DNA of 64,000 nucleotides from Gimesia algae (GCF_007746795.1 NZ_CP036343.1:5927357-5991356), one strand, 5' to 3'; counted from the first letter of the stretch, positions 1 through 64,000 are shown. Notes: generated from the letters alone by a model not told the origin. Translations and numbers: made by a program.

Positions 1-461
1 CGTGCGGTCAGAACCGTAACGGAAGTGGTAAACTGGCCTGTATCACCATTATGGCCACCAGCGTTGCCATGCAGTGCGCCGCCGACGGTTCCCGGAATTC
101 CGACCAGGGACTCCAGGCCCGCCAGGCCAGCTTTGACCGTTTCTGAAACCAGATTTGAGAGTAAAGCCCCCGCGCCGGCAGTCACCGTTGTGCCTTCAAT
201 GCTGATTTTAGAAAAGTCGCCGGCATGGATGCGGATGACTGCTCCCTGCACGCCGGAATCTTTAATCAGGATATTTGAGGCACCGCCAAAGACGCGTACC
301 GGAATTTCGTTCTCAACACAGCATTTAATCACAGCCTGCAGTTCGTCTGCATTCCGTGGTTCCAGAAAAAACTGTGCTGGCCCCCCTATTTTGAAATAGG
401 AATACTTGGCCAGTGGTTCAGATAGTTTGAGAATCTCTTTGAAGTCTTCGATTGAACTCAT
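1..461 (-). CDS. murB: UDP-N-acetylenolpyruvoylglucosamine reductase, 3' part cut by window edge
   Basis: MurB is the FAD enzyme that reduces UDP-GlcNAc-enolpyruvate to UDP-MurNAc with NADPH, in the cytoplasmic stage of peptidoglycan synthesis. Translating the minus strand from the ATG at 461 gives 153 residues that start MSSIEDFKEIL. They carry the family landmarks YFKIGGPA near residue 22, VFGGASNILI near residue 58 and LVGIPGTVGGALHGNAG near the cut end. These are the FAD-binding glycine motifs of the N-terminal half. The rest of the protein lies outside the window. The start lies inside the 3' end of murC (44 bp overlap), so translation is probably coupled in a murC-murB unit. Family and start are both well supported. 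Confidence 0.93.
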   Translation of the reverse strand, partial: MSSIEDFKEILKLSEPLAKYSYFKIGGPAQFFLEPRNADELQAVIKCCVENEIPVRVFGGASNILIKDSGVQGAVIRIHAGDFSKISIEGTTVTAGAGALLSNLVSETVKAGLAGLESLVGIPGTVGGALHGNAGGHNGDTGQFTTSVTVLTA

Positions 462-1878
462 GATGGATCCGATTTATTTCGCCCGCTCCCATAGTAATGA
501 TGATATCACCAGATTGAGCCTCAGTCTCTAAAGTTGAGAGCATCTGGTCAAGGGAACTGCTGAAACTGACCGAAGCATTATGCAGAAGAATTCGCCTAAC
601 CAGCTCTTTTGACGTGTCAACAGGCTCTTCATCGAGCTTTTCGCGGGCTGCATACACGGGCGCAATCAGAACGCGGTCGGCCAGCTGAAAGCTGCGGGCA
701 TAATAATCCATCAAAGCCTGTGTACGCGAAACCTGATGCGGTTCATACAGACACCAGATTCTGCGATCCGGATATTCCTGCCTCAACATCTTCAAAGTTG
801 CCTGAATCGCTGTCGGATGATGGGCATAATCATCGAACAGCGTCATTCCTTTATAGGATCCCATCCGCTCATAGCGACGGTGAATCCCGGGAAATTCATA
901 AATGCCATCCCGAATCTGTTCCGCATCGATCCCGGCGGTATGACAGAGAATGGCAGCAACCATCGCATTCGAAACGTTATGTTTTCCCTTTTTCTGTAGA
1001 GAAATCTCGGAAAAGTATTCCCCCTGGTGGAACAGTCGAAACCGTAAGCCGAACGCCGTCGATTTAATATCGGTAGCCCACCAGTCTGCCCCCCGCTCCA
1101 GTGAAAAAGTAGAGATTTTTGCTTTACAGGCTTCACGCAGTTTCTGTAACCCCATGCAGGTAGAGGGTAATACTAATGATCCCCCTTTGGGAATCCGTGC
1201 GACGAACTCGGCATAAGCGGTTGTCATGTCATCCTGATTTTTAAAATAATCAAAATGGTCCGGTTCGATATTTGTGATCGCTGCATAAAACGGGAATAAA
1301 TTCAGAAAACTACGCTGATATTCACAACTCTCAGCGACAAACAATGAACCTGCGCCTGCCCAGCCATTCAGATTCTGGCTGCACAGTTCAGCACCAATCA
1401 CCGCTGAAGGTGAAACACCGGCATTTTGCAGGACATACGCCGTTAACGCAGTGGTTGTGCTTTTCCCGTGCGTTCCCGCAATGCAGACTCCCTGCTTCTG
1501 ACGCATTAGATGGCCCAGCATCTGTGCATAAGAAAACTGGGGAATTCCCATCCGTTGCGCAAATCGACGTTCCGGATTCGCCAGCCCGATCGCGGGGCTG
1601 TAAACAAGTGCACTCGTTCCTTCGGGAACAAACCGCTTGTCGTGCCCCAGATGCACCCGGTATCCGCCTGCTCGTAGTGCGGGTTCTGTAGCAAGAGAAG
1701 GGCTCAAGTCGGATCCTGTCACACGACAACCGGCACTTGCCAGATATTCCGCCAGGGCCTTCATTCCAGAACCGCAAATGCCAACCAGATGGGCCGAAGC
1801 AGGCAAGGCAGATGGCTCCAGTCGCAGTCCGTCTGTTGACTGACTTTGTTGATCAATGTTCGCTTTTGACAGGATCAT
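418..1878 (-). CDS. murC: UDP-N-acetylmuramate--L-alanine ligase
   Basis: This cytoplasmic ATP-dependent ligase adds L-Ala to UDP-MurNAc, the first step in building the peptidoglycan stem peptide. The 486 residues match the usual MurC length. A glycine-rich GICGSGM loop (33-39) forms the UDP-binding N-domain. GTHGKST (135-141) is the Mur-ligase P-loop. TNIEPDHFDYF lies in the central domain and DDYAHHPTA in the C-terminal domain. Mpl was considered, but Mpl has a different N-terminal loop and partners. The 3' end overlaps murB by 44 bp, which fits a division/cell-wall gene pair. The N-terminus has about 28 residues before the Rossmann strand, so a slightly later start is possible. Confidence 0.93.
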   Translation of the reverse strand: MILSKANIDQQSQSTDGLRLEPSALPASAHLVGICGSGMKALAEYLASAGCRVTGSDLSPSLATEPALRAGGYRVHLGHDKRFVPEGTSALVYSPAIGLANPERRFAQRMGIPQFSYAQMLGHLMRQKQGVCIAGTHGKSTTTALTAYVLQNAGVSPSAVIGAELCSQNLNGWAGAGSLFVAESCEYQRSFLNLFPFYAAITNIEPDHFDYFKNQDDMTTAYAEFVARIPKGGSLVLPSTCMGLQKLREACKAKISTFSLERGADWWATDIKSTAFGLRFRLFHQGEYFSEISLQKKGKHNVSNAMVAAILCHTAGIDAEQIRDGIYEFPGIHRRYERMGSYKGMTLFDDYAHHPTAIQATLKMLRQEYPDRRIWCLYEPHQVSRTQALMDYYARSFQLADRVLIAPVYAAREKLDEEPVDTSKELVRRILLHNASVSFSSSLDQMLSTLETEAQSGDIIITMGAGEINRIHHEFNRRLQRDSQTI

Positions 1879-2304
1879 AATCGCCTTAATGTATATCTGA
1901 AGTTCCCGATGATATTTCTCGCAGGGGTCTTCCCAGACAAGTGGCAGGTCTCGGCTGGATCGGTCCGAAATCCTACGTCTCTAACTATCGGGAATCAGCG
2001 CGTTCTGAATCCATTGGTTATGACTTTTGTTGCGACTGGATAAACATTATCGAATAGCAAGATCCTGTTGCATCAAGCCGGTCGGCTGGTGAAAATTGAT
2101 AAGATAGGAAGACTTAATCCGATTTTTACCCGAATCAGTCTGAAATCATTGAGATCCTGCCAATTTTCGTAAGTTCTTATAATTCTTCTCCGGTTGCGAT
2201 ACAATGCATTATGCCTCGAAATGGAATCTGCCTGAAGATCAGTTTTCAGGCATCATTCCCACTCTAACTCGATTCGACAGAAATCTATTGTCAGGATAAT
2301 CAGC
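1879..2304. other. Intergenic region between divergent murC and the 2305 gene
   Basis: This 426 bp stretch separates the murC start (minus) from the start of a plus-strand gene and must hold both promoters. I see no convincing open frame, strong hairpin or clean sigma-70 box pair. A TACAAT hexamer near 2195 could be a -10 element for the plus-strand gene, but no good -35 accompanies it. Confidence 0.4.
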
Positions 2305-2766
2305 ATGCAAACCTCCGATTTTGATATGCAGACCGCCCATCGATTCTTCGCCGCTGATAGTTTCAATAAGACGTGGGAGTTTCTGGAAAAACAGGACCGG
2401 GCTCCTACAGAAAACCTGGAGATGATCTCCACCAGTCATGCTTCTTTGTGGCACTGGTCGCAATTTGAAGGACATACAGACGAAAATATTTCAATCGCCT
2501 ACTGGTTGCTGTCCCGTGTCTACGCCGTCACGAATCAGCCCAGTAATGCATTCAGCTTTGCGATGCTCTGCCTCAAAATCACTCAAGACAAACATTTAAG
2601 CCCGTTCTGTCTGGCGTATGCCTATGAAGCACTGGCCCGTGCTGCATCCATATCCAATAAACCGGAAGAAATGTCAACTTACGTCGAACAGGCTAAAAAA
2701 ATTGCAGAATCGGACCTGAAAGGCGATGAAAAACAGCAATTACTGGATGATCTGAATACAATATAG
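2305..2766 (+). CDS. Conserved hypothetical helical (TPR-like) protein
   Basis: A cytoplasmic protein of 153 residues that I do not recognise. It has no signal peptide or membrane segment. The composition and spacing (AYWLLSRVY, AFSFAMLCLKI, AYAYEALARAA, TYVEQAKKIAE) suggest stacked amphipathic helix pairs like tetratricopeptide repeats, which would make it a protein-binding scaffold. It precedes the VWA-domain operon by about 70 bp on the same strand and may be co-transcribed with it. The ATG at 2305 follows a short AT-rich leader without a clear ribosome-binding site. No function can be assigned. Confidence 0.7.
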   Translation: MQTSDFDMQTAHRFFAADSFNKTWEFLEKQDRAPTENLEMISTSHASLWHWSQFEGHTDENISIAYWLLSRVYAVTNQPSNAFSFAMLCLKITQDKHLSPFCLAYAYEALARAASISNKPEEMSTYVEQAKKIAESDLKGDEKQQLLDDLNTI

Positions 2767-2839
2767 AAGTCGATTCGCTGCCGGTCTCTTCGATTCTGAG
2801 ATTCTTTGCTTTCATATCACGATACATTTGCACAAATCT

Positions 2840-5254
2840 ATGGATAAGCTGAAACAACTCCTGGAATCCTATTTCGAGATCCCCGTTGCGGGACCGGGCC
2901 AGGGTTCTGCCTGGAATTTACAGTGGAGTTCTCCCTGGCCTGGTTGGCTGCCAGACTGGGCTGTGCTCCTGCTGGGCAGCGGGATAGTTTTTCTATTGAT
3001 CTATGCGTATCTGAAAGATACCGCTCATCTGAATTTAAAAAAGCGTATCGTCCTGATTGGGATGCGACTGACACTGTTTGCCATTGTCATTCTGTTCCTC
3101 ACCCGGTTCACATTAACCATTCATAGAACCGGTTTGCCATTCGTTGCCGTCCTGATTGATGATTCTGCCAGTATGGGACTCGAAGATGACTACGCAGAAT
3201 CCGCTTCCGCCAGCGTGAGCAAACCGTTCCAGCAAGAGAGTCGGGGGAAAAACCGACTGGAACTCGTCAAAGATCTCCTGCTGCAAAACGAAGCCCGGTT
3301 TTTGACGGAACTTCAGGATAAACACAAACTGCGACTTTATCATTTTTCCGAAGAATGCCTGCCCCTGGGTGCACAAGGCCTGATCGATCTCCAGGATTAT
3401 CAGCGGACACAGGAACTCATAAAACAGCTGGAACCGGTGGGAAAAGAAACGCGTCCCTTTCATGCAGTACAAAAAGTTCTTAACGACTTTCGGGGGACTC
3501 CACCGACGGCCATCATTGTGCTTAGTGATGGTATATCCAGCACCGGTGACCTGGACCTCCTGTCAAGAGCGGGCGCACTTGCAAAATCCAAACTGGTTCC
3601 CATCTTTCCCGTTGGAGTCGGCAGCGAACAACCAGTCAAAGACCTGCAGTTGTATGACCTGCTGGTTGATGATGTCGCTTTTATCAACGACCCGATCACG
3701 GTGTCTGCCAAGGTCAAATTCTTCGGCATTCAGTCCGGTAACATGACTGTCAGTCTCAAAGAAGCGCGCACGGGTAGCCCGCTGGCGTCACGGCAGTTCC
3801 CGATCAATACCCAGAAAGATTCTCAGAAAATTGAACTGACCTTCACACCCACGAGACCCGGGTTACTCGAATATGTCATCCAGGTAGAACCTGTGAAAGG
3901 TGAAGTCAATCTCAAGAATAATCAGCAGACCGGTCAGCTATCTGTACTCGACCAGAAAATCCGTGTCCTGCTGGTCGATTCCGTTCCCCGTTATGAATAC
4001 CGCTATCTCAAGCATCTGCTGGAACGGGATAAAACAATCGAACTTCGCAGTATACTGCAGGAATCGGATCTGGAATATTCATCAGAGGATGCCACCGCCC
4101 TCGATTATTTTCCCGTCAAAAAAGAAGACCTGTACCAATATGATGTCGTCATTGTGGGCGATGCCGATCCTGCCTACTTCAGCCAGGCAGTATTTGAGAA
4201 CCTGGATCAGTTCGTTCGGGAAAAAGGGGGAGGACTGATCATGGTTGCCGGACCTCGTTTTTCTCCACACGCCTATACAAACACCAGTCTGGAAGAACTG
4301 CTTCCAGTCGAGATTTCCAAAAACAGGCAACCAACAGAATACAAACCGGTAATCGAAGGGTTTCAGCCCGAATTGACCACAGAAGGACAGTTCAGCACAT
4401 CCATCTTTCGGTTTGCAGACAATGCCGAAGAAAGTCAGGCGATCTGGAATAACCTGCCGGAACTTTACTGGTTTTATCCAGCAGATGAGATCAAACCGGG
4501 CGCCTCCGTGTTTGCAGTGCATCCCACACAAAAAGGAAAAAATGGTCAGAGAATCCCCATCATCTCGACCCAGCGTGTCGGCGCCGGCAAAGTGATCTTT
4601 AATGCTACGGATGACCTGTGGAGGTGGCGGGACCTGGTGGGTGACCTGTACTATTCCCGATTCTGGGTTCAAACGATTCGCTATCTGAGCCGATCCAAAC
4701 TCTTAAACCAGGAACAGGCTGTGGAACTGGCTCTGGACCGTAAAACTTATCAGCAAGGCGATACCGTACAGTTTCGTGTCAAATTTCTCGATGAGCAGTT
4801 AATCCCCTCTGATTCAAAAAAAGTGACGGTCATGCTCGAACGCCAGGGAGAGGCTTCGCGGCCCCTGCAGTTAACGCCTCTGGAAAAATCACCTGTAATT
4901 TTTGAGGGCAGCGTGTCAAATATCCAGGAAGGCGCCTACCACACCTGGGTCTCTCAACCCATTCTTCAGGGAAACCCGCCGTCGGTAGATTTTCGTGTCG
5001 AAATTTCTCAACGTGAACTGGTCAACCGGGATATGAATCAGAGTGATATGAAAAAAACGGCCCGGGAATCGCGTGGAAAATATTTCCCCATCTTTGCTGC
5101 CGAGCAGCTGCCTCAGTCCATACCGGCGGGTCATCCTGTTCCCCTGGAAAATGAAGAACCGATTCCTCTCTGGAACCGCTGGGAATTCCTGATTCTGTTT
5201 ACTTTACTGATCTCAGCAGAATGGCTGTTAAGAAAACGTTTTCGCTTAGTATAA
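2840..5254 (+). CDS. VWA / BatA-like membrane protein with glutamine-amidotransferase-like domain
   Basis: This inner-membrane protein of 804 residues resembles the BatA/aerotolerance-type proteins common in planctomycetes. Two membrane helices lie near residues 40-57 and 72-92. A von Willebrand A domain follows, with the MIDAS-like sequence DDSASMG at about 107 and IIVLSDGISSTGD further on. A class-I glutamine-amidotransferase-like fold (YDVVIVGDADPAYF, GGGLIMVAGP) comes next, then a beta-rich region and a final membrane helix (LILFTLLISAEWLL). An in-frame TTG at 2828 could also start it, but the ATG at 2840 is preferred. In related bacteria such genes follow MoxR and DUF58 genes; these are absent here, so the usual neighbourhood is incomplete. 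The function is probably in envelope complex assembly or stress, not proven for this family. Confidence 0.85.
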   Translation: MDKLKQLLESYFEIPVAGPGQGSAWNLQWSSPWPGWLPDWAVLLLGSGIVFLLIYAYLKDTAHLNLKKRIVLIGMRLTLFAIVILFLTRFTLTIHRTGLPFVAVLIDDSASMGLEDDYAESASASVSKPFQQESRGKNRLELVKDLLLQNEARFLTELQDKHKLRLYHFSEECLPLGAQGLIDLQDYQRTQELIKQLEPVGKETRPFHAVQKVLNDFRGTPPTAIIVLSDGISSTGDLDLLSRAGALAKSKLVPIFPVGVGSEQPVKDLQLYDLLVDDVAFINDPITVSAKVKFFGIQSGNMTVSLKEARTGSPLASRQFPINTQKDSQKIELTFTPTRPGLLEYVIQVEPVKGEVNLKNNQQTGQLSVLDQKIRVLLVDSVPRYEYRYLKHLLERDKTIELRSILQESDLEYSSEDATALDYFPVKKEDLYQYDVVIVGDADPAYFSQAVFENLDQFVREKGGGLIMVAGPRFSPHAYTNTSLEELLPVEISKNRQPTEYKPVIEGFQPELTTEGQFSTSIFRFADNAEESQAIWNNLPELYWFYPADEIKPGASVFAVHPTQKGKNGQRIPIISTQRVGAGKVIFNATDDLWRWRDLVGDLYYSRFWVQTIRYLSRSKLLNQEQAVELALDRKTYQQGDTVQFRVKFLDEQLIPSDSKKVTVMLERQGEASRPLQLTPLEKSPVIFEGSVSNIQEGAYHTWVSQPILQGNPPSVDFRVEISQRELVNRDMNQSDMKKTARESRGKYFPIFAAEQLPQSIPAGHPVPLENEEPIPLWNRWEFLILFTLLISAEWLLRKRFRLV

Positions 5255-5304
5255 TAAACCATCGTCATTTTTTTGCGTCCCGATGTTCTCCTGAAACCTT
5301 GATC

Positions 5305-8300
5305 ATGCAACATTCCATACGCACACAACTGGAACAACTGCATCACAAAATCCGCCAGCTCATCTGGCTGAATGGTTTGTGCTGGGGACTGACGCTTTTT
5401 CTTGGACTGGCGGCATTAATCATCAGCCTGGACTGGATGCTGGATATTTCAGATCCCGCCAGCAGACTTTTACTCGGCCTCGCAGCAGGTTCAACAGTGA
5501 TCTGGATCCTCTGGAAACATCTCATCGTCCCGTTAAAAACTCCGCTGACCGATTTAGACCTCGCACTGAAGATCGAACGTCGCTACCCAATCCTGCGGGA
5601 CAGTTTTTCCAGCAGCATTCAGTTTGATCACCAGTCAAACACACAGTTTGCCGGCTCTACACAAATGCGTCAGGCTGTGATTGAAGATGCTTTCCAACGG
5701 GCCTCTCAGATTAATTTTCTGGAACTGATTGATACACACCCCCTCAGAAAGATTATGTTTTCGGCAACATTCCTCTGTCTCTTAACGGCTTTCTTAACCC
5801 TGCTGCATCCACAGGAAGTGATTCTGGGGCTCCATCGTCTGATACTCCCGTTCTCTGCACCGGATTGGCCACAAAGGGTTGAATTGCAGATTCTGGACGA
5901 AGACCTGGTCCCCATCGAAACCGGGCCTAATAATCCTTATCAGGTAGTCGAAGGACAGACCTTTCAGTTTTTCGTTGAAAACCGCAATGGGACACCTCCC
6001 GAAGATCTCCGTATCGAATATCAGACCCGTCAGAAACAACAGGCTGCAGGTAAAATCTATTCTGACCCCCTGCGAATTGTGTCGGTTCCCGATGCTTCGG
6101 GAGTTGCGCACGAACTGGGTACAGGGTCTTTAGTAGTTTCCAATAAACTACTCAAACTGCGCGCTGTTGGCGGTGATGATAAACATATGCCCTGGCTCAA
6201 TATCGTCTCAGTCCCTCCCACCATGATTCAGCTGGAGCAGGTCAGACTCAGACCACCTGCTTACACTCAACTCTCCGAAGAAATACTTCCTGCCGGCATA
6301 GGCAACTTCAAAGTGCTGGTTGGCACACGTGTGGAGTTCAAAGCCAGTTCTAACAAACTATTGAAAACAGTAGCGCTACGAATCAAAAACAGCGAACCAG
6401 TCCCGCTTAAATTACAGCCGGATCGAAAACATTTTGCAGGCTCATTTGTTGTGAATGCGCCGGGAACTTATTCCTACTGGTTTGAAGCGGAAAATGATCA
6501 GGGCTTTAAGCCTCCCGCACCGGAACATTATGAAATCACAGCGACCAGCGATGGTGTTCCGGAAGTCTTTCTGGAAGTCCCCGATACCGATCTGCAGGTG
6601 ACGCCCGCTGCTCAAATCCCCCTCATGGTCGTAGTCCATGATGACCTGGGGATTGAAAGTGTCCTCATCCGTTATCAGAAATCTTCCAGCCAGGAGTCAC
6701 TCTCACGCGCATTGCGTACTGACCGCGAAAATTTTTCATTCCCCCTGCCATTCAGCTCAGAGTCTTCAGCAAACCAGCGGGAAAGCCAGTTGAAAGATCT
6801 GACACTGACAGACAACTGGAAACTCGCCGCACTGGCGCTCAAGGAAGGTGATCGGATTATTTTTCGAGCCGAAGCCCGTGATCTATTTCAGGACAGTACC
6901 TCAGCAAACTCGCAGGAAGGTCAACCTGTCGACTCCCATACAGGAACCAGTATTTCGCGTGTTTTGACGATTGTCAGCCCTCAGTTTAAAGCCAATGAAC
7001 TGGCAAACCGCCAGGCAAACCTGCTGGAGGAGCTCGCTCGTATCCTGAAGGACCAGCGTCTGCTGCACACTGAAATCAAAGACGTCCAGCATCAGCTGCA
7101 ACGGGTAGGCCAGGCACGTACCGAAGAAATCGATACGATTAAACAGGTGGAAATGGATCAGAAGCGAATTGCCTCTCAACTCCACAGCCCCCGTACAGGC
7201 CTGGAGCAACGCTCCAGTGAACTACTGCAGGAACTGGAATGGAACCGCATTGAAGACCCGGCCATGCAGCAGCGGCTCGCTGAACTCAACACGGAGCTTT
7301 CCCAGTTGAATCAGCAGGTTTTTCCTGAGATTCAGGAACAGATCACACAAGCTCGAAAAAAGATGCTGGCCAAAGTGGATGCCCGCGCTTCCCAGGATCC
7401 GGGTATCACATCGGAAAACAAAGAAACAAAGTCCGCTGATGCTGAAGAAAATAAGAGAACAGGAGCAGAGACGTCACCGCTGGAATCACTCACCGTCGCC
7501 GGGAAAGGGCAGCAACATGTGATCGAAAGACTGGATAATGTTTTAAAATCACTGGCGCAGTGGCAGAAAACAAGGGATCTGGTTTCCGAGCTGGATGAAC
7601 AGATTGAGCAACAGCGAGACATTCAGAACCAGACCGAAAAGCTGGCCAGAAAAACCATCACCAAAGCATTTGGCAAACTGAAACTGCAGGAACAGGCAGA
7701 CCTGGAAAAGCTGGCTCATCGCCAGGAACAACAGGCGGATCACTTCAAGGCGTTCCGCAACCTGCTTGACTCACTGAACGACCAGGATCAGGATATTTCA
7801 AATTCCGAACAGCAGCGAAATCAGGAAGGGATCGACTTCCTGCGGAAAAATTCTATTTCCGAAGTCATGAAGCAGACAGCCGACAAATTAAAACAAAATC
7901 AGGTAGGACAGGCTTTACAGGAACAGCAGCAACTTCAGGAGTCGATGCAGAAATTAAAAAACATCTTTGAAAATCAACCAGCCAGTTCGACTGGAGAGGT
8001 GCTAGACGAACTGATAAAAAGAGAGCAGGAATTAAACCTGATCAAACAGAAACAGGAGGACATATTACAAAAGCTGAAAAAAAGCGGGAATGCACTTAAC
8101 AATAAAGAACAGCAGGCAGAACTGCTGAAGCTGAGAAAACAGGAACAGGAATTGAAACAGCAGATGCAACAGCTGCAACAGAAACTGCAGCGGCTCAGCC
8201 TCAATAAAGCGGCAGATTCGCTGCAGCGAAGTGGTCGGCGATCATCTCAGATCAATGAGGCATTACAGCAGGGTAAGACAGCAGAAGCGCAAGAGCAGCT

Positions 8301-9042
8301 CCAGGAATCACTTGATGATCTGGAGCAGGCCCAACGGGAACTGGCTGCCCGTCGCAACGAGATGGAGGAATCTCTTGCCTTTGAAGAATTTATCAAGCTG
8401 GAATCTGAAATCAAAGGACTGGTTGAACGGCAGAAGGCTGTCATTGAGGAAACCACGCGGCTGGAACAGGAACGCCTTTCACGTGGTCGCTGGTCACGGG
8501 GACAGTTAAAATCTCTCAAACTGCTACAGCAGACTGAACAGGACCTGCAACTCAAGTCAGAAAAAGTAGCAGAAAAACTCGCAAAAGCACCCGTTTTCAA
8601 ACTGGCGATAGAAAAAGCAATCGATCACTTGAAAACGGCAGTCGACCGGCTGGACCAGAGGCTGACGGACGAACTGACACTTGACGCTGAACAGAATGCT
8701 GAATCCAGATTCAAAACTCTGTTGCAGGCGCTGAATGAAAAAACGGATCCAGAACAGACGGAAGAGCAGTCAGGCGCGAATCAGCAGATGAGGCCCTCCG
8801 ATCAGATTCCCATCATTGCACAACTTCGTTTACTCAAGCTCCTGCAGCAGGATATTCTTGATCGGACGACCGCATTCAATGATGCGTTGACACCACAGAA
8901 AAATATAACGGCAAAACAGCTTGAATTAAGAAAACAACTTTCAAAAGAACAGGCTGATCTGGCAGAACTCTCACAGGAAATATTAGAACTATTTAATCAA
9001 CTCCTGCCTGACGACCCGGAACAGAAACTTGAGATCCAATAA
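5305..9042 (+). CDS. Giant membrane-anchored coiled-coil protein (DUF4175-like)
   Basis: A 1245-residue protein with three N-terminal membrane helices (about 16-43, 50-72, 145-162). A beta-rich extracytoplasmic region to about 560 follows, then a very long Gln/Glu/Lys-rich coiled coil to the C-terminus. It resembles the large DUF4175-type proteins encoded next to VWA/BatA genes. The frame is open upstream to an ATG at 5221 that would overlap the preceding gene by 34 bp. The ATG at 5305 is preferred because it leads directly into a normal cytoplasmic start and the first helix. The stop overlaps the next gene's ATG (TAATG), so the two are translationally coupled. A structural or scaffolding role at the envelope is an inference. 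Confidence 0.82.
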   Translation: MQHSIRTQLEQLHHKIRQLIWLNGLCWGLTLFLGLAALIISLDWMLDISDPASRLLLGLAAGSTVIWILWKHLIVPLKTPLTDLDLALKIERRYPILRDSFSSSIQFDHQSNTQFAGSTQMRQAVIEDAFQRASQINFLELIDTHPLRKIMFSATFLCLLTAFLTLLHPQEVILGLHRLILPFSAPDWPQRVELQILDEDLVPIETGPNNPYQVVEGQTFQFFVENRNGTPPEDLRIEYQTRQKQQAAGKIYSDPLRIVSVPDASGVAHELGTGSLVVSNKLLKLRAVGGDDKHMPWLNIVSVPPTMIQLEQVRLRPPAYTQLSEEILPAGIGNFKVLVGTRVEFKASSNKLLKTVALRIKNSEPVPLKLQPDRKHFAGSFVVNAPGTYSYWFEAENDQGFKPPAPEHYEITATSDGVPEVFLEVPDTDLQVTPAAQIPLMVVVHDDLGIESVLIRYQKSSSQESLSRALRTDRENFSFPLPFSSESSANQRESQLKDLTLTDNWKLAALALKEGDRIIFRAEARDLFQDSTSANSQEGQPVDSHTGTSISRVLTIVSPQFKANELANRQANLLEELARILKDQRLLHTEIKDVQHQLQRVGQARTEEIDTIKQVEMDQKRIASQLHSPRTGLEQRSSELLQELEWNRIEDPAMQQRLAELNTELSQLNQQVFPEIQEQITQARKKMLAKVDARASQDPGITSENKETKSADAEENKRTGAETSPLESLTVAGKGQQHVIERLDNVLKSLAQWQKTRDLVSELDEQIEQQRDIQNQTEKLARKTITKAFGKLKLQEQADLEKLAHRQEQQADHFKAFRNLLDSLNDQDQDISNSEQQRNQEGIDFLRKNSISEVMKQTADKLKQNQVGQALQEQQQLQESMQKLKNIFENQPASSTGEVLDELIKREQELNLIKQKQEDILQKLKKSGNALNNKEQQAELLKLRKQEQELKQQMQQLQQKLQRLSLNKAADSLQRSGRRSSQINEALQQGKTAEAQEQLQESLDDLEQAQRELAARRNEMEESLAFEEFIKLESEIKGLVERQKAVIEETTRLEQERLSRGRWSRGQLKSLKLLQQTEQDLQLKSEKVAEKLAKAPVFKLAIEKAIDHLKTAVDRLDQRLTDELTLDAEQNAESRFKTLLQALNEKTDPEQTEEQSGANQQMRPSDQIPIIAQLRLLKLLQQDILDRTTAFNDALTPQKNITAKQLELRKQLSKEQADLAELSQEILELFNQLLPDDPEQKLEIQ

Positions 9043-9746
9043 TGCAGACGAGAAATAGAAAAACAACACGTTTCGTATTACTGCTGGCTATTAGTACGAC
9101 CATCACTTTCTTTGACTCTGTACCGCCAGTGATAGCAGATGAAAATACCGAAACAAAAGAGCCCAGCAAGACGCAGGCAAAAAAAACAGAACCGGACGAA
9201 CCTGCCGACAAAGACCAGTCGAACAAACAGATCGAAAAACTTAAAAAGTGGGCTCAAAAAAACCAATTACCCATTGAACCAATTATTAAAGAGATGGAAC
9301 GCGCCGGGAAACTGATTGAAAATCAGGATACGGGTAAAGAGGTGCAACAGGTTCAGCAACAGGTCGTGAAAGACCTGGAAAAACTGATTCGCCTGGTCGA
9401 GCAGGCCCCTAAAACTTCGATGCGTCTGCAAAACCAGAATAACCCGCAGAACCAGGAACAACAGCAAAAGCGACAAGACCGTGAAGGGATGCAGAAGCAG
9501 AAAAACGAAAGTCAGCTCTCTCAGGGACCTGCACGGCAGTCGACCGATCGACAGAATGAAGGCCAGGCAACCACAGGCAATCTGAATGACAAACACAATT
9601 ATGCAAAAGATGCCTGGGGACATCTGCCACCCGCGATGAGGCAGCAGCTATTGAACATCTACACCGAGAATTTTCTGCCCCAGTACGAAGATCAGGTGCG
9701 GCGTTACTATGAAGCCCTGGCAGAAAAGAAAAAACGTACTCCCTGA
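9042..9746 (+). CDS. Exported Gln/Lys-rich coiled-coil protein
   Basis: A 234-residue protein with a Sec signal peptide (RTTRFVLL-type basic start, hydrophobic core, likely cleavage after VIADE-region residue about 32). A highly charged Gln/Lys/Glu-rich middle follows, then a conserved-looking C-terminal block: WGHLPPAMRQQLL followed by FLPQYEDQVRRYYEALAEKK. The same block style occurs at the end of hypothetical proteins that follow DUF4175-like genes in planctomycetes. The ATG overlaps the previous stop by one base. It is likely a periplasmic partner of the two upstream membrane proteins, but its function is unknown. Confidence 0.78.
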   Translation: MQTRNRKTTRFVLLLAISTTITFFDSVPPVIADENTETKEPSKTQAKKTEPDEPADKDQSNKQIEKLKKWAQKNQLPIEPIIKEMERAGKLIENQDTGKEVQQVQQQVVKDLEKLIRLVEQAPKTSMRLQNQNNPQNQEQQQKRQDREGMQKQKNESQLSQGPARQSTDRQNEGQATTGNLNDKHNYAKDAWGHLPPAMRQQLLNIYTENFLPQYEDQVRRYYEALAEKKKRTP

Positions 9747-9815
9747 CCGTTTCGGGAAAGTCAGAGAAGTACGTTGAGAGAGAGCATATTTGCTATTTGA
9801 AATATTTAACCGTGA

Positions 9816-10157
9816 TCAGGGAGCAACAACGTTAAATGTGTCGCTGCGATAAATTGTGGTATCGTAGCTGTTTCCGCTATACAGACGCACGTAATTCCAG
9901 CGACGGGCTCCCCGTAATGCAAATCCGGGAGTGGTAGCCAGTTCGGGTGTGCGGTACGCAGAACGGCTTTCAGGACGCGGATAACGTGCAGCGACTTCAG
10001 GTGGCATATCATGGCTGTAGTAGGAACGGCTAAACGCCCAGTTCTCTGCTTCTGCACGCTGATTACCACTGCTGATGCTTAAAGCGGCTGTTACGATTCC
10101 AAGCATCACTAATCGTGTAGTAGACTTTCCGATTTTTGCAGATTTTTGGAATTTCAT
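9816..10157 (-). CDS. Small exported hypothetical protein
   Basis: A 113-residue secreted or periplasmic protein. Its start MKFQKSAKIGKS leads into a hydrophobic core (RLVMLGIVTAALSI) and an Ala-x-Ala type cleavage region (RAEAE). The mature part is rich in Arg, Tyr and Ser with no recognisable domain. A GTG three codons upstream is possible. The ATG at 10157 is chosen because GAGGTG lies six bases before it, a clear ribosome-binding site. The gene stands alone, convergent with the VWA operon. Two palindromes upstream may regulate it. Confidence 0.72.
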   Translation of the reverse strand: MKFQKSAKIGKSTTRLVMLGIVTAALSISSGNQRAEAENWAFSRSYYSHDMPPEVAARYPRPESRSAYRTPELATTPGFALRGARRWNYVRLYSGNSYDTTIYRSDTFNVVAP

Positions 10158-10180
10158 AAGACTCACCTCTTCAGAATTTG

Positions 10181-10194
10181 TTCAACACGTTGAA
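10181..10194. promoter_or_regulatory. Palindrome upstream of the 9816-10157 gene
   Basis: TTCAAC-AC-GTTGAA is a perfect 6+2+6 inverted repeat about 24 bp upstream of the start codon of the minus-strand small exported protein. Position and symmetry suit a dimeric repressor site, but no regulator can be named. Confidence 0.35.
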
Positions 10195-10225
10195 TTTTTG
10201 CAACATGCTGATACTGTTTTGAAAC

Positions 10226-10249
10226 GAATGTTGATTTGGATCAACATTC
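10226..10249. repeat. Perfect 10-bp inverted repeat with TTGG spacer
   Basis: GAATGTTGAT and ATCAACATTC flank a four-base spacer. The site lies between the stop of the 10314-10907 lipoprotein gene and the promoter region of the 9816-10157 gene, both on the minus strand. It has no T-run, so it is a poor intrinsic terminator. It could act as an operator or a transcript-stabilising hairpin. It shares the core GTTGA with the palindrome at 10181-10194. Confidence 0.4.
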
Positions 10250-10313
10250 ACTCTTCAATTCAGGGGACGAAGAAGTAAGACGCAGATAGTATGCCAGTCG
10301 CGAACCATTTCGA

Positions 10314-10907
10314 TCAATCGAGCGGAATACCTGCTTTTTTATAAAGCTCTTCTTTTTTCTTATTATCCTGGAGCACCAGGATTGTTCCGGACTCAGCATC
10401 ATACCCGTACATTTTGTATGGCGGAAGCTGAGCGAATTCGATGCGATTCTCTTTCATCATCTGCATATATTCCTCATAAGTGGGGAACCGGTCGTTCAGC
10501 GCTTTATGAGTTTTGATCGCCTGCTGCATTCCCAAAGTACTGACCTTGGATGCCATAGAGACATAAGCACTGCCTGCCTGAGTGAAGGGGTCGACTCCTT
10601 TGATTTTGCCATCCACAACTTCAATAGCCGGGTTTTCCATTGCCTGTTTTGCATCCACCACAACAGCAGTTGTCTTGTGAATAATACTTTTCTTATTGTC
10701 ATTCGCATTGCCTGCCTGTTCGTCGGCAGCTGCATTTTCTGCTACCGGTTCTTGAGGCGCTTTGTTTTGCGGTTTTTCCTCGATTGTTTCACCCTGTTGA
10801 CGGGCAATTTCATTAGGATCCTTACATCCATTTCCTGCCAGCATGACCAGCATGACTGCCGACAGCAGGCTCGTTCGCTCAAATATGCTTCGGGTCTTGT
10901 CTTTCAT
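10314..10907 (-). CDS. Hypothetical lipoprotein
   Basis: A 197-residue protein with a type II signal peptide: a basic start, the hydrophobic stretch SLLSAVMLVMLAG and a lipobox-like LAGNGC with Cys at about 28. A low-complexity Glu/Gln/Ala linker to about residue 75 would span the periplasm. The remaining domain has the landmarks DPFTQAGSAYVSMAS, HKALNDRFPTYEEYMQMMKEN and YGYDAESGTILVLQ. It resembles small planctomycete lipoproteins without known function. Membrane anchoring is well supported by the sequence; the role is unknown. Confidence 0.78.
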   Translation of the reverse strand: MKDKTRSIFERTSLLSAVMLVMLAGNGCKDPNEIARQQGETIEEKPQNKAPQEPVAENAAADEQAGNANDNKKSIIHKTTAVVVDAKQAMENPAIEVVDGKIKGVDPFTQAGSAYVSMASKVSTLGMQQAIKTHKALNDRFPTYEEYMQMMKENRIEFAQLPPYKMYGYDAESGTILVLQDNKKKEELYKKAGIPLD

Positions 10908-11417
10908 CGCTCACACTCGTCCATTTTTGTTCTAAGATCAGATTTCGAAAACGACATAATCCGAACTGAAAGAGTACCATAACCTGGTGAGAGTTTCATC
11001 TCGAGCGCATCACATTTAACCATAGCGTCTCGCAATCTATTATACTCGGTCCAAATAGTCCTGGAGTCGCTGTAGAAAAACTGGACACAGTCTCAATCCT
11101 GAAGATTCCATCATAGGAAACAACACGACTCCCCACATGGAAAACCCTATGATTCCCGGATTCCAGAGATGAATTCTCGATTTTCGCAATTTTGTATGGT
11201 AAATCTCAACGCTTTGAGAACAAGTTTCAATAGGCAATCAGAATTATTTACTTGAAAGAATACTAATCGTATGTATTGTGAATGACATAAGAATTGGCGA
11301 AGATTCCCGTTCCAAGGCAAAGTTTGCTTCAATTTAATTTTAATGATCAGCTGATTTCATTATGATTAAACAATTGCAGATTGCCAGAATTTCTTCTGAA
11401 CGGAGTTCCCGACTTTT
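10908..11417. other. Divergent intergenic region with a dispersed repeat copy
   Basis: This 510 bp region separates the lipoprotein gene (minus) from the ECF sigma gene (plus). It holds copy 1 of the dispersed hairpin element (11004-11093). About 55-75 bp before the sigma gene is the palindrome ATCAGCTGAT (11346-11355), nested between TAATGA and TCATTA, a possible operator. No coding sequence was seen in the remainder. Confidence 0.5.
11004..11093 (+). repeat. Dispersed intergenic hairpin element, copy 1
   Basis: About 90 bp similar to copies at 38793-38887 (same orientation) and 43042-43137 (inverted). Conserved parts are GCGCATCACATTTAACCAT, the centre TACTCGGTCCAAAT and the end AACTGGACACAG. 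The internal arms AGCGTCTC (11024-11031) and GAGTCGCT (11064-11071) pair except for one T-T mismatch. This is the copy with the broken stem. Confidence 0.85.
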
Positions 11418-11963
11418 ATGTCGACTTCCACATCGTCTTTACATTCAGATACCCGGGGGGTGTTTACATCTTTACTGAGTAAAGATCGTTTACGAATTTT
11501 CGGTTATATCCGAACACTCGTCCCCAATAATTCAGACGCGGAAGATGTTTATCAGCATGTCTGTTTAACACTTTGGAACAAGTTTGATGAATTCGATCAG
11601 GAACGGGATTTTTTCTCCTGGGCCTGTGGAGTCGCTTTTTTTACTGTATGCAATTATCGAAGAAGCATTGGAAGGGATCGACATTTTTTCAATCAGGAAC
11701 TCATTGAAACAATGTCGCATGAACGGGAAGAACATTTAAACAACCACGACATTCGACTCGATTTTCTTCAGGACTGTCTGGAGAATTTGAGTACCTCAGA
11801 CCAGCAGTTACTCAAAAATGCCGTATTTGAAAATCAATCGGTGAAAGACATCGCCAGGACTGCTGGAAAAACGATCCAAACTCTTTATAACCGCCTCTCA
11901 CTACTCAGACGTGAACTGGCGGCTTGTATATCTCGTAAGCTACAAAGTGAGCGTCAGGCATAA
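11418..11963 (+). CDS. ECF-type RNA polymerase sigma factor
   Basis: A sigma-70 family factor of 181 residues with only regions 2 and 4. Region 2 includes RLRIFGYIRTLVPNNSDAEDVYQHVCLTLWNKFDEFD split over residues 25-65. Region 4 (LSTSDQQLLKNAVFENQSVKDIARTAGKTIQTLYNRLSLLRREL, about 125-168) is the -35 binding helix-turn-helix. It would direct RNA polymerase to a small regulon. The stop and the next gene's ATG overlap (TAATG), so the neighbouring FecR-domain membrane protein is its likely cognate anti-sigma or signal receiver. This sigma/FecR pairing is frequent in planctomycetes and verrucomicrobia. Confidence 0.9.
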   Translation: MSTSTSSLHSDTRGVFTSLLSKDRLRIFGYIRTLVPNNSDAEDVYQHVCLTLWNKFDEFDQERDFFSWACGVAFFTVCNYRRSIGRDRHFFNQELIETMSHEREEHLNNHDIRLDFLQDCLENLSTSDQQLLKNAVFENQSVKDIARTAGKTIQTLYNRLSLLRRELAACISRKLQSERQA

Positions 11964-13636
11964 TGTCGGTACAGGACATCCCACCGAAATTCGAAAAACT
12001 GTTGAACCGGCTTCTGGATAGTCCGGAGGGAGAATTTTCAGCTTTAGAGTTCGAAGAATTTCAAACGATTCTGGAGAGCTGCCCGGAGGCGATGCTCCAG
12101 TATTTTGAATACATCGATATCAATACCGGTATCAAATCCGATTGTAGCGAACGGCTCAAATCTCTCGAACAGATTGTCACTCGCGAAACTCCTGATACGA
12201 TTGATAGCCCTCCTCCCGTCACTCAGATCAGCAGGCAGAGTCCGCGACGCGCTTCTGCGATTCACTACGCGCTGGTGGCTGCCGCATCCATCATGTTATT
12301 TCTGTTCCTGGAATGGAGTATTACCGGCGGCGGCTTCTGGAATCGGCCCCAGATAGTGAATATCGAACCACAGGTCACAGACCTGCCTTACTTCGCCACA
12401 CTCACGCGTGCTACCGATTGTGTCTGGGGTGGAGACTCTCCCCCCAAATTTTCCGGACAGAGACTGTTATCACAGGACCTCTTCCTGGAAGAAGGCTATG
12501 CAGAATTTCGCTTTGACACCGGAGTTCGCCTTGTGATTGAGGGCCCGACAATAATCAAGATAAATTCTGCCTGCTGTGCGACCGTTTCATCCGGGAAGGT
12601 GGTACTGCATGGCTATGAAGCGGCTCCGGAATTTGCATTAGTCACTCCAGAACTCACGTTCCACGATATTGGAACGGAATACGGCGCCAAAATCGACGCC
12701 GACGGTGAAGTCGATCTGCATGTGTTCGAAGGATCCGTACGCGTTGATCCCAACCAGGATAATAAACTGTTCGCTGAATCCGTCATCATTACCGAAGGTC
12801 AGGCGAAGCACCTCAAAGAGGACCGGATCGACGATATTCAGATCAAACCCGAAGATTTTAAACGGGAAGTCCCTACCAACCCCAAAAATCTTCAGGCGAT
12901 TCGCGAGGAAACCAGGGCATACGACAGCTTTCATCCCGTCGTCATCAGTGACCCGGCAAGCTTTTCAGACTGGAGAAACGCCGGGATTGGCTGGAAGAAC
13001 CCCTGGCGAAACAAGGTCAATGGTGGCGATCCCGCGCGGGGTGACAGCCAGCCTCTCAAATCACTGACTGGCTCCGAACTGGCTCAAGACCAATTGGGCC
13101 TCGTCGAACTGAGAAAAGGAAATACGGCCTGGCGCACCTTGGAAAGACCAGTCCGCCTGAATAAAGATGCCATCTACTATTTGAGTTTCTATATCCAGAA
13201 ACAGAATTCAGGGAATGGCGCAGAAAAGCAATACGGCAACCTCTCCCTGCAAACTTCGAACCCGGAAAAATATCAGAGCAGAATTTTACTTGGTATCACT
13301 TCACACAATTACTCTACCCTGCAGGCCGGAATGGAAGTCATCGAAAACGCTCCGCCTTTACAGACCGGGAAAACCTATTTCTTTGTCGCGAAGATTGTCG
13401 CCAGCGAAAACGCTTCGGATCAGGTCTTCATGCGTGCCTTCGCACCAGAAGAAACGATCCCCAGCCATGAGCCCCCCGTCTGGACTTGTGCTACGGGCCC
13501 CTTCAGAGATTCCTTTGTGTATGATCAGGTCAGACTGCACGCCGCCCGTAATGCCGAATTTCTGTTTGACGAACTACGCATTGGCACAACATGGGATTCA
13601 GTAATCAATACGCAGTCCCCAGAAATGGCTCCCTGA
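11963..13636 (+). CDS. FecR-domain transmembrane protein, putative anti-sigma partner
   Basis: A 557-residue protein with a cytoplasmic N-terminus of about 100 residues and one membrane helix (about 101-118, HYALVAAASIMLFLFLEW). A FecR-like beta domain follows (GVRLVIEGPTIIKI, SGKVVLHG, HDIGTEYGAKIDADGEVDLHV). The C-terminal carbohydrate-binding/LamG-like beta region includes SDWRNAGIGWKNPW and ends FDELRIGTTWDSV. The N-terminal segment would bind the sigma factor encoded immediately upstream, and the extracytoplasmic part would sense a ligand or cell-wall state. The architecture is clear; the anti-sigma role is inferred from translational coupling. Confidence 0.84.
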   Translation: MSVQDIPPKFEKLLNRLLDSPEGEFSALEFEEFQTILESCPEAMLQYFEYIDINTGIKSDCSERLKSLEQIVTRETPDTIDSPPPVTQISRQSPRRASAIHYALVAAASIMLFLFLEWSITGGGFWNRPQIVNIEPQVTDLPYFATLTRATDCVWGGDSPPKFSGQRLLSQDLFLEEGYAEFRFDTGVRLVIEGPTIIKINSACCATVSSGKVVLHGYEAAPEFALVTPELTFHDIGTEYGAKIDADGEVDLHVFEGSVRVDPNQDNKLFAESVIITEGQAKHLKEDRIDDIQIKPEDFKREVPTNPKNLQAIREETRAYDSFHPVVISDPASFSDWRNAGIGWKNPWRNKVNGGDPARGDSQPLKSLTGSELAQDQLGLVELRKGNTAWRTLERPVRLNKDAIYYLSFYIQKQNSGNGAEKQYGNLSLQTSNPEKYQSRILLGITSHNYSTLQAGMEVIENAPPLQTGKTYFFVAKIVASENASDQVFMRAFAPEETIPSHEPPVWTCATGPFRDSFVYDQVRLHAARNAEFLFDELRIGTTWDSVINTQSPEMAP

Positions 13637-13934
13637 GATTCAGCCTGACCCAGATTAACCTCGTATTTTTGCTGAACGTACCCCGGGAAGTTTGCCACAC
13701 GCCCCAAGGTGAATCCCCATTCCCAAAGACACGGCATTAACCTCATATATCGCGATTTCACGATAAATTCATATTTCTGTGTTTTTTAATAGTAGAAAAC
13801 GAGACTTGAATGACAATCACTCTACAGCAGGCGACCCTTGAATGTAAGCAGGCTTAATTCACCTGAGTAGTCAGGTATTTTATTCAACTAGTCCCTGAAC
13901 GGTGGGGCTTGAGTTATTTGCTCAAGCCCCATTT
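13637..13934 (+). other. Intergenic region with tandem hairpins, possible small RNA
   Basis: About 300 bp without a supportable gene. It contains a short stem ACCTGA-gtag-TCAGGT (13861-13876) followed by ATTTTATT, and 27 bases later a strong terminator. The terminator lies about 270 bp after the last stop codon, unusually far for a simple gene end. A small RNA ending there is possible. No clear promoter is visible. Confidence 0.35.
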
Positions 13935-13937
13935 TTA
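13904..13937 (+). terminator. Rho-independent terminator
   Basis: GGGGCTTGAG and CTCAAGCCCC form a perfect 10-bp stem around a seven-base loop, followed by ATTTTTATT on the plus strand. It ends transcription from the left and protects the convergent GntR-family gene. The opposite strand has no T-run. Confidence 0.9.
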
Positions 13938-14624
13938 TTGTTCCTGAGCTTCTGAAACAAGCCCCTGAAACTGCATCCGGATCATCACGCGGGCATGCTC
14001 AAGATCTCGATTGCGGATCGCTGCCGCCAGCTCTGAATGCTCCCAGATAATTCGCGCTTTCTGGCCTGAACTGGATTGACCGGTCTCAGAGATGTTTCGA
14101 AAATACTTCGCCAGAATCTGCTGCATCCCTGCTACATACATGGAATTTGTCATTTCCAGTACCAGAGAATGAAACGCCAGATCTAGTTCGATTTCCTTCT
14201 CCCAATCTTCTCGCTCAAGATATTGCTCCATCTCAACAACGATCTGATCCAGTCGATCCAGTTGATCCACAGTCGCATACTTGACCGCCAGCTCAATGGC
14301 ACCAATTTCCAACACATAACGCAACATTCCCAACTCACGCTGCTCCTGCTGAGAAACAGCCAACAAGGGAATGCTGTCTGAGAGTAGCTGCATCAAGTCA
14401 GGACACTGCACGACCAGCCCTTTACGCTGCCTGACATCCAGAATCCCCAAGGCCCGTAAACGGCTGACCGCCTCTCTCACAATGGGCCTGGAAACCTGGT
14501 ACTCCTCAGCCAGCTGCCCCTCAGTCATGAAAACATGGCCTTCAGGTAGCTGTTCCTTCATAATCCTCCGACGGATTTTCTCCGCTAAAACTGTCGCCAT
14601 CGAATTTTGTAGTGGTTCAGCCAT
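13935..14624 (-). CDS. GntR-family (FadR-type, FCD domain) transcriptional regulator
   Basis: A 229-residue cytoplasmic repressor. It has an N-terminal winged helix-turn-helix (EGQLAEEYQVSRPIVREAVSRLRALGILDVRQRKG) and an all-helical C-terminal FCD ligand/metal domain (ELDLAFHSLVLEMTNS, IIWEHSELAAAIRNRDLEHARVM). An in-frame ATG at 14645 would place a putative operator inside the coding region, so the ATG at 14624 is preferred. It is transcribed away from the aldolase/aminotransferase operon, and near-identical sequences lie next to both starts. It is therefore likely to control itself and that operon in response to a sugar acid or aldolase intermediate. The ligand is unknown. Confidence 0.9.
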   Translation of the reverse strand: MAEPLQNSMATVLAEKIRRRIMKEQLPEGHVFMTEGQLAEEYQVSRPIVREAVSRLRALGILDVRQRKGLVVQCPDLMQLLSDSIPLLAVSQQEQRELGMLRYVLEIGAIELAVKYATVDQLDRLDQIVVEMEQYLEREDWEKEIELDLAFHSLVLEMTNSMYVAGMQQILAKYFRNISETGQSSSGQKARIIWEHSELAAAIRNRDLEHARVMIRMQFQGLVSEAQEQ

Positions 14625-14631
14625 ATTGCAC

Positions 14632-14645
14632 TTATTATCATACAT
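14632..14645. promoter_or_regulatory. Putative GntR operator, regulator side
   Basis: TTATTATCATACAT lies 8-21 bp upstream of the preferred start of the GntR-family gene. The core TTATTATCATACA recurs at 14754-14766 before the aldolase gene. Its reverse complement TGTATGATAATAA resembles the T-G-T-A-T-rich sites bound by FadR-type regulators. Confidence 0.6.
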
Positions 14646-14752
14646 TTAAGTTATCCCTGTCAATTTCCAAAAGAGTGAATTCACAGCAAATAAACCGTAT
14701 TAAAAGACTTTACCCAGCATTACCCAATAATTCCCCTATCACACTTGCGGAC

Positions 14753-14770
14753 TTTATTATCATACAATAA
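14753..14770. promoter_or_regulatory. Putative GntR operator, aldolase side
   Basis: TTTATTATCATACAATAA shares 13 identical bases with the site at 14632-14645. It is symmetrical at its ends (TTATT/AATAA). It lies about 53 bp before the aldolase start, where a repressor would overlap the promoter. Confidence 0.6.
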
Positions 14771-14822
14771 CGTAATATCCTGAAGTATTCACACTCCTCA
14801 ATACAGAAACAGGAATGACTCG

Positions 14823-15653
14823 ATGAGAGCCAGCCGTATCAAACACAAGCTCAGCCAGGACGAACCGGTACTGATTACTCAGTTACATCTGCTGGATCCC
14901 TCACTCTTCGAACTCACCAGCCTGATGGGCTTCGATGGCATCTGGATGGACATGGAGCACCATACTTATAGCCTGGAGACAGCCACACAACTCATGCGGG
15001 CAGCCCGCGTCGGCTCCTCCGATATTCTTGCCCGACCTGCTAATGGAGAATTCATGAGAATCGGTCGCATGCTCGAAGCGGGGGCGCAAGGCATCATGTA
15101 TCCTCGCTGCAGTAATGCTGCTGAAGCAGCGGAAGTCGTGAAGTGGTCCAAGTTCGCCCCTCTGGGGAAACGAGGTTTCGACGGGTCCGGTGCGGACATG
15201 CCTTACTGCACCATGCCTGTCTCTGATTATGTAAACCAGGCCAACGAACACACTTTTATCACCATTCAACTCGAAGAACAGTCCGCCGTCGATCAGGCGG
15301 AAGAAATCGCTGCAGTCCCAGGCGTCGATGCCCTGATGCTGGGTCCTGCTGACTTCTCGATTCTTGAAGGTTTTCCCGGGCAGTTCAATCATCCACAAAT
15401 GCAAGCTGCGATCGAGACGATTGCCACTGCCGCTGCCAATCAGGGTAAACACTGGGGCATGCCTACGTTTAATCTGGAACACGCCCAGGAATTGCTGCAG
15501 CGGGGCGCAAGAATGCTGTATCACATGGCTGATATCATCTTCGTCAAAAACGGCCTCGAACAGATGCAGCAGCAATTCAGCCAGATCGGTTTGACATTCG
15601 ATAATCAGCTGACAGATTCAGCCACACACTACACGCAGGGAAAGAAATCATGA
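14823..15653 (+). CDS. HpcH/HpaI-family aldolase
   Basis: A 276-residue class II (metal-dependent) aldolase of the HpcH/HpaI/citrate-lyase-like TIM-barrel family. These enzymes cleave 2-keto-3-deoxy sugar acids or 4-hydroxy-2-oxo acids to pyruvate or an analogue and an aldehyde. Family signs are FDGIWMDMEHH near residue 40, RPANGEFMRIGRMLEAGAQGIMYPR near 78-103 (split landmark), VPGVDALMLGPADFS and KHWGMPTF. The stop overlaps the next ATG (ATGA), so the following fused enzyme is co-translated. The exact substrate is not determined by the sequence. Confidence 0.88.
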   Translation: MRASRIKHKLSQDEPVLITQLHLLDPSLFELTSLMGFDGIWMDMEHHTYSLETATQLMRAARVGSSDILARPANGEFMRIGRMLEAGAQGIMYPRCSNAAEAAEVVKWSKFAPLGKRGFDGSGADMPYCTMPVSDYVNQANEHTFITIQLEEQSAVDQAEEIAAVPGVDALMLGPADFSILEGFPGQFNHPQMQAAIETIATAAANQGKHWGMPTFNLEHAQELLQRGARMLYHMADIIFVKNGLEQMQQQFSQIGLTFDNQLTDSATHYTQGKKS

Positions 15654-17986
15654 CTGAGTTTTTACCCGATGATCAGGAACTGTTTGCCAGCCAGCTCAAA
15701 GACTTTGTCCCCCCCGACAGTTTTGATGCCCATGCCCACCTGTATCGGCCACAGGATGCCATTACCAGTCTGCCATCCGCCGCCGAAAACGAACAGGGCT
15801 TTTCAGGCTGGAATGAATTCTGTAAGAACCTGGAACTCTGGATGGGCCCCCTCCGCCCTTCTGCGGGACTGTTTTTTGCCATCCCCAAGCCAACCCTGGA
15901 TCGCAAACCCGCCAATCAGTTCATTCTGAGTGAACTGGCAGATCAGCCCGGCTGTCGTGCACTCCTGCTTGTCACGCCTGAAGATTCACCGGAGGAAGTA
16001 GAAGCACAAATCCTCGCTGGCAAATACAGCGGCTTCAAAGTCTACCATGTCTACGCCAATCGAAAAGATACCCTGCAGGCAGAGCCTCAGGAATACATTC
16101 CGGAATGGGTCTGGGAACTCTCCCACCGATACAGCCTGGCCATTATGCTGCACATGGTCCGAGCGCGGGCCATCGCAGACCCCATCAATCAGACCTATAT
16201 CCGCGAGCACTGTCTGCAGTACCCAGATGCGAAACTCATTCTCGCACATGCGGCCCGGGGTTTCTGTGGAAACCACACCACGGAAGGCATTGCATCCCTC
16301 CGCGGTCTGGACAACGTCTTCTTCGACACTTCTGCCGTCTGCGAGTCACAGCCTTTTGAAGCCATCTTGCGCGAATTTGGTACCAGTCGCCTGCTGTTCG
16401 GAACCGATTTTTCTGTCAGCGAAATTTATGGTCGCTGTGTGAGCATCGGCGACGGTTTCCTCTGGCTGGGCGAACAGAATGTGGAATGGGAATCGTCCAC
16501 CTTCGCTAAGCCAGTTCGTGTGGGACTGGAATCACTGCTGGCAATCAAACAGGCCTGCCATACACTACGCCTGAATGATGCGGACGTCGAACGCATCTTC
16601 TGCCACAACGCCCGTGCCATGCTGGGAATTGAAACAAACTCAACCGCTAATATCACTCAGGACACCTATAAACGGGCCAAACAGTTAATTCCCGGTGGTA
16701 CCCAGCTACTGAGCAAGCGGCCTGAAATGTTCGCCCCTGACTGCTGGCCCGCCTACTACCGGGAAGCGAATGGCTGTGAAGTCATCGACCTCGATGGAAA
16801 AGTTTATCACGACCTGTCCACTTCGGGCATCGGCTCCTGCCTGCTGGGCTACCGTGATCCTGATGTGACCGACGCTGTGGTTCGTCGCGTTCAACTTGGC
16901 TCCATGAGTTCTCTGAATTCACCCGAAGAAGTTGAACTTGCCGAACTGTTAACCACCCTGCACCCCTGGTCCGACCAGGCTCGCTTCTGCCGGACCGGCG
17001 GAGAATCGATGGCCATCGCCGTCCGCATCGCCCGCGCGAAAACAGGTCGCGACGAAATTGCCTTGTGCGGTTATCATGGCTGGAGCGACTGGTACCTGGC
17101 AACAAACCTGCCTCGGAAATCAACAGAGCCCGGAACGTCCCTCGACAAGCATCTTTTGCCCGGTCTGGATCCGGCCGGTGTCCCCGCTGGCTTGTCCGAA
17201 ACCACACATCCCTTCACCTACAATGACATCGACGGCCTGAGACATATTATCAGAGAACGAGGATCAAAACTGGCAGCGATCGTGATGGAGCCAACGCGTT
17301 ACATTCACCCTGACCCCGGCTTTCTGGAAGCAGTCCGCGAACTCTGTGATGAATGCGGCGCGGTCTTGGTGATTGATGAAATCACAACGGGCTGGCGTCT
17401 CGCTCTGGGCGGCGCTCATCTGCACTATGGAATTGAACCGGACATCGCTGTCTTTGCAAAAGCATTGGGGAACGGGCATCCGGTGGCGGCTATCATCGGC
17501 AGACGTTCCGTGATGGATGCAGCCGAAACTTCATTCATCTCCAGTACCTACTGGACCGAAGGCGTGGGCTCCACGGCTGCCCTGGCCACCATTCGGAAAA
17601 TGCAGACGGTCAATGTCCGCGAACACATCCATCAGATTGGTGAAGCCTTCCGCACAGGCTGGCTGGAACTGGGCCAACAGCATGGAATACCAGTGAAAGC
17701 CGTCGGTCATGCCGTCCTGCTGCATCATCAGTTCGACCACCCCCAGGCTGCCGAACTGGGCACACTCTTCACCATTCGTATGCTGGAAAAAGGCTTCCTG
17801 ACCGGGAGTGGCTTCTATCCCACGCTCGCCCACCAGCCACGTCATATCCGGAATTACTTCGCTGCTGCCGACTCGGTTTTTGCCGAACTCACATCGGCTC
17901 TCTCGTCTGGCGATCTTTCCAGCCGTCTTAAAACACCAGTCAGGCACTCCGGCTTCGCCCGACTGACTCCCAGCCCGAAGACATAA
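15650..17986 (+). CDS. Fused amidohydrolase-2 / class-III aminotransferase
   Basis: A 778-residue two-domain enzyme. Residues 1 to about 325 are a metal-dependent amidohydrolase-2 (TIM-barrel) domain with HAH at 28-30, LAHAARGF (His200) and FGTDFS (Asp253). From about 335 a PLP fold-type I class-III aminotransferase begins, close to glutamate-1-semialdehyde aminomutase. It has KRAKQLIPGG, RTGGESMAIAVRIAR, YHGWSD, VIDEI (Asp576/Glu577) and AKALGNG with the likely PLP-binding Lys604. Both catalytic sets look intact. It overlaps the aldolase by 4 bp. The fusion suggests channelling of a product from hydrolase or decarboxylase to transaminase, but the substrate is unknown. Confidence 0.88.
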   Translation: MTEFLPDDQELFASQLKDFVPPDSFDAHAHLYRPQDAITSLPSAAENEQGFSGWNEFCKNLELWMGPLRPSAGLFFAIPKPTLDRKPANQFILSELADQPGCRALLLVTPEDSPEEVEAQILAGKYSGFKVYHVYANRKDTLQAEPQEYIPEWVWELSHRYSLAIMLHMVRARAIADPINQTYIREHCLQYPDAKLILAHAARGFCGNHTTEGIASLRGLDNVFFDTSAVCESQPFEAILREFGTSRLLFGTDFSVSEIYGRCVSIGDGFLWLGEQNVEWESSTFAKPVRVGLESLLAIKQACHTLRLNDADVERIFCHNARAMLGIETNSTANITQDTYKRAKQLIPGGTQLLSKRPEMFAPDCWPAYYREANGCEVIDLDGKVYHDLSTSGIGSCLLGYRDPDVTDAVVRRVQLGSMSSLNSPEEVELAELLTTLHPWSDQARFCRTGGESMAIAVRIARAKTGRDEIALCGYHGWSDWYLATNLPRKSTEPGTSLDKHLLPGLDPAGVPAGLSETTHPFTYNDIDGLRHIIRERGSKLAAIVMEPTRYIHPDPGFLEAVRELCDECGAVLVIDEITTGWRLALGGAHLHYGIEPDIAVFAKALGNGHPVAAIIGRRSVMDAAETSFISSTYWTEGVGSTAALATIRKMQTVNVREHIHQIGEAFRTGWLELGQQHGIPVKAVGHAVLLHHQFDHPQAAELGTLFTIRMLEKGFLTGSGFYPTLAHQPRHIRNYFAAADSVFAELTSALSSGDLSSRLKTPVRHSGFARLTPSPKT

Positions 17987-18000
17987 ATAGTGATGAAACG

Positions 18001-18939
18001 TTAAGAGCCTGATGACCCCGTATTCACCACGGGCTGTGTATGCCGGTCACTGCATAAGACAACCAGCAGGTTGGAAACCAGTGCTGCGCGTCGATCTTCA
18101 TTCAATTCCACAATCTTTCCCTCGGACAGGTGTTTCAACGCCATATCCACCATGCCGACAGCGCCTTCTACAATTTTGGTCCGGGCAGCAACGACGGCCT
18201 GCGCCTGCTGTCGCTGCAACATTGCGGCGGCAATTTCCTGTGCATAAGCCAGATGACTGATACGAGATTCAATGACTTCCACACCCGCTTTTTCCAGACG
18301 CTCCTGAATATCGACCTTCAGTTGATCACAGATATCCTGGGTATTGCCTCTTAGAGAAAGTTCATGATCCTCACTGTCATAAGGATGGCGGCTGGCCAGA
18401 TTCCGCAACGCCGCTTCGCTCTGCACCGAAACAAAATCCTCGTAATCATCCACTTCAAACATCGCCTCTGCAGTATTCACCACACGCCAGACCACGACCG
18501 CTGAAATATCGATCGGATTCCCATCCCGATCATTGACCTTGGATGGCCGCCCCCCTGACCGTATTTTGTGCTGGATGATATTCCCTGCCTGATCCTTCTG
18601 CTCCGGCGTAGAAACTGAGCCGGTTTCAAAATTCCGGATCCTTAAGGAAATCTTCTTCTTGGAAAAAAACGGATTGACCCAGAAGAAACCAGACTGCATT
18701 ACCGAGCCTTTGTATTCTCCAAACAGCAACAACACGCGCGCCTGATTAGGGGCAATCGCCATGCAGCCAAACAGCCCGACCAGACAGGCAGGACCAGCAA
18801 GGACGCCCAGCAAGACCAGCGGGACACTCTCTTGAACGGCCCCAAAAACAAACAGGAGCCCTGCTGTCAGCATTCCTACCAGGCAGACGGTCAGCGGAAA
18901 CCAACCCGGCATCGGATGATAAACACGTTCTTCAGTCAT
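18001..18939 (-). CDS. SPFH/band-7 domain membrane protein
   Basis: A 312-residue stomatin/prohibitin-like protein. Two hydrophobic segments in the first 65 residues ([19 protein letters not shown] and [20 protein letters not shown]) anchor it. The band-7 domain follows ([43 protein letters not shown]), then a helical region with [20 protein letters not shown]. Such proteins form membrane microdomain scaffolds. A GTG two codons upstream exists, but GGGAGAG five bases before the ATG at 18939 favours that start. The gene is convergent with the aminotransferase and stands alone. Confidence 0.88.
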
Positions 18940-19157
18940 TTTCACTCTCCCGGTTGAGGATGCCTCGATTCAGTGATATATCCAGTGAAACGAACTCTGA
19001 TCAGATGCGGATTAAACTATTAATAATTTCATCGCTTCTGGCAATTTAAAACAGAAACCCACCGTCACCAGTCAGATTACCGGAATTTCTGCCTCCCGAA
19101 GTACCTGAAAACAGGAACATTCACCAGGGAGAGACGGTCGGATCGGTAAAGCCAAAT

Positions 19158-19352
19158 CTACTTCGACTTTTTCAGTTGATCCAGAGAAATGAAATTAGCA
19201 GGTTCACCGGAAGAGGAAGGGCAACCAGAGCAGGCCCCCCCGGCGCATCCCGAACGCTGTTTGAAGAAACGAAGACAGCGTCGTACCAGAAACAGAACTG
19301 CAGCAGCAATGCAGAGCACTGTCATTACCATTTGCCAGTTGATCTGATTCAT
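19158..19352 (-). CDS. FeoB-associated Cys-rich membrane peptide
   Basis: A 64-residue protein with one N-terminal membrane helix (MVMTVLCIAAAVLFLV). A cysteine cluster C-A-G-G-A-C-S-G-C follows a basic stretch, and the tail is soluble. This matches the FeoB-associated Cys-rich family found after feoB in many bacteria. It starts about 54 bp after the feoB stop on the same strand, so it probably belongs to the feo operon. The cysteines may bind iron or a redox partner during ferrous iron uptake. Family call is good; the function is not established. Confidence 0.85.
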   Translation of the reverse strand: MNQINWQMVMTVLCIAAAVLFLVRRCLRFFKQRSGCAGGACSGCPSSSGEPANFISLDQLKKSK

Positions 19353-19405
19353 CGTGACACCCCTTTTCTATCAGAACGCATTTCCAACCCCGAAACACAT
19401 CGAAA

Positions 19406-21709
19406 TCAGATTAACAACATGCCGACCTGGTAAGAAACCAGGGCTCCCAGATAGGCCAGTGTCGTCATGTAAGTAAATGAAACCACCGGCCAGAACCAGC
19501 TGTTGGTTTCCCGCCGCATCACCATTAATGTAGCAGCACATTGGGCACACAAGGCGAAAAAGACCATGATCGAAATTGCCACAGGAATATTAAATACCTT
19601 CCGACCGTCCGGCCAGGTGGCAGCGCGAATGGATCCAATCAGCCCCTCGTCATCTTCTCCCACATCGCCTCCCAGGCTGTAGATCGTACCCAACGTGGAA
19701 ATGATCACTTCCCGGGCAGGGAACGATGCAATCACTCCCACTCCTATCTTCCAGTCCCAGCCTAATGGCTTCACAACGGGTTCAATCAGGTGACCTGCCT
19801 GGCCGAGATAACTGTTTTCGATCAGTTGGCTGCTGACATGATTTTGCCGTTCATACAGCAGCGACTGAGTCGCCTCAAGATTATTCAGCTGGACTTCCAG
19901 GTTTTCTACATTTTCCAGAGTATCTTCTTTCGCTGCTGTCAGTTGTGCTTCTGCTTTCTCCACAGAAGCATCTACTGTTTCGATCTGCTCCTGCAACGTG
20001 AACTGCTCGCTGTGATCGCCGGGAAAATAACCGGCTGCCCAGACCAGAATCGACGTTGCAAAAATCAGGGTGCCTGCCTTCACGACAAATGACTTACCCC
20101 GACTATAGACGCGATAGATCACATTCCGCGGTGATGGCCATTTATACCCGGGCAGTTCCATCACAAACGGTGCCACATCCCCCTTAAAGCAGACGCGTTT
20201 CAGAAACCAGGCGACAGGAATGGCGACGACTGCGCCAATGGTTGACATGGCAAACAGCACGATTCCAGGCAGAGTCACCACTGTCACGCTGCCGATTGAG
20301 AAGTACACAATATTAGGAATGAATGCGGCGATGAACAGTACATACACGGGCCAGCGTGCAGAGCAACTCATCAGTGGCGCCACCAGAATTGTCGTCAGGC
20401 GTTCGTGACGATTTTCGATCACGCGTGTCGCCATGATCCCCGGAACTGCGCATGCATAGGATGACATCAGGGGGATAAACGATTTCCCGCTCAGCCCCAG
20501 ACTGCGCATCAGCCGATCCATGATAAACGCAGCCCGTGCCATGTAACCGCTGTCTTCCAGTACGGCGATAAAGAAATAGAGAATCACAATCTGTGGCAGG
20601 AAGATCAGAACCCCTCCCACCCCGGCAATAACACCATCCACCAGCAGACTCCGCAGGGGACCGGGGGCAATCATCGATTCGACCACTCCTGCAGCCGCCC
20701 CTCCCCCATCATCGATGAGATCCATCGCAGGACCAGCCCAGGTGAACACAGACTGAAACACAAAAAACATCAGAAGAAAAAAGAACAGAAAACCAAACGC
20801 AGGATGTGTCAGCCAGCGATCGATTTTGTCTGAGGTCGTTTCCTGTTGAACCTCCGGTTGCTGAAGCACTCCCTTTAATAGCTCACGTGTCCAGCCGTAA
20901 CGCACACGGGCTTCTGTCGCAGGCACCGCACACCCGGATTCCTTCAGGCGTGCACGCGCTTCATGCAGCTGATCAATCAACCCATGATGAGAATGGTGCT
21001 CAAAATAAGATTCGACGTATCCACCCACATCCAGTAACAGCCGGTCGATCAGAAAATCAGGAGGACTCTCATCCTGATCAGAAGCCAGTTTTTCCCGCAG
21101 CTTTGAACGCTCTGCATAAAATGCATCCGGAAATAACTGCTGAACTTCATGCCGGCTACCGGGATCAATATTTAAAATCGCCGACTTGAGTTCCTGAATT
21201 CCTTTGCCGCGATGGGCTTCTGTGCAAACAACAGGTTGCCCCAGTTTTTCTGACAGCGCCTTGGCGTCTATCTCAATACCACGGGACCGTGCCATGTCAC
21301 ACATATTCAATACCAGGACCACAGGTGTGGACAGATCAAGTACCTGGCTGAACAGATACAGGTTCCGTTCCAGGTTCGAGGCATCGGCTATGCAGATAAT
21401 CGCATCGGGCCGCGGGACCCCTTTCTGCCTGCCCAGCAGCACATCCACTGCCAGCATCTCATCGATCGAGCGGGGCGCCAGACTATAAGTCCCCGGCAGA
21501 TCAACCAGATCGATCTGCCGCCCGTCCCAGTTCACACTGCCCACTTTTTTTTCGACAGTCACTCCGGGAAAATTACCGATATGGGCATGCCCCCCCGAGA
21601 GCAGATTGAACAGTGTGCTCTTTCCCGTATTCGGATTCCCGATAATGGCAATCGTCATCTTCTGTTGTTGCACAGTTTGTTGTTTTGGGACAATGGAAGA
21701 GTTGGTCAT
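19406..21709 (-). CDS. feoB: Ferrous iron transport protein B
   Basis: A 767-residue inner-membrane Fe(II) transporter. The N-terminal G-protein domain has G1 GNPNTGKS (24-31), G3 DLPG (70-73) and G4 NMCD (135-138). A helical GDI-like region follows, then two Gate-type membrane blocks around residues 300-500 and 630-767. Between them, about 566-630, sits a charged coiled-coil insertion (EQFTLQEQIETVDASVEKAEAQ and further heptads) that splits the second half. The preferred ATG is at 21709. An internal ATG at codon 18 matches the usual FeoB N-terminus and is an alternative start. It lies in the order feoA-feoB-Cys peptide. Confidence 0.95.
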   Translation of the reverse strand: MTNSSIVPKQQTVQQQKMTIAIIGNPNTGKSTLFNLLSGGHAHIGNFPGVTVEKKVGSVNWDGRQIDLVDLPGTYSLAPRSIDEMLAVDVLLGRQKGVPRPDAIICIADASNLERNLYLFSQVLDLSTPVVLVLNMCDMARSRGIEIDAKALSEKLGQPVVCTEAHRGKGIQELKSAILNIDPGSRHEVQQLFPDAFYAERSKLREKLASDQDESPPDFLIDRLLLDVGGYVESYFEHHSHHGLIDQLHEARARLKESGCAVPATEARVRYGWTRELLKGVLQQPEVQQETTSDKIDRWLTHPAFGFLFFFLLMFFVFQSVFTWAGPAMDLIDDGGGAAAGVVESMIAPGPLRSLLVDGVIAGVGGVLIFLPQIVILYFFIAVLEDSGYMARAAFIMDRLMRSLGLSGKSFIPLMSSYACAVPGIMATRVIENRHERLTTILVAPLMSCSARWPVYVLFIAAFIPNIVYFSIGSVTVVTLPGIVLFAMSTIGAVVAIPVAWFLKRVCFKGDVAPFVMELPGYKWPSPRNVIYRVYSRGKSFVVKAGTLIFATSILVWAAGYFPGDHSEQFTLQEQIETVDASVEKAEAQLTAAKEDTLENVENLEVQLNNLEATQSLLYERQNHVSSQLIENSYLGQAGHLIEPVVKPLGWDWKIGVGVIASFPAREVIISTLGTIYSLGGDVGEDDEGLIGSIRAATWPDGRKVFNIPVAISIMVFFALCAQCAATLMVMRRETNSWFWPVVSFTYMTTLAYLGALVSYQVGMLLI

Positions 21710-21722
21710 GGAATTTAAAATC

Positions 21723-21775
21723 TGAAAGCGCAGCTTTCATCAGGAAGGACAGGCAGAACCCTCTGATTCAGAGGG
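21723..21775. repeat. Two small hairpins in the feoA-feoB gap
   Basis: GAAAGC-gca-GCTTTC (21723-21737) and CCCTCTG-att-CAGAGGG (21759-21775) occupy the 74 bp between feoA and feoB. They could tune processing or translation of the message. The evidence is the symmetry alone. Confidence 0.35.
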
Positions 21776-21783
21776 GGGTTGTT

Positions 21784-22008
21784 TTATACAATCTCGACTT
21801 CAACGCACTTGGCCTCGTTTAAACGCAGGGATAACCGGTAACCTCGCACTGCATACTCCAGCGGGTCACCCAGTGGTGCTTTTCCCAGCAACTGAATCTG
21901 CTCTCCATCGATGAGTCCCATTTCCATCAGGCGAATGGAAATGGCGTCTTCACCTTTGATCCGTGTGATTCGTGCAATTTGACCTTTAATAAGTTGATTC
22001 AATGTCAT
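21784..22008 (-). CDS. feoA: Ferrous iron transport protein A (SH3-like)
   Basis: FeoA is a small cytoplasmic SH3-like beta-barrel that assists FeoB. The 74 residues carry the family pattern: MTLNQLIKGQIARI, then LMEMGLIDGEQIQLLGKAPLGDPLEYAVRGYRLSLR (split landmark) and a terminal VEVEIV. An upstream in-frame GTG (22029) would add seven residues. The ATG at 22008 matches the typical FeoA start. It is the first gene of the feo operon. Confidence 0.93.
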   Translation of the reverse strand: MTLNQLIKGQIARITRIKGEDAISIRLMEMGLIDGEQIQLLGKAPLGDPLEYAVRGYRLSLRLNEAKCVEVEIV

Positions 22009-22423
22009 CACTGTTTGGAAACTCAACACAAAAGAAGCCGGAGGGAGGAGGTCACCTTGTGAACTTTCAGTAGAGAGTACTCCAATATAAGGAAATTGAG
22101 ACTCAGTTTCAACTAAGATCTTAACTTTATCAAAGGCTGAAATAGATGTAACCCATTGCCCTGCCGGATCGAATGCGACTTCGAGATAGTCTGGATTCTT
22201 TTCAGCTCACAGTGATACGACCTGAGAATGCGATTACTGCAGGACCTGTACACAGTAAAATCCCCTTCAAAATCAGCTACTTCGTGCTAAGCAGATAAAA
22301 ATGTACATAAAAACATACTTATTATCATGAAATAGAGGGGTTCCATGAAGATATTAAGAATCCTGTCATTGCCTCTCCCCAGCTCAATTCTTAAAATACA
22401 GCGTAGCTTTAACCTGTTGCTGA
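22009..22423. other. Divergent region between feoA and the prepilin array
   Basis: 415 bp without a supportable intact gene. It holds a candidate iron-regulator palindrome at 22096-22112. From about 22345 it may hold degraded sequence of the first prepilin copy: an alternative frame reads [11 protein letters not shown], weakly reminiscent of the class III prepilin hydrophobic start. Confidence 0.4.
22096..22112. promoter_or_regulatory. Candidate operator upstream of feoA
   Basis: TTGAGACTCAGTTTCAA is an imperfect 17-bp palindrome, matching its own reverse complement at all but a few central positions. It lies about 88 bp before the feoA start. Placement suggests a Fur- or DtxR-type iron repressor site, but it does not match the classical Fur box. 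Confidence 0.35.
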
Positions 22424-23221
22424 ACTTTAATTTGTGTTCAAAACGAACAGATATCAGCGACTCTGATCGCCCTGCTGTTACCTGCAGTTCAACAGGCACG
22501 CTCAGCAGCGCGCCGCTCAACGTGCAAAAACAATCTCAAGCAGATTGGACTCGCCTTGCACAACGATCATGACAACTTCCAGATGTTCCCACCGGGGGAT
22601 GTCCGCAGAACTTATGGCTCAGGTGTGAGTGCCGTCCCAAACAGCAACCTGCGGAAGGAAAAACTTCCTGCCGTCCGCTGTCCCAGCGATTCTTCACATC
22701 AGCCGGATGGCAACGATGGCCCCACCATCTGCCTGGCCTGTCGGGGCACAACCATGAACACCGCAAGTGCCCCTGTTACTTTGATCTTCTGGAACAACAG
22801 TAACACGAAGATTCGTGAAGTCGGAGATGGGATCACGAATACAATCATGGTTTCAGAAACGTACGCCAGCGCAGAATTCTGCACCGAGCAAACTACTGCA
22901 TCGAACGGCGTCTGCCCAGCAACCTGTACCAGTTTCAACGGCGGTTTAACAGGCGGACAGCAGGTTTACTCGTGGATGTACGCGTCTTTATATGAAGCCA
23001 CATATTTCGGAACTGCCTACACCCCAAATAATAAGCAGCCCGACTGTGGTGCCAGCTCAAGCTCGCAGGCAGCACATCTGGCTGCACGCAGTAAGCACAC
23101 GGGAGGCGCTCATGCGTTGCTCGGTGATGGTTCCGTGCGGTTTGCATCCGACAGCATTGACTCCCAGATCTGGATTAATCTGGGGAATCCCGCTGACGGA
23201 AACGTGCTGGGTGAGTGGTAA
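22424..23221 (+). pseudogene. Decayed DUF1559 prepilin-like gene, unit 1 of the array
   Basis: The reading frame is open from a TGA at 22421 and translates as [20 protein letters not shown], then a DUF1559 body almost identical to the genes at 24051 and 25460. It lacks the start codon and the [14 protein letters not shown] prepilin leader. It also lacks about 36 residues in the middle, where GSGV joins directly to SAVPNSN. This is consistent with a deletion between short GGNGTGAGTGC-like repeats. A later in-frame TTG at 22556 could only give a leaderless fragment. It is best read as a broken duplicate of the next two genes. The C-terminus ([12 protein letters not shown]) is intact. Confidence 0.85.
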
Positions 23222-23258
23222 GCTTATCGCTTAACTCTGCAAAGCAGAAATTTCTGAG

Positions 23259-23294
23259 CGCCACTTGATTCAATAATCAAGTAGCGTTATTTTT
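23259..23294 (+). terminator. Hairpin terminator after the decayed prepilin copy
   Basis: CGCCACTTGATT and AATCAAGTAGCG pair across a CAAT loop with one mismatch, followed by TTATTTTT. It sits 38 bp after the stop of the unit-1 prepilin remnant. Confidence 0.75.
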
Positions 23295-23387
23295 AAAGTA
23301 GTGAGATTAAATTATCTCGGATCCAATCAGAAGCGGTTTCTGTGAGATCCCCTCCTTATTCCTCATAGCTCTAAGAATTGGATCAAC

Positions 23388-23552
23388 ATGATGCGCTACA
23401 TTCTATCCATCCTGATGCTGACCTGTGTCACGACGTTTCTACAAGGATGCGGAGGAGAAGAAGCTCCGCCGGAAGAAACGTTCAATGAAATGGATCAACT
23501 TGATCCCGCTGAAGAAGCGGCGGCTCAAAAGAAAGCCATGCAGCAAAACTGA
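23388..23552 (+). CDS. Small lipoprotein of the prepilin array, copy 1
   Basis: A 54-residue protein with a type II signal peptide: MMRYILSILMLTC, then FLQGC with the lipidated Cys at 21. The mature part is a short acidic tail with GGEEAPPEE, DQLDPAEEAAAQ and a Gln-rich end. A homologue with the same plan lies at 26569-26736 after unit 3, so a prepilin-plus-lipoprotein pair was duplicated. It is too small for a known domain. An association with the prepilin-like proteins is inferred from position only. Confidence 0.72.
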   Translation: MMRYILSILMLTCVTTFLQGCGGEEAPPEETFNEMDQLDPAEEAAAQKKAMQQN

Positions 23553-24050
23553 TTACTCAAGCACTGTCACGCTGATTCAGACTGCAAAGTCTCTGTTACC
23601 ACAGAATTTTGCAGTCTTTTTTTATCGTGTGTGGATAATAGAATTGATAAAAAGCAAAGAGTGTTCTCAATCTCAGCCCTTTCTAAAGAAGGTTGATTAT
23701 CGTTCACGTGTAAATCTAGTAAACATAAGCGTTTACAAATATCATTTCCCTCTCCTTTTCGCAGATCATACTGGATTTCTTCCTCTGATTCCTCTATAGT
23801 AGAGGTATCTAAATTACTGGTAATTTCATGTATTTTTCACATGAATTTACTCAGGATGTGGCTTCTACCAATTTATTCACATTCTTGTGTTAGCACACAA
23901 CCCGAAGCCAGAAATCTGTATTCAATACCTCTTAACTCAACTGAAACATTATTGCTGCCCCAGAAACTGACTGTCTGGCAATGCATTTTTACATCTATCG
24001 ATTTACTCAATGTATTCCTCTGTTTCATTTTTTTTTCAGGAGTTCAAGTT
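23553..24050. other. Leader region of prepilin unit 2
   Basis: About 500 bp without a gene I would defend. It contains a candidate promoter (23772-23800) and an AT-rich leader whose later part (TTCATGTATTTTTCA, AACCCGAAGC) resembles the leader of unit 3. AGGAG lies about ten bases before the ATG at 24051. Confidence 0.45.
23772..23800 (+). promoter_or_regulatory. Candidate promoter of prepilin unit 2
   Basis: TGGATT, a 17-base spacer and TATAGT. Unit 3 has TGGAAA, 16 bases and TATAGT at the corresponding place, and similar downstream leader sequence. Conservation between duplicates supports a functional -35/-10 pair. Confidence 0.45.
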
Positions 24051-24977
24051 ATGGAAAAAGTGTTGCTCACTAAAAAGCGTGGTTTCACGCTCATTGAATT
24101 GTTGGTCGTGATTGCCATTATCGCGATCCTGATTGCATTATTATTGCCAGCCGTTCAACAGGCGCGTGAAGCTGCCCGTCGCTCAACTTGTAAAAATAAT
24201 CTCAAGCAGATTGGTCTCGCTCTGCACAACTATCACGACAACTTCCAGATGTTCCCACCGGGAGATGTCCGCAGAACTTATGGTTCCGGCGTTCAATCCT
24301 GGACTACGAGCCAACTGGGTTGGATTCCCCGCATTCTGCCTTTCCTGGACCAGTCGGTGATCTATAACCAGATCAACTTCGAAATGGAGCATGGAGTGAG
24401 TGCTGCTCCCAACAACAGTCTTCGCGCAGAAAAACTGCCAGCCGTCCGCTGCCCCAGTGACTCTTCACGCCAACCCTCGTCATCTTACGGTCCCACCAAC
24501 TATATGGCTTGCCGTGGTAACAATACAACCACGACCAGTAACAAAGGGACTTCGATGTTCTGGAATAACAGTGATGTCCGGATCCGCGATGTCGAAGATG
24601 GGACCACCAATACCATGATGGTTTCAGAAACATTCGCGAGTGCCGATTTGTGTACGGAACAGCCATCGGGGGGCGTTTGCCCTGCCACATGTACGAAATA
24701 TACTGGAGGTGCCCAACAGGGGTATTCCTGGATGTATGCTTCATTATACGAAGCGGCCTATTATGGAACGGTTTATACCCCCAACAATAAACAACCAGAC
24801 TGTGGCGGTAGTTCCAGTTCACAGTCAGCCCACCTGTCGGCACGCAGTAAGCACACAGGTGGTGCCCATGTTCTGCTCGGCGATGGCTCAGTTCGCTTCG
24901 CTGGCGACAACATTGACACAACCATCTGGAGAAATCTGGGGAATCCCGCTGATGGAAATATTCTGGGTGAGTGGTAA
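24051..24977 (+). CDS. DUF1559 prepilin-like protein, unit 2
   Basis: A 308-residue protein with a class III prepilin leader: [11 protein letters not shown] followed by [20 protein letters not shown]. The peptidase would cut between Gly11 and Phe12. The helix continues to [13 protein letters not shown], followed by the DUF1559 (SBP_bac_10-like) domain with [29 protein letters not shown] and SARSKHTGG, and the terminal [12 protein letters not shown]. The frame is open upstream, but AGGAG and homology with unit 3 set the ATG at 24051. These planctomycete surface proteins are exported by a type II/IV-like pilus system. Their role is unknown. Nucleotide identity to unit 3 is high across the leader. 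Confidence 0.93.
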
Positions 24978-25017
24978 GCCTCTGCACTCACACAATGTCT
25001 GAATCAGCTAATAATTC

Positions 25018-25055
25018 AACGCCACCGGGTCTTTCGATCGGGTGGCGTTTTTTTT
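25018..25055 (+). terminator. Rho-independent terminator after prepilin unit 2
   Basis: AACGCCACC and GGTGGCGTT form a 9-bp stem with a 14-base loop and run into TTTTTTTTG, 41 bp after the stop codon. It is a strong canonical terminator. Confidence 0.92.
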
Positions 25056-25459
25056 GAGGGATCTCCCTGCAGTGAAGATCAAACTACCAGCTACTTCCTA
25101 GGTCCAATCCCTCCTGCAGTACATTTTCCGGATACATCAGATCGTGTAATGGATAGAAACACCTGTTTTTCAATTTGTTTTTGCAGATTCTTCTGGAAAC
25201 ATGCTTCAGATCAGTTATAGTAAAAATAGCGAATTAATTCGCAACTTCGTGTATTTTCATTGAGAACATAATTTCTCGGCAGCTTCACTTTATCTCATTT
25301 TCCCGCGCATTCGCGCAACCCGAAGCTCTGTTAATACATTCGAATTAAAAACCGATCATCTTATTTATTTTCATCCAGCTCTCATATGGTGAAGCCTTAA
25401 GCCTCATCGTAATCATTTCGTTGCTCACGATTTTTTTATTTTTTGCAGGGGTTCAAGTT
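25056..25459. other. Leader region of prepilin unit 3
   Basis: About 400 bp with no gene. Candidate promoter at 25194-25221. The following leader shares short blocks with the unit-2 leader. The last 30 bases before the ATG (CAGGGGTTCAAGTT) match unit 2 almost exactly. No lipoprotein gene is present here, unlike after units 1 and 3. Confidence 0.45.
25194..25221 (+). promoter_or_regulatory. Candidate promoter of prepilin unit 3
   Basis: TGGAAA, 16 bases and TATAGT, mirrored by the unit-2 pair at 23772-23800. The support is duplication rather than strength of consensus. Confidence 0.45.
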
Positions 25460-26404
25460 ATGGAAAAAGTGTTGCTCACTAGAAAGCGTGGTTTCACGCT
25501 CATTGAATTGCTGGTCGTGATTGCCATCATCGCGATCCTGATTGCCTTATTATTGCCAGCCGTTCAACAGGCGCGTGAAGCGGCCCGTCGTTCGCAGTGC
25601 AAAAACAATCTCAAGCAGATTGGTCTCGCGTTGCACAACTATCATGATAACTTCAATACGTTTCCTCCCGGTGATGTCAGAAGAACCTACGGTTCAGGCG
25701 TTCAATCCTGGACTACTAGTATGCTGGGCTGGATCCCCCGCATCCTTCCCTTCCTGGACCAGTCTGTGATTTACAATAAGATCAACTGGGAGATGGAGAG
25801 TGGCGTCAGTGCTGCTCCCAATAACAGTATCCGCAGGGAAAAATTGACGGTTGTCCGTTGTCCCAGTGATTCTTCGCGCCAGCCCTCCTCTACTTACGGA
25901 CCGACAAACTACATGGCCTGTCGCGGTACGGGTGCCTCATCTACCTCAAATATTGCAGGTTCCATTTTTGCACAAAACAGCAATGTCCGAATTCGTGACA
26001 TTGAAGATGGTACCACGAATACCATGATGGTCTCGGAAACCTACGCCAGCGCCCCATTCTGCAGCGATCAGCCGTCAAGTGGCGTCTGCCCTGCCAGTTG
26101 TCGCGTCACCAGTGGGTTCCCTTCATATACGGGAGGCGCTCAACAGGGTTATTCCTGGTTCTACGCCCAGATTTATGAATCGCATTATTTCGGGACGGTT
26201 TATCCACCCAATGATAAATTCCCAGACTGTGGCGCAGGCTCAAGTACAACAGCAGCACTGCTGGCCGCCCGCAGTAAGCATGTGGGTGGAGTCCATGTTC
26301 TACTGGCTGACGGATCAGTCCGTTTTGGTTCAGAGAATATTGATCTCTCGATCTGGAAAGACCTGGGACATCCCGCCGATGGTAATATTCTTGGCGAATG
26401 GTAA
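25460..26404 (+). CDS. DUF1559 prepilin-like protein, unit 3
   Basis: A 314-residue homologue of the 24051 gene with the same leader (LLTRKRG then FTLIELLVV), the same DUF1559 landmarks ([33 protein letters not shown]) and the end [11 protein letters not shown]. It differs mainly in the variable 175-240 region, where [15 protein letters not shown] and [11 protein letters not shown] replace the unit-2 residues, and in a few insertions. This is as expected for surface-exposed loops diverging after duplication. The start is fixed by the conserved GGGGTTCAAGTT leader and homology. It is probably exported and processed by a prepilin peptidase not encoded in this window. Confidence 0.93.
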
Positions 26405-26438
26405 GCCTGGTGTCACTTCATTATATTGAGTTCAAGAT

Positions 26439-26470
26439 CTCGTCACCTGATGGCTCTGTCAGGTGACGAG
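26439..26470. repeat. Perfect 12-bp hairpin between prepilin unit 3 and its lipoprotein
   Basis: CTCGTCACCTGA and TCAGGTGACGAG flank an eight-base loop. There is no T-run, so unlike the hairpins after units 1 and 2 it may attenuate rather than end transcription. That could let some messages continue into the lipoprotein gene. Confidence 0.65.
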
Positions 26471-26568
26471 AGTCTGACTCGAAAGATCCTGTTGAAATGC
26501 CACCACACAGTTTTGCTCCGTTCTGGACTATTTTTAGAGTCAGTTCTATTACCGGAATTATTAATCCC

Positions 26569-26736
26569 ATGCTCAAATTGATATACACCACTCTGTTGAT
26601 CACTTTTCTTTCCGTCCTCTCTACGGGGTGTGGTGAAGAAGCACCGATGGTTGAGGGAGAGTTTGATGAATCTCAGCAGATTGATCCTGCCGCAGAAGCG
26701 GAACTGGAAAAGCAGGCTCGAAAGGACATGCAGTAA
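26569..26736 (+). CDS. Small lipoprotein of the prepilin array, copy 2
   Basis: A 55-residue lipoprotein: MLKLIYTTLLITFLSVLSTG then the lipidated Cys at 21 (LSTGC), followed by GEEAPMVEGEFDES, QQIDPAAEAELEK and a short basic end. It matches the copy at 23388-23552 in length, Cys position and the GEEAP and DPAxEA motifs. It follows prepilin unit 3 by 164 bp on the same strand, across the hairpin at 26439. Function unknown. Confidence 0.73.
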   Translation: MLKLIYTTLLITFLSVLSTGCGEEAPMVEGEFDESQQIDPAAEAELEKQARKDMQ

Positions 26737-26767
26737 TTTCAGCCTGACACTCTCATTTTCGCTGAAC

Positions 26768-27466
26768 TTATAAGGAAACTGCGGGCAGCTTCAACCGGGT
26801 CCGACAGGTATCCAGAATGACGCGTGTGGCACTGGCACCGACGCGGCTCACCCCCAGATCACGAACCTCAAGAAGTTGATCCAGCGTACGGATGCCCCCT
26901 GCCGCTTTGATTTGCACCCGGTCGGGACTGTGTGCCCGCATCAACTTCAAGTCATCCAATGTGACGCCTCCCGTGCCATATCCGGTCGAGGTTTTCACCC
27001 AGTCCACGCGCAGACTGGCACAAATGCGACACAGCCTGATTTTCTGATCTTCGGTCAAATAACAGTTCTCGAAAATCACTTTGATTTTCTGGCCTGACTG
27101 GTGCGCGATTCGGGTGATCGCCCCGATTTCGTTCTCCACATACTTCCAGTCACCACTAAGCACCCGCGAAAGATTGACGACCATGTCCAGTTCTTCACAA
27201 CCATCCAGAATCGCCTGTTCTGCTTCGCGCTGTTTCATAACCACCGTATGTCCCCCATGCGGAAAGCCAATGGTTGTGCTGGGGTGAACTGTGGAATGTT
27301 CCAGAATTTCGGCACATCGCTTGAGGTAAAATGGCATAATACACACACTGGCCACATCATACGCCAACGCCAGTTGACAGCCCGCCTCCAGTTCCGGAAC
27401 AGTTAATATGGGACTTAACAGGGAGTGATCGATCATTTTTGATATTTTTTTAAACTGATCTTCCAT
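26768..27466 (-). CDS. deoC: Deoxyribose-phosphate aldolase
   Basis: DeoC cleaves 2-deoxyribose-5-phosphate to acetaldehyde and glyceraldehyde-3-phosphate in nucleoside catabolism, using a Schiff-base lysine. The 232 residues show the class I aldolase signs: MIDHSLLSP at the start, GFPHGGHTVVMK, ELDMVVNLSRVLSGDW, VIFENCYLT, DWVKTSTGYGTGG with the catalytic Lys, and VQIKAAGGIRT with the second Lys. The frame is open to 27535, but the ATG at 27466 lies five bases after the stop of the upstream epimerase gene and fits the family start. The two genes form an operon. Confidence 0.92.
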   Translation of the reverse strand: MEDQFKKISKMIDHSLLSPILTVPELEAGCQLALAYDVASVCIMPFYLKRCAEILEHSTVHPSTTIGFPHGGHTVVMKQREAEQAILDGCEELDMVVNLSRVLSGDWKYVENEIGAITRIAHQSGQKIKVIFENCYLTEDQKIRLCRICASLRVDWVKTSTGYGTGGVTLDDLKLMRAHSPDRVQIKAAGGIRTLDQLLEVRDLGVSRVGASATRVILDTCRTRLKLPAVSL

Positions 27467-27471
27467 GAGTA

Positions 27472-28395
27472 TTACTCTCGACAGGGAATATAATTTCGCA
27501 GGTAAGTATGACACTGTCTCAACGCAGCCAGACACGATTCTGTGGAGCCTTCATAGGCACGATCCTCAACTTCCACACACACCGGTCCCTGGTAACCAAT
27601 CTCATTCAATTGTGAAAAGAAACTGCCCCAGTCAACCTGACCCAGTCCAGGTAACTTGGGAGTATGATAATCCAGGGGATACGCCATAATTCCTACCTGA
27701 TCCAGCCGATGCTGATCGACACGCACATCCTTGGCATGCACATGGAATATCCGATCGGCAAAATCACGAATAGGAGCCACATAATCCATCTGCATCCACA
27801 CCAGATGGGAAGGATCATAATTCAGGCCAAAATATTTACTGGGAATATCCGCATACATCCGCCGCCAGATCGCAGGAGTGCAGGCCAGATTTTTCCCGCC
27901 CGGCCATTCGTCCTGGGTAAACGACATCGGACAGTTTTCGATACCGATGCGTACCTGTTGCTGTTCCGCAGATTGAATAATCTCAGGCCAGGTCTGCAGA
28001 AAACGAGGCCAGTTCTCATCGACCGACTTTTTCCAGTCCCGGCCGATGAAGGTATTCATGCGATTGATCCCCAGTTTTCCCGATGCGGCGATGACCTTCT
28101 GAATATGCTCCATATACTTACCGGCCTCCTCCGGATCGGGACAGAGAGGATTCGGATAATAGCCCAGCGCACTGATCTCGATACCGAATTCATCGGAGAG
28201 CTGTGAAATGGTCGCGACATCGGAATCGGTAAACTGTTCAGCAGAAATATGGGTAATTCCCGCATAGCGCCGGGAATCGTTTCCTTCAGGCCAGCACATG
28301 ACTTCCACACAATCATAGCCGATTTCTGCTGCCGCCTGAAATACACTGCGTAGATCATAATCTGGTAAAATGGCCGTCACAAACCCCAGTTGCAT
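27472..28395 (-). CDS. Sugar phosphate isomerase/epimerase, xylose-isomerase-like TIM barrel
   Basis: A 307-residue cytoplasmic enzyme of the AP-endonuclease-2/xylose-isomerase-like TIM-barrel family. Metal-site landmarks are IGIENCPM (Glu), NYDPSHLVW (Asp, His), IFHVHAKDV (His, Asp) and [12 protein letters not shown] (Glu). Members epimerise or isomerise keto-sugars and inositol derivatives. It is the promoter-proximal gene of a two-gene operon with deoC, which suggests a sugar breakdown route that ends in aldol cleavage. The substrate is not defined. Confidence 0.88.
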
Positions 28396-28581
28396 TCTCT
28401 AATCCTCCCTGCTGCCGATAGTGTGAGTCTTTCCGGAAAACCTGCTTCCGAGACTGATATCATAAGCAACTAAGAAGAACAGGTCTACAACCCGAAACAG
28501 AAACGGTCAAGTTCAAAGCGGCTGTAACATGATGGGGGGAGGCAGTTGTGACTGAATCAAGCAGTCAAACAGCAGGTGGGG

Positions 28582-29004
28582 TTACCAGATTTCTTTCAGG
28601 TTAAATTCGTAAGCCTGCATACGGCGGCCTGCTCCGAATTCTTCCGGGGATTCTGCCAGGACACGCACCCAGACACGCTCGCCTTGGTATTTCCCTTCAA
28701 TGGAAATATGGCAACCTAACTGATCATCATAATCGACGGGTAATGCCTGCCAGTATAAAGTCTCTACTTCCTCAAATATCTCACCCAGATTGAGGATATT
28801 GAAGCAGAACTTGGAAGGCGCCAGGACACCGTCCCACTCGCCACCGACAATCTCGGTATTGGATGCAAACAATGACACTTCCCACTCGTTGCGGCTACTG
28901 TTGTGGAAATAATGACATCCGATCGGCGAAAGCATATCGACATCATACATCAGCGATGCCACTTGATTTGCCATTGTTTTCAGCCATGAAGGTGGGGCAG
29001 GCAT
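28582..29004 (-). CDS. Conserved hypothetical protein
   Basis: A 140-residue soluble protein without a signal peptide or recognisable domain. It is rich in aromatic and acidic residues (HNSSRNEWEVSLFASN, GGEWDGVLAPSKFCFN, EEVETLYWQALPVDYDDQLG) and has a mixed alpha/beta pattern. It stands alone with about 190 bp before the epimerase gene and 540 bp before the tadC gene. It is probably real because of its regular codon use and length. Function unknown. Confidence 0.65.
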   Translation of the reverse strand: MPAPPSWLKTMANQVASLMYDVDMLSPIGCHYFHNSSRNEWEVSLFASNTEIVGGEWDGVLAPSKFCFNILNLGEIFEEVETLYWQALPVDYDDQLGCHISIEGKYQGERVWVRVLAESPEEFGAGRRMQAYEFNLKEIW

Positions 29005-29469
29005 CTGAAGTATTCAATCTAGTAACTGGTCTGGAAGTTGGGTGAATGACTTTATCCGCAGTTAATCAATTTACACTTGAACTCAGGTAACGACAAATGA
29101 AGTGTTTTCACACGACAACCTGTTTCCCGGTTTAAATGCAACTAATCTAATCAATGGAAGTGCCTTGCCTGAGGCTACGTTTTATTTAGCCATATTTCTT
29201 GCTGCAAGACAGCAATCCAGCGAATATTCGAAAGTGAGTTGTTTCATCGAACTACGTACTCAAACACTCTCGAATGCCCGATTCAGGGATTACTGTCGCA
29301 AAAAAAGTGCCAAAGAGAGATTGATAAAAGAATTAGTGACTGACGCCGTTTTGTTAATCAGTAATCGTTAAATATCTCGCTGCCTTAGTTCTGAAAAGCA
29401 ATTAAACTGAAAGGGATTCTTTCAGAAAATAAGTCGTAGATCGGACAGGTGAGATTGTGTGTAAAAAAA
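29005..29469. other. Intergenic region, no gene recognised
   Basis: About 465 bp, AT-rich. An open frame at 29102-29371 (89 codons) has no homology signal, signal peptide or ribosome-binding site that I can see, and I do not call it. The right boundary is the terminator of the tad genes. Confidence 0.4.
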
Positions 29470-29507
29470 TAAACACCTTTGATTCACAGAATGTTCAAAG
29501 GTGTTTA
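29461..29507 (-). terminator. Rho-independent terminator of the cpaF-tadB-tadC genes
   Basis: TAAACACCTTTG and CAAAGGTGTTTA make a perfect 12-bp stem with a 14-base loop (29470-29507). Read on the minus strand it runs into ATTTTTTTAC. It lies 40 bp after the tadC stop. Confidence 0.92.
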
Positions 29508-29546
29508 CATTTTGTTGTTTTCAGGAAACAGCAGCGGCGTTTCTAA

Positions 29547-30473
29547 TCAACTTGTCAGAAGTCCATTGATCATCATAATCGCAGCCGGCCCTACCAGTAC
29601 CACAAAGATACCAGGGAAAATAAACAGCACCAGTGGGAAGATCATCTTAACGGCTGTCATCGCCGCCTGCTCTTCGGCCAGCTGGCTGCGTTTCACGCGC
29701 ATACTGTCTGACTGCACACGTAAAGCCTGGGCAATCGACGAACCAAATTTATCAGCCTGAATCAGAATCGCCGCCAATGCCCGCATATCATCCACACCGC
29801 TGCGAATACCCAGATCATGCAATACTTCCCGTCGTGGACGCCCCATCTGTAATTGCAGATTACACAAGGCAAACTCACTGCACACATCAGGCGCGGTCTC
29901 TTCCAGCTCCTCAGAAACCCGTCGCATGGCGGCATCCAGCCCCAGACCAGCCTCCACGCACACCACCAGCAGATCCAGCGCATCAGGCAGTGACAGAAAA
30001 ATACGTTCTACCCGCCCCTTAACCAGTAGACGCAGTATAATTTCAGGAAGATAAAAGCCGATTCCCCCGGCAATCACCAGAGAAGTCCAGCCATTTTGAG
30101 ACATCCCAAAGTTATAAAAGCCATAGCCCGACCCCAGCAACACTCCCAGGAGACCTAACGCAACTTTTAACGAGAGAAAGATGGAAGGAGCCGCTTCTGA
30201 ATTATAACCGGCATTCGCCAGTCGCACTTTTAACTGATTTTCTTCCAGTTCCGATTTTGGTGTTAAAGCCTTCGAGAGTGCGGGAGCTGCCTTTTCTAAC
30301 AACGAACTGGTTGAATTCGCATCATCGGGATTATTGCGCAAATGGGGATTTCGTAATTCATCCAGCCGCTCGTTGGCACGTGAATGATCTGAATTCAGTT
30401 TGTTGATCAGGGCAATCACCCCCACAATCACCATTCCGAATATAGCCCATGGTATTAATTGAACAAAGTCCAT
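29547..30473 (-). CDS. tadC: TadC-like inner-membrane platform protein (T2SS-F family)
   Basis: A 308-residue integral membrane protein of the Flp/Tad pilus (type IVc) system. It partners TadB to form the inner-membrane platform driven by the CpaF ATPase. The N-terminal helix (LIPWAIFGMVIVGVIALI) precedes a cytoplasmic segment and a T2SSF domain (LPDALDLLVVCVEAGLGLDAAMRRVSEE, then SDSMRVKRSQLAEEQ). Terminal helices follow (IFPLVLFIFPGIFVVLVGPA). The frame is open seven codons upstream. GGAGAA about ten bases before the ATG at 30473 selects that start. Gene order cpaF-tadB-tadC is standard. Confidence 0.9.
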   Translation of the reverse strand: MDFVQLIPWAIFGMVIVGVIALINKLNSDHSRANERLDELRNPHLRNNPDDANSTSSLLEKAAPALSKALTPKSELEENQLKVRLANAGYNSEAAPSIFLSLKVALGLLGVLLGSGYGFYNFGMSQNGWTSLVIAGGIGFYLPEIILRLLVKGRVERIFLSLPDALDLLVVCVEAGLGLDAAMRRVSEELEETAPDVCSEFALCNLQLQMGRPRREVLHDLGIRSGVDDMRALAAILIQADKFGSSIAQALRVQSDSMRVKRSQLAEEQAAMTAVKMIFPLVLFIFPGIFVVLVGPAAIMMINGLLTS

Positions 30474-30565
30474 GTTTAATTCTCCAACATACAACGAATG
30501 AAATCAGCAGTCATGTTATTTCAGATATCTATTCACCTGGCAAAATCCGACGGATTCCAGTCTGA

Positions 30566-31537
30566 TCAGATTTTGATATTTACAATCTTTTTAATCCACA
30601 AGGCGCCCAACACCTGCAGTACGATACCACCGGCAATCATTTTCCGCCCCATTTCATCCGTGAACAGGAGCATCACATAATCGGGATTGAGATAGTAAAC
30701 AGCAAAGAACAATGCAATCGGCAAAGCCATCAGCACGACTCCACTGATACGACCTTCCCCCGTCAAAGCCTGGACCTGTCCCATGATTTTAAACCGTTGT
30801 CTGATGATGTAACCGATTTTGTCCAGAATCTCAGCCAGGTCACCCCCGGCCTGCCTCTGGATGACAACCGCTGTCACAAAGAACTTCAAGTCCAGGTTCG
30901 GCATCCGCTTCAGCATGCTTTTCAATGCTGCATCAATGGGAACACCCAGATTCTGTTCTTCATACGCTAACGCAAATTCTGTAGAAATCGGTGGCGGCAT
31001 TTCCTGAACCACAACGCTGAGCCCGGAGGATAAACTGTGCCCGGAACGTAACGCACGCCCCACCAGTTCCAGTGCATCAGGTAACTGTTGCCCGAATTTT
31101 TTGAATCGCCGATTGCGACGGAACAACAGCCACATAAACGGCAAAACCCCAGCTCCCATTGCTGCCACTGGGCAAAAGGGACCAGGTGCATTCGTGAACC
31201 AGGCGACAGCAAAACCCAGCGAACCGCAAACTGCGGTCATTAGTAGAAATGTGTCTGCTTTGAACGGCGCTTCAGCCTGCTCCAACAGCAGCTTGATATT
31301 TCCAAACTTCTCAAACAGGTGTGCCACCTGATCAGACAGGCTGTTCAAGCCTCCCTTCACAAATTCTTCTTTGAGCAACGAGGCCGACTCTTCCGTTGAT
31401 TTCTTTTTGCCAGTAATGACGGCCAGACGATCTTCAGCCTTGCTGGATGAAAAATCCTTAATAACGAAGATGACGGCCCCTGCAAAAGCCATCATTCCCA
31501 GAAATGCAGCGATGGAGATGATGAGTGTCTGATCCAT
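30566..31537 (-). CDS. tadB: TadB-like inner-membrane platform protein (T2SS-F family)
   Basis: A 323-residue membrane protein of the Tad pilus machinery. It has an N-terminal helix (LIISIAAFLGMMAFAGAVIFVI), a cytoplasmic linker, a pair of helices around residues 95-140 and the T2SSF domain (LPDALELVGRALRSGHSLSSGLSVVVQEM, then AEILDKIGYIIRQRFKIMGQVQALTGEGRISG as further landmarks). Two C-terminal helices follow. It is encoded between cpaF and tadC with 61 and 92 bp gaps. The pilin, secretin and assembly genes are not in this window. Confidence 0.9.
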   Translation of the reverse strand: MDQTLIISIAAFLGMMAFAGAVIFVIKDFSSSKAEDRLAVITGKKKSTEESASLLKEEFVKGGLNSLSDQVAHLFEKFGNIKLLLEQAEAPFKADTFLLMTAVCGSLGFAVAWFTNAPGPFCPVAAMGAGVLPFMWLLFRRNRRFKKFGQQLPDALELVGRALRSGHSLSSGLSVVVQEMPPPISTEFALAYEEQNLGVPIDAALKSMLKRMPNLDLKFFVTAVVIQRQAGGDLAEILDKIGYIIRQRFKIMGQVQALTGEGRISGVVLMALPIALFFAVYYLNPDYVMLLFTDEMGRKMIAGGIVLQVLGALWIKKIVNIKI

Positions 31538-31598
31538 CTCGGATTACCTTTATCGTTTGAAAAGTCGTGTTTTATATCTGTTAAAAACAGTATTTATT

Positions 31599-32915
31599 TC
31601 AGCCCTGCAAGACGCGATTGGCAAACAGGTTCCCTGGCAGACGAACACCTGCTGCCTCCAGTCGATCCATGAATGCCGGTCGTACTCCGGTTGCTTCAAA
31701 ATGACCAAAAGCTCTACCGTCAGCATCAATGCCGTCCTGAATGAACAGGAAAATATCCTGCATAATCACAGTGTCCTGTTCCATGTTCAGAACCTCTGTC
31801 ACGTGGGTTACCTTTCGAGGCCCCCCCTGCAGTCGGTTCACCTGAATAATCAGATCGACGGCGGAAGCGAATTGTTGCCGCAACGCTTTTAGAGGCAGTT
31901 CCACTCCCCCCATCGTAATCATGGTTTCCAGACGGGATACAGCATCGCGGGGAGAGTTGGCGTGAATGGTGGTCAGTGAACCTTCGTGACCGGTATTCAT
32001 CGCCTGTAACATGTCCAGTGATTCACCGCCACGGCATTCCCCGATGATGATCCGGTCCGGTCGCATACGCAATGCGTTTTTCACCAGGTCCGTTGCGGAG
32101 ATCGCACCTTTGCCTTCAATGTTGGGAGGACGGGTTTCCAGGCGTAAAATATGTTCCTGTTGGAGTTGAAGTTCCGCCGCATCTTCGATCGTAATTACAC
32201 GGTGGTCACTCTGAATAAATCCCGATAATGTATTTAACAGCGTCGTTTTACCAGAGCCGGTACCACCACTGATGATGGTATTAATGCGTGCTTTAATGGC
32301 TCCTTCCAGCAGCATGGCGATTTCCGGAGTAAACGCCCCGAACCGCAGCAGATCTTCCAGCCCCAGCGGATTCGATCCGAATTTACGAATCGTTAACGAG
32401 GGACCATCCAGTGCCAGCGGAGGGATGACGGCATTCAATCGCGAGCCATCAGGCAGACGGGCGTCAACCAGCGGAGAAGTTTCATCCACACGTCGTCCGA
32501 CCTTGGAAACAATCCGGTCGAGGATCTGCAGTAAATGCTGATTATCGCGGAATACGACATTGGAACGTTCAATCCGTCCATTCTTTTCCACGAACACATG
32601 CTTGGGACCGTTGATCATGATATCCGCAATATCCTGATCTTTGAGCAGCAGTTCGAGTGGCCCGAAACCAAAGGTCTCGTCCAGAATCTCTTCAATCAAC
32701 CGCTCCCGTTCAGAACGGTTGAGCAGTGGATTTTCCGTATCACACAAATGCTCGATGACCAGTCGGATTTCCCGACGCAGTGAATCACCTTCCAGATCAC
32801 CCACACGAGACAGGTCCAGTTTTTCAACCAGCTTGCCATGAATCAGTCGTTTCAGATCATCAAAAGCCATATTGGAATCGGCGTGCGAAAAGCCAGTAGC
32901 TGCCATCTTATTCAT
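31599..32915 (-). CDS. cpaF: CpaF/TadA-family type IV/II secretion ATPase
   Basis: A 438-residue hexameric cytoplasmic ATPase that powers Flp/Tad pilus assembly. The N-terminal helical domain precedes the ATPase domain. GGTGSGKT (217-224) is the Walker A motif. [12 protein letters not shown] is the Asp-box-like segment. [37 protein letters not shown] covers Walker B and the His box (key residues D, E and H). It is the promoter-proximal gene of cpaF-tadB-tadC, which ends at the 29461-29507 terminator. It is also called TadA; the family call is firm. Confidence 0.93.
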
Positions 32916-33353
32916 AACTCCTTGAAGTTGTGTCTTTTATTTCAAAACCAGAATGTTCTGTCCGACATCGACATCCGCGATCACATCAGATTTCCAGAGA
33001 GATGTGAGGGTTTTTCAGTTTAAATTTAGTTCATAAAATGACATCAAGTCGGCTTAAGAATAAAATGTGGCTGAAAAGCAGCATCTCTGCATCAGATAAA
33101 GCTGGTGTGACTTAACGATTCTGCCGATGATGTCCTCTCTATGCTCTCTGAGGATCAATCCGGTTGATCCCATCGCAATCCTGATGGACCATAAGATTGC
33201 TATATTCAGCTGCTTTTCACACCTGCGAGGTGGATTTTCATGAGTGTCACAACAGAAAATCAGATACTTCCAGCATCCCCCCTGCTGCGCTCTGACATAC
33301 AGCAGCAGTAATCCCTGACGGTATTACCGTTACAATCCAGAAAAGTAAAAACA
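32916..33353. other. Divergent region between cpaF and the glycosyltransferase
   Basis: 438 bp. Apart from a 23-codon frame with a good ribosome-binding site at 33240-33311 (described separately), nothing coding is visible. Promoters for both flanking genes should lie here, but I could not place a convincing box pair. Confidence 0.4.
33240..33311 (+). CDS. Possible short leader peptide upstream of the glycosyltransferase
   Basis: ATG at 33240 is preceded by GAGGTGG about six bases away. It opens a 23-codon frame (MSVTTENQILPASPLL and so on) that ends in TAA at 33309, 42 bp before the glycosyltransferase start and in the same frame. It could be a leader ORF, or an upstream extension lost to a stop. 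Chance is not excluded. Confidence 0.25.
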   Translation: MSVTTENQILPASPLLRSDIQQQ

Positions 33354-34487
33354 TTGCTGCAATTATCAATCATTATTCCAACTTATTGCGAAGCGGAAAA
33401 TCTGACGGTACTCATCCCGCGTGTGAACCATGCGCTGACTGATGCCGGACTGGATGCGGAAATCATTGTGGTCGATGACGACAGCCCGGATGGGACAATT
33501 CAGGTTTGTAAAGAACTGGCTGAAAACTTTCCCCTCCGATTGATCACACGCAAAAAAGAACGTGGACTCTCCACCGCCGTGATAGCAGGACTGGATGCAG
33601 CAACAGGAGACATCCTGCTGGTCATGGATGCAGACCTTTCCCATCCTCCCGAAAAAATTCCGGAACTGGTATCAGCACTTAATCAGCCGCAGACGGACTT
33701 TGTGATTGGCAGCCGCTATATCGAGGGAGGCTCTACCGACCAAAGTTGGGGCTGGTTCAGAAAATGGAATTCACGGGTGGCAACCTGGTTATCCCGCCCT
33801 TTCACCAAAGCGAGTGACCCCCTGGCCGGTTTCTTTGCACTTAAACGACAGAGCTTTTTGAAGTCTCGCCAGATCCTGAATCCGGTGGGATACAAAATTG
33901 GATTGGAACTCATCGTCAAGAGCCGATGTCAAAACGTGACCGAAATCCCGATCGATTTTGCGGATCGAGTGGCGGGGACCAGTAAGCTCTCATTCAAGGA
34001 ACAGCTGCGCTACCTGAAACATCTCAAACGACTCTTCGATTTCAAATTTCAGAACTATGCCTATTTCCTCCAGTTCGCACTGATTGGGCTTACGGGAGTC
34101 TTTGTTAATCTGCAGATGCTTGCCCTGCTCTCAAACTGGATGATTTCTCCAATCGCAGTGGCACTGGCGATCTGGACCTCCATGAGCACAAACTTCCTGC
34201 TCAACCGGAATATCACCTTCTCGTATGCGAAGCATGCACCAATACTGAAACAGTATCTGAGATATTGTGGCAGTTGCCTGACAGGGGCCATCTTTAACTG
34301 GCTGACGACGATGGTCCTCAGCCGGTCCTTCCAGTTCTTTGAGAAGCGAATCCTGCTGGCGGCATTTATTGGGATTCTTGTCGGCATGGGCTTCAATTTT
34401 CTACTCTGCCGATACCTGGTTTTCTCCAAGCACAAACCAGCAGACGAAACAACACTCACCGATAAGGAACTCAGGCATACAGAGTAA
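33354..34487 (+). CDS. DPM1-like glycosyltransferase 2 with C-terminal GtrA domain
   Basis: A 377-residue membrane protein. The GT2 domain (about 1-235) starts LSIIIPTYCEAENL and has VVDDDSPDG (Asp41-43) and VMDADLSHP (Asp92, Asp94), the nucleotide-sugar and metal sites of polyprenyl-phosphate sugar synthases. A four-helix GtrA flippase-like domain follows (FALIGLTGVFVNLQML, IWTSMSTNFLLNRNITF, FIGILVGMGFNFLLCRYLVF). Together they would make and translocate a lipid-linked sugar for glycan decoration. No ATG fits; the TTG at 33354 starts directly before the conserved strand. Confidence 0.88.
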   Translation: MLQLSIIIPTYCEAENLTVLIPRVNHALTDAGLDAEIIVVDDDSPDGTIQVCKELAENFPLRLITRKKERGLSTAVIAGLDAATGDILLVMDADLSHPPEKIPELVSALNQPQTDFVIGSRYIEGGSTDQSWGWFRKWNSRVATWLSRPFTKASDPLAGFFALKRQSFLKSRQILNPVGYKIGLELIVKSRCQNVTEIPIDFADRVAGTSKLSFKEQLRYLKHLKRLFDFKFQNYAYFLQFALIGLTGVFVNLQMLALLSNWMISPIAVALAIWTSMSTNFLLNRNITFSYAKHAPILKQYLRYCGSCLTGAIFNWLTTMVLSRSFQFFEKRILLAAFIGILVGMGFNFLLCRYLVFSKHKPADETTLTDKELRHTE

Positions 34488-34536
34488 ATAGCACCTGTAG
34501 CGCGTCAGATACTTTCTGTTCCAAACCCTGAACCTG

Positions 34537-35358
34537 TCAGCCTGGCAGATCATCCTGCTGTGGAGGCTGACGTTTCTGTTGCTGGGCGACTTTTCTTTGA
34601 AACTGCTCAAAGGAATGCGTCAATGAATCCAGCAGGCGAGGAATATTCGGCGCGGCCAGATGAACGCGGGCAGACACACACGAACGGGGGAAAAACGTGG
34701 TAATGAAATCGAATGAAAATTCCGTCGCCGAGTGTCCAATCCGAACGGCATTCGCATACGCGCCGCACAGCATTTCATCGGGCAGCTTCAATTCATCATA
34801 CAGTTCTTCTGCTGAAGGTGGTTTCTGGGCAGATTCTACCGGGCTGATCTTGGTTTCTGAAGCCTCCTGATTACCGGATTCTGGAGTTCTTGTCTCTCCG
34901 ACGACTCCCGCTCCGCCCGCAGCCGCACCCGAAACGGAATCCGCAACCGAAGATGCAGGCTTCTCCGTTTCAGAAGTTTCGATACCTGCTCCGACATTGA
35001 TGGATTCAGAGGAACCAGTCACCGCGGGAGGCAAAGGCGTAGGGATGACAGGAGTTCCAAACCGATTTTCGTAGTTCGTCAAATTGTCGCGGAGTGCACG
35101 TATCATCTGGGGAACCACTCCGATCGGTAGTACGACCCGTGCGACAACCTGCTGAGGCGTGGAAATTCGTAACAGAAAATCGAGAATAAATTCGTGGCCT
35201 CCCTGCAGCACGACAGCTCCCGTACTGAAAACGCCACGCGAGACACCTTCCGGTACACGGGCACTGACCTGGGAATGCCTGATCTCCTGCGTATGGCGTT
35301 CCGGGTTGAATTCGGGAGAATCATCATTATCTTCTGCTGGCGTCGGATTATCACTCAT
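34537..35358 (-). CDS. Protein with two DUF3467-like domains
   Basis: A 273-residue cytoplasmic protein with an internal duplication. Half 1 (about 30-100) reads EGVSRGVFSTGAVVLQ, EFILDFLLR and LPIGVVPQMIRALRDNLTNYE. Half 2 (about 185-260) reads LCGAYANAVRIGHSATEFSFDF and APNIPRLLDSLTHSFEQFQ. Both follow the DUF3467 pattern of a small beta/alpha domain. They are joined by a low-complexity Ala/Ser/Glu/Pro linker. DUF3467 proteins usually have one copy and unknown function. It lies before ispH on the same strand but is separated by 136 bp. Confidence 0.7.
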   Translation of the reverse strand: MSDNPTPAEDNDDSPEFNPERHTQEIRHSQVSARVPEGVSRGVFSTGAVVLQGGHEFILDFLLRISTPQQVVARVVLPIGVVPQMIRALRDNLTNYENRFGTPVIPTPLPPAVTGSSESINVGAGIETSETEKPASSVADSVSGAAAGGAGVVGETRTPESGNQEASETKISPVESAQKPPSAEELYDELKLPDEMLCGAYANAVRIGHSATEFSFDFITTFFPRSCVSARVHLAAPNIPRLLDSLTHSFEQFQRKVAQQQKRQPPQQDDLPG

Positions 35359-35494
35359 GGCTACTGTTTCATTCTTTCAGGATTCTCTACGGTCTTGCGA
35401 CTCTAAGATCTTGGTTTACAATAATCATAGTAGGGTCTCGGACGACACTCAGCAAACCAGGCAGAGCATTTTGATCATTTCCAACGATCTGATA

Positions 35495-36427
35495 CTACGT
35501 CTGAATAGCTCGTAATTCTTTGGGGAGGGGAAATCGAACTGATTCCTTGCGGACAATCGCGTTTTCGATTTCTGCCTGATATTGATCTTCCAGGAATTGA
35601 ATCAGTTCCTGCACAACGACTTCGGGGGCACTGGCACCCGCTGTGATCAGAACCGTTTCTGCCTGCTCGAACCATTCCGGTAGTACTTCTTCTACTCCAT
35701 CGATCAGAAAGGCGGGCTTGCCGGCAGTCTTACCAATTTCCATTAATCGCTTGCTGTTGGAACTGTTCTGACTTCCGAGGACGAGTACCAGGTCCACTCG
35801 TGATACCAGTTCAGAGACTGCTTCCTGACGATTTGTGGTGGCATAACAGATATCTTCCTTCGGTGGACTTTCGATGGAAGGATATTTTTCCTTGAGACTG
35901 CGAATCACGCGGCCCGCTTCTTCCACACTTAAAGTGGTCTGTGTCAGAAAAGCCAGTCGCGCCCCGTCAGGAAATTTCAACGCAGCGACTTCCTCCGGTG
36001 TTTCGATCAGAGTAATGCTTTCGGGAGCTTCCCCCATTGTGCCAATGACTTCGTCGTGTCCCTCATGACCAATCAAAATGATATGATAACCAGCGTCCGC
36101 ATACTTGATGGCTTCGGTATGCACCTTGGTCACCAGCGGGCAGGTTGCATCGATCGTGCGAATTTTGCGTTCACGTGCTTCGTTTCGAATCACCGGGGAC
36201 ACACCATGCGCGCTGAAAACCAGAATAGAATTTTCCGGTACTTCACTCACCGCATTGACAAAAGTGACCCCCTGATCCGTAAAACGATTCACGACATATT
36301 TATTATGTACGATCTCATGATAGACATAGACATTGCTGCCAAAAATGCGAATGACTTCTTCAAGACATTCGATTGCCATATTCACACCCGCGCAGAAACC
36401 GCGGGGATTCGCCAGAATTACTTTCAT
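35495..36427 (-). CDS. ispH: 4-hydroxy-3-methylbut-2-enyl diphosphate reductase
   Basis: IspH (LytB) is the 4Fe-4S enzyme of the last MEP step, giving IPP and DMAPP. The 310 residues start MKVILANPRGFCAGV, with cluster Cys12. They contain DATCPLVTKVH (second Cys), EDICYATTNRQEAV (third Cys), SQNSSNSKRL for diphosphate binding and TAGASAPEVVV. The frame stays open to 36559, but the extra residues do not resemble the family. The ATG at 36427 gives the canonical N-terminus. Intergenic gaps on both sides suggest a monocistronic gene. Confidence 0.95.
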   Translation of the reverse strand: MKVILANPRGFCAGVNMAIECLEEVIRIFGSNVYVYHEIVHNKYVVNRFTDQGVTFVNAVSEVPENSILVFSAHGVSPVIRNEARERKIRTIDATCPLVTKVHTEAIKYADAGYHIILIGHEGHDEVIGTMGEAPESITLIETPEEVAALKFPDGARLAFLTQTTLSVEEAGRVIRSLKEKYPSIESPPKEDICYATTNRQEAVSELVSRVDLVLVLGSQNSSNSKRLMEIGKTAGKPAFLIDGVEEVLPEWFEQAETVLITAGASAPEVVVQELIQFLEDQYQAEIENAIVRKESVRFPLPKELRAIQT

Positions 36428-36771
36428 TGATTTTGTTCCAGTAGCACAGAAATTCGATTTCTTATTTCTGTTGAGGGGCGTCGTGTCCCAATCCCCAAAT
36501 ATTGGCAGAGGTGAAGTCCCGTCTGCAATGATGTGAAGCGTCAACGCTATCAGAAGCAATCCCTCTGACTGCCTCAGCTTCTATTCTATGCTGATCACGA
36601 AGCGAAACCAGATCCGGGAAGTTGATTTTTCCCACTTTCAACAAAGGAAAACCGGTTTTTTGCTTATTTCGGGCGAGAAACAGATGCTTTCACCAACTGC
36701 TGGCAGACTGACACGCGCAGCGACACACCATGTCGGGTCCAGATCAGTAAGTGATTTTCTGAAAATCAGTC
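36428..36771. other. Intergenic region between ispH and glmS
   Basis: 344 bp on the downstream side of glmS and upstream of ispH. No gene, strong hairpin or repeat stands out. Confidence 0.4.
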
Positions 36772-38634
36772 TTATTCTACCGTCACACTTTTTGCCAGAT
36801 TACGTGGTCGGTCGACATTACACCCACGCTGGAGCGCAATATGGTAGGAGAGCAGTTGTAAAGGAATTGCCGTGACGAGAGGCTGAAGAAAATCATCGAC
36901 ATCGGGAACATAAATCACATCGTCGGCAATATCAGCAATCTTATCATCTCCTTCGCAGGCGATGGCAATGACCGGTCCTTTCCGTGCTTTGACCTCTTCC
37001 AGATTGCTCATGACTTTGGGGTAAATCTGTCCGCGGGGTACGATAAACACACTGGGAGTAACTTCATCCACGAGCGCAATCGGACCATGCTTCATTTCAG
37101 CAGCCGGATATCCCTCTGCATGAATATAACTGATCTCTTTGAGCTTCAGCGCCCCTTCCAGGGCACCAGGGAAATTATACAGGCGTCCCAGATACAAAAA
37201 GTTATTGAAGTTACTGTACTTCAATGCGATGTCCTTCACCTGATCATTGCATTCCAGACATTTACGGATCTGATCGGGTACCTGATGGAGAGCATCAATA
37301 ATTCGTTGCCCGGCAGGATGGGAGAGATGCCGCATCCGTCCCAGAAACAACGCCAATTGAATCAAAACCATCACCTGTGAAGTGAATGCTTTGGTCGAAG
37401 CGACCCCCACTTCCTGACCGGCGTGCAGGTAGATTCCGCCATCAGCTTCACGTGCAATGGTGGACCCGACTACGTTACAGATCGCCAGAGTCGGATGCCC
37501 TTTCCGTTTACATTCGCGCATTGCTGCCAGCGTATCCGCAGTTTCACCGCTCTGCGTGATGGCAAAAATCATCGTGCTGTTAGACATCGGAGGATTGCGA
37601 TAGCGTAGCTCACTCGCATACTCAACCTCAGTCGGAATCCGGGCAAACTCTTCCAGCAGATATTCTCCCACCAGGCCGGAGTGCCAACTGGTGCCACAGG
37701 CAGTCAGTACGATGCGATCAATTTTTCTCAACTGTTGTGCAGACAGATTCAAACCACCAAATTTCGCAGTCGCTTCATCTTCATCCAGACGACCACGCAT
37801 GGCGTTTTCTAAAGCCTGGGGCTGTTCGAAGATTTCCTTCAGCATGTAATGCTCAAAGTCACCCAGTTCTGAATCAACACTCACCTGATCGAGAGTCTGA
37901 ATCGAAAGTTTCTGCTGACCTTCATCACGGTGAAAGATTTCAATCTCATCACGGGTGAGAACAGCCATCTCGTGATCGGAGAGGTAAATGACTTCGTCGG
38001 TATAGCCAGCCAGGGGGGTCGCATCACTGGCAATAAAATGTTCGCCTTTACCGACGCCAATCACCAGCGGACTCCCCAGTCGCGCGGCGATCATCGTGTC
38101 CGGGAGGTCCCGAAACATGACAACCAGGCCATAAGTTCCCGTGAGTTTTGTCAGGGTGATTTCCACCGCTTTCAGATAGGTGGCCAACTCTTCCGGGTCA
38201 GAACCAAATTTGATTTGTTCTTCCAGATGATGTGACAGCAGATGTGCTACAGACTCGGTATCCGTCGTCGTGCGAAAAACGTATCCCAGCCCCTGCAGTT
38301 GTGACCGCAGCGAGGTATAATTTTCAATCACTCCATTATGAACGATGACCACATCCTCATTCCCTCCCAGATGGGGATGCGAATTCTGATCGTTGGTTTC
38401 TCCATGCGTGGCCCAACGGGTGTGGCCGATACCTGCCGTACCGGAAACCGGACTCGACTTGTAGAGGGACGCCATCTCAAGGACGCGTCCTTTTTTCTTG
38501 CGAATCTGGATTGAAGAACCATCATGAACAGCAACACCGGCGCTATCATAGCCTCGATATTCCAGTTTCTGCAGACCCTTGATCAGAATAGGCCCGGCCT
38601 GTCGATGCCCGATATATCCGACTATTCCACACAT
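36772..38634 (-). CDS. glmS: Glutamine--fructose-6-phosphate aminotransferase (isomerizing)
   Basis: GlmS makes glucosamine-6-phosphate from fructose-6-phosphate and glutamine, the entry to UDP-GlcNAc and peptidoglycan. The 620 residues start MCGIVGYIGHR, so the catalytic Cys1 becomes exposed after Met removal. The glutaminase domain (LEYRGYDSAGVAV, GHTRWATHGETNDQNSHPH as landmarks) covers about 1-240. Two SIS sugar-isomerase domains follow (TACGTSWHSGLVGEYLLEE, ITQSGETADTLAAM; LGRLYNFPGALEGALKLKE, HGPIALV). The end PRNLAKSVTVE is canonical. I see no glmS-ribozyme core upstream. Confidence 0.96.
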   Translation of the reverse strand: MCGIVGYIGHRQAGPILIKGLQKLEYRGYDSAGVAVHDGSSIQIRKKKGRVLEMASLYKSSPVSGTAGIGHTRWATHGETNDQNSHPHLGGNEDVVIVHNGVIENYTSLRSQLQGLGYVFRTTTDTESVAHLLSHHLEEQIKFGSDPEELATYLKAVEITLTKLTGTYGLVVMFRDLPDTMIAARLGSPLVIGVGKGEHFIASDATPLAGYTDEVIYLSDHEMAVLTRDEIEIFHRDEGQQKLSIQTLDQVSVDSELGDFEHYMLKEIFEQPQALENAMRGRLDEDEATAKFGGLNLSAQQLRKIDRIVLTACGTSWHSGLVGEYLLEEFARIPTEVEYASELRYRNPPMSNSTMIFAITQSGETADTLAAMRECKRKGHPTLAICNVVGSTIAREADGGIYLHAGQEVGVASTKAFTSQVMVLIQLALFLGRMRHLSHPAGQRIIDALHQVPDQIRKCLECNDQVKDIALKYSNFNNFLYLGRLYNFPGALEGALKLKEISYIHAEGYPAAEMKHGPIALVDEVTPSVFIVPRGQIYPKVMSNLEEVKARKGPVIAIACEGDDKIADIADDVIYVPDVDDFLQPLVTAIPLQLLSYHIALQRGCNVDRPRNLAKSVTVE

Positions 38635-39012
38635 GTTTCGCGCTCCATCGCTGGATGAGGGAAATTAAATATTTTGAGGACTCAGCGCATTCCCCCATCA
38701 GTCTGATAGCCTGTCATCCTTGTTCAAGTTACCAGATCGCAGAAATGAAAGTGGGAAGCTCTTAAGTCTTTAAATTGCCTGCTGCTAACAGCTAGATCGC
38801 ATCACAGTTAACCATCGCGACTCTCAATCTAACATACTCGGTCCAAATGGCCCTGGAGTCGCTACAGTAAAACTGGACACAGCCTAGAAGTGCGGGAAGA
38901 TAGCACAAGATTCGAAAACAAGTCAACCACGATTCCGCAAAGTTTCGCTGAACATCTGATCTCACCTGATTAGTTAAAATACTGTAAGAGATAAACTTAC
39001 AGAAATGCTCCC
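38635..39012. other. Intergenic region between glmS and mfnF, with repeat copy 2
   Basis: 378 bp. It holds dispersed repeat copy 2 (38793-38887) and otherwise no recognised gene. It contains the glmS promoter on the left and the mfnF 3' end on the right. Confidence 0.5.
38793..38887 (+). repeat. Dispersed intergenic hairpin element, copy 2
   Basis: About 95 bp in the same orientation as copy 1. The arms GCGACTC (38817-38823) and GAGTCGC (38856-38862) pair perfectly. The base pair that is T-A in copy 3 is A-T here: a compensatory double change. Ends read TAGATCGCATCACA and CTGGACACAGCCTAG. Confidence 0.9.
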
Positions 39013-40056
39013 TCAATCGGGCTGATCGACTTCTGTGGAGAACTGAACTCGTTCTGCCGCCAGTCGCGCGACCGCAAAGGCACAGGCAGAATCTGAAATA
39101 GATCGGTCAAATATCTCAGCGACATTAGTGATCATCGCCTGAGCGAGTTGCGGATGAGAACGAACTATTTTTTCCGCGAGAAACACGGAACTGCCACTGA
39201 TCAAGATCGTCTGGGGAAGGTCATCCATTCGGCTCAGAACCTGATTCAGCGCCTCGGTGACCTGGTCCTGCTGTCGCGTTGCCAGCCAGCCAGCAACCTC
39301 AAGCGCCTCTGTCTCACTGAACTCTGTTGTATCACAACAGACAGAACGGGCAATTCGAGCAAACGCGTTTGCCCGTGTCGCAGGTCTTCCATCCGCCGTG
39401 TCGACATCCTCTGGAACTTCTGGCATATTTTCGAGCAGCAAATAGAGATCTGCTGACGTCGCAAAACATTCCGCCGCCAGAGGACAGTTCTGCCCGCGCA
39501 ACGGGACACTTTTCTCCAGCATCGCCAGCGGAGTCCGACGACCACCGGTATAAACCAGTTCCCCCGACAGTAATCGTTCGACATCGGTTAATCCCTCGGA
39601 AACCGGTAACCCGTTCTTGAGAGGAATCAGATCGGTGGTCGTTGAGCCGATATCGATCAAGAGGCCACTCTGATCAGGAATCATCCGCCCCAACCAGGTT
39701 GCCAGCGCATGCCAGTTGGCAGCAGCAGCCAATAAAGGGAATTCGCGCGCGATCTCTGGGGTCAGAAATTCTGCACCGGTCTGCCAGACCAGCACAGGCA
39801 CACCTGGCACAGCCTGTTCAACGGCCGTCAGGATATGATCGACCCCGTCCGCTTTCGTCTGAAAACAGTCTGCCAGCTCACCGGTCATCGTCACCGCGAT
39901 CAGGTTGGGGCGCTGGTAAGAGGTCAGTATTTCTTTTAAGGCTGACTGTAATAACAGGGGAGTTTTCCAGAGTTCAAACGACATCGCCCTGGCAGCGCCA
40001 TCGCTGTCTGCTGACTTAATGTTCGCGCCGCCAATATCCAGCCCAATGACATACAT
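39013..40056 (-). CDS. mfnF: MfnF-like H4MPT/methanofuran pathway protein (hydantoinase/oxoprolinase fold)
   Basis: A 347-residue ASKHA-fold protein. Landmarks are GLDIGGANIKSADSDG at the start, AVTMTGELADCFQTKADGVDHIL near 55-77, LIDIGSTTTDLIPLKNG near 148 and a GxSS motif near the end. The pattern matches the family first described as an H4MPT-linked C1-transfer protein and now associated with MfnF. MfnF joins the furan amine and gamma-glutamyltyramine in methanofuran synthesis. It lies 14 bp after an ATP-grasp ligase gene on the same strand, an operon arrangement fitting the same pathway. This suggests formaldehyde or formate metabolism. The exact substrate in bacteria is inferred. Confidence 0.78.
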   Translation of the reverse strand: MYVIGLDIGGANIKSADSDGAARAMSFELWKTPLLLQSALKEILTSYQRPNLIAVTMTGELADCFQTKADGVDHILTAVEQAVPGVPVLVWQTGAEFLTPEIAREFPLLAAAANWHALATWLGRMIPDQSGLLIDIGSTTTDLIPLKNGLPVSEGLTDVERLLSGELVYTGGRRTPLAMLEKSVPLRGQNCPLAAECFATSADLYLLLENMPEVPEDVDTADGRPATRANAFARIARSVCCDTTEFSETEALEVAGWLATRQQDQVTEALNQVLSRMDDLPQTILISGSSVFLAEKIVRSHPQLAQAMITNVAEIFDRSISDSACAFAVARLAAERVQFSTEVDQPD

Positions 40057-40070
40057 GTTAAGTTTCTCGA

Positions 40071-41129
40071 TTAAGATTGCGGTAGCAGTGAAGAACTTCC
40101 ATCAGTTCGAAACCGGACCGTTTCTCCCTGATTCCATTCGATGTGGGGGAACTCTGCATTCGTATCAATAATCCGCGCCGCCAGATTATCATGTGTCAGC
40201 CTGCGATAACCAGTGTAACTGGTCGTCAGTCTCGTATTGATTTCCACCAGCACGGGTTCGTTCGGAGCATCATCTGGCATGAGAATATCAAAGCCCACAT
40301 ATCCCGCAAGTCCCGGCAGTAAATCACAGACTCGATTCAGTAAATCATGAATATTCTGTAACGCACTGACATCAACCTCCACAGGGATGATCCCCCCCTG
40401 ATACTCAAAACCCAGCTCCCAGCTGATCTGCTGCTCACCCACGGGAAAAAACTCGCGATGCCCTGCTCTGATCAGCGCCACAGTCGAAAGTGCTCTTCCT
40501 GTCAGGAAAGGCTGTAGTAGAAACTGCTCCTCTGCAGATCTCAGCTGATTCCATCGTTTCTGTAAATCATCCTCAGTTTCAAACGTTTCTAGTCCGAGAC
40601 CTCCTGCTCCACAACGATGTTTGATCAGACAGGGAAGCGAAACCATTGAGCGAGGCAGTTTTTCCGACAGTAACTGAGTTGGAATCACGGGAATCGAATG
40701 CGCTTGCATTAATTGATATAACTGCCACTTGTCTGCTGTTAGCCGGATCGTGTGGAGATCAGAGCCGATGACTGTCGTTCCACAATCCACAGCCTGCTGC
40801 GTTCGGCGGAACAGCAGATCCTCAAACTCTGGTGCGATGATAAGCACACAATCGGCCATTCGACAGGCTGCCTTGAAGTTCTCACCTGCCTCCCCCGGTG
40901 TATTGGCACGGAAGATTTGTAACCGTTCCCCACGGTTCGCTTCTTCCAAGGTCGGAGATGTAAGTGAGAGTGTCTGCTGCAAGCCTGTCATCACCCGAGA
41001 GTGTGGAAGCGCAAGCAGATCAGTAATGACCGCTTCCAGCATCGCAAATCCCTCTTCGAGTAATCCGGATTCTGCCTCGGTCAGTTCACAGGCACCACTA
41101 CAGAGATATTCTGTCACAAAGATATTCAA
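40071..41129 (-). CDS. ATP-grasp ligase, MfnD-like (tyramine/glutamate ligase)
   Basis: A 352-residue cytoplasmic ATP-grasp protein. The N-terminal segment (MNIFVTEYLCSGACEL) is typical of methanofuran-pathway ATP-grasp proteins. The ATP-grasp core shows LIKHRCGAGGLGLETF near 168, EEQFLLQPFLTGRALSTVALI and GYVGFDILMPDDAPNEPVLVEINTRLTTSYTGY near 280-310. The last holds the Mg-binding E-x-N-x-R. In archaea MfnD ligates tyramine to glutamate; the adjacent mfnF-like gene supports a similar role. It is the first gene of the pair. The assignment rests on the neighbour plus fold, so the specific reaction is uncertain. Confidence 0.7.
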   Translation of the reverse strand: MNIFVTEYLCSGACELTEAESGLLEEGFAMLEAVITDLLALPHSRVMTGLQQTLSLTSPTLEEANRGERLQIFRANTPGEAGENFKAACRMADCVLIIAPEFEDLLFRRTQQAVDCGTTVIGSDLHTIRLTADKWQLYQLMQAHSIPVIPTQLLSEKLPRSMVSLPCLIKHRCGAGGLGLETFETEDDLQKRWNQLRSAEEQFLLQPFLTGRALSTVALIRAGHREFFPVGEQQISWELGFEYQGGIIPVEVDVSALQNIHDLLNRVCDLLPGLAGYVGFDILMPDDAPNEPVLVEINTRLTTSYTGYRRLTHDNLAARIIDTNAEFPHIEWNQGETVRFRTDGSSSLLPQS

Positions 41130-41541
41130 AGCCGGTCCTTGCCACGTTTTTTATTTCCGAAACAGGCTCAATTGAACCCGCCCTTCAGTGTAACATTCAG
41201 TACAGCTGGCATTAATCATACGATACTAAAAGCAGCTTCAGTCTAGAAACTCAACTCTGCTTTGTTAATTGCCCTGACTGATCTTCTCCAGGTTTTTAGT
41301 CTGTTTTTCATAAGCTTCCTGTTTCAAACCATCGAGACCGATTCTGGCGAAAGAATTGCACTAATCACTGTTACAAATCACAAAGTCACCGTAATCGAGA
41401 CATCGATGATAAACACATGATTTACATATAGATTCGCGCAATTACTATTATCAATTTCCTGTATATCTCTCCCTGTCACACTCAAGTTTTCGTGATAAAC
41501 TTTCAGTGTATCGTTTTGTTTTTAACCAACAGGGATTTCCT
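41130..41541. other. Divergent intergenic region
   Basis: 412 bp between the ATP-grasp gene (minus) and the DUF11-like gene (plus). No gene or notable structure was recognised. Confidence 0.4.
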
Positions 41542-43029
41542 ATGCCGGGTAGCAGAATTCGGCCCTTATCAGGAGCCGTATCAATCCTACTGTTGCTGTT
41601 GACACTCTCGACAGCAGCCTGCTCTGCCCTTGCGCCCAGTCAACGTTCTTCCTGGAAACTGACTGATCCGCCTCCACTGGATCCCCAGAACCAGCCATTG
41701 AACAGCCCTGTACCTCAAACGGCTCCCCAGTCACGTGAAACGCAACGCGTCAATCCCCAGACGATTCCACAAAGACAGCCGACTGCCCCTCAACCCCAGG
41801 AAGATCTGTTTGCGGTACCGGAATCGCTCAACCGAAATCAGCCTCCTCAACCGCGCGACCTGCCCGATCAGGTCATGCCTCGTCCCCAGTTGAGAGCGCC
41901 CGATATCCAAAGTAGATCGAAGCCGGAGTCTTTGCCAAAGCAACCATCAGGCCCTATGATGACAGCACCTGCGACAGCAGGACCGCTGGAGATGACAGTT
42001 GACGTCATTCCCAAACGCCAGCTGGGAAGTGGCGCCACATTCTATCTGATCATCAAAAACACGAGTGATCGCTCCGTCAGAAATGTACTGCTGGAATGTG
42101 AGTTTGATGCCGCGCTGATGTTCCCGGGTCGCCGCGAAAAGAAAATCGGACAGCGTCTGGGAACATTGCAACCCGGCGAATCAAAAGAGATCTCACTGAC
42201 ACTCTACAGTGACATTCTGGGGAGTCACTGCTGCCGTTTCCGGGCATTGGCCGACGGTGATGAACTGGTCTGGAAATCGGTTTGTGTCGAATATGAAAAG
42301 AAACAACTGGACCTGTCTGTCATCGGCCCTTCTTCGCGTAGTATCGGCAGTCGGGCAGAGTACATCGTGAAACTTTCCAATGTTGCAAATATCGATCTGA
42401 ATAACATCCAGGTCGCCATCTCTTACGATTCCGCATTGATCCCGCGCGAAGCATCCATTGGTTCCACTCGGGAACCCGATCAGTTGACATGGTCGCTGGA
42501 TACGATTCGTAGTGGAGAAGGTGTGCAACTCCAGGTGGAATTTGAATGCGAAGTCGCCGCCGAACATGCCTGCATGCGCGTGAACGTCACCAGCCCGGAA
42601 CTCCCCAACGAACAGGTTTCGGCCTGCCTGAAAGTCACCCCTGCTCAAGGCGTGCTGGATGTGCAGGTCCGCGATACCAAAGACCCGATTGCCCGCGGCG
42701 AAGAGACGGTTTATGAAGTCAGCATCGAGAACCGAGGTCTGCAACCGGCCAGAGACATCGTGCTTCAGGCAAAAATCCCGCGTATGTTTCGCGTTGTTTC
42801 TGTCGAAGCGCACCAGGGAAATCAGAAGCTCAATCTCAGACCGGAAGTGAATCAGGACATCCTGCGTGTCTCTCCCGTTCGTGAACTTCCCGCCGATGCC
42901 TTTCTGCGCTATACGATCCTGGTCAAAGCAATTGGCTCTGGTGACGGCGAATTTAACGTCACGATAACCGGAGCAGATGCGGAAAAGCTGGAAACACAAG
43001 TGACTGAAATCACTACTGTGAATCGTTGA
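41542..43029 (+). CDS. Exported protein with DUF11/CARDB-like repeats
   Basis: A 495-residue secreted protein. The signal peptide is MPGSRIRPLSG plus AVSILLLLLTLSTAAC, a possible but non-ideal lipobox. A Pro/Gln-rich linker to about 130 follows. Three tandem immunoglobulin-like DUF11/CARDB domains come next (GSGATFYLIIKNTSDRSVRNVLLE; GSRAEYIVKLSNVANIDLNNIQV; ARGEETVYEVSIENRGLQPARDI). Such domains are adhesion or surface-layer stalks. The frame is open to 41506, but the ATG at 41542 after AGGGA is preferred. The 3' side carries dispersed repeat copy 3. The binding target is unknown. Confidence 0.82.
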   Translation: MPGSRIRPLSGAVSILLLLLTLSTAACSALAPSQRSSWKLTDPPPLDPQNQPLNSPVPQTAPQSRETQRVNPQTIPQRQPTAPQPQEDLFAVPESLNRNQPPQPRDLPDQVMPRPQLRAPDIQSRSKPESLPKQPSGPMMTAPATAGPLEMTVDVIPKRQLGSGATFYLIIKNTSDRSVRNVLLECEFDAALMFPGRREKKIGQRLGTLQPGESKEISLTLYSDILGSHCCRFRALADGDELVWKSVCVEYEKKQLDLSVIGPSSRSIGSRAEYIVKLSNVANIDLNNIQVAISYDSALIPREASIGSTREPDQLTWSLDTIRSGEGVQLQVEFECEVAAEHACMRVNVTSPELPNEQVSACLKVTPAQGVLDVQVRDTKDPIARGEETVYEVSIENRGLQPARDIVLQAKIPRMFRVVSVEAHQGNQKLNLRPEVNQDILRVSPVRELPADAFLRYTILVKAIGSGDGEFNVTITGADAEKLETQVTEITTVNR

Positions 43030-43041
43030 TCGTCTCTGCCG

Positions 43042-43137
43042 CTTAGACTGTGTCCAGTTTTACTGTAGCGTCTCCAAGGCCATTTGGACCGAGTATACTA
43101 GATTGAGAGACGCTATGGTTAAATGTGATGCGCTCTA
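43042..43137 (-). repeat. Dispersed intergenic hairpin element, copy 3 (inverted)
   Basis: About 96 bp, opposite in orientation to copies 1 and 2, in the convergent gap between the DUF11-like gene and the 43151 gene. TAGCGTCTC (43066-43074) and GAGACGCTA (43107-43115) form a perfect 9-bp stem. The centre is CATTTGGACCGAGTATA. Ends are CTTAGACTGTGTCC and GCGCTCTAG. Confidence 0.9.
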
Positions 43138-43150
43138 GAAGCCCTGGCGA

Positions 43151-44053
43151 TTAATCCTGCTTGACATGTTCCGGAAAATCGCGTTCATAACGTTTCACCA
43201 GCGCATCCATATCAGCGGGAACGAGATAGATCTTCCCGCGAATGGTTTTTGTCTCTCCCGGCTGCAGTCCTCCCAGGCGAAAATCGGCGTGCAGACAGCG
43301 AATCACGCCCTGGAACAGTTCCTGGTACGGCTCAAACGCGGTTGCAAATATCCACTGACGATCGCCGCTGTAACATCCAATCAAGCCGTTACTGGGTATC
43401 TCACTGCTTAACGGTCGAGGGTTCACATCGGTGCGAGGCACATTCTGCGGACACCAGACCTGTCCGGGAATATAGCGTGCTTCTGTCGCCCAGTTGCGGG
43501 TCGGCATGAAGGCCGGCTTCCCATCCAGAAAGACAAACGATTTTTTGATATAGGCGTATTTATCATCAGTCGTGGAAGCTCCCAGGCCCGCAAATTCACC
43601 CACGCGGATACAGGGTTGTGCCCAGTGGGCTTCGGAGCGTTGTCCGGTCGGATTGTGCGCCACCAGTTGAAAGTCAACCTCATCCCCTTTCGCGGTAATC
43701 GTATGCAGTACAGTCACACCATCGGCTACCGTGCATTTCAGTTTCAGAACGGTCTGGTCTTCGTTCAGGGAAAGGGTCTGTGTTTCATGTTTGATCACCG
43801 TATGTTTGCCCCAGTCGGCATCAGTCGAATTTGCGCGACAGTAGGCTTCCAGATAATTGATGGGGATCTTTCCCCCTGGTATATGATCGCCGTGAATATA
43901 CAGCATGTTTTTTTCGCGGGAGAGTGTCAGACGCGGTTTCCCTTTTTCCAGGCTTGTTGACTTTTCATTCCCCTGGCAGACGGAATCAGCAAAACACAGG
44001 CAGGAACCAATTAGAACTCCCAGCAGCAAAAGCGAATTCGCGAGCGACTTCAT
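43151..44053 (-). CDS. Secreted hypothetical protein
   Basis: A 300-residue exported protein. GGAGGA five bases before the ATG at 44053 selects a start that begins MKSLANSLLLLGVLIG and has a signal-peptide-like core and cleavage region before about residue 22. An upstream GTG or ATG set to 44071 is less likely. The mature part is beta-rich, with landmarks NMLYIHGDHIPGGKIPINYLEAYC, SEAHWAQPCIRVGEF, NGLIGCYSGDRQWIFATAFEPYQELF and GETKTIRGKIYL. I do not recognise a named domain; its look suggests a carbohydrate-handling or PmoA-like planctomycete protein. Function unknown. Confidence 0.7.
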   Translation of the reverse strand: MKSLANSLLLLGVLIGSCLCFADSVCQGNEKSTSLEKGKPRLTLSREKNMLYIHGDHIPGGKIPINYLEAYCRANSTDADWGKHTVIKHETQTLSLNEDQTVLKLKCTVADGVTVLHTITAKGDEVDFQLVAHNPTGQRSEAHWAQPCIRVGEFAGLGASTTDDKYAYIKKSFVFLDGKPAFMPTRNWATEARYIPGQVWCPQNVPRTDVNPRPLSSEIPSNGLIGCYSGDRQWIFATAFEPYQELFQGVIRCLHADFRLGGLQPGETKTIRGKIYLVPADMDALVKRYERDFPEHVKQD

Positions 44054-44180
44054 CACTTCCTCCGGTTTCAAATTTCAATGTGTAGTACTGTCAGATCATC
44101 TTTTTAATATGACTATATAAAAACAACCGAAGTGCAAACCACACTCCGGTTGTAGATTCAAATTCGATTGTCGGCCACTT

Positions 44181-45482
44181 TTATACGAATGGAGTCACAC
44201 CGGGCGTCGCCACTTTGGGTTCGGGAAGAGACATGGTCATGTCGTATTTCTCGGGAGACAGGTCTTCCTTGGAATTCATGGCCTGTTCCCAGGTGAGCGT
44301 CTTTCCTGTGTATGCTGACATGCGGGCGATAATGCCCATCATGGAGCTGTTCGCCATGTAATCACCGTTATTGATGACTTCGCCATTTCTGAGGGCCTTG
44401 TACATCGCATCGTGTTCCAGTTGATGCATATTGGCACGACGGCGGGCGCCTTTCCAGGGGTTCTTACCTTCGATCTGGTATTTCATCAGCGTGGCAGTTC
44501 CTTCGGTGCCCGACACAGTATCAACAAACAGGGAACTGCATCCCTGCTGATGTCGAGTGGACGCGACAAATTTCGCTCCATTGGCATACTCGTACACAGT
44601 ACTGAAGTGGTCAAAGATCTGACCGTAGTCTTCACCGGTTCGTGTCTGACGTCCGCCTGTACTGTAGCAGCGGACAGGATATTCTCCCATTACCCACGAC
44701 TACTTATCCAGTTCATGCACGAACTGCTCGGTGTTGAAGTCGCCCGACAGCCAGGTGTAGTAATACCAGTTACGCATCTGGTATTCCATATCTGACCATT
44801 CCGGCTTGCGTTTCACCATTTTGGCAACACCACCCAGATAGCGGGTGCTGTGCAGGGCCACAATATCACCAATTCCACCTTCATGAATTTTATCGACCAT
44901 CTGCTGCATACCAGGCTCATAACGCCAGCAGAGACCGGAAACGATCGTCAGATTTTTCTTTTTGGCTTCGGCAGTTGTTTTCAGTACAGAGCGAATCCCC
45001 GGTGCATCGACGGCAACCGGTTTTTCACAGAACACATGCTTGTCAGCATCGATGCAGGCCTGCAACTGCTGGGGTCGGAAATGAGGGGGCGTCGCCAAAA
45101 TCACCAGATCTACACCAGAATCAATCAGTTTCTGAAAGGCGTCAAACCCGACAAACTTATGATCGGCGTCAACTTTGACGCGATCCTGAACCTCAGTCTT
45201 CTTCAGGTTCTGATAACTCTGTTCGAGATGATCACCAAACGCATCCGCCATTGCAACCAGTTCAACATTTGAATCAGCTCGTAGCGTCTGGGCAGCAGCC
45301 CCGGTTCCTCGACCGCCACAGCCAACCAGCCCGACTTTGATCAATTCGGTACTGGCAGCAAAGGCACCAGAAGTTAACGCCGGATTTACAACCAGCCCCG
45401 TTGTCGCCAGCGTGGCCAAAGACTGTTTCATAAATTTACGGCGGCTCTGGTTCGACTGTGGTTCAGATGCATTTTCGGACAT
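44181..45482 (-). pseudogene. Gfo/Idh/MocA oxidoreductase interrupted by an in-frame TAG
   Basis: A full-length 434-codon oxidoreductase whose frame is broken once, at codon TAG 44700-44702, after HELDK and before SWVMGEYPVRC. Both sides read continuously in one frame. The first 260 residues have a Tat signal (SRRKFMKQS), the Rossmann loop GLVGCGGRGTGAA and the CEKPVAVD motif. The last 170 hold the substrate domain. Intact homologues keep the HELDK-x-x-W-x-MGEYP block. A single base change from TTG, TGG, TCG, AAG, GAG, CAG or TAC/TAT would explain it. Alternatives are a sequencing error or readthrough. The ATG at 44690 is internal, not a likely start. Confidence 0.85.
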
Positions 45483-45636
45483 GGAAAAGACCTTTCATTC
45501 GGTTGGTAGACAGTTTCAGACTCTGTATCTACTACGCAATTAATAGTTGAAAAACTAACTACAGGCAGGATTATTTGAAGATGGTCATCAACCAGCACGG
45601 CTTTATAAATGACCTGTATTTATTATCAGCCGTATT

Positions 45637-46542
45637 TCAGGCAAGATCAAGTGCACGATCCATGCGATCCGAAATATCCTGCAATCTTTGACGATCGCCT
45701 CCTTTGACTTCGGCAGTCGCCCAGCCTTGCGTGTAACCGATGTCATTCAAAGCTTTACGCACTGCAGGCCAGTTGCAGTCACCTTCATTAATCTCGACCT
45801 GAAACCCTTTCCAGAGCCCTTCATCTTTCTGTTTCTTGCGACTGTATTCTTTAATGTCAAGCTTTACGATGCGGGGACCAAGAATCCGAATCCACTGTTC
45901 GGGCCAGCCGAACCTTACTACATTTCCAACATCGAAATAAACGCCCGCCGCAGGGCTCTCCAGTTCATCGATGAAACGTGCCATTTCCAGCGGACTCAAC
46001 AGAAAATTATTCCAGACATTCTCTACCAGCAGTTTAATGCCCTGCTGCTCTGCATAAGGCAAATGCTTGCGCAGCTTGGCCTGCTGTTGTTGATATACCA
46101 CATCATACGGGTGCTTGTCATCGACACGCCCCGCCACGACCAGAACACTTGTGCCGCCGTAATATTTTGCCTGATCGATGGAATCTTTCAGCTCATCGCG
46201 GCTGCTGTTCAGAAACCCGTGAACCTGCACTCCCGTTGCATCAATGGCGCGCCTTACTTCTTTGGGATCCACTTTGGAGCGATAATGAATTTCCGTCCCC
46301 TCAAAGCCAAGGTCCTTCAGCATTTTGAATTTATCGAGCACTGAAACGGGTTCCGTAATCATCTGATACTTCACCGCTTTTTTGATACCGGTTTTTGGCT
46401 TTGCCGGCTCAGTCTCAGCAGCAAGTGAAACGCCTGTTTGCGACAATGTCCCTGCCAGCAATGCAGCCGAACCCTGTTTCAGAAACATTCTGCGCGAGGC
46501 CTGATGCGACAATCGCCGGTTTTCCAACTCCTGTTTTAACAT
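45637..46542 (-). CDS. Tat-exported sugar phosphate isomerase/epimerase-like TIM barrel
   Basis: A 301-residue protein with a Tat signal (ASRRMFLKQGSAALLAGTL) and an AP-endonuclease-2-like TIM barrel. Landmarks are GFEGTEIHYRS, KLLVENVWNNFLLSP (Glu), YFDVGNVVRFGWPEQWI, RIVKLDIKEYS and WATAEVKGGDR. Such secreted barrels in planctomycetes pair with Gfo/Idh/MocA oxidoreductases, as here with the interrupted upstream gene. GAGGAG eight bases before the ATG at 46542 fixes the start; the frame is open further upstream. The substrate is unknown. Confidence 0.85.
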   Translation of the reverse strand: MLKQELENRRLSHQASRRMFLKQGSAALLAGTLSQTGVSLAAETEPAKPKTGIKKAVKYQMITEPVSVLDKFKMLKDLGFEGTEIHYRSKVDPKEVRRAIDATGVQVHGFLNSSRDELKDSIDQAKYYGGTSVLVVAGRVDDKHPYDVVYQQQQAKLRKHLPYAEQQGIKLLVENVWNNFLLSPLEMARFIDELESPAAGVYFDVGNVVRFGWPEQWIRILGPRIVKLDIKEYSRKKQKDEGLWKGFQVEINEGDCNWPAVRKALNDIGYTQGWATAEVKGGDRQRLQDISDRMDRALDLA

Positions 46543-46626
46543 GTTGCTGCTCCTCTGTTTTGAATTCAAGCTGCTGATCACGCTGATACTGAGAATATCG
46601 GTCCTGTCTGCAGTGCACAACTCTGT

Positions 46627-48192
46627 TTACTTTTCCGATTCATCTCCCGCGATTGGCTTTGACTTTTGCAGCAGCGTGACTTCGACTGCTCCGCTGTTAT
46701 CTGCCAGTGCATTCCAGGCATCGTTCAAGCGGAAATAAACGGTCCCGCTCACGGGAGCCATCCAGCTGGTATTTGCACCAACCGGGTATTCTTTCATGAT
46801 CGCATTGGGATAGGTCAGCTTCATGTCGAGATCCGGCTGAAGCATTATGATCAATCGCCCCAATGGCTGTCCGTTGAAATACTGAAAACTGATCCCTTCA
46901 GCGGTACTCTCCCAGGGCTTTGGCTCTTGCGCCAGAGTAAAGCGGCCAGTAGCGCTGATTTCATATACAACTCCCTGCGTCACACGAACGCCACTCGACT
47001 GCCAGCCCTGTTGGCTGTTTACCGTTGCTGTTGCACTCGTCTCAGGTGGCAAAGAAATACCGGTAGAGAATGTGACCGCTGCGTTTTGGGAATCGTAACC
47101 CGGTTGCAGATTCCGCGCAAACAACATCCAGGCATCATTCACTTTGGCATAATCATCGCCCAGCATGGCCTGGATTTTTTTCGGGAACTCGCTCCCCTGC
47201 ATGTGATGGGCCAGTTCACGAAATGGTTTCGCATAGACAGGGTGCTTGTCAAAAAACTGACATAACGCCCAGGACCAGGCATACGCTTCATTGTTAAATA
47301 TATAATCAGCCGGATGAGACCGCATGACTTCCTGTATCAGTTTCGGAGGTGCCTGTGCTACGGCTTCTTCAATCAGTGTAATTCGTCCCAGTCCCCCAAA
47401 GTCATTTTTGTTATGAGGCATCACGTTAAACTGAATCTTACCGTCTGAGTCCATGGTATGCGTCGCCATTGATTCCGCAATTCCCTCCAGATACCACACC
47501 GGAGCACTTATCTCGCCCATGATCATGCTGTAACAGTGCGTATACTCATGCAGCATCAGATGTCTGAGGTAATAAGGCTGACTCTGAGCGTCCATCCAGA
47601 ACTGCGCCCCCTGATGCCGACCATTCACAATCGCCGGCAGCGAATCCAGAATCACGCCGGCTTCTTTGAACAGGGCTCGGTTCTGCATAATATAACCGGT
47701 AACCTGGAACTCGGTCCCTTCACGATCCGGAGGCAGCGGACCAAAATAGTCAGCCAGCGCGGTATAAGCCTGATCGATCACGGGCGGTAATGTGACTGCA
47801 ATCTGGGGATCAATATCCGTGTACAATTTCAATCGCGGAGATTCATAACAGCGAATGCCTAACAGTTCCAGTCGTTGATTGTTGTGTACGGGTCTCTGAT
47901 CACTGGGACGATATCTCGCCTTGTCCGGTTTCTGAAAATCGGGACTTGAGGTCGATGTAGTAGCGGGTGCGCTGTCCGGTTGAGGAGAAGCCAGTTTAAC
48001 TGGTTGTGGCGCAACCGAGTCCTCTTTTTCTGTGCGCATCATTGGTTCACTTGCCTCAACCACCACATTTTCATCGACAGCAACTGAAGGCTCTTTTTCA
48101 GAGCTACAGGCTGCGAGCACACAGCCGGCCAAAGCCAGCCAGAAATAGAATGGTCCTCTGATACAATCCAACATGGAAGCAAGTCTATTCAT
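46627..48192 (-). CDS. Lipoprotein with HExxH metallopeptidase-like (DUF1570-type) domain
   Basis: A lipoprotein of about 521 residues. The hydrophobic WLALAGCVLAAC leader ends in a lipobox. A long low-complexity linker (Ser/Pro/Ala/Glu) of about 70 residues follows. The catalytic region has LLGIRCYESPRLKLYTD, an HEYTH zinc-binding HExxH near residue 225 and PVWYLEGIAESMATHTMD. This matches DUF1570-like zinc proteases. The C-terminal beta domain (QGWQSSGVRVTQGVVYEISATGRFTL and related) may bind carbohydrate. The start is uncertain: ATGs at 48252, 48192 and 48174 are all possible, and the middle one is used. Confidence 0.75.
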   Translation of the reverse strand: MNRLASMLDCIRGPFYFWLALAGCVLAACSSEKEPSVAVDENVVVEASEPMMRTEKEDSVAPQPVKLASPQPDSAPATTSTSSPDFQKPDKARYRPSDQRPVHNNQRLELLGIRCYESPRLKLYTDIDPQIAVTLPPVIDQAYTALADYFGPLPPDREGTEFQVTGYIMQNRALFKEAGVILDSLPAIVNGRHQGAQFWMDAQSQPYYLRHLMLHEYTHCYSMIMGEISAPVWYLEGIAESMATHTMDSDGKIQFNVMPHNKNDFGGLGRITLIEEAVAQAPPKLIQEVMRSHPADYIFNNEAYAWSWALCQFFDKHPVYAKPFRELAHHMQGSEFPKKIQAMLGDDYAKVNDAWMLFARNLQPGYDSQNAAVTFSTGISLPPETSATATVNSQQGWQSSGVRVTQGVVYEISATGRFTLAQEPKPWESTAEGISFQYFNGQPLGRLIIMLQPDLDMKLTYPNAIMKEYPVGANTSWMAPVSGTVYFRLNDAWNALADNSGAVEVTLLQKSKPIAGDESEK

Positions 48193-48439
48193 ATTATCTA
48201 CAGTGTTCAGTTCAGGTAACGGATTTGAATCAACGCTGATCGATCTCTCCATTGTGACTGATTATGAGACTGGAGTCGAGGAACCTGTTCCAGGTGTGCC
48301 TGAGTTGATCAATTCGATCAATTATTGCAGAATGAGCAGAACAGTTCCTGATGGTTGAAACATAACTGTATCTTATCTTACGTAAGTTCAGTGCCGAATG
48401 GTGTATTGTTTCTACGTTTTTCTTACAGAGGATCCCCCC

Positions 48440-49255
48440 ATGAGTGCTTTCCGTTACAGTCTGAATGCCAGTACAATCCGCACCACTCCTCTACTTGAAA
48501 AAATCCGCGTTACGACAGAAGCCGGCTATGAGGGGATTGAACTCTGGTTTGATGAAGTCGAAGCATACCTGGCCGCGGGTGGAAAACTGGAGACAATTTC
48601 GGCTGCCATTCAAGAATCCGGCCTGTCGATTCCCACGATGATCATGCTGCGAGACTGGTGGTCTGCCTCAGAAGAAGAATATCCGGCGGTCTTTGAAACC
48701 TGTCTGGAACGCATCAAAATCGCTGCCCAACTGGGGGTGGAATATGTCATTGCCTGCCCGCATCGTGAAGTTCCTGACTACGATCTCGGTGGATTACGAT
48801 ATCGGGAACTGCTCGATGCCGGTATGGAAGCGGGGGCAAAACCAGCAGTTGAATTTCTGGGATTTGTAGAAGCGGTTACTAAAATCGAAGATGCACTGCA
48901 GGTCGTCGAAAAATCAGGGCATCCCCAGGGGACTCTGGTTCTTGATCCGTTTCATGTATTCCGCGGCGGTGGAACCATGGAAACGATCGCGCAACTGAAG
49001 CCAACACAGATCGCCATCTCCCATTTCAACGACGCCGTCGACACGATTCCCCGGGAACAGCAAATGGACCCGGACCGTGTTTTACCCGGCGACGGGCACC
49101 TCGACCTGACTCACTACTGCCGGCTCTTAAAACAGATCGGTTACGACGGCTGGCTCTCACTGGAACTGTTTCGCGACGATCTCTGGCAGCAGGATCCACT
49201 CAGTGTCGCCAGACTTGGCCTGGAACGCATGCGGTCGATTGCAGAAAACGCCTGA
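48440..49255 (+). CDS. Sugar phosphate isomerase/epimerase, xylose-isomerase-like
   Basis: A 271-residue cytoplasmic AP-endonuclease-2-like TIM barrel: YSLNASTIRTTPLLEKIRVTTEAGYEGIELW at the start, VEYVIACPHRE, KPAVEFLGF (Glu), LVLDPFHVFRGG (Asp, His), AISHFNDAVDTIP (His, Asp) and WLSLELFRDDL (Glu). The frame opens earlier at 48398, but the ATG at 48440 is the natural start. It is divergent from the lipoprotein gene and probably acts in sugar or inositol catabolism. The substrate is unknown. Confidence 0.87.
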   Translation: MSAFRYSLNASTIRTTPLLEKIRVTTEAGYEGIELWFDEVEAYLAAGGKLETISAAIQESGLSIPTMIMLRDWWSASEEEYPAVFETCLERIKIAAQLGVEYVIACPHREVPDYDLGGLRYRELLDAGMEAGAKPAVEFLGFVEAVTKIEDALQVVEKSGHPQGTLVLDPFHVFRGGGTMETIAQLKPTQIAISHFNDAVDTIPREQQMDPDRVLPGDGHLDLTHYCRLLKQIGYDGWLSLELFRDDLWQQDPLSVARLGLERMRSIAENA

Positions 49256-49290
49256 TCTGTCTCGCTACTCCATTTCACGATACGACTTGA

Positions 49291-50748
49291 TTAGTCCTTT
49301 TGTTTTGCAGCGACAAAATCGGCCAGTGTACTCAGATTCTGGATGAAGACGCGTGTATCAATCGTACGCAGATTCTTTTTACCCGATGCTTTGAGATCGC
49401 CTTGTTTCAGCCAGGCACCTTCGGAGTTCAGGGAATCGATGGCTGATTTTGCCTTTGCCGTCAAAGAGGGAGTCAAGCGAACCCGACGTGTGGGAAACCG
49501 CATGGACGCCAGTTTCTCAGGTGAATCATCCAGCAGTCTACGATAACGGCCTTCCAGCGAATCGACACTGGAGTTAACGATGAAACCATAATGCGTGGGC
49601 AGATCATTGTCCTGATAGGTCAATTGATACTTTTTCGTAAAATACAGAGGACGATTGGTTTTTAACTCATAAAACCGGGCCAGCTTTCCGTCAGGCAGTT
49701 CTGACTTCTTTAAATACGCCAGCGCCGGTGGAATCGGTTTCAGATATTTTTTATCACCAGTATAAATATAAATCTGTATCAGGGTCTTGATGATACCTTG
49801 TGACTCGCCACCGGTCACGGCAGGGGGTTCGAACCTCCGGGCCCAGGCAGGTTGCATCTGGCTGTTATACTGCTGTGCCCAGGCAGGTTGTGGCTCGGGC
49901 ATTTGTGCCAGAATAATGAAGTCTCCCGCTTTCAGAGCGGCCCGTTGATAGCGTTCATCCTGATACACATGATGTGCCAGAAACATCACTCCCACCAGAT
50001 CTTCAATCAAATTGTCGTTGAACGTGTAGTAATCGAGATACTTTTCCTTACGAAACTCGCGCGGCCAGCTTTCCGGATAATTTGCTTTGATCACCGGATA
50101 ATCTTTGGGATCAGGCGGACTGTCGAAACGTTGCGGCCAGCCTCCATTGGGATACTGGGCCTTCAGTAACGCGTTTAATGCATACATTGCTGCTTCATGA
50201 ATTGATTGATCCTGAAATTTCAGTTCCTGGTCGATCAGAATCAAAAACTGTAATGCGGCCTGTGTCGTATTATCATCCAGTGTGGTTGTATTGCGTGCTT
50301 TGGGACCGCCGCCATTTACTCGATACTGATACGATTTGCGATCTTCGAAATCGATATAATAGTTCCAGCCCCCTGATTTCAGTTGTCCATTGACCAGGGC
50401 ATATGCGGTTGCTTTCGCTGCTTTCAATAAATAAGGTTCTCTCGTTTTCTGATACGCTCTCAGATAAGCTTCGCCTACACTTGGTGTGCCCGGAGGCTGG
50501 ACCCAGACACGAGAAGCAGGGGCCTGATTTTCCCCTTCCCGATCTTTGAGATCCTGACTGTACTTCCAGAGATAGCCGCCTTCGGTAGCAACCTGGCTCG
50601 TAAAATAATCAGTCGCCTGCTGCATCGCCTTGCGGGCAGCCGCGTCTGTCACTTCTGCACTCTGAAGATCTTCGGCGAAGCCAAAAAGGAAAACGGAACT
50701 GAGACAGGACAGCAAATACATTCTCATAGTTTGGCGCGTTTCAAACAT
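49291..50748 (-). CDS. Secreted pectate lyase, polysaccharide lyase family 10-like
   Basis: A 485-residue exported enzyme with a Sec signal (MRMYLLSCLSSVFLFGFAEDLQSAE). The catalytic domain has the family's Trp-rich repeats, GGYLWKY, SGGWNYYIDF, LDDNTTQAALQFLILI, NGGWPQRFDSPPDP and YTFNDNLIEDLVGVM, and ends in a region rich in AWA motifs. It would cut pectate by beta-elimination, giving unsaturated galacturonate oligomers. The adjacent GntP permease and epimerases fit uptake and breakdown of such sugar acids. An internal ATG at codon 8 is an alternative start. Confidence 0.88.
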   Translation of the reverse strand: MFETRQTMRMYLLSCLSSVFLFGFAEDLQSAEVTDAAARKAMQQATDYFTSQVATEGGYLWKYSQDLKDREGENQAPASRVWVQPPGTPSVGEAYLRAYQKTREPYLLKAAKATAYALVNGQLKSGGWNYYIDFEDRKSYQYRVNGGGPKARNTTTLDDNTTQAALQFLILIDQELKFQDQSIHEAAMYALNALLKAQYPNGGWPQRFDSPPDPKDYPVIKANYPESWPREFRKEKYLDYYTFNDNLIEDLVGVMFLAHHVYQDERYQRAALKAGDFIILAQMPEPQPAWAQQYNSQMQPAWARRFEPPAVTGGESQGIIKTLIQIYIYTGDKKYLKPIPPALAYLKKSELPDGKLARFYELKTNRPLYFTKKYQLTYQDNDLPTHYGFIVNSSVDSLEGRYRRLLDDSPEKLASMRFPTRRVRLTPSLTAKAKSAIDSLNSEGAWLKQGDLKASGKKNLRTIDTRVFIQNLSTLADFVAAKQKD

Positions 50749-50959
50749 GAACCAATTTCCTTTTCTCTATAGCTGTTGGACAGGCAGGAAAGAATTATCC
50801 TACAGCAAACAGAAATTAAACGGAAGCAATCCATTTCTTAATTTCCTTCAGTAATACGGCTCCCATTTCTACGGCGCGGTGGGTTGCGTCATAGTTCAAT
50901 CTTTGTAATGCTCATAAACACTCGAAATATTTGCTTAAGATTTTTCCGGAGAAGCGCTT

Positions 50960-52363
50960 ATGTTGGAAAACTATCCTTTTGTGATACTTGGCATCGGGAT
51001 TGCCATTGTCATCGGCATGATTATTTTTCTGAAGATCAATGCGTTTCTGGCGCTGATCACAGCCGCAATGGCCGTCAGTCTGCTCGGGCCCGAATCTGCC
51101 GAGGGAATTAATCGCATAAAACGCGTCGCGATTGCCTTTGGTGACTCAGTTTCCGGAATTGGAATCGTGATCGCGCTGGCAGCGATTATCGGAAAGTGCA
51201 TGATGGACAGCGGTGCCGCGGACAGAATCGTCCGCACATTCCTGAATGCACTGGGTGAAAAGAACGCCTCGTTTGCGTTGATGGGCAGTGGCTTCGTCCT
51301 CGCGGTGCCGGTTTTTTTTGATACAGTCTTCTATCTGTTGATTCCTTTAGCGCGTTCGCTGTATCGCAGCACGCAACGTAACTACCTGCTGTATATCATG
51401 GCGATTGCCGCCGGAGGAGCGATTACCCACACCCTCGTCCCCCCGACTCCCGGTCCGCTGGCAATGGCAGATTACCTGGGTGTTGACCTGGGAAAAATGA
51501 TTTTTGTCGGCGTACTGGTCGCTTTACCGGCCGCTTTTGTCGGCATCCTGTATGCGAAGTTTGCCAATCATCTGATGGATATACCCATGCGGGACGTCGC
51601 CGAACATAAAGACCCCGATCCCCTCGAAGAACATAAGCTCCCCTCTCTGATTGTTTCGTTGCTCCCGATTGTACTCCCGGTGTTGATGATCACATCCAAC
51701 ACACTTGTCAATTCCCTGGTAGATGCCCAGATTGGACCTCAGAAGATTCTAACCAGCATTGGCCCCTATACGTCTATCATAGGTGATGCCAACTTCGCAC
51801 TGTTGGTTGCCACAGCAATCTCTTTGATCATTCTGTTGCGGCAGCGCGGTATGACACTGTTACAGTTAAGTGCCACCGTTGAGCAGGCTTTAATGAGTGG
51901 AGGTGTGATTATTCTGATTACTGCGGGCGGAGGTGCCTTCGGGAAAATGCTGACGGTTGCCAAAATTGGCCCTGCTATTCAGGAGATGTTCAGCAAAGAC
52001 TCTGATGGAACCGGAATGACCTTTCTGTTTCTGGGCTTTGGAATCGCCGCCCTGCTGAAAGTGGCACAAGGCTCAAGTACTGTCGCGATGATTACGACCT
52101 CTGCGATGCTGTCTGCCATGCTCACTACGACGAACCTTGATTTAAACCCGCTTGGTTTTGATCCGGTGTATCTGGCAACGGCGATTGGTGCCGGCTCATT
52201 GATTGGTTCCTGGATGAATGACAGTGGTTTCTGGATTTTCTGTAAGATGAGCGGCCTGACCGAAGCCGAAGCCCTTAAATCCTGGACGCCACTACTGTTT
52301 GTGATGGGATGCACGAGTATGGCGACTACCATCCTGCTCTCCATCATCTGGCCGATGACATGA
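50960..52363 (+). CDS. GntP-family gluconate/sugar-acid:H+ symporter
   Basis: A 467-residue polytopic transporter with about 12 membrane helices. Landmarks are FLKINAFLALITAAMAVSLLG at the N-terminus, SVSGIGIVIALAAIIGKCMMDSGAADRI, LVPPTPGPLAMADYLG, GGGAFGKMLTVAKIG and NDSGFWIFCKMSGL. These are characteristic of GntP. It imports gluconate or related sugar acids with protons. GGAGAA eight bases before the ATG at 50960 supports the start. It is followed after 104 bp by a PmoA-like gene and flanked by a pectate lyase, which suggests galacturonate- or gluconate-type substrates. Confidence 0.92.
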   Translation: MLENYPFVILGIGIAIVIGMIIFLKINAFLALITAAMAVSLLGPESAEGINRIKRVAIAFGDSVSGIGIVIALAAIIGKCMMDSGAADRIVRTFLNALGEKNASFALMGSGFVLAVPVFFDTVFYLLIPLARSLYRSTQRNYLLYIMAIAAGGAITHTLVPPTPGPLAMADYLGVDLGKMIFVGVLVALPAAFVGILYAKFANHLMDIPMRDVAEHKDPDPLEEHKLPSLIVSLLPIVLPVLMITSNTLVNSLVDAQIGPQKILTSIGPYTSIIGDANFALLVATAISLIILLRQRGMTLLQLSATVEQALMSGGVIILITAGGGAFGKMLTVAKIGPAIQEMFSKDSDGTGMTFLFLGFGIAALLKVAQGSSTVAMITTSAMLSAMLTTTNLDLNPLGFDPVYLATAIGAGSLIGSWMNDSGFWIFCKMSGLTEAEALKSWTPLLFVMGCTSMATTILLSIIWPMT

Positions 52364-52467
52364 CGCGATTCTGACAGTCAGCTTTACATTGCTGAAATCA
52401 AGGTCTACTCTGAATGGAAGTCCCGATAATTTCAGACTCATGATTGCCGCTTGAGAGGAGTCCGTAG

Positions 52468-53403
52468 ATGAGCGCCCTGTTTCCGCAATGCGGGATTGTT
52501 CCCCAACCCGATTCTCAATTCTCGTTTCGCATTCAGGGAAAGGAACGGTTGCGCTGGCATCATGCGTCCCATTATTCCCGCCCTTTTTTCTATCCCTTGA
52601 CCGGTCCCGCGGGCGTCCCGTTAACCAGGATCGGACATCCCGGGGCTCCCAATCACGACCATCATCGATCGGTCTGGTTTGCACACCATCAGGTCCTGGG
52701 AATCAACTTCTGGGCTGAAAACACCAGCTCCAGCATCACGCAGAAGCGCTGGCTTTCCCTCGATGAATCCGACGACGAAGCGATTCTGGCGGTGGAACTG
52801 GAATGGCGGGACGGACATGATCCCGAGCCTCTGCTGCGTCAGGAACTGATCTCCGCAATACGTACGAATGAAAAACAGGAACTGTTTCTGGAACTACAGA
52901 CGACATTTTATCCAACAGCGGAATCTCTGGAGTTTCAGAAAACAAATTTTGGTTTTCTGGCAGTGCGTGTCGCGAAATCAATTTCCAGTTATTTTGGCGC
53001 GGGGAATATCACAAACAGTCGACAGCAGACGGGTGAAAAAAACATCTTCGGAAAACCGGCGGAATGGATGGACTATTCAGGCCCTGTCACCCCTGAACTC
53101 ACGGAAGGGATCACTTATTTTTATCATGCCGAAAACCCCGTCGCTGCAAGTGAAGGGCCTGTCTTGTGGCATGTACGCGAAGATGGCTGGATGGGAGCAG
53201 CTCCCTGCATGCACGGATCTCTGGAAACGACGCGAAAGCAACCATTGACATTCCGGTTTCTGCTGCATGCTCATGCAGGAGCGATCAACCATGATCAGGC
53301 AAACAGCATCTATCAACAGTTTTCAGAGAGTCTGCCTTATCAGTTGCGGAAGCCGGAAAAGCGGCACACCAGCGCAACTGTCAGTCGAAGACTTTCTCAG
53401 TAA
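52468..53403 (+). CDS. DUF6807/PmoA-like protein
   Basis: A 311-residue soluble protein of the family annotated as PmoA-like (DUF6807), common in planctomycetes. The beta-sandwich signature PGAPNHDHHRSVWFAHH near residues 55-70 carries several His residues. YFYHAENPVAASEGPVLWHVREDGWMGAAPCMHG lies near 200-240. The name does not imply methane oxidation; no membrane or copper-enzyme features are present. GAGAGGAG seven bases before the ATG is a strong ribosome-binding site. The gene may be co-expressed with gntP. Function unknown. Confidence 0.85.
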   Translation: MSALFPQCGIVPQPDSQFSFRIQGKERLRWHHASHYSRPFFYPLTGPAGVPLTRIGHPGAPNHDHHRSVWFAHHQVLGINFWAENTSSSITQKRWLSLDESDDEAILAVELEWRDGHDPEPLLRQELISAIRTNEKQELFLELQTTFYPTAESLEFQKTNFGFLAVRVAKSISSYFGAGNITNSRQQTGEKNIFGKPAEWMDYSGPVTPELTEGITYFYHAENPVAASEGPVLWHVREDGWMGAAPCMHGSLETTRKQPLTFRFLLHAHAGAINHDQANSIYQQFSESLPYQLRKPEKRHTSATVSRRLSQ

Positions 53404-53409
53404 ACCCGC

Positions 53410-54717
53410 TTACCAGATGAATTCAAGGCCAGCAGTAATACCATCAGCTGAGAATTTGGAATGCTGCTGACGGACTTTGGTACCAGTTGCCGGATTTGTA
53501 GCGGTTCGGTCTTCATTGTAGTCAATAATATCGTAGGCACGTGAGATCTGACCAATAAACAGGTAATCGTAACCGACAAAACAGCGAATATGCTCGTTGA
53601 CATTCAACTTGGCATAAACTGAAACCTGAAAAGTCGGGGAGAATTCATTGTTTTTCTGAACAGATACAATCGTCGGGTCAGTAGCTACAAACAGCTGATC
53701 CGTTCTCACCTGATCGGTATCGCGGTTGAACCCGAAGGTAAACTTGGGCTCGGCACCAATTGTAAAACGACTGTGCCTGTATTCTGCTCGAGCACCAATA
53801 CTGGGACCGAACACACGGTTTTCAACTTTCGAATAAATGGTTGTCGTACGAGGTGTCCCGATTCCTCCGCCCGAATCCACGCCTACCTGGTTCATCGTTT
53901 CCCGCAGACTGATGAAACGAAATCCAAACAGAGGCTGCATCCGAAATCCTTCTCCCGGAAGATAGGGGTCCAGAACATAATTCACACCAGTACCAAACAT
54001 TTCGGTATCGAGATTCACGTTAAAACTCGTATCGTACACATTCGTATTCGAGGCCAGATTTCCATTGACATTGAAGTTGGTAACTACGACCAGATCATCA
54101 TCGGGAATCGAATTCGACTGAGTTCCATAGATGGATTCCGTGGGACGTGTCGAGTCATTTTTGAAAATCCCCCAGGCATTCCACTCGATCGACGCGTCTT
54201 CTACGGGGAACGCTAAAGTAGCCCGCATCCCGTTCGTCTCCATTGTGCGATCGATATAATTCACAGCGACACCATCACCGCGTGCAATACCAGTGGACCG
54301 GTCAAAGACAGCTGTGGGTTGAGTCGGATCTGGATCTCCCAGAATCGGTGCGCTCAATAAAATGTTATCAGGTCCTTCGAGTGACCAGTGCAGATATTCC
54401 AGTTTGAGAGAGCTCGAACGAAACATACCCTTGATCGACTTATCAATCGGAGAATCGTAGGTCCAACCACGGTCAACGGGCAACTGCCGAACCAGTGATC
54501 TGGAATAGGTGTTGACTCCCGAAAACAGTCCGGAATTATCAACAATTTCTTCATCCACCACATCGGCATCGCCGTGCATGACAAATTCGGTCGTGCCATC
54601 ATCGGCTGCTGCTACTTTATGCATCCCGACAGGTAAGCCGGTCGAGCACAGCAACACCAGTAGTGCACTCAGTCTGAATGGAGTAATCATCATTACTTTC
54701 CAGGATGTGCGACTCAT
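53410..54717 (-). CDS. BBP7-type outer-membrane beta-barrel protein
   Basis: A 435-residue exported protein with a Sec signal (PFRLSALLVLLCSTGLPVG) and a mature part of alternating aromatic strands: SLKLEYLHWSLEGPDNILLSAPILG, MRATLAFPVEDASIEWNAWGIF, QPLFGFRFISLRETM, SIGARAEYRHSRFTIGAEPKFTFG, IRCFVGYDYLFIGQI and AGLEFIW at the end. Short barrel strands and a terminal aromatic are typical of the BBP7 family. It is co-oriented with the autotransporter-like gene upstream (72 bp gap). ATG choices at 54717, 54693 and 54690 are open. Confidence 0.86.
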   Translation of the reverse strand: MSRTSWKVMMITPFRLSALLVLLCSTGLPVGMHKVAAADDGTTEFVMHGDADVVDEEIVDNSGLFSGVNTYSRSLVRQLPVDRGWTYDSPIDKSIKGMFRSSSLKLEYLHWSLEGPDNILLSAPILGDPDPTQPTAVFDRSTGIARGDGVAVNYIDRTMETNGMRATLAFPVEDASIEWNAWGIFKNDSTRPTESIYGTQSNSIPDDDLVVVTNFNVNGNLASNTNVYDTSFNVNLDTEMFGTGVNYVLDPYLPGEGFRMQPLFGFRFISLRETMNQVGVDSGGGIGTPRTTTIYSKVENRVFGPSIGARAEYRHSRFTIGAEPKFTFGFNRDTDQVRTDQLFVATDPTIVSVQKNNEFSPTFQVSVYAKLNVNEHIRCFVGYDYLFIGQISRAYDIIDYNEDRTATNPATGTKVRQQHSKFSADGITAGLEFIW

Positions 54718-54789
54718 CGATTAAAACCTTACAATATTTGGATCAAAACACACCAGAGTGTTATTTAAACGAGACATTCTATTTGTTGA

Positions 54790-57700
54790 CTATGGGAGCA
54801 GGAAGCCATTCAGGCTAATCTGGCCATCAAAGGTACCGCCACCAGGATTGAATAACAGGAAGCTGTTATTATTCCCGACAGAAGTGATATTCACGATATT
54901 ATTAACACCGGTTCCCAATGTCAGAGGACCGTTTGTCATCGCATTGAAGCCTACAGCCGTATCGATGAAGAAATCGCCATCGAAAAGTCCAATCTGGTTG
55001 TTATCAATGATCACTGAAGATGAGGTGGCATCGATCAGATCAAAGAAGATTCCACGAGCACTCAGCCCGGTCATATTGATCAGGTTGGAATCAATTTGCA
55101 CATTGGAGTTTGCAGCCAGATCAAGAAAACGTATCCCGTAGGAATCCGAGCCGCCCATGAGAAACCCCTGGGCGTTGTTCCCGGCGATCAGGATATTTGA
55201 GGGACCTTCAGTCGAAACTTCCATACCTCTACTGACGGTACCTGCGAAGGTAAAGGAGTTATTATTTGTTACGGTCAGCGTCATCAGGTCTGCAAGATCA
55301 GTGCTTGTCGCGTCAATTTCGATACCAATATTATTGGTGGCTCCAGTTCCCACAAAATTGTTGGCGTCATTGATAAACAGGCTCATTGGACCTTCCCAGT
55401 TGACATTCAGGTTCGACGTATTAGAAGTACTGTTCGTAACCGTATTCCGTTCCATGACGTAGCTTAACAGGGAATCATCGAGCAGACCGCCTGACTGAAT
55501 GACAATCGCATCCGAACTGTCATCCGTAATCGTGTTGTCTTGCAGGATGATACTGAAGGCATCGTTGTTCGTATCATCAAGTTCGATATTCGCCGTGTAT
55601 TCAAACGAATGTTCGGTGTTAGCGGTACCGTTATCCAGGAGTTCGGATTGGGACATCTGGAATGTACGTCCGTTGACAACTCGGATACCGTAGCCGAGTG
55701 AGTCTTCAACACGTACGCGTGTCAGGTTTACCTCGGGGCCGTCTACAACAGTTGTTTCATGCCATTCGATACCCGATGTCAGCGGAATCTGTATTTCCAG
55801 ACCATCGATATTCACACGCCCGATATCTTCCATCCAGACACCATGCTGGGCATCAAGAATCGTTCCACCGGAATCAATCGTATTTCCATCCCCGGTAATC
55901 CCGAACAACCCGGGAGTTCGCACGAGGCGGATACCGGCACTGTTCAGATAAAACTCGGCATCACCGGCTGCACCTCCGGCGGTCAGGGGAGGCCCCGAGG
56001 TATTACTAGCAGTCACCGATGTCAGATTCAGAGAAATATTAGAGTCTTCAATATCAATCGCGGCAGCATCCGTAACGACAATATTTCCGCTGGTGGAACT
56101 GATTGTTCCCAAGTTATTATTGGCAATCAAAGCCAGGTTGTCGAACGCCGTAATGTTTAAAACACCAAAAGCCACATTCCCCGGGTTATCATGCACATAG
56201 ACACCCACAGCTGGATTAGCGATGCCAGTATAGATTGCACTGTCCGCATTCACATTCAGCGAGGAAAAGCTGATCGCTGCGGTCGAATTAAGAATGTCGA
56301 CAACCGGTGCATCCATAGCAAAGGTTCCGTTGGCAGTTGTATTGCCGAAGGATACAGTGCCGACAGTTCCCCCCTGGCCTGCATTATCGAGCAATAGAAC
56401 AGAATTGGCTAAGCTGTTGTTCGAAAGTACTGTCGTGCCCATGCGGATCAGGGGACTGTCGTTGAGTACAATAAAGGCTTCATTTGCTGTTCCAGAAATC
56501 GTCGTCGTACCAGATACACTGAAGGTACCCGTGTTACCGCCATTATCGAACGAGATCCCCTGGCCGGAACTTCCCGTGATTCCCAGACTTCCGCCGAACG
56601 AGATATTCCCGGAAGTATTATTGATATCAATACCATGATCTGTGGCCGCTGAAGCACCATCGGTGATCGTTGTATTGCCAACCACCGCCATATTCCCTGT
56701 CAGATTTTCCACCAGGATACCGGCTCCATCTCGGTTCAGGATACTGATATCCTGCATTTGGTACACACCCGCGTAATCTTCGATAAAGATGCTGGGACCG
56801 ACGGCCCCGTCAATCACTGTCGCGGCCTGGGCAGTATTCCTGAAGGTAATCACTGCATCCGCTGTTCCACCAGTCACGTAGATTCCGTCATTTGCCGTCG
56901 TAGGAACATATGTCCCATCTGTTTTCGTAATCGTCACGTTATCTAACACAGCACCACCGCCGAGATTATTGATCAGAATCCCCTGACTGTCCGTATCAGT
57001 GATTGAGGATTCCGTCATATTAATCGACCCACCGGTAGTATTCTGAATCAGCACGGCTCGCCCTGCTTCTGTGTTCGTGATGGAACCTCCCTGGAAGCGG
57101 AGCAGTGGATCACCGCCATCGACGACAAAAGCATCTCCTGCGGCGTTGGTAACATTTGTGGTATCAAAGGCCAGGCTGCCTGAGGTACTATTCAGGTAGA
57201 TCCCCTCGTCAACAGCGTTGTTGACATCAACATAATTCACAGTCGTTTCTGAAACTCCAATACCGACCACACCGCGAGCACTGGGATCATTCAGGATGAA
57301 ACCGGAAAACTCACTGTCGGATGCCAGGATGACACCATCGCCCACGGTATCGTTAAAGGTAGGTCTGACGAGACTGTCAGGCCTGAGAGGACTCCCATAG
57401 AGCGGAGAATTCGGTAATAGTTTTGGTCCGAATCCCTGAATATTGAAGTAGTGTTCCACCCCTTGACCTTCACCGAGGATTCGGTCACCGGCGGTCATAG
57501 TGATTGGTGCAGCATTATTATATACGCTGCCAGCATGAGTAAAGATAATGTCTCTGTCAGGTCCAGCCTGTGCATCCGGGATTGTCTGATAAGGGTCCAG
57601 TACAGAACCGGTTCCTCCTACACCTGCGTAGGAATCCACATGCGAAATCGTCCAGGGCAGGCCGGTTGCCGGGTTGATTGCAACCAGTCCGATATCAACG

Positions 57701-58692
57701 ACTTTTTTCTGTTCGATCACAACATTGTAGTTTTTGCGAACCCGTTCAGCCATGCGATACATCTGGGTGGATTTTTCCATCTCGTTCCACTCAGGACGAC
57801 CGGCAAAGGTCCAGGTAACATTAAAAAAGACGTTGGTATTAAATGTATCATCGCTGGTAATACTGAGTTCTGTCAGAACATTGGGTAATGGATTTGCCTG
57901 CAGCCGACCGCGCCAACCCCAGACATCCTCACTGCCGGACGCCTGGAATCCATAAGTACCTGCATAAGCACGTGCTTGGAAATTTTGAGCCAGCTGCCCC
58001 CAGATGGGAACCCCGACTTCCGCATCAAAACCACGCATCGCGGTTCCGATGGTTCGCGTTTGATCATACAGCACATTAAAATCAGAGAATCTCTGACTGC
58101 CCTCATTAAACTCCAGGTTCAACTGCTGCTGACGATTGCCAATGGGCAGATAAAAGTTACCGTTTGCATCCCAGTAACGCCCCATGGTTTCCACATTCAA
58201 TGCCAGCTGCTGGAAAACTTTATTTGTCGAATCGTCCCGGTCATAGTAAAGACTGGCACCAAAGATCCGGTCAGAATCATAATTGTAGAAACGATAGCCC
58301 AGACCCGCGCCACCACCAAGGTTACCGCGATTCGTTCGCCACAAGCGAAAGTTCCCAAACATCATCCCGGCATCATCCGGGTTTTTTGTATGAGTAAACA
58401 GATAAGGCATGGCTTCAATGTGAGAGATGGATTCGTCCAGACCAACGGTTTTACCTGCCTGATGGCCTGCCCGAAAGAGTGTTCCCATTCCGTTACCCGG
58501 CACGACCGAAGAAATGCCATCCAGCGTATCCGTTGTTTCTGATCCGTCGGCGATGATCGTCGAAAACTCGACTTCTTCCTCGGCTAATAACGTTCCTGAC
58601 ATGGCGGATATCGCCAGAACGATTACGCCGGCAATCAGGCGAAATGCAATTTTCATAAATCGTCCAGAATAGCTTGATGTCAACACAGGCAT
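54790..58692 (-). CDS. Inverse-autotransporter-like barrel fused to a giant beta-helix passenger
   Basis: A 1300-residue surface protein. The signal peptide is near residues 13-37 (KIAFRLIAGVIVLAISAMSG). The N-terminal barrel (about 60-330) resembles the IAT_beta domain of intimin/invasin-type inverse autotransporters: MMFGNFRLWRTNRGNLGGGAGLGYRFYNYDSDRIFG, WGWRGRLQANP, TDELSIT. A very long right-handed beta-helix follows, with repeats such as GVYVHDNPGN, NTTGGSINMTESSIT and VEDSLGYGIRVVNG. GAGGTG six bases before the ATG at 58692 fixes the start, although the frame is open to 58809. It probably acts in adhesion or sugar binding; the target is unknown. Confidence 0.86.
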   Translation of the reverse strand: MPVLTSSYSGRFMKIAFRLIAGVIVLAISAMSGTLLAEEEVEFSTIIADGSETTDTLDGISSVVPGNGMGTLFRAGHQAGKTVGLDESISHIEAMPYLFTHTKNPDDAGMMFGNFRLWRTNRGNLGGGAGLGYRFYNYDSDRIFGASLYYDRDDSTNKVFQQLALNVETMGRYWDANGNFYLPIGNRQQQLNLEFNEGSQRFSDFNVLYDQTRTIGTAMRGFDAEVGVPIWGQLAQNFQARAYAGTYGFQASGSEDVWGWRGRLQANPLPNVLTELSITSDDTFNTNVFFNVTWTFAGRPEWNEMEKSTQMYRMAERVRKNYNVVIEQKKVVDIGLVAINPATGLPWTISHVDSYAGVGGTGSVLDPYQTIPDAQAGPDRDIIFTHAGSVYNNAAPITMTAGDRILGEGQGVEHYFNIQGFGPKLLPNSPLYGSPLRPDSLVRPTFNDTVGDGVILASDSEFSGFILNDPSARGVVGIGVSETTVNYVDVNNAVDEGIYLNSTSGSLAFDTTNVTNAAGDAFVVDGGDPLLRFQGGSITNTEAGRAVLIQNTTGGSINMTESSITDTDSQGILINNLGGGAVLDNVTITKTDGTYVPTTANDGIYVTGGTADAVITFRNTAQAATVIDGAVGPSIFIEDYAGVYQMQDISILNRDGAGILVENLTGNMAVVGNTTITDGASAATDHGIDINNTSGNISFGGSLGITGSSGQGISFDNGGNTGTFSVSGTTTISGTANEAFIVLNDSPLIRMGTTVLSNNSLANSVLLLDNAGQGGTVGTVSFGNTTANGTFAMDAPVVDILNSTAAISFSSLNVNADSAIYTGIANPAVGVYVHDNPGNVAFGVLNITAFDNLALIANNNLGTISSTSGNIVVTDAAAIDIEDSNISLNLTSVTASNTSGPPLTAGGAAGDAEFYLNSAGIRLVRTPGLFGITGDGNTIDSGGTILDAQHGVWMEDIGRVNIDGLEIQIPLTSGIEWHETTVVDGPEVNLTRVRVEDSLGYGIRVVNGRTFQMSQSELLDNGTANTEHSFEYTANIELDDTNNDAFSIILQDNTITDDSSDAIVIQSGGLLDDSLLSYVMERNTVTNSTSNTSNLNVNWEGPMSLFINDANNFVGTGATNNIGIEIDATSTDLADLMTLTVTNNNSFTFAGTVSRGMEVSTEGPSNILIAGNNAQGFLMGGSDSYGIRFLDLAANSNVQIDSNLINMTGLSARGIFFDLIDATSSSVIIDNNQIGLFDGDFFIDTAVGFNAMTNGPLTLGTGVNNIVNITSVGNNNSFLLFNPGGGTFDGQISLNGFLLP

Positions 58693-59474
58693 CTGTTTCA
58701 CCTCGGCAAAGCACGCTGAGTGCATTTTGGCGTTTTTGTCCCGGTCTGTTGTATTTTGATCTGTCATGAATTTGTTTTGATCTATGACAATATTTTCAGG
58801 AAAATCCATGAGATTATCTCAACTAGTAATCTTCTGAATTCGGGAATGAGCCAGGGAGATTCCTCCACAGACTCGATTTATCAAGTCGTATTTACGCTAC
58901 ACACGCACATTCAATGACAGATGATTCCACCACAGGCAGAAACAGTCCCCCTGCGGAAACAAGTCTGTTATTGAAGGTCTATCTTAAATTGATTGGTTTA
59001 CAGGAGTGGGTTCAGTTCGACCGGTGAATCAAGATCAAGAGAGAGGCTGTGATCATGACTGTTTCCTCAAATGAGGCACTGGTCATCCTGATTTTGGATA
59101 TGTTGTGACACAATCCGGGAAAAATCAGCTTTTTCACGGAAACGTGTTACGGTTATTTGATTAGTTAACGAGTTGTTTTTAATGTGAATTGTGACTCGGA
59201 AGAATCGTTGAACTGACTGAAGATCAGACAGATCCGGTTTGACAGTAAAATAAGTGAGTTCCGAATGGTTTACTTGTTTTATAGTCTGGAGAGAGAATGA
59301 TTCTTTGAGTTTTAGAGATGTTGGGCGGGAACATATTCTAAATTCTGATCCGGTGAAAGACGAATTTGACATTTCCCATCAGAATTTTATGACAATTTTC
59401 AAAATAGCCCGCAAAAAACCGCTTCAAATTCCTGCCTGTCATCTGTCATTTCCGCTTAAGGCCTGCAAATAGTT
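58693..59474. other. Intergenic region between the autotransporter-like gene and the 59475 gene
   Basis: 782 bp, AT-rich. A TTGACA at 59239-59244 is the only good -35-like box noticed, without a matching -10. No gene, repeat or strong hairpin was recognised. Short open frames on both strands lack supporting signals. Confidence 0.4.
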
Positions 59475-60407
59475 ATGAATCACCAGCCCTATTTACTGAA
59501 ATTAGCACTTCGCCTGGCGGAAGGTCTGGAGAAGAGGCCCAAGGCATCTCTGCAGAAACACCGCCAGTTTATTTTATCGCAACAACAGCCTGATGGCGGT
59601 TTTTCCGGCAGAGAGGGAGAGTCAGACCTCTATTATACAGGCTTTGCGGTGCGTAGCCTGGGAATATTAGGCGGAGTGAAACCTGACGAATGTGAGAAGA
59701 TCAGCGATTATCTCAGGCAGTTTCAAATTGAAAAACTGTCTACCATTGACCTGTTAAGCTGGCTCTACTGCGCATTAATTATTCAGGCTTCAGGTGGAGA
59801 GGACCTGCTGCAAACTGCTCCTGAAAACTGGAATTCAGAAATATCCAGTTCGCTGGAACGGCTCCGAACCGCAGATGGAGGTTATGCGAAATCGGAACAG
59901 GGAGCACTGGGAAGTACTTACCATAGCTTTCTTGTTGTGCTGATTTATCAGCTGATCGGCCTGGATCTCCCTGAACAGAACAATTTGATTCAATTCCTCT
60001 ATGATAGACAGCGTGACGATGGCGGTTTTGTCGAAATTTCTCCGATGAAGCGGAGTGGCACAAACCCCACAGCAGCGGCAGTAGCGACATTGATTATTCT
60101 GAACAGCATGGATGACGAACTCAAAAGTGATGTCCAGGACTTCCTGAAACAGGTCAAAAGTTCCGAAGGGGGTTTTCAGGCCAATACCCGGATCCCTTTT
60201 GCAGATGGTTTATCTACATTTACAGGCTTGTTGACAGCACAGGACCTGGAACTGCAGTCATTGATCGACCTGGATCAGGTACAGAAATTCATGACCGAAT
60301 GGCTGGAATTTCCCACAGGTGGATTTCGGGGAGCCAGCTGGGATGAGCAGGCAGACGTAGAATACACGTTTTATGGACTGGGTGTTCTGGCTCTGCTGGG
60401 GCACTGA
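59475..60407 (+). CDS. Prenyltransferase/squalene-cyclase-like alpha-alpha-barrel protein
   Basis: A 310-residue soluble protein made of tandem prenyltransferase/terpene-cyclase repeats: FILSQQQPDGGFSGREGE, YYTGFAVRSLGILGG, RTADGGYAKSEQGALGSTYHSFLVVLI, FLYDRQRDDGGFVE and PTGGFRGASWDEQADVEYTFYGLGVLALLG. This resembles the beta subunit of protein geranylgeranyltransferase. The catalytic Asp/Cys/His zinc set of the eukaryotic enzyme is not evident, so activity may differ or be lost. It may process isoprenoids or bind hydrophobic ligands. It is convergent with the zinc-ribbon gene. The start follows an AT-rich leader. Confidence 0.82.
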   Translation: MNHQPYLLKLALRLAEGLEKRPKASLQKHRQFILSQQQPDGGFSGREGESDLYYTGFAVRSLGILGGVKPDECEKISDYLRQFQIEKLSTIDLLSWLYCALIIQASGGEDLLQTAPENWNSEISSSLERLRTADGGYAKSEQGALGSTYHSFLVVLIYQLIGLDLPEQNNLIQFLYDRQRDDGGFVEISPMKRSGTNPTAAAVATLIILNSMDDELKSDVQDFLKQVKSSEGGFQANTRIPFADGLSTFTGLLTAQDLELQSLIDLDQVQKFMTEWLEFPTGGFRGASWDEQADVEYTFYGLGVLALLGH

Positions 60408-60442
60408 GCTGACTGAAGAGGACAGACCAGCCTGGCCTGTGA

Positions 60443-61153
60443 TTATTCGGAAGTCTCTTCGATATACAGCAGACGTCCACAAGACTTACAGAAAACCAGT
60501 CGCCCCGAGTTCAATTCAACGCGTAACTGCGGCTCAATCATGACATTACAGGCTGAGCAGAATTTGCCAGCAACATAAGCCAGGGCACCGGCTCCATGCG
60601 ATCGTACCAGTCGTTCAAACTGGACTTTGATGCTTTCAGGAATGATCTGTTCTGCTTCCGAGATCGCCGCATTACACTCTTTGATCTCTTCATCAAGAGA
60701 ATCGCGCATCGCCTCAAAATCTTTTTCCATTTTTTGCGCATCGGCGTGCGCTGTGTCTTTTTTCTTGACCCACTCCTGAACTTCCGTTTCAGTGGCGTCT
60801 ATCTTATCCATCAGTTCCAGAATCTCATCTTCCAACACACTGTTGGCCATCTGGTCAGCCTCAATCTGACTTTTGATAATGTCAAATTCTTTGTTGGATG
60901 AAGCTGTATTCAGTTTTCCTTTGAGGCTCAGGATTTTTGCTTCATTGGTCTGCAAATCCAGATTCTTCTGGTGGACCTGCTTCTTCAGCTGGATGACCTG
61001 ATCCTGCACCGCTTTGAGCTTGTCATCCTGCACCAATGCGAACTGTTCCTTCAGTTTAATTCGCTTGGGCCCCTGTTCTAATTTCTGATTCACATCATGC
61101 AGTCTCAGATACAAATGATGTAAAGCTTTCAAACTGGCAGCAGTCGTCGACAT
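60443..61153 (-). CDS. Coiled-coil protein with C-terminal zinc ribbon (CT398-like)
   Basis: A 236-residue cytoplasmic protein. A long coiled coil (about 10-180) of Gln/Lys/Glu heptads is followed by a C4 zinc ribbon: FCSACNVMIEPQL and VFCKSCGRLLYIEE supply the four Cys. Members of this family pair with GTP-cyclohydrolase or transcription genes. In Chlamydia the homologue CT398 binds sigma-54 and flagellar-type proteins. Here it lies downstream of rpoD on the same strand. GGAG eight bases before the ATG is a fair ribosome-binding site. Exact role unknown. Confidence 0.87.
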   Translation of the reverse strand: MSTTAASLKALHHLYLRLHDVNQKLEQGPKRIKLKEQFALVQDDKLKAVQDQVIQLKKQVHQKNLDLQTNEAKILSLKGKLNTASSNKEFDIIKSQIEADQMANSVLEDEILELMDKIDATETEVQEWVKKKDTAHADAQKMEKDFEAMRDSLDEEIKECNAAISEAEQIIPESIKVQFERLVRSHGAGALAYVAGKFCSACNVMIEPQLRVELNSGRLVFCKSCGRLLYIEETSE

Positions 61154-61315
61154 GTTAAAGAACTCCAGAAACGCTCATTTTTGAGGCTATTTAGTCAGCG
61201 CCTCAGTGCTTTTACCTTGTTATAAAGATTTTTGTACGAAATAGCCAGACATACGCTGTAAAACTGATCGATCTTCTGAGCCTCACCCGGGAAATCGAGT
61301 TTTCAGTACAATTCT

Positions 61316-61353
61316 GAATAAAAAAAAACGCCGATCAGAATTGATCGGCGTTT
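61316..61353 (-). terminator. Rho-independent terminator of rpoD
   Basis: AAACGCCGATCA and TGATCGGCGTTT form a perfect 12-bp stem with a GAAT loop (61326-61353). On the minus strand the hairpin ends in a run of T (nine) after the stem. It lies immediately after the rpoD stop codon at 61359. Confidence 0.93.
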
Positions 61354-61358
61354 GAAGT

Positions 61359-63044
<1,686 letters not shown>

Positions 63045-63076
63045 GTTGCTTCTCCCAATCAGTCTGGTTAGAGTCT

Positions 63077-64000
63077 CTAGTGAATTTTTTTAATGTTTCG
63101 TTTTTGATGAAATTCTGATGCTTTTCTTAACAGATCTTTCGCATCAGAATTCAAACTCTTATTCTGGGCATTCTGGAACAGCAGCCCTTTGGTTTTTTCG
63201 TGGTGTTCCCGTTCTTCCCGCCATTGGATATTCTTGATGGAATGCTTCAAAAAATGCGGAATTCCCTCAAGCGGAGTCGGATCATTCAACAGCTTGTCGT
63301 GAACTGCTTTTTCTCGGGCATGGGCGTCAATTTTGACAACCAGCTGCTTGAGATCTGGATCAGTAATTCGATCCAGGATGCGATTGAGATCCGGTAGAAC
63401 CCCCTCTTCAGTCAAATCGATACTTAACTGAAACAGGGAACGTAACTGGGGGTTTTTCAAGTTTTCGGGGGAGATATGCTGCAGGATCCGGGAGACACAC
63501 TCGGGATACACAAAAATAATTTCAAGAAGTTCGCTCTCAAGTTGATTATCTTTCGTTGAATTGTCTGCTTCCTGGTGATATCCGGAAGTGTCGGTCGTTC
63601 TCGGAGTCGAGTCGGATTCGTTGGAGGAGAGATTCGTATTAAGACTCGTGCTTTTTTTTTGTTTGACTTCACTCAGTCGTTTTCGGACAACTGATTCGTT
63701 TAAACCCAGTCTATCTGCCAACTTTCTTAATATGATGTCTTCACGAATTTTGCCGGTTAGGTTAGGGCTTGACGCCAGTAACTCCAGCATCTCCTCTAAA
63801 ATTCGGTGTTGACCGTCAATTGACTCCAGTCCAAATTTCTGGACACAAACATTCAATTTAAAATTCCAGGCTTCAGGAGCCTGCGCGATCAACTGCTTCA
63901 ACTGCTCTGCTCCCTGTTCTTCTAAAAAATCGGCAGGATCTTTACCTGCAGGCAGTGTTAAAATTCGTAAATCAACTTCCTGAGCGATAAATTTTGCTAA
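63077..64000 (-). CDS. dnaG: DNA primase, C-terminal part, 5' end outside the window
   Basis: The minus-strand frame reads into the window edge, so no start codon is visible and the listed part is 307 codons plus stop. Early landmarks are [30 protein letters not shown] (key LPxGKDPAD of the TOPRIM end). The C-terminal half reads [36 protein letters not shown] and [14 protein letters not shown], matching the DnaG helicase-binding region. DnaG makes RNA primers for replication. It lies 32 bp upstream of rpoD on the same strand, so the two are likely co-transcribed. The TTG at 63901 is internal. Confidence 0.93.

Follow-up and report, generated by a model that had tools for sequence, protein, structure and literature searches.

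We have found that a fusion of an amidohydrolase with a class-III aminotransferase, encoded by a single gene of Gimesia algae, belongs to a family that is common in PVC bacteria and in which one aminotransferase lineage has been joined repeatedly to different amidohydrolases. The gene lies in a window of 64,000 nt (the whole stretch of DNA analysed) from a complete 7.93-Mb planctomycete genome. We tentatively read the protein as a two-step enzyme of a conserved, undescribed PVC catabolic pathway for a glycan-derived amino sugar acid, which we consider quite possible, if short of probable; the acid is possibly related to nonulosonic (pseudaminic/legionaminic-like) acids.

Organization of the locus

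The earlier note on this DNA had placed a GntR-controlled operon at 14624-17986. The genes are as it described them and the layout is different: the regulator is transcribed one way and a two-gene operon, aldolase and fusion gene, the other way (Table 1), across a gap of 177 bp. The limit drawn for the regulator at 14624 also had to be moved, as the coding region extends left to 13935 and 14624 is its eighth codon (Met8). A predicted sigma-70-like promoter of the regulator (-35/-10 at 14663-14634) covers the first ATG, which suggests that Met8 (14624) or Met16 (14600) is the real start. The 4-bp overlap between the aldolase and fusion genes was correctly noted; the stop codon of the aldolase gene and the start codon of the fusion gene share the ATGA at 15650-15653, and this overlap is kept in three related loci (L032, L033, L034).

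Table 1. Features of the fusion locus, in window positions
Feature	Position	Strand	Comment
GntR/FCD transcriptional regulator	13935..14645	-	Divergent from the aldolase-fusion operon; Pfam GntR and FCD
Predicted operator 1, TTATTATCATACA	14632..14644	+	Overlaps the -10 box of the regulator promoter
Predicted operator 2, TTATTATCATACAATAA	14754..14770	+	~55 bp before the start of the aldolase gene
HpcH/HpaI-family class II pyruvate aldolase, 276 aa	14823..15653	+	Pfam
Fusion protein, 778 aa	15650..17986	+	Amidohydrolase, residues ~1-330, then class-III aminotransferase, ~336-773
Amidohydrolase domain of fusion	15650..16639	+	Amidohydro_2, residues 26-327
Class-III aminotransferase domain of fusion	16640..17983	+	Aminotran_3, residues 368-717

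The FCD (72.2 bits) and GntR (46.9 bits) matches of the regulator both exceed the Pfam cut-off, and the NanR model (NF003011) was missed by a wide margin (74.7 versus 260 bits). The 13-bp sequence TTATTATCATACA matches the 7.93-Mb genome exactly at just two places, both within or at the edge of the regulator-aldolase gap, a pair that argues for the GntR control proposed earlier. Operator 1 is kept in L032, L033 and L130 and in 12 of 13 bases in L131, and related Gimesia retain both operator positions. The half-site pattern of FadR-type GntR proteins is TNGTNNNACNA; predicted operator 2 is close to it, and the downstream operator copies of L034 and L130 match it exactly. We claim no wider regulon, because matches with three mismatches were no commoner than in a reversed control.

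The aldolase matches HpcH_HpaI (PF03328) with 90.5 bits (cut-off 25), and its nearest solved relatives are 3qz6, HpaI and YfaU. Residues H46, R71, E151 and D177 align with conserved HpaI positions and are kept in relatives. The equivalog cut-offs of HpaI (TIGR02311; 130.1 versus 368.8 bits) and GarL (TIGR03239; 122.5 versus 406.75 bits) were both missed. The aldolase adjoins the fusion in a minority of relatives only.

Both domains of the fusion protein are complete

That the fused amidohydrolase-aminotransferase is real, with two complete domains in one chain as the earlier note had it, is borne out by Pfam matches, by structure prediction and by relatives. Amidohydro_2 (PF04909) scores 50.4 bits against a gathering cut-off of 26.4 and Aminotran_3 (PF00202) 157 bits against 30.5, and the AlphaFold model of the whole chain (pLDDT 87, pTM 0.86) is good for both domains, with a pLDDT of 95 for the amidohydrolase domain modelled alone. 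A fusion produced by chance or by sequencing error is ruled out by its conservation in 76 fused relatives. In at least 97% of these 76 proteins the amidohydrolase residues H28, H30, K130, H168, H200 and D253 and the aminotransferase residues K604, D576 and G450-G451-E452 are conserved, and the same residues are invariant in 41-row alignments of fused relatives. H28, H30, H168, H200 and D253 follow the HxH, H, H, D metal-ligand pattern of Amidohydro_2; together with K130 they are candidate metal ligands and acid/base residues. K604 is the predicted PLP lysine of the aminotransferase domain. Class-III PLP enzymes may be transaminases, mutases, lyases or epimerases. A role in haem synthesis was dropped: the fusion misses the HemL equivalog cut-off (TIGR00713; 202 versus 527.3 bits), and a separate true HemL gene in the genome scores 611.5 bits. 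The equivalog cut-off of PRK06209 (NF004856) was missed as well (226 versus 486 bits).

In fold, the amidohydrolase domain is closest to the COG3618 lactonase 4DO7/4DLF (VIA Z 22.6, rmsd 3.0 over 254 residues), which points to a lactone-opening step. LigI-like lactonases (LigI being 2-pyrone-4,6-dicarboxylate lactonase) and decarboxylases come just behind 4DO7; the lactonase reading is not settled by the fold, because Amidohydro_2-fold decarboxylases reach a nearly equal Z of ~21. The same closeness would fit the breakdown of an aromatic or cyclic acid, in which the amidohydrolase would act as a decarboxylase (gamma-resorcylate or ACMSD-like) ahead of a transamination; we think this very improbable, as we saw no ring-cleavage genes close to the relatives and their neighbours are of carbohydrate type.

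A widespread fusion of PVC bacteria, with repeated joining of the two domains

The idea that the fusion has few relatives is not borne out by its distribution, and a restriction to this genome is likewise refuted. The 76 full-length fused relatives were collected from Planctomycetota, Verrucomicrobiota and Lentisphaerae; most of the best 80 genome-contig matches, from these same three groups, cover the full length. In even samples, a strong full-length fusion is present in 12 of 294 Planctomycetota genomes and in eight of 289 genomes of a Verrucomicrobiota sample; no plasmid-borne copy spanning 80% of the query was found. The earlier note had named, as counting against it, a fusion both widespread and already characterised: it is widespread among PVC relatives, and none of the open-access papers searched describes the fusion or the pathway.

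Comparison of planctomycete fusions (group A) with those of loci L045-L066 (group B) revealed different histories of the two domains. The aminotransferase domains of group B are 63-69% identical to that of the window, and their amidohydrolase domains only ~25%. In the aminotransferase tree group B is nested inside group A, and in the amidohydrolase tree it sits with a stand-alone Lentisphaerae gene (L102). A single amidohydrolase clade was rejected by the AU test (A+B, p = 1.7e-33; A+A2+B, p = 0.0016); these p-values are indicative, given long branches and groups named after the first tree, and the identity contrast is direct. One aminotransferase lineage is thus found on two unrelated amidohydrolase lineages, and therefore fusion or domain exchange has recurred. 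The two domains are also encoded by separate adjacent genes in six loci (L102, L118, L184, L185, L186 and L191), mostly with the amidohydrolase upstream, matching the domain order of the fusion, and the aminotransferase is kept without the amidohydrolase in L108 and L111. The aminotransferase is the best-conserved part and the amidohydrolase the swapped one. The two-step reading draws support from this repeated joining and from the conserved catalytic residues of the 76 fused relatives.

Neighbouring genes and a second locus

Near group B and several other relatives we observed an HpcH/HpaI aldolase, Gfo/Idh and SDR enzymes, a sodium:solute symporter (SSF), a PhyH oxygenase, a GntR regulator and a secreted propeller family without a Pfam entry (PROP). 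The set is nearly contiguous in L066 and L186 and contiguous in L118, where one strand carries genes for the symporter, sialidase-like/PROP protein, aldolase, Gfo/Idh, PhyH, SDR, aminotransferase and amidohydrolase. In an Actinomycetota MAG (L111) the aminotransferase is accompanied by GntR-FCD, Gfo/Idh and aldolase genes. L118 and L159 carry the sialidase-like and PROP parts as a fusion, and a sialidase-like gene adjoins the split amidohydrolase/aminotransferase pair in L102. The propeller and sialidase-like proteins matched no Pfam family above cut-off, with only weak GH32-like or BNR-like similarity, and assignment to a recognisable glycosidase family was dropped for this reason.

A second locus of the same genome, at 2.857-2.865 Mb (3.1 Mb from the fusion), carries PROP, Gfo/Idh, SDR and sialidase-like genes along with a GntR-LacI regulator and an M14 peptidase, and is conserved across the genus. 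Some of the extra genes of the relatives thus sit at this second locus. The regulators of the two loci differ, and no operator motif was found near the second one.

Among 294 Planctomycetota genomes, the amidohydrolase-aminotransferase and this Gfo/Idh occur together in 13 of 15, counted from either side (Fisher's test, p = 7e-19, a value that ignores kinship, is confounded by shared ancestry and comes from sets defined after the hits were seen); the same co-occurrence within family, with genus collapsed, has p = 0.01. Two genomes have the aldolase and Gfo/Idh without a strong amidohydrolase-aminotransferase. The neighbour set, the second locus and the Gfo/Idh co-occurrence speak for the catabolic pathway proposed below. 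The short self-contained route imagined earlier does not agree with the relatives, where the fusion is accompanied by two or more dehydrogenases, a symporter and secreted proteins of carbohydrate-active-like type; the underlying idea of hydrolysis, nitrogen chemistry and aldol cleavage in succession gains support, since these three enzymes are repeatedly found with one another.

The lactonase-like fold, the HpaI/YfaU-type aldolase and the sugar-dehydrogenase-like Gfo and SDR proteins would also fit a non-phosphorylative degradation of neutral or acidic sugars, in which the aminotransferase only recycles a keto acid or plays a side role. We regard this as unlikely, since it is the aminotransferase that is best conserved, with invariant PLP residues, and that was kept alone in L108 and L111 while the amidohydrolase was swapped.

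Relation to nonulosonate biosynthesis

Bacterial nonulosonic acids decorate flagella, capsules and archaeal surfaces, and their natural recycling is, to our knowledge, little described. Outside the catabolic set, the unfused aminotransferases nearest to that of the window come from loci with NeuB, PseB, PseC, PseG and CMP-transferases, with examples from Halorussus, Pseudosulfitobacter (where the aminotransferase is fused to the CMP-transferase), planctomycetes and verrucomicrobia. In a uniform marker scan (L121 counted as control), a nonulosonate marker is present at 14 of 31 aminotransferase-only relatives (13 of them with at least two) versus 0 of 21 control class-III loci, a difference in favour of the proposed pathway. 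At the 89 amidohydrolase-bearing loci, at least two nonulosonate markers were found in none and another catabolic marker in 50; several aminotransferase-only loci have neither kind of marker. In a quick tree, a single clade (SH-aLRT 89) inside the nonulosonate group holds all catabolic sequences except L118 and two with weak markers, L116 and L200.

These observations raise the question of whether nonulosonic acids themselves are degraded, with the aldolase replacing the sialic-acid lyase and the aminotransferase stripping the amino group that was installed in biosynthesis. Besides the gene neighbours and the tree, sialidase-like and DHDPS-family genes that adjoin in some loci speak for this, as do class-III aminotransferases in such a position in the Aeromonas flagellin glycosylation island (PMC7874193) and the Legionella serogroup 6 locus (PMC3694923); these were the only two context papers that literature searches on the fusion, on class-III aminotransferases in nonulosonate loci and on nonulosonate degradation yielded. 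Still, a homologous aminotransferase points to no more than similar chemistry, we recognised no true sialidase and NanR is a weak match for the regulator, so that we find this explanation rather doubtful. We give similarly little credence to the broader formulation, an undescribed pathway degrading nonulosonic or rare amino-sugar acids with a recruited biosynthetic aminotransferase repeatedly joined to unrelated amidohydrolases.

Proposed pathway

Planctomycetes and verrucomicrobia live on complex glycans. For the catabolism of a glycan-derived amino sugar acid, we infer the substrate, each reaction, the reaction order and the repression as follows. Secreted propeller and sialidase-like proteins would free the sugar from the glycan and the sodium symporter would take it up; oxidation by Gfo/Idh and SDR enzymes may then yield a keto-sugar or a lactone. 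Opening of the lactone, or a related hydrolysis, would fall to the amidohydrolase domain; the aminotransferase domain would remove or shift the amino group in a PLP-dependent reaction, and the HpcH/HpaI aldolase would cleave the 2-keto-3-deoxy acid so formed in a retro-aldol reaction that gives pyruvate and an aldehyde. The GntR/FCD protein may repress the divergent operon through the two operator copies.

With one aminotransferase lineage joined more than once, each time to a different amidohydrolase, the fusions make a useful natural case of the coupling of consecutive steps, and the gene set, whose aminotransferase is shared with nonulosonate biosynthesis, is a concrete, testable candidate for nonulosonic acid recycling.

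Comparison with known systems

The aminotransferase domain shares the class-III fold, PLP lysine and phosphate-binding motif with HemL/GSAM-like enzymes; it is ~29% identical to solved HemL and differs in being fused to an amidohydrolase. COG3618/Amidohydro_2 lactonases (L-fucono-1,5-lactonase 4DLF/4DO7 and LigI) are alike in fold and metal-ligand pattern, while identity is ~16%, the present domain is fused to an aminotransferase and has the additional invariant K130, and its putative lactonase role is drawn from the modelled fold. With HpaI, YfaU and GarL the window aldolase has in common the family and the conserved H, R, E and D positions, but it falls far under the equivalog cut-offs of the models scored.

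The class-III aminotransferases of nonulosonate loci compared here are 45-53% identical to the window domain and belong to the same tree; those of Aeromonas and Legionella are likened by their published loci, and the 45-53% identity comes from other loci. Nonulosonate aminotransferases have CMP-sugar synthetases and NeuB as neighbours or fusion partners, whereas that of the window is fused to an amidohydrolase and stands beside an aldolase. The nan operons for sialic acid work alike, with a GntR/FCD regulator, an SSS-type transporter, a pyruvate aldolase and, in relatives of the present locus, sialidase-like secreted proteins; here, however, the aldolase is of a different superfamily, and Gfo/Idh, SDR and the amidohydrolase-aminotransferase are added.

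Regulator start and neighbouring genes

The divergently oriented GntR/FCD regulator gene has a strong −10 box of sigma-70-like type downstream of its first ATG, so that Met8 or Met16 is more likely to be the true start. A strong terminator-like hairpin (14 pairs) separates the 3′ end of this gene from the gene of a 557-aa protein without Pfam match; the latter gene overlaps one for an ECF-type sigma factor, and the two probably encode a sigma/anti-sigma pair.

Features and their coordinates
Feature	Locus	Coordinates	Strand	Remark
ECF-type sigma factor	window	11418-11963		with 557-aa gene, 11418-13636
Hairpin	window	13901-13933		
GntR/FCD regulator	window	13935-14645	−	first ATG at 14645
−10 box	window	14639-14634		
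PROP	L066	3608-5077		
PROP	G000	2858834-2860231		at least five further copies
Sialidase-like + PROP	L118	15257-17572		
Sialidase-like + PROP	L159	6919-9309		
Class-III aminotransferase + CMP-sugar synthetase	L112	2954-5023		
Same fusion	L153	11311-13344		
Same fusion	L198			

Genes near relatives of the fusion

Proteins of the propeller family PROP are secreted and about 500 aa long, with at least six copies in the genome of the window (G000); they matched no Pfam family above the cut-off, and their resemblance to GH32 is weak. Two planctomycetes carry PROP joined to a sialidase-like protein, itself without Pfam family; in a Lentisphaerae locus (L102) the sialidase-like gene is free-standing, adjoining separate amidohydrolase and aminotransferase genes.

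A search of open-access papers found no role in nonulosonate biosynthesis for class-III aminotransferases fused to CMP-sugar synthetase; such fusions sit in pseudaminic/legionaminic-type loci (L112, L153, L198).
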